In this document: piece after piece, positions 1 through 9,412 of the stretch
Numbering within the stretch: the first letter of the stretch is position 1
How the letters are laid out: each line of letters begins with the position of its first letter
NCBI GenBank assembly: GCA_030740295.1
Contig: JASLXP010000757.1
Coordinates: forward strand, 1 to 9,412
From: Planctomycetota bacterium
Lineage (GTDB): Bacteria; Planctomycetota; PUPC01; JACPCR01
Length of the DNA: 9,412 bases
Reading direction: 5' to 3'
Notes under the pieces: generated by a model
The model's database searches: none
What the model was told of the DNA's origin: nothing
What the model saw: the letters and a program-made list of their open reading frames with translations, nothing else
Translations under genes and position numbers: made by a program

Positions 1-170
1 GGATCGAGTGCTTTGAATACAACGCCCATTCCGCCTCTGCCGACTTGCTGAATTATCTGAAAACGACCAATCCTGTCAGGGGCGTCGCTCTCGGTCAGCC
101 GACTCTTCTTTTCGGATGTTGTTGTTGGGTTGGAATTCAGCCTGGCGGATGTAACAGTTGCTGCGGCCAT
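1..170 (-). CDS. Serine/threonine protein kinase, N-terminal part (runs off the left edge)
   Basis: On the minus strand an open frame starts with ATG at 170 and runs out of the window after 56 codons. After a polar N-terminal stretch of about 33 residues (rich in Thr, Ser and Ala) comes R-I-G-R-F-Q-I-I-Q-Q-V-G-R-G-G-M-G-V-V-F, the start of a Hanks-type protein kinase domain. The glycine-rich ATP-binding loop GxGxxGxV is at residues 44-51, followed by the K-A-L-D typical of PknB-like bacterial kinases. The catalytic lysine, the HRD and DFG motifs and any sensor domain lie outside the window, so activity and substrate cannot be judged. The start is uncertain: no good Shine-Dalgarno precedes 170, and an in-frame ATG at 233 would add 21 residues. 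The family call is firm because the loop is diagnostic; the exact subfamily is not. Confidence 0.85.
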   Translation of the reverse strand, partial: MAAATVTSARLNSNPTTTSEKKSRLTESDAPDRIGRFQIIQQVGRGGMGVVFKALD

Positions 171-647
171 AATGCGATCTCGGTGCGTCGGGGAGCGGGG
201 CAGTTGCCCGGCCTTGCGCAAAGTCAATGCCATGTTTTCTGAACGCCTAAAGACCGAAGCCCGAGATCATCCTCTCCATCCTCTCACCCGAAACGCGATA
301 AACGACTTGGTAGGAACACCTTACAACCGGCCACGCGCCAAGGAAGAACTTCACCGCGAGGGGCGCGAATTACCGTTTTCCCGCAGGGGATGGATCATCC
401 GTCGCCAGCAGAATGGTCTGAATGGGCAAGGTTTTCCCGAAGGGGGCTTTCATCATCGATATCTTTTCCCCTGGCCGTTTTGCCCTGACTCCAATGTCAA
501 CAGTCTGTCATAGCTTTTGTGGCAAGTTTCCTCAGGAATCTGCCGGGACTTGGAGGCCGTTCTCAGAAGTAAAACCGGACACAATGTTCCAGTTTTGGGC
601 TTGAAACTTGTGCCCGGTGCTGACTGCGGTTCAAAGAACCGAGTATT
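171..647. other. 477-bp gap without a convincing gene
   Basis: This gap lies between the kinase start and the end of the acidic-protein gene, both on the minus strand, so it should hold the kinase promoter and leader. I found no convincing -35/-10 pair: a TTGACA (minus strand, 500-495) has no matching -10 box. The only coding-like item is a 28-codon minus-strand frame (456 to 370), preceded by AGGGGA at a suitable distance. It contains I-L-L-A-T-D-D-P-S-P-A, reminiscent of the start of universal stress proteins, and then stops. It could be a gene remnant or chance. A hairpin near 627-641 is listed separately. I see no RNA gene or mobile element. Confidence 0.5.
627..641 (-). terminator. Hairpin just after the acidic-protein stop codon, possible weak terminator
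   Basis: CGGTTC (627-632) and GAACCG (636-641) form a perfect 6-bp inverted repeat around a 3-nt loop. One bulged base at 626 lets three more pairs (623-625 with 642-644) extend it. It begins a few bases past the TGA of the minus-strand gene ending at 648, where a transcription terminator is expected. No T-run follows on the minus strand, so it is not a classic intrinsic terminator and may only protect the 3' end. Confidence 0.3.
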
Positions 648-1448
648 TCAGATGCCGAAGTCATTTCTCAGAAGCGCATGATCGAACAGGCTGACTCCCT
701 GCAGCGTAAACGGATTCGCGAGTTCCATTGGCTCTTGATTGAGCCGAAGGTCAGCAAACTGCGGAAGGTCACCGAAACCAAATGGCCGGAGCGGTCTGCC
801 CGGATTCAGGGGATTGAATCGGAAACCATTGAAGCCACGGTTTACCAGCTCGAGGTCGAAACCAAAGTTGCCATCAGCGCTGTTGCCGGAGCTGTCGGCG
901 GCGCCGGAGCCGCCAGCGGCGTCATCAGCTCCTTCGATGATGACAGGGATACTGACGGATGAGTTTTCATTCTGTCCGGAGGCCGTAGTCGTGGTTTCCG
1001 CTCCCGTTCCCGAGTCACTATCTCCAGACTGTGTCTGCGCCGAATCAGAATCCACATTCTGGCCTGAACCGGATGACTGATCTGCATTTGTGGTATTGCT
1101 GCCAGCGTCCGAAGCGGAGGAGGCATCTCCTGCATGGTCTTCTACTGTATCCTCCTCGCCGGAAGCCGTCGCGCTATTCTGCGTCTCTTCAACATTTACG
1201 GTCGTTTCGGATTCGAGCGTAGCCGATGTAAGACTGGGAATCTCCAGTGGGCGAAAGATGTCCGTAGCGAAAATGCGCGAGCCATTCTGGAATCGCTCGA
1301 GGGCATCTGAGGAAAGACTCACGGTGTCTGGGGTCGAAGGTGCCGAGGGCGTCTGGGGCACATAGACCTCGACTGTGCGGGTAATCGTGTTGATGGTAGT
1401 GTCGCGGCGGACGGGCATGAAGCCGCCTTGGACTGTTGAAACAGCCAT
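648..1448 (-). CDS. Acidic low-complexity protein of unknown function, 266 aa
   Basis: I do not recognise this family. The start at 1448 is set by AGAGGAGG (1456-1463) seven bases upstream, the best ribosome site in the window; the frame is open further upstream only from a TTG with no such site. The N-terminus (residues 1-70) is ordinary, with a V-S-L-S-S-D-A-L-E stretch at 43-51 resembling short motifs seen in FlgM-like and other small bacterial proteins, which is too little for a call. Residues about 80-195 are rich in Ser, Asp, Gly, Thr, Ala and Asn and look disordered; there is no Lys or Arg between residues 66 and 204. The C-terminus (about 196-266) is rich in Phe, Asn, Pro and Leu. The whole protein lacks Lys, Cys and Trp. 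No signal peptide or membrane segment is seen. The ordered-disordered-ordered layout would suit a linker or scaffold, which is inference only. Confidence 0.7.
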   Translation of the reverse strand: MAVSTVQGGFMPVRRDTTINTITRTVEVYVPQTPSAPSTPDTVSLSSDALERFQNGSRIFATDIFRPLEIPSLTSATLESETTVNVEETQNSATASGEEDTVEDHAGDASSASDAGSNTTNADQSSGSGQNVDSDSAQTQSGDSDSGTGAETTTTASGQNENSSVSIPVIIEGADDAAGGSGAADSSGNSADGNFGFDLELVNRGFNGFRFNPLNPGRPLRPFGFGDLPQFADLRLNQEPMELANPFTLQGVSLFDHALLRNDFGI

Positions 1449-1455
1449 GGTGTAG

Positions 1456-1463
1456 CCTCCTCT
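1456..1463 (-). promoter_or_regulatory. Strong ribosome binding site that sets the start at 1448
   Basis: The minus strand reads AGAGGAGG, a near-perfect anti-16S match, seven bases before the ATG at 1448. It decides between this start and a longer frame opening at a TTG at 1580, whose extra 44 residues (rich in Arg, Pro and Cys) look unlike the rest of the protein. Confidence 0.8.
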
Positions 1464-1655
1464 GCCGGCCAGATTGCAGACGCAGACTGGCGGCCTGGGT
1501 AAATGGAACGATAGGTGGTTTGAATCTCCTGAAAGCCATGGCCGCCTGGGCAGGCAGGACCGTGCTCTCGTTTTTGGCAACAGGATTTTCGGAGGCTCCG
1601 AGATTCCTTTAGGGATTACTTTCAGTTTTTTTGAAGTCCCGCACCAGCTTCTGAT

Positions 1656-2207
1656 TTAATGTCCGCCTTCGACGAAGGACAGCTCGATGTCCGCGTTCTC
1701 TTCCGTTGCCACCTGGTCGAGGGCATTACGAAGTTCGTTGAGGTTCAGGGACTGGGGCACGTCGACCTCCATGTCCATCTGAAACAACGGCGTACCAGAG
1801 ATGGGTGCGGGATGGGAAGAGGTGGATGCGGAAACGATGTTGACCCCCAGCCTGGTTAGGCTGCGGCTGATGGCATGAATGATGCCCTCGTGATCCGCAG
1901 CGTAGGTCTTAATCAGATAAGGCACCGCTCCGGTCTGGCGGTGCAGCTCGGGCGCAGCAGTACTGCGTATACGTATCTCGAGCCCGCTGCTTTCCGCGAG
2001 CTTTGAAATCTCATCATCCAGTGCTTCGACCGTCGTACCTGAAAGAAGCATCAACAGCCCAAATTCTCCACCCAGAATGGCCATCCGGCTCTCTTCGACG
2101 TTACACCCGCGTCCGCTCAGGAATTCCGTCACCTCAGCAACGATACCTGGCCGGTCAGTGCCGACCGCGGAGAGGACTACATAATCACGTGAGGCGGAAT
2201 TGGACAT
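1656..2207 (-). CDS. Two-ACT-domain protein, GcvR-like (glycine cleavage repressor family)
   Basis: The 183-residue product consists almost entirely of two ACT domains. The first covers about residues 9-80, with V-V-L-S-A-V-G-T-D-R-P-G-I-V at its start; the second covers about 96-178, with the matching A-A-D-H-E-G-I-I-H-A-I-S-R. The paired D-R-P-G and D-H-E-G turns are the ligand-binding loop signature of ACT domains. Length and layout match the GcvR family, which in Escherichia coli binds glycine and the activator GcvA to control the glycine cleavage operon. No gcv genes or GcvA are nearby, so the ligand and target are unknown here, and many phyla carry such proteins as generic amino-acid sensors. 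The ATG at 2207 is preceded by a pyrimidine-rich stretch with no Shine-Dalgarno, so translation may be leaderless or SD-independent. It is transcribed away from the small-gene pair at 2438-2962. Confidence 0.85.
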   Translation of the reverse strand: MSNSASRDYVVLSAVGTDRPGIVAEVTEFLSGRGCNVEESRMAILGGEFGLLMLLSGTTVEALDDEISKLAESSGLEIRIRSTAAPELHRQTGAVPYLIKTYAADHEGIIHAISRSLTRLGVNIVSASTSSHPAPISGTPLFQMDMEVDVPQSLNLNELRNALDQVATEENADIELSFVEGGH

Positions 2208-2233
2208 GAGAGAAGAGGTGGATGATGGAAGAC

Positions 2234-2264
2234 GTGAATTGTGAATAGTAAATGGTGAATAGTG
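2234..2264. repeat. Degenerate 7-bp tandem repeat (GTGAATA type)
   Basis: Four heptamers lie end to end: GTGAATT (2234), GTGAATA (2241), GTAAATG (2248) and GTGAATA (2255), followed by GTG. The array begins 27 bp upstream of the ACT-protein start, in the gap between divergently transcribed genes, and is more AT-rich than its surroundings. Heptameric repeats of this kind are known as dispersed short tandem repeats in several bacterial groups. Here it falls in the promoter or leader of the minus-strand gene, but a regulatory role is not shown. Confidence 0.6.
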
Positions 2265-2437
2265 TAGCTTACGAAATGATATGCGTGCGGCGGTAGCTGG
2301 CCAAGCCGGATGCGTTGGCAGAGATTTCTCTTCCGAATACTGAGCGCCTTGCTGGTGGAGCGATATCAGCGAGCAACAGGACGGCCATCACATGAATTAT
2401 TGTTACTATTGGTACATACTCTCCAGGATTGGAATTC

Positions 2438-2716
2438 ATGGCTCATCGAGTTGAAATAGTTGTCGGCAGCCACAATGTTACTGGCGAAAGACAGATGGAG
2501 TCCATCATCGACATCGTGTCCACGTATGTGCCTTCGTTCTCCTGTTGGATTGGATTTGGGGTTTGGCAGGGAACACCTGAAAAGAGCACTAAAATTGAGG
2601 CCTTCTGCATCGACACTGACTGGATCGAGCCCTGTGTTAAAGAGATTCTTGAGAGTCTGGATCAAGATGCTGTTGAAGTCATTGTTGACGGACAAGAACA
2701 GCTTTACTGGAGATGA
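2438..2716 (+). CDS. Small hypothetical protein, 92 aa, first of a two-gene unit
   Basis: I do not recognise this family. The ATG at 2438 is preceded by AGGA at 2425-2428, nine bases away; a TTG at 2429 would add three residues but is less likely. The sequence alternates plausible strands and helices: R-V-E-I-V-V-G near residues 4-10, a helix about 18-30, K-I-E-A-F-C-I at 52-58, a helix about 63-76, and A-V-E-V-I-V-D at 78-84. This order could fit a small ferredoxin-like or P-II/ACT-like alpha/beta fold, which is an inference. It has three cysteines (36, 57, 66), four Trp and no signal peptide or membrane segment. The stop TGA at 2714-2716 overlaps the ribosome site of the next gene, which starts 12 bp later, so the two are probably translated from one message. 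Confidence 0.65.
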   Translation: MAHRVEIVVGSHNVTGERQMESIIDIVSTYVPSFSCWIGFGVWQGTPEKSTKIEAFCIDTDWIEPCVKEILESLDQDAVEVIVDGQEQLYWR

Positions 2717-2728
2717 GGAGCAATTCCG

Positions 2729-2962
2729 ATGAGTCCACAAAGCCTCAAAAAACTGATCGAAAAGCTAGGCATTGACGCTGCAGATCTGGCGGCGCGTTTG
2801 GGCGGAGCCAGAGAAAACTACGAAAGCCTGCTGGAGAAGGAACGAATTCCGTTTCCTGTGTGGGACGCTCTACAGCGGATGGCATTCCGGGAAGGGCTAA
2901 TCTGGGATGCGGGCTCTGAATCATGGTTGAATCAGTCACAAGGGGCTACTACTCACGTTTAA
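2729..2962 (+). CDS. Small protein with a helix-turn-helix-like segment, 77 aa
   Basis: The ATG at 2729 has a strong GAGGAG at 2715-2720, eight bases upstream and overlapping the previous stop codon. Residues 5-52 read as a string of helices: S-L-K-K-L-I-E-K-L-G-I-D-A-A-D-L-A-A-R-L-G-G-A, then a third helix and R-I-P-F-P-V-W-D-A-L-Q-R-M. This spacing resembles a Cro/C1 (XRE-type) DNA-binding fold, though the recognition helix (A-R-E-N-Y-E-S-L-L) is atypical. The C-terminal tail (about 58-77) is polar. A two-gene unit of a small protein and a DNA-binding partner is a common shape for toxin-antitoxin or small autoregulated operons, but the first gene matches no toxin I know. The next gene, rsmA, starts 35 bp downstream and may be cotranscribed. 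Confidence 0.6.
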   Translation: MSPQSLKKLIEKLGIDAADLAARLGGARENYESLLEKERIPFPVWDALQRMAFREGLIWDAGSESWLNQSQGATTHV

Positions 2963-2997
2963 CCCGCCCGCCCATTAGGAGCATTAACCTCCCAGCC

Positions 2998-3918
2998 ATG
3001 TCTATCCGGCTGCGAACCAAATCAGATCTCAAGGCCGTCTTTCAGGAATACAACATCTGGGCGCGCAAAGAGCTCGGCCAGAATTTTCTGATCGATCACA
3101 ATTTGCTGCGCTTTCTTGTCGAATCCGGCGAGGTCGGCGAAAACGATTTTCTGCTGGATATCGGCGCCGGTACCGGATTACTGACGCGCAAGCTCGCCCA
3201 GCGTGCGTGGAAGGTCTGGGCCGTCGAGATCGATGCCCGGATGTTCGATTTCTGCTCGGCATACACATCCGGGCTCACGAACATCCGGATGGTTAACCGG
3301 GATGTCCTCAAGAACAAATACAACCTCGACCCGGAGCTCGAGGCCGAGATCCTCGCAGAGCTTCAGTCGCGGCCTGAGACAAGATTCAAAGTTGTCTCGA
3401 ACCTCCCTTACAGCATCAGCACCCTGATCATTCCAATTCTGCTCCAGGGCCCTATCCCGGTTGAACGCATGGTTCTCACCGTGCAGAAAGAGGTCGGCGA
3501 ACGTCTCGTTGCTGAGCCCGGCACCAAGGACTATGGCAGTCTTTCGGTGATCATCCAGACTTGGGCCAATGTCGAAATCCTGAAGATCCTGCCAAATACT
3601 GTCTTCTGGCCGCAGCCGAAGGTGGACTCGGCAATCGTGGGCATTACCCCGCGTTTTGATCGCCTTGAGCGGATCGACGACACGGACCTTTTCCGCACGA
3701 TCGCCCAGGGACTCTTCTCCGCCAGACGTAAGAAGGCAGTAAACGCACTGAAGCAGGACGAACGGGTGATGGTGCCCGCCGAGACTCTCAAACGAGGATT
3801 CGAGATCGCTGCCATCGACCCTGACCGCCGCGGCGAGGATTTGAGCGTGGATGAAGTCATCTCGCTGGCAAATGCCATCGAAGAAGCCCGTCAAACAATT
3901 GAAGCCCCTACGGGGTAA
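2998..3918 (+). CDS. rsmA: 16S rRNA (adenine1518-N6/adenine1519-N6)-dimethyltransferase RsmA (KsgA)
   Basis: This cytoplasmic enzyme uses S-adenosylmethionine to dimethylate two adjacent adenines in the last helix of 16S rRNA during assembly of the small ribosomal subunit. The 306-residue product has the full signature in order: K-E-L-G-Q-N-F-L at 24-31, the SAM-binding D-I-G-A-G-T-G at 54-60, the ribose-binding acidic residue in V-E-I-D (E77), and the catalytic N-L-P-Y at 135-138. The small C-terminal helical domain follows, with F-S-A-R-R-K-K. Between the N-R-D-V-L segment and NLPY sits an extra stretch of roughly 15-20 residues (K-Y-N-L-D-P-E-L-E-A-E-I and on) compared with Escherichia coli KsgA. 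I chose ATG 2998 because an upstream ATG at 2923 would overlap the previous gene by 40 bp and add non-conserved residues; TAGGAG at 2976-2981 is rather far from it. dsbD starts 47 bp downstream. Confidence 0.95.
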   Translation: MSIRLRTKSDLKAVFQEYNIWARKELGQNFLIDHNLLRFLVESGEVGENDFLLDIGAGTGLLTRKLAQRAWKVWAVEIDARMFDFCSAYTSGLTNIRMVNRDVLKNKYNLDPELEAEILAELQSRPETRFKVVSNLPYSISTLIIPILLQGPIPVERMVLTVQKEVGERLVAEPGTKDYGSLSVIIQTWANVEILKILPNTVFWPQPKVDSAIVGITPRFDRLERIDDTDLFRTIAQGLFSARRKKAVNALKQDERVMVPAETLKRGFEIAAIDPDRRGEDLSVDEVISLANAIEEARQTIEAPTG

Positions 3919-3965
3919 TCTGAACACATGTGCATCGACCAATGTGGATGCAACCCACAAAAAGT

Positions 3966-6353
3966 ATGAACAAGACTTTTCTACATTTTCTGGCGCTGCT
4001 CTTCGTCACCACAAGCCTTTCCGCTCAATTCGATTTTGGTGAGCCCGCCGAGACGGAGAACATCACATTTCAGGTAAAGGCATCCAAGGCCGAGGCCGCT
4101 GCCGGCAGCAGCCTGGAGGTGAGTGTGACCGCAAGGATGGACGACGGGTGGCACATTTACGGTTTCAAAGAATATGAAGGCTCAGTTGCTACCGTCATTG
4201 CGCTCGATGCAGGACAGCCATTCAAGCTGGGCGACGTCACATCGCCTCGGCCGAAGCACGTCAAGAAGAAATTTGGGGAAACGGACCTCGAATACGATTC
4301 GTTCGAAGGTGAAGTGACGTTCACCTTGCCGATCACGATCAGTGAGGATGCCCCTGCGGGCGAGGCCACGTTGAAAGGATCTGTGAAGTACCAGATCTGC
4401 TCCGATAAAATCTGTCTGCTACCTAAGACCTATGCGTTTTCGTTACCTTTGAGGATAACGGAAGCATCGGGGGCCGATGAAGAGACGAATCCCCTCGGGG
4501 CCTTCCCGGCTCAAGGTGATGGCGCGGAGAAAGAGAAACAGCCCGCTGAGGAGGCCGGACCTGACGGCCGTGTTCGGTCGTCCAAGCTCTCTTACAGAAT
4601 CGAACCTGCGGCTAAGAGTGTTAGAGCGGGAGATGCCTTTGAACTTCGCGTGGAAGTGAAGCTCGACGCAGGCTGGCACGTTTACGGCATAGATCGCTCC
4701 GGCGTCGGCATTAAGACAGCGGTCGAACTGGAGGATGGATCATTTTCACTGGCCGGCCCATTGGCCAGCGACCAGAAACCGAAGACCGCCCCGGCCACTG
4801 AATTTACGCCGGCCTACGATTACTACGAAGGGAACGTCCTTTTCACCCAACGCATCCAGGCAGCAGCCGGCACAAAGCCGGGCACCCAGAAACTACGAGG
4901 CACATTTCACTTTCAGGAATGCAATGACAACTCTTGCTTGCGACCATCGAAAAGAGATTTCGCATTCGACATCGAAGTCCTCCCTGCAAGCGATGCTGCC
5001 CTGCCTTCTCCAGCTACCGATAAGCCGGAAACCCAGAAGACAGAGGGCTCGAAGGATGTTGCCAAGGTCGGGTTCATCGCGTTCCTCGGTCTCGCATTTG
5101 GCGCCGGTCTGTTGACGCTCATCACGCCATGTGTTTTTCCGCTGATTCCGGTGACCATCTCTTACTTTCTGAAACAGTCGCAGGACAGCGGCTCGAGCCC
5201 GTTCAACCTGAGCCTCTGTTATGGCGCGGGCATCATCGGCAGCTTCACAGGGCTCGGATTCATTCTCACCGTTTTTTTCAGCGCGAATGCTGCGCGGCAG
5301 TTTGCAGCAAATCCGATCGTCAATCTCATCATCGGAATTCTGTTCGTCGTATTCGCATTCAGCCTCCTCGGAGCGTTTGATCTGAGGCTCCCCGCGTCCC
5401 TTCAACAGAAACTGAATTTCATGGGCAAGGGCGGTTATGCGGGCGCGCTCTTCCTGGGACTGACCTTCGCAGTGACCGCGTTCGCGTGCACTGCGCCGTT
5501 TGCTTCGGCCGTGTTGCTGGCCGCGAGCCAGGGCGATTATTTCTGGTCCATCCTCGGCATGCTGGCCTACTCGGGCACCATGGCTGTCCCTTTCTTTATC
5601 CTGGGCCTCTTCCCTTCATTGATGAAGAACCTGCCAAAGAGCGGTGGATGGATGAACGCGGTTAAAGTCAGTTTCGGTTTCTTCGAGCTCGCCGCGGCCT
5701 TCAAGTTTTTTTCAAACGTTGACTGGCAGATGGGCTGGGGCATTCTTCCCCGCTCGATCGTTCTTTCGACATGGGTCATCTGTTCCGCGTTCGTCTGTCT
5801 CTATTTGCTGCACCTTTTCAGGCTGCCTCATGACACGCCACAGGATTCGATCAGCGTGACCCGTGTGACCTTCGCGCTCATCACCGGAGCGCTCGCTCTC
5901 TGGATGGCCACCGGCCTCGGCGGCAAACCGCTCGGCTACCTGGAGGCCTTTCTACCGCCAGAACAGTTTTCCACGGACGCGCCAAAGGAGGTGAAGCAGT
6001 GGCAGAAAGATGTCTCCTTCGAGGAAGGCCGAAAGAGCGCTCGAGAACAGGGCAAACCGCTCGTGCTCGAATTCACTGGTTTTACATGAATTAACTGCCG
6101 CCAGATGGAATCGACCGTGCTCGTCGATTCAGAAGTTCAGACCGAAGTAAGCCGCTTTGTTTCACTCAAACTCTACACGGACGGCAATCCCGCCGAGCGT
6201 GCCGAGCGCAACCAGAAGCTGCAGAAGGAAACTTTCAACAGCGTGGCCCTGCCCTTCTTCGCGCTTTACGATTCAAACGGGCAACTGGCAAAGACCTTCC
6301 AAGGCACGGCGGGCAAGCAGCAGTTTCTCGAATTGCTGCGTGGCGTGAAATAG
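3966..6353 (+). CDS. dsbD: Selenocysteine-containing thiol:disulfide interchange protein DsbD (UGA at 6087 read as Sec)
   Basis: DsbD moves electrons from cytoplasmic thioredoxin across the inner membrane to periplasmic thiol partners. Read through the TGA, the product has 795 residues. From ATG 3966: signal peptide (N-K-T-F-L-H-F-L-A-L-L-F-V, probable cleavage after L-S-A); a first N-terminal DsbD domain with C145-x4-C150; a second with C319-x4-C324; a membrane core at about 369-650 with T-P-C389-V-F-P-L-I-P and F-A-C508-T-A-P, the redox pair of the DsbD core; then a thioredoxin-like domain at about 680-795. There, F-T-G-F-T is followed by TGA (residue 708) and I-N-C711-R-Q-M-E, with A-L-P763-F-F as the cis-proline loop. 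Relatives have Cys at the TGA position, so the active site reads UxxC. The frame is unbroken on both sides up to TAG at 6351. Without Sec insertion the product would stop at 707 residues, lacking its redox centre. No clear Shine-Dalgarno is seen; upstream starts at 3930, 3942 and 3948 fit the signal peptide less well. Confidence 0.88.
6087..6130 (+). promoter_or_regulatory. Sec UGA codon with bacterial SECIS-like hairpin
   Basis: TGA (6087-6089) is followed after 18 nt by GAATCGAC (6108-6115), a 7-nt loop CGTGCTC (6116-6122) and GTCGATTC (6123-6130), a perfect 8-bp stem. Bacterial SECIS elements lie in the coding region just after the UGA and bind SelB; known ones have a short stem, an apical loop about 16-37 nt from the UGA and a G among its first two bases, often followed by U. 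Here the loop begins 26 nt after the UGA with C-G-U, which fits. There is no bulged U in the stem as in Escherichia coli fdhF, but this feature varies among phyla. The hairpin lies within codons of the thioredoxin domain. Confidence 0.8.
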
Positions 6354-6370
6354 CCTGAGGGGAGTGGCGA

Positions 6371-6391
6371 CAGGCTGCCAGCGCCAGCCTG
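6371..6391 (+). terminator. Hairpin after dsbD, possible weak terminator
   Basis: CAGGCTG (6371-6377) and CAGCCTG (6385-6391) form a 7-bp GC-rich stem with a 7-nt loop, 17 bp after the dsbD stop codon. No T-run follows, so it is a candidate only. The remaining gap up to 6493 should hold the promoter or leader of the lyase gene; I see no confident -35/-10 pair there. Confidence 0.3.
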
Positions 6392-6493
6392 CCAGCTCAC
6401 AGCATGAGATTCATTGGATCGCCCGAATAGAAACTTTGGTAGGATGCGCGTTAGCATTATTTTGAATGTTCCGTTTCCGGCCACGAGCGATCA

Positions 6494-9412
6494 ATGAAAA
6501 GCCAGAGAATGTTCCTGTCGATCAGCCTGATATTAGCGCCCACCTTCCTTACTAATTTCGCATTCACCGAGCCGCCGGAAAAAGTCTGGCCTGAAGTACT
6601 TCTGATCGACGATTTTGAAAAGGGCACAGGCGCATGGGAAAACCAGGACACAGGCAAACTCGAGTGGGTGAGCGACGCGGTCGAGGGCAACAAGGCGCTC
6701 AAGTGGACGGCCGAGGATGACGGCATTGGTCATATCGTGCTCAAGAATCCGGATCGCTCGAAGATCGATTTCAGCCAGTACGACCTCCTGACATTCTGGG
6801 TGAAGTTCGAGGGCAAGCGCATCTGGAATCTCAACCCGATCGTGCAGCAGTTCCCTGCGGTTTATGGCTATCGTGGTCTTTACTACAGCGTCGACACGAT
6901 GGAGAAATTCGGCGAGTGGTTTCTTTACACGCAGGATTTACGCCGATGGGAAAACGCCTGGCCAACTACCTTTGACAAGGACAAACAGGAGTTTCAGTTC
7001 GAGGTCCACCAGCTTGCCGGCGCCGGTCACACACAGGTGTACCTCGATGGCATTCGCCTGCTGAGGAATCCTCTTGGGATCGAGCGATCGTATCCCGGCA
7101 AATGGGGCAGGCAGAAGGATGGCTCGCAGGTAACGCACTTCAGAGTCAGGGTGAAAAACAGCGGCGCAAAGCCGATGAGCGTCAGAGCATCACTGGTGCC
7201 CCGGACGCTGAAACGATTCGAAGCTCAGATGCCCGACCGGCCCCTATCGTTGCTGCCTGGCGAGGTGGGTGAGGTATTCGTTCGTATCGTCGCCCCGGCA
7301 AAGGTGATCGCGGAAGAGCCAAGACATTACGGTGAAACCGCTACCATCGCACTCAGGGTGGCGGATGTGCCCGGCCTCGTGCTGCACACGGAGCTCTCTG
7401 CAGGGACGCGGCCGGAGAAGATGCCGCATCCTTCCATCCTGATGGACTCCCGGCGTATGCTGGCCTTGCAGCGCAGATGGAAGAATCCTGAGTCGCGGAA
7501 AGACATCCCTCGCGGCCTTCAACATTTTGTTCGGCTGGGCGAAAAAGCACTCGATTACACGCCCGGCTACCCGCCCCTTGCGTGCGCGGGACGCAACTCG
7601 TGCTTTGCGGAATCCTGCCTGAAAAATGCAATGGTCCTGAAGGGTACAGCGCTCAAAGAGATTCGCGTTCCTAATCTGCCGTTCAGCACCTACCAGTGCT
7701 CGCAATGCGGACGCACTTACACGGGCCCGATGTTCGACGCGGGCATGAAGGGCTGGGGCGGCAAACATCTTTCAAACGCAGCCCAGGCCCGCAATCTCGG
7801 TTTCGCTTACGGCATTACCGGGCGCAAAGAATTCGCGACCAGGGCCGCGGCCATCCTGCGAGGGTATATCGATACTTACCTGAAGCTGCCCATCGTCGCG
7901 CCCGAAGCCGGCAGCCCGGTGAACAGCCATACATCGGGGGCCGTCCGAATTGCTTCCACTTACATGAGGGAGCAGGTCTGGCTGACGGGATTGGCCATCG
8001 CGCTGGATTTCATTCGACCGGCCGGTTTGCTCACAGATACGGAACTCACCGGCATCCGAGACAAAGTCTTTGTCCCGTCTGCAAACCTGATGATGGATCA
8101 CAAAGTAGGAGCGATGAATCTGCAGTGGATGATCGAATCCGCCTCCCTCTACGCGGGCCTCGCCTCCGAGTCCCCCAGCCTGCTGGCTCGTTCAATGTAT
8201 GACAAGCACGGCATCACGAATCTGATCCGCGTGGGGTATCTTTCGGACGGCAACTGGTGGGAGAATCCGAGCTATCAGAACGTGGCAAACGGTGTGGCGT
8301 TCCCCGTGCTGGCCACGTGCATCAATGGTGGTCTGCTCAAGCTCGACGACCAGCTCACCAGGATTTTCAAAGCAGCCTACAAACTCTACGGTCCCGATGG
8401 GCGGGGCCCGACCTTGGGAACCGGCGGCCCGGGTGGCTATCACTACAGCGATAACGCAGTCCATTCACTGGCCGGTTTTGTCAAAGACCCTGAGCTCGCC
8501 TGGGTAGCGCATCACCGCAAGTTGTGGAGGGCATGGTCCGGCGGCGGCCAGCCTTACAACAGCTACCTCTGGGCCCTGACCTGGCAAAGCAAACCGAAAG
8601 TGACAAAAGAGAACACGGTCTCGCCCATCCCCAACCAGACGACCGTCCTGCCTGAATACGGCGGCATCGCGATGCGTGTCCCGGACGCGGGCAACTACTG
8701 TTACATGCACTTCGGCCGTGAGCTCGTGCACGGCCATCGAAACAAGCTCTCCATCAACGCCTACGCAAAAGGCGGCTGGTTCGTACGCAACGTGATGGGC
8801 GGCTACGGGAGCAATTTCAAGAACTTCCTGGAGACAATCGCCAGCTCCACCTCGATCATGATCGACGGCGCAAATCCTGACGCGGATACCGGCGAGCTGA
8901 TCTACCAGAGATCCGGCAAAGGCTGGGAGGCAGCGGCCGCTCGCGAGGTCGGTGCCTACAAAGACGTAGAGCACGAAAGAGCACTCGTACAGACAAAAGA
9001 GGCGCTCATCGTAATCGATCGATGCCAGGCGAGTAAGGAGCACAGATACGATTGGCTCTACCACACCAGCCTCACCAGGCTCAGCCTGGCGACGGAAGGA
9101 AGGAAAGAATCGAAGGCCGAGAGATTCGGCGAATCCGTTCTTTACGAATCACTGCATCCGACAGGCAAATTTGATTTGCCGACCCAAGCTGTCTTGAAAC
9201 GACCGGACGGGAGCGGCCTCAGGATTCTGTTTGCCGGTAAAGGCGAGCTATTGTCTTTCAAAGCACTCAGGAAGACAGACGGCCTGCTCTGGCGAAAGAA
9301 GGGCAAGACGACCAGCTTCGCATGCGTCTACCTGCCCTATGCAAAAGACGAGGAGGTGACAGGCAGTATCGCTCCTCTGAAGGTGACCGATGCAGCAGGT
9401 AAGGGCGTGGGA
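6494..9412 (+). CDS. Secreted heparinase II/III-like polysaccharide lyase with N-terminal beta-sandwich domain (partial, open at the right edge)
   Basis: The frame runs unbroken for 973 codons to the window end. ATG 6494 begins a Sec signal peptide (K-S-Q-R, then M-F-L-S-I-S-L-I-L-A), with only a weak GAG upstream. About residues 30-200 form a domain starting L-L-I-D-D-F-E-K-G and ending V-Y-L-D-G-I-R, resembling CIA30- or carbohydrate-binding beta-sandwiches. A predicted beta-rich linker follows. From about 310 comes the helical toroid of heparinase II/III and alginate-lyase-like enzymes, with Y-Q-C402-S-Q-C405-G (a CxxCG pair seen in this group), M-N542-L-Q-W, and D585-G-N-W-W-E-N-P-S-Y594, where a catalytic Tyr usually lies. 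The C-terminal beta-sandwich carries H746-G-H-R-N-K-L-S-I, the family's metal/active-site region. Such lyases cleave uronic-acid polysaccharides by beta-elimination outside the cytoplasm. The substrate is not predictable, and no sulfatase, transporter or other polysaccharide gene is visible nearby. Confidence 0.85.
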   Translation, partial: MKSQRMFLSISLILAPTFLTNFAFTEPPEKVWPEVLLIDDFEKGTGAWENQDTGKLEWVSDAVEGNKALKWTAEDDGIGHIVLKNPDRSKIDFSQYDLLTFWVKFEGKRIWNLNPIVQQFPAVYGYRGLYYSVDTMEKFGEWFLYTQDLRRWENAWPTTFDKDKQEFQFEVHQLAGAGHTQVYLDGIRLLRNPLGIERSYPGKWGRQKDGSQVTHFRVRVKNSGAKPMSVRASLVPRTLKRFEAQMPDRPLSLLPGEVGEVFVRIVAPAKVIAEEPRHYGETATIALRVADVPGLVLHTELSAGTRPEKMPHPSILMDSRRMLALQRRWKNPESRKDIPRGLQHFVRLGEKALDYTPGYPPLACAGRNSCFAESCLKNAMVLKGTALKEIRVPNLPFSTYQCSQCGRTYTGPMFDAGMKGWGGKHLSNAAQARNLGFAYGITGRKEFATRAAAILRGYIDTYLKLPIVAPEAGSPVNSHTSGAVRIASTYMREQVWLTGLAIALDFIRPAGLLTDTELTGIRDKVFVPSANLMMDHKVGAMNLQWMIESASLYAGLASESPSLLARSMYDKHGITNLIRVGYLSDGNWWENPSYQNVANGVAFPVLATCINGGLLKLDDQLTRIFKAAYKLYGPDGRGPTLGTGGPGGYHYSDNAVHSLAGFVKDPELAWVAHHRKLWRAWSGGGQPYNSYLWALTWQSKPKVTKENTVSPIPNQTTVLPEYGGIAMRVPDAGNYCYMHFGRELVHGHRNKLSINAYAKGGWFVRNVMGGYGSNFKNFLETIASSTSIMIDGANPDADTGELIYQRSGKGWEAAAAREVGAYKDVEHERALVQTKEALIVIDRCQASKEHRYDWLYHTSLTRLSLATEGRKESKAERFGESVLYESLHPTGKFDLPTQAVLKRPDGSGLRILFAGKGELLSFKALRKTDGLLWRKKGKTTSFACVYLPYAKDEEVTGSIAPLKVTDAAGKGVG

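What the first reader, a model, noticed from the sequence alone, without database searches (positions are those of the whole stretch)
6081..6353. DsbD with selenocysteine in place of the first active-site cysteine (UxxC)
A TGA interrupts an otherwise intact DsbD exactly where the first Cys of the thioredoxin-domain CxxC belongs. The same frame continues with I-N-C-R-Q-M-E and a complete thioredoxin fold including the cis-proline. Cys-to-Sec replacement at a redox-active position next to a remaining Cys is the classic pattern of bacterial selenoproteins. A transmembrane electron-transfer hub using Sec would have altered redox potential and speed, and might supply selenium-dependent partners in the periplasm. 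I recall Sec in many thioredoxin-fold families; whether DsbD-type selenoproteins have been described I cannot verify. An automated annotation would truncate this gene at 6089 or call a second small gene at 6105.
Basis: partly seen in the sequence, partly recalled or inferred. Interest (0 to 1): 0.93.

Follow-up and report, generated by a model that had tools for sequence, protein, structure and literature searches.

The report
Selenocysteine DsbD, widespread in Planctomycetota
A gene for a predicted membrane protein of the DsbD family, which likely carries reducing power across the cell membrane, has an in-frame TGA codon exactly where relatives have a catalytic cysteine; it is very likely read as the rare amino acid selenocysteine, and the same TGA stands in 92 related genomes, so many bacteria of this phylum probably run this pathway on selenium.

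Summary
TGA 6087-6089 lies in frame in a DsbD-family gene, at the first Cys of the C-terminal thioredoxin CxxC; 117 of 117 alignable homologues have Cys there. The frame runs on to TAG 6353. The nearest relative with DNA, a Planctomycetota MAG, keeps gene order, TGA and hairpin; its genome has selA, selB, tRNA-Sec and selD. Of 392 genomes of that phylum, the 150 best-matching rows and nine more genomes were read: 92 genomes have TGA at this codon, 46 have Cys, the rest are unreadable or remote; 87 of the 92 have selA. SECIS-like hairpins are commoner after TGA than after Cys codons (58 of 93 against 13 of 44). The domain-level idea is not new: a 2008 survey lists UxxC "thiol disulfide interchange protein" under cd02953. 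I found no account of a full-length membrane Sec-DsbD or its spread. Limits: the window's own genome is not held, its hairpin alone is not beyond chance (P 0.11), and there is no protein evidence.

The parts
3966..6353 (+). dsbD-like gene read through TGA; predicted 795-residue protein; GTG 3930 and ATG 3942 are other possible starts
   Evidence: Pfam DsbD_N, DsbD_TM, Thioredoxin_7 and Thioredoxin_2; NF001419 185 bits, below its 330-bit cut-off
4083..4442 (+). first N-terminal (alpha-like, immunoglobulin-type) domain, Cys pair at 4398-4400 and 4413-4415
   Evidence: DsbD_N, two stretches; Cys pair CSDKIC; strands in the model
4587..4982 (+). second N-terminal (alpha-like) domain, Cys pair at 4920-4922 and 4935-4937
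   Evidence: C331 and C336 invariant in 35 aligned proteins; model
5079..5918 (+). transmembrane (beta) domain, Cys at 5130-5132 and 5487-5489
   Evidence: PF02683 residues 384-595; helices to residue 663; C401 and C520 invariant
6000..6338 (+). C-terminal thioredoxin-fold (gamma) domain
   Evidence: Thioredoxin_7 and Thioredoxin_2; Foldseek 3f9u_A TMt 0.71, rmsd 2.2
6087..6089 (+). TGA, predicted selenocysteine codon, first residue of UINC
6096..6098 (+). second (resolving) Cys of the UxxC motif
   Evidence: invariant
6108..6130 (+). SECIS-like hairpin: 8-bp stem, 7-nt loop CGUGCUC (6116-6122), G at loop position 2, 26 nt between TGA and loop
   Evidence: meets the bSECIS model as given in PMC13188914; same stem in L001
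6105..6353 (+). 82-aa ORF that gene callers report separately, likely spurious
2923..3918 (+). rsmA/ksgA, upstream neighbour, same order in L001
   Evidence: TIGR00755 222 bits, cut-off 171; L001 96-1034
6494..9412 (+). heparinase II/III-like protein, downstream neighbour, runs off the window, same order in L001
   Evidence: PF07940 20.4 bits, below its cut-off of 24; L001 3726-6770

Best explanation
The window encodes a DsbD-family protein whose in-frame TGA (6087-6089) stands exactly at the first catalytic cysteine of its C-terminal thioredoxin domain, and this TGA is very likely decoded as selenocysteine. Inferred steps: SelB, Sec-tRNA and the hairpin at 6108-6130 would insert Sec. The protein would take electrons from cytoplasmic thioredoxin through the membrane domain (Cys 401 and 520, numbered from the GTG at 3930), pass them to the Sec720-Cys723 pair, and from there to the Cys pairs of one or both N-terminal domains (157/162, 331/336), which would reduce periplasmic clients. 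Sec would replace the residue that corresponds to E. coli Cys461, the attacking cysteine. When selenium or Sec-tRNA is short, translation would end at 6089 and leave a membrane protein without its gamma domain. Shown: position, conservation, recurrence, presence of the Sec machinery in a close relative. Not shown: insertion, redox chemistry, clients.
For: Cys at the TGA column in 117 of 117 alignable homologues. Same TGA in L001 and in 92 genomes. In 164 of 165 aligned stretches checked the only TGA, if any, is at this column (the exception is a second, upstream stretch of L074, not studied), and the 150 rows listed show one TGA or no stop inside, never TAA or TAG. G001, the genome of L001: tRNA-Sec 76.8 bits beside selB, selA 483 bits, selD with one TGA. 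selA in 87 of 92 Sec genomes and 36 of 46 Cys genomes (Fisher P 0.007); three of the five exceptions have selB over the cut-off. RNA: the 52 nt after TGA fold at mean -18.0 against -14.0 kcal/mol after Cys codons, at equal G+C 0.595 (n 93 and 44, P 8e-7); bSECIS-model hairpins with at least 6 bp in 58 of 93 against 13 of 44. No Trp reassignment: 10 TGG in dsbD, 25 in the next gene, no other TGA in either. The two membrane Cys and the second gamma Cys are kept wherever the column is filled. Purifying selection after the TGA.
Against: Own genome not held, so its sel genes are untested. The window's hairpin alone is weak: fold z -0.07, 91 of 200 shuffles as good; synonymous recoding P 0.11; 7 of 749 other codons of the gene have as good a stem at that spacing. 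No Rfam match. The Cys control set also folds somewhat better than its synonymous recodings (mean z -0.65, against -1.52 for Sec), and 13 of 44 Cys sites meet the 6-bp hairpin test. Two Sec genomes, G002 and G212, show neither selA nor selB over cut-off. The close relatives P0004 and P0005 have Cys, so Sec is not essential to the fold. Related sequences make all P values too small.
Confidence: 0.94

Rival explanations
1. The TGA is a real stop; the organism makes a DsbD without gamma domain, and the rest is a remnant or a separate small protein.
For: Gene callers report it so. A truncated product is expected at low selenium in any selenoprotein. Fourteen of 158 genomes have matches that end before the gamma site.
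Against: Purifying selection and unbroken frame after the TGA. TGA at the Cys column in 92 genomes, with no TAA or TAG inside any of the 150 rows listed. No in-frame ATG, GTG or TTG before 6105, so a separate protein would lack the motif.
Confidence: 0.03
2. TGA is read as Cys or Trp by a changed code or a suppressor tRNA, without selenium.
For: The column is Cys in relatives.
Against: The relative has the full Sec set. No other TGA in dsbD or in the next gene. ARAGORN calls the G001 tRNA with anticodon tca a tRNA-Sec.
Confidence: 0.02
3. Sequencing or assembly error in a Cys codon.
For: Metagenome assemblies carry errors.
Against: Same codon in the L001 record and in 92 genomes; the 82-aa fragment that the stop creates is on 23 contigs.
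Confidence: 0.01

Closest known systems
DsbD (E. coli type, cDsbD Cys461-Cys464)
   Same: Domain order, membrane Cys pair, thioredoxin-fold gamma domain with CxxC and cis-Pro site; profile match to the E. coli gamma domain 2fwe, E 8e-4
   Different: TGA for the attacking Cys; two alpha-like domains; E. coli Cys461 has an exceptionally high pKa of 10.6 (PMC3961690, passages), opposite to what Sec would give; PRK00293 score under cut-off
Trx-like 2 / thiol disulfide interchange protein selenoproteins (cd02953 in PMC2398784; three sequences in PMC1794560; PF13098 in PMC13188914)
   Same: UxxC motif in a thioredoxin-like domain named thiol:disulfide interchange protein; cd02953 is, from memory, the DsbD gamma domain
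   Different: Listed at domain level; no membrane DsbD, Planctomycetota or spread stated in the passages I read. I could not check the example record WP_011366075.1 for a membrane domain
ScsB
   Same: N-terminal domain of Proteus ScsB is the top Foldseek match (E 7.6e-8); tandem Ig-like N-terminal part (recalled)
   Different: TMt only 0.39, and unrelated Ig-type proteins score close behind; both N-terminal domains here have a Cys pair
TsoB (NF045694) and Trx7/PDZ selenoprotein (NF041199)
   Same: Other selenoproteins with a DsbD-like or Trx7 part; hits of 130.8 and 23.6 bits
   Different: Far below cut-offs 805 and 300; Sec motifs UxxxxU and CxxU in PMC13188914

Membership tests
DsbD | N-terminal Ig-like domain with Cys pair | tested here: met
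   PF11412 81.8 bits, two stretches; 3pfu TMt 0.74; Cys pairs
DsbD | Membrane domain with two redox Cys | tested here: met
   PF02683 109.6 bits; both Cys kept wherever the column is filled in Sec rows (92 and 91 of 94, the rest gaps)
DsbD | C-terminal thioredoxin domain with CxxC | tested here: met
   Thioredoxin_7 35.6 bits; first Cys replaced by TGA, second kept. Met only if TGA codes for Sec
DsbD | Over the curated cut-off of NCBIfam PRK00293 | tested here: not met
   185.3 against 330 bits; so DsbD-like family, not that model's set
DsbD | Electron transfer from cytoplasmic thioredoxin to periplasm | not testable with these tools
   needs biochemistry
Bacterial selenoprotein | In-frame TGA at a conserved Cys | tested here: met
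Bacterial selenoprotein | bSECIS hairpin (3-9 nt loop, 4-16 bp stem, G in first two loop positions, 16-37 nt from UGA) | tested here: met
   window meets it at 8 bp (model), but not beyond chance alone
Bacterial selenoprotein | selA, selB, tRNA-Sec, selD in the same genome | tested here: inconclusive
   own genome not held; all four in the nearest genome G001
Bacterial selenoprotein | Selenium in the purified protein | not testable with these tools
   needs 75Se or mass spectrometry

The most novel reading that the evidence does not exclude
In Planctomycetota DsbD is a selenoenzyme by default: the phylum's main route of reducing power to the periplasm runs through one selenocysteine at the position where E. 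coli holds the most deeply guarded cysteine of the thioredoxin family, it has switched between Sec and Cys several times, and it feeds other thioredoxin-fold selenoproteins, so the whole periplasmic reducing chain depends on selenium.
Probability: 0.35. Interest if true: 0.8.

Novelty: new variant of a known kind. Interest (0 to 1): 0.64.

Why it matters
DsbD is a main route for electrons across the inner membrane to periplasmic thiol proteins (PMC3961690, passages). If Sec does this job in a large part of a phylum, periplasmic redox balance there depends on selenium supply, and dsbD genes such as the 92 found here would be misread as a truncated protein plus an orphan fragment, as happened for this one. 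E. coli cDsbD guards its attacking cysteine with a pKa of 10.6; free Sec has a pKa near 5.2 (recalled). Paired Sec and Cys forms, such as this one and P0004/P0005 at 68% and 67% identity in the region searched, give a natural test of what that guard is for.

Tried and rejected
Rejected: Trp or Cys reassignment of TGA; pseudogene decay; sequencing error. Viral contigs: 11 stretches matched a pattern, none a relative. Rfam: nothing. ARAGORN on the window: nothing. Idea that Sec forms lose the acidic residue six before the active site (E. coli Asp455), which raises the Cys pKa: acidic in 42 of 94 Sec against 34 of 46 Cys rows (Fisher P 0.001), but over independent pairs on the tree nothing is left (median p 1), so I do not claim it; the window has Glu there. 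Synonymous-codon conservation in the hairpin between window and L001: 7 of 8 identical against 364 of 608, P 0.15.

Rows dropped: P0002, P0003 and P0006; six genomes with remote matches (G012, G028, G037, G045, G055, G056) and G022 before the selA table; the six remote loci plus L049 and L054 before the RNA tests, where one further short Sec row was not counted; four short rows and L049 and L054 before the tree. Rows past the first 150 were not listed and not read, so the Sec share is that of the DsbDs nearest to the window. In my typed selA list I marked eight weak matches as absent but let one equally weak one (G176) stand; none of these genomes is in the Sec/Cys table.

Full report
Observation. 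The + strand ORF from GTG 3930 (ATG 3942; likely ATG 3966) ends at TGA 6087-6089. Read with TGA as Sec it runs to TAG 6353. Pfam finds DsbD_N twice, DsbD_TM, Thioredoxin_7 and Thioredoxin_2. The TGA is the first position of the CxxC of the C-terminal thioredoxin domain: PDB 3f9u has FTGYGCVNCRKME against FTGFT-U-INCRQME. Of 120 listed homologues (the best of 4203), three end at this place; the other 117 all have Cys there. Neighbours are rsmA upstream and a heparinase-like gene downstream.

Not decay and not error. The protein database holds the truncated 715-aa form of this gene (P0002), an 88% identical form cut at the same place (P0003, which is the L001 gene), a 63% identical one cut at the same place (P0006), and small fragments that begin after the motif (P0122-P0125; P0125 is from the L001 contig), while P0004 and P0005 (68% and 67%) are full length with CVNC. 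The one genome scan gave nine loci; only L001 is close: Planctomycetota MAG casp150-mb.279. It has the same TGA, the same gene order and the same 8-bp hairpin stem. After the TGA the two genes differ 6, 6 and 26 times at codon positions 1, 2 and 3 over 86 codons, with no gap. That the window's organism belongs to Planctomycetota is inferred from this likeness.

Sec machinery. No genome is held for the window. In G001, the genome of L001: tRNA-Sec 76.8 bits at C164:2120-2209, also called tRNA-SeC by ARAGORN, right after selB on the same contig; selA 483 bits; selD 366 bits with one TGA, and a second selD match of 290 bits without TGA. The TGA of selD stands in NVRCAG-U-ASKLSP, the known SelD Sec site (recalled; UxxK in PMC13188914). 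Among PF00578 matches in 14 genomes, the listed rows show three or more TGA-bearing frames in each of ten genomes with Sec-DsbD, one each in G171 and G307 (Cys-DsbD, selA present), and none in G373 and G321 (Cys-DsbD, no selA). The list was cut, so these are lower bounds, and I did not check where in those frames the TGA lies.

Spread. In 59 relatives of G001, 54 have a DsbD-like match. In 392 genomes drawn from its phylum, 193 match at E 1e-30 or better and 199 do not; 150 rows were listed. All 150 loci were read, 140 from that call and and ten, plus nine further genomes. By genome: 92 with TGA at the column, 52 with Cys, 14 where the match ends before it, 158 in all. Dropping seven remote genomes leaves 92, 46 and 13. 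So at least 92 of the 392 sampled genomes carry the Sec form; about 40 weaker matches were not read. The Cys sites are TGC or TGT in the loci read. No genome read had both forms; G188 has two TGA forms. selA at E 1e-40 or better: 87 of 92, 36 of 46 and 3 of 13. Of the five Sec genomes without selA, G280, G264 and G214 have selB over the cut-off, and G264 also tRNA-Sec at 69.7 bits. G002 and G212 have neither; G002 has a tRNA match of 50.6 bits, a level that other tRNAs also reach, and three TGA-bearing PF00578 frames. In the 59 relatives, strong tRNA-Sec (my line: 58 bits or more) and selA over its cut-off are each in 39 genomes and agree in 38; 15 of 16 Sec genomes there have selA and 14 of 16 strong tRNA-Sec.

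SECIS. The published model asks for a 3-9 nt loop, a 4-16 bp stem, a G in the first two loop positions and 16-37 nt from UGA (PMC13188914, passages). The window fits: 8 bp, loop CGUGCUC, 26 nt. By itself this is not beyond chance: synonymous recoding gives as good a stem in 11% of draws, 7 of 749 other codons of the gene do too, and the fold energy is average. Across the set the signal is clear: lower fold energy after TGA than after the Cys codon at equal G+C, stronger departure from synonymous recoding (mean z -1.52 against -0.65), stems of 6 bp or more in 58 of 93 against 13 of 44 and of 8 bp or more in 22 of 93 against 1 of 44. Rows are related, so the P values are too small.

History. A quick tree of 159 rows (91 Sec, 68 Cys, the latter with homologues) needs 10 Sec/Cys changes, at least 7 on well-supported branches. 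In a careful tree of 40 rows the window pairs with G001 (Sec), and the Cys forms P0004 and P0005 fall in one strongly supported set of five with them and G002 (Sec). A return from Sec to Cys is the likely reading there; the method cannot tell gain from loss.

Mechanism. The two membrane Cys and the second gamma Cys are kept in Sec rows wherever the column is filled; in the window both N-terminal domains have a Cys pair. The alpha pairs were not counted in the other Sec genomes. The model, made with C for Sec (mean pLDDT 81, pTM 0.58), has a gamma domain like 3f9u (TMt 0.71) and an alpha-type domain like E. coli 3pfu (TMt 0.74); the top hit is the N-terminal part of ScsB. By analogy with E. coli, Sec720 corresponds to Cys461, whose pKa of 10.6 is said to protect the reduced domain from side reactions (PMC3961690, passages). 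Sec would be ionised at neutral pH (recalled), so faster exchange at the cost of that guard is the likely trade. This is inference.

What is known. A 2008 marine survey lists Trx-like 2 (Thiol disulfide interchange protein), cd02953, UxxC, 22 Sec sequences (PMC2398784, passages). A 2006 study lists three (PMC1794560, passages), and a 2026 review lists the family under PF13098 (PMC13188914, passages). A 2016 study reports Sec use in planctomycetes (PMC4807772, passages); its selenoprotein list is in a supplement that I could not read. No NCBIfam model passed its cut-off for this protein. My searches (open-licence papers only, listings and passages) showed no full-length Sec-DsbD. So the motif in this domain family is known; the full-length membrane form and its frequency in a phylum are the new part, as far as I could check.

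Noticed in passing
4083-4982: Tandem alpha-like domains, each with its own Cys pair, in the window; L001 aligns over the same length. P0004, P0005 and P0006 are about 160-175 residues shorter and appear to have one.
   Followed up: partly
L029 (G001 C37:2833-3759): selD of the relative carries an in-frame TGA at the usual SelD Sec site, followed by a stable hairpin.
   Followed up: yes
G001, G002, G097 and others, PF00578 matches: Several peroxiredoxin or TlpA-like frames with one in-frame TGA per genome; these planctomycetes seem rich in thioredoxin-fold selenoproteins that could be DsbD clients.
   Followed up: partly
G188 (L075, L097): Two different TGA-bearing dsbD genes in one genome.
   Followed up: no
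L074 (G305), upstream stretch of the same frame: A second aligned stretch upstream of the Sec-DsbD match holds another TGA; perhaps a further Sec-bearing thioredoxin domain.
   Followed up: no
G029, G232, G296, G304, G252, G174, G146, G187, G160, G173: DsbD matches that end before the gamma site, in genomes that also lack selA (G029 does have a 74-bit tRNA-Sec match); the gamma domain may be absent, diverged or separate.
   Followed up: no
648-1580, minus strand: ORF with a long Ser/Asp/Thr-rich low-complexity middle, no family match.
   Followed up: no
1656-2207, minus strand: Double ACT-domain protein, weakly like the glycine cleavage repressor (77 bits, cut-off 267).
   Followed up: no
3-233, minus strand: Start of a protein kinase-like gene that runs off the window (weak hit, 20.5 bits, to a defence kinase model with cut-off 460).
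   Followed up: no
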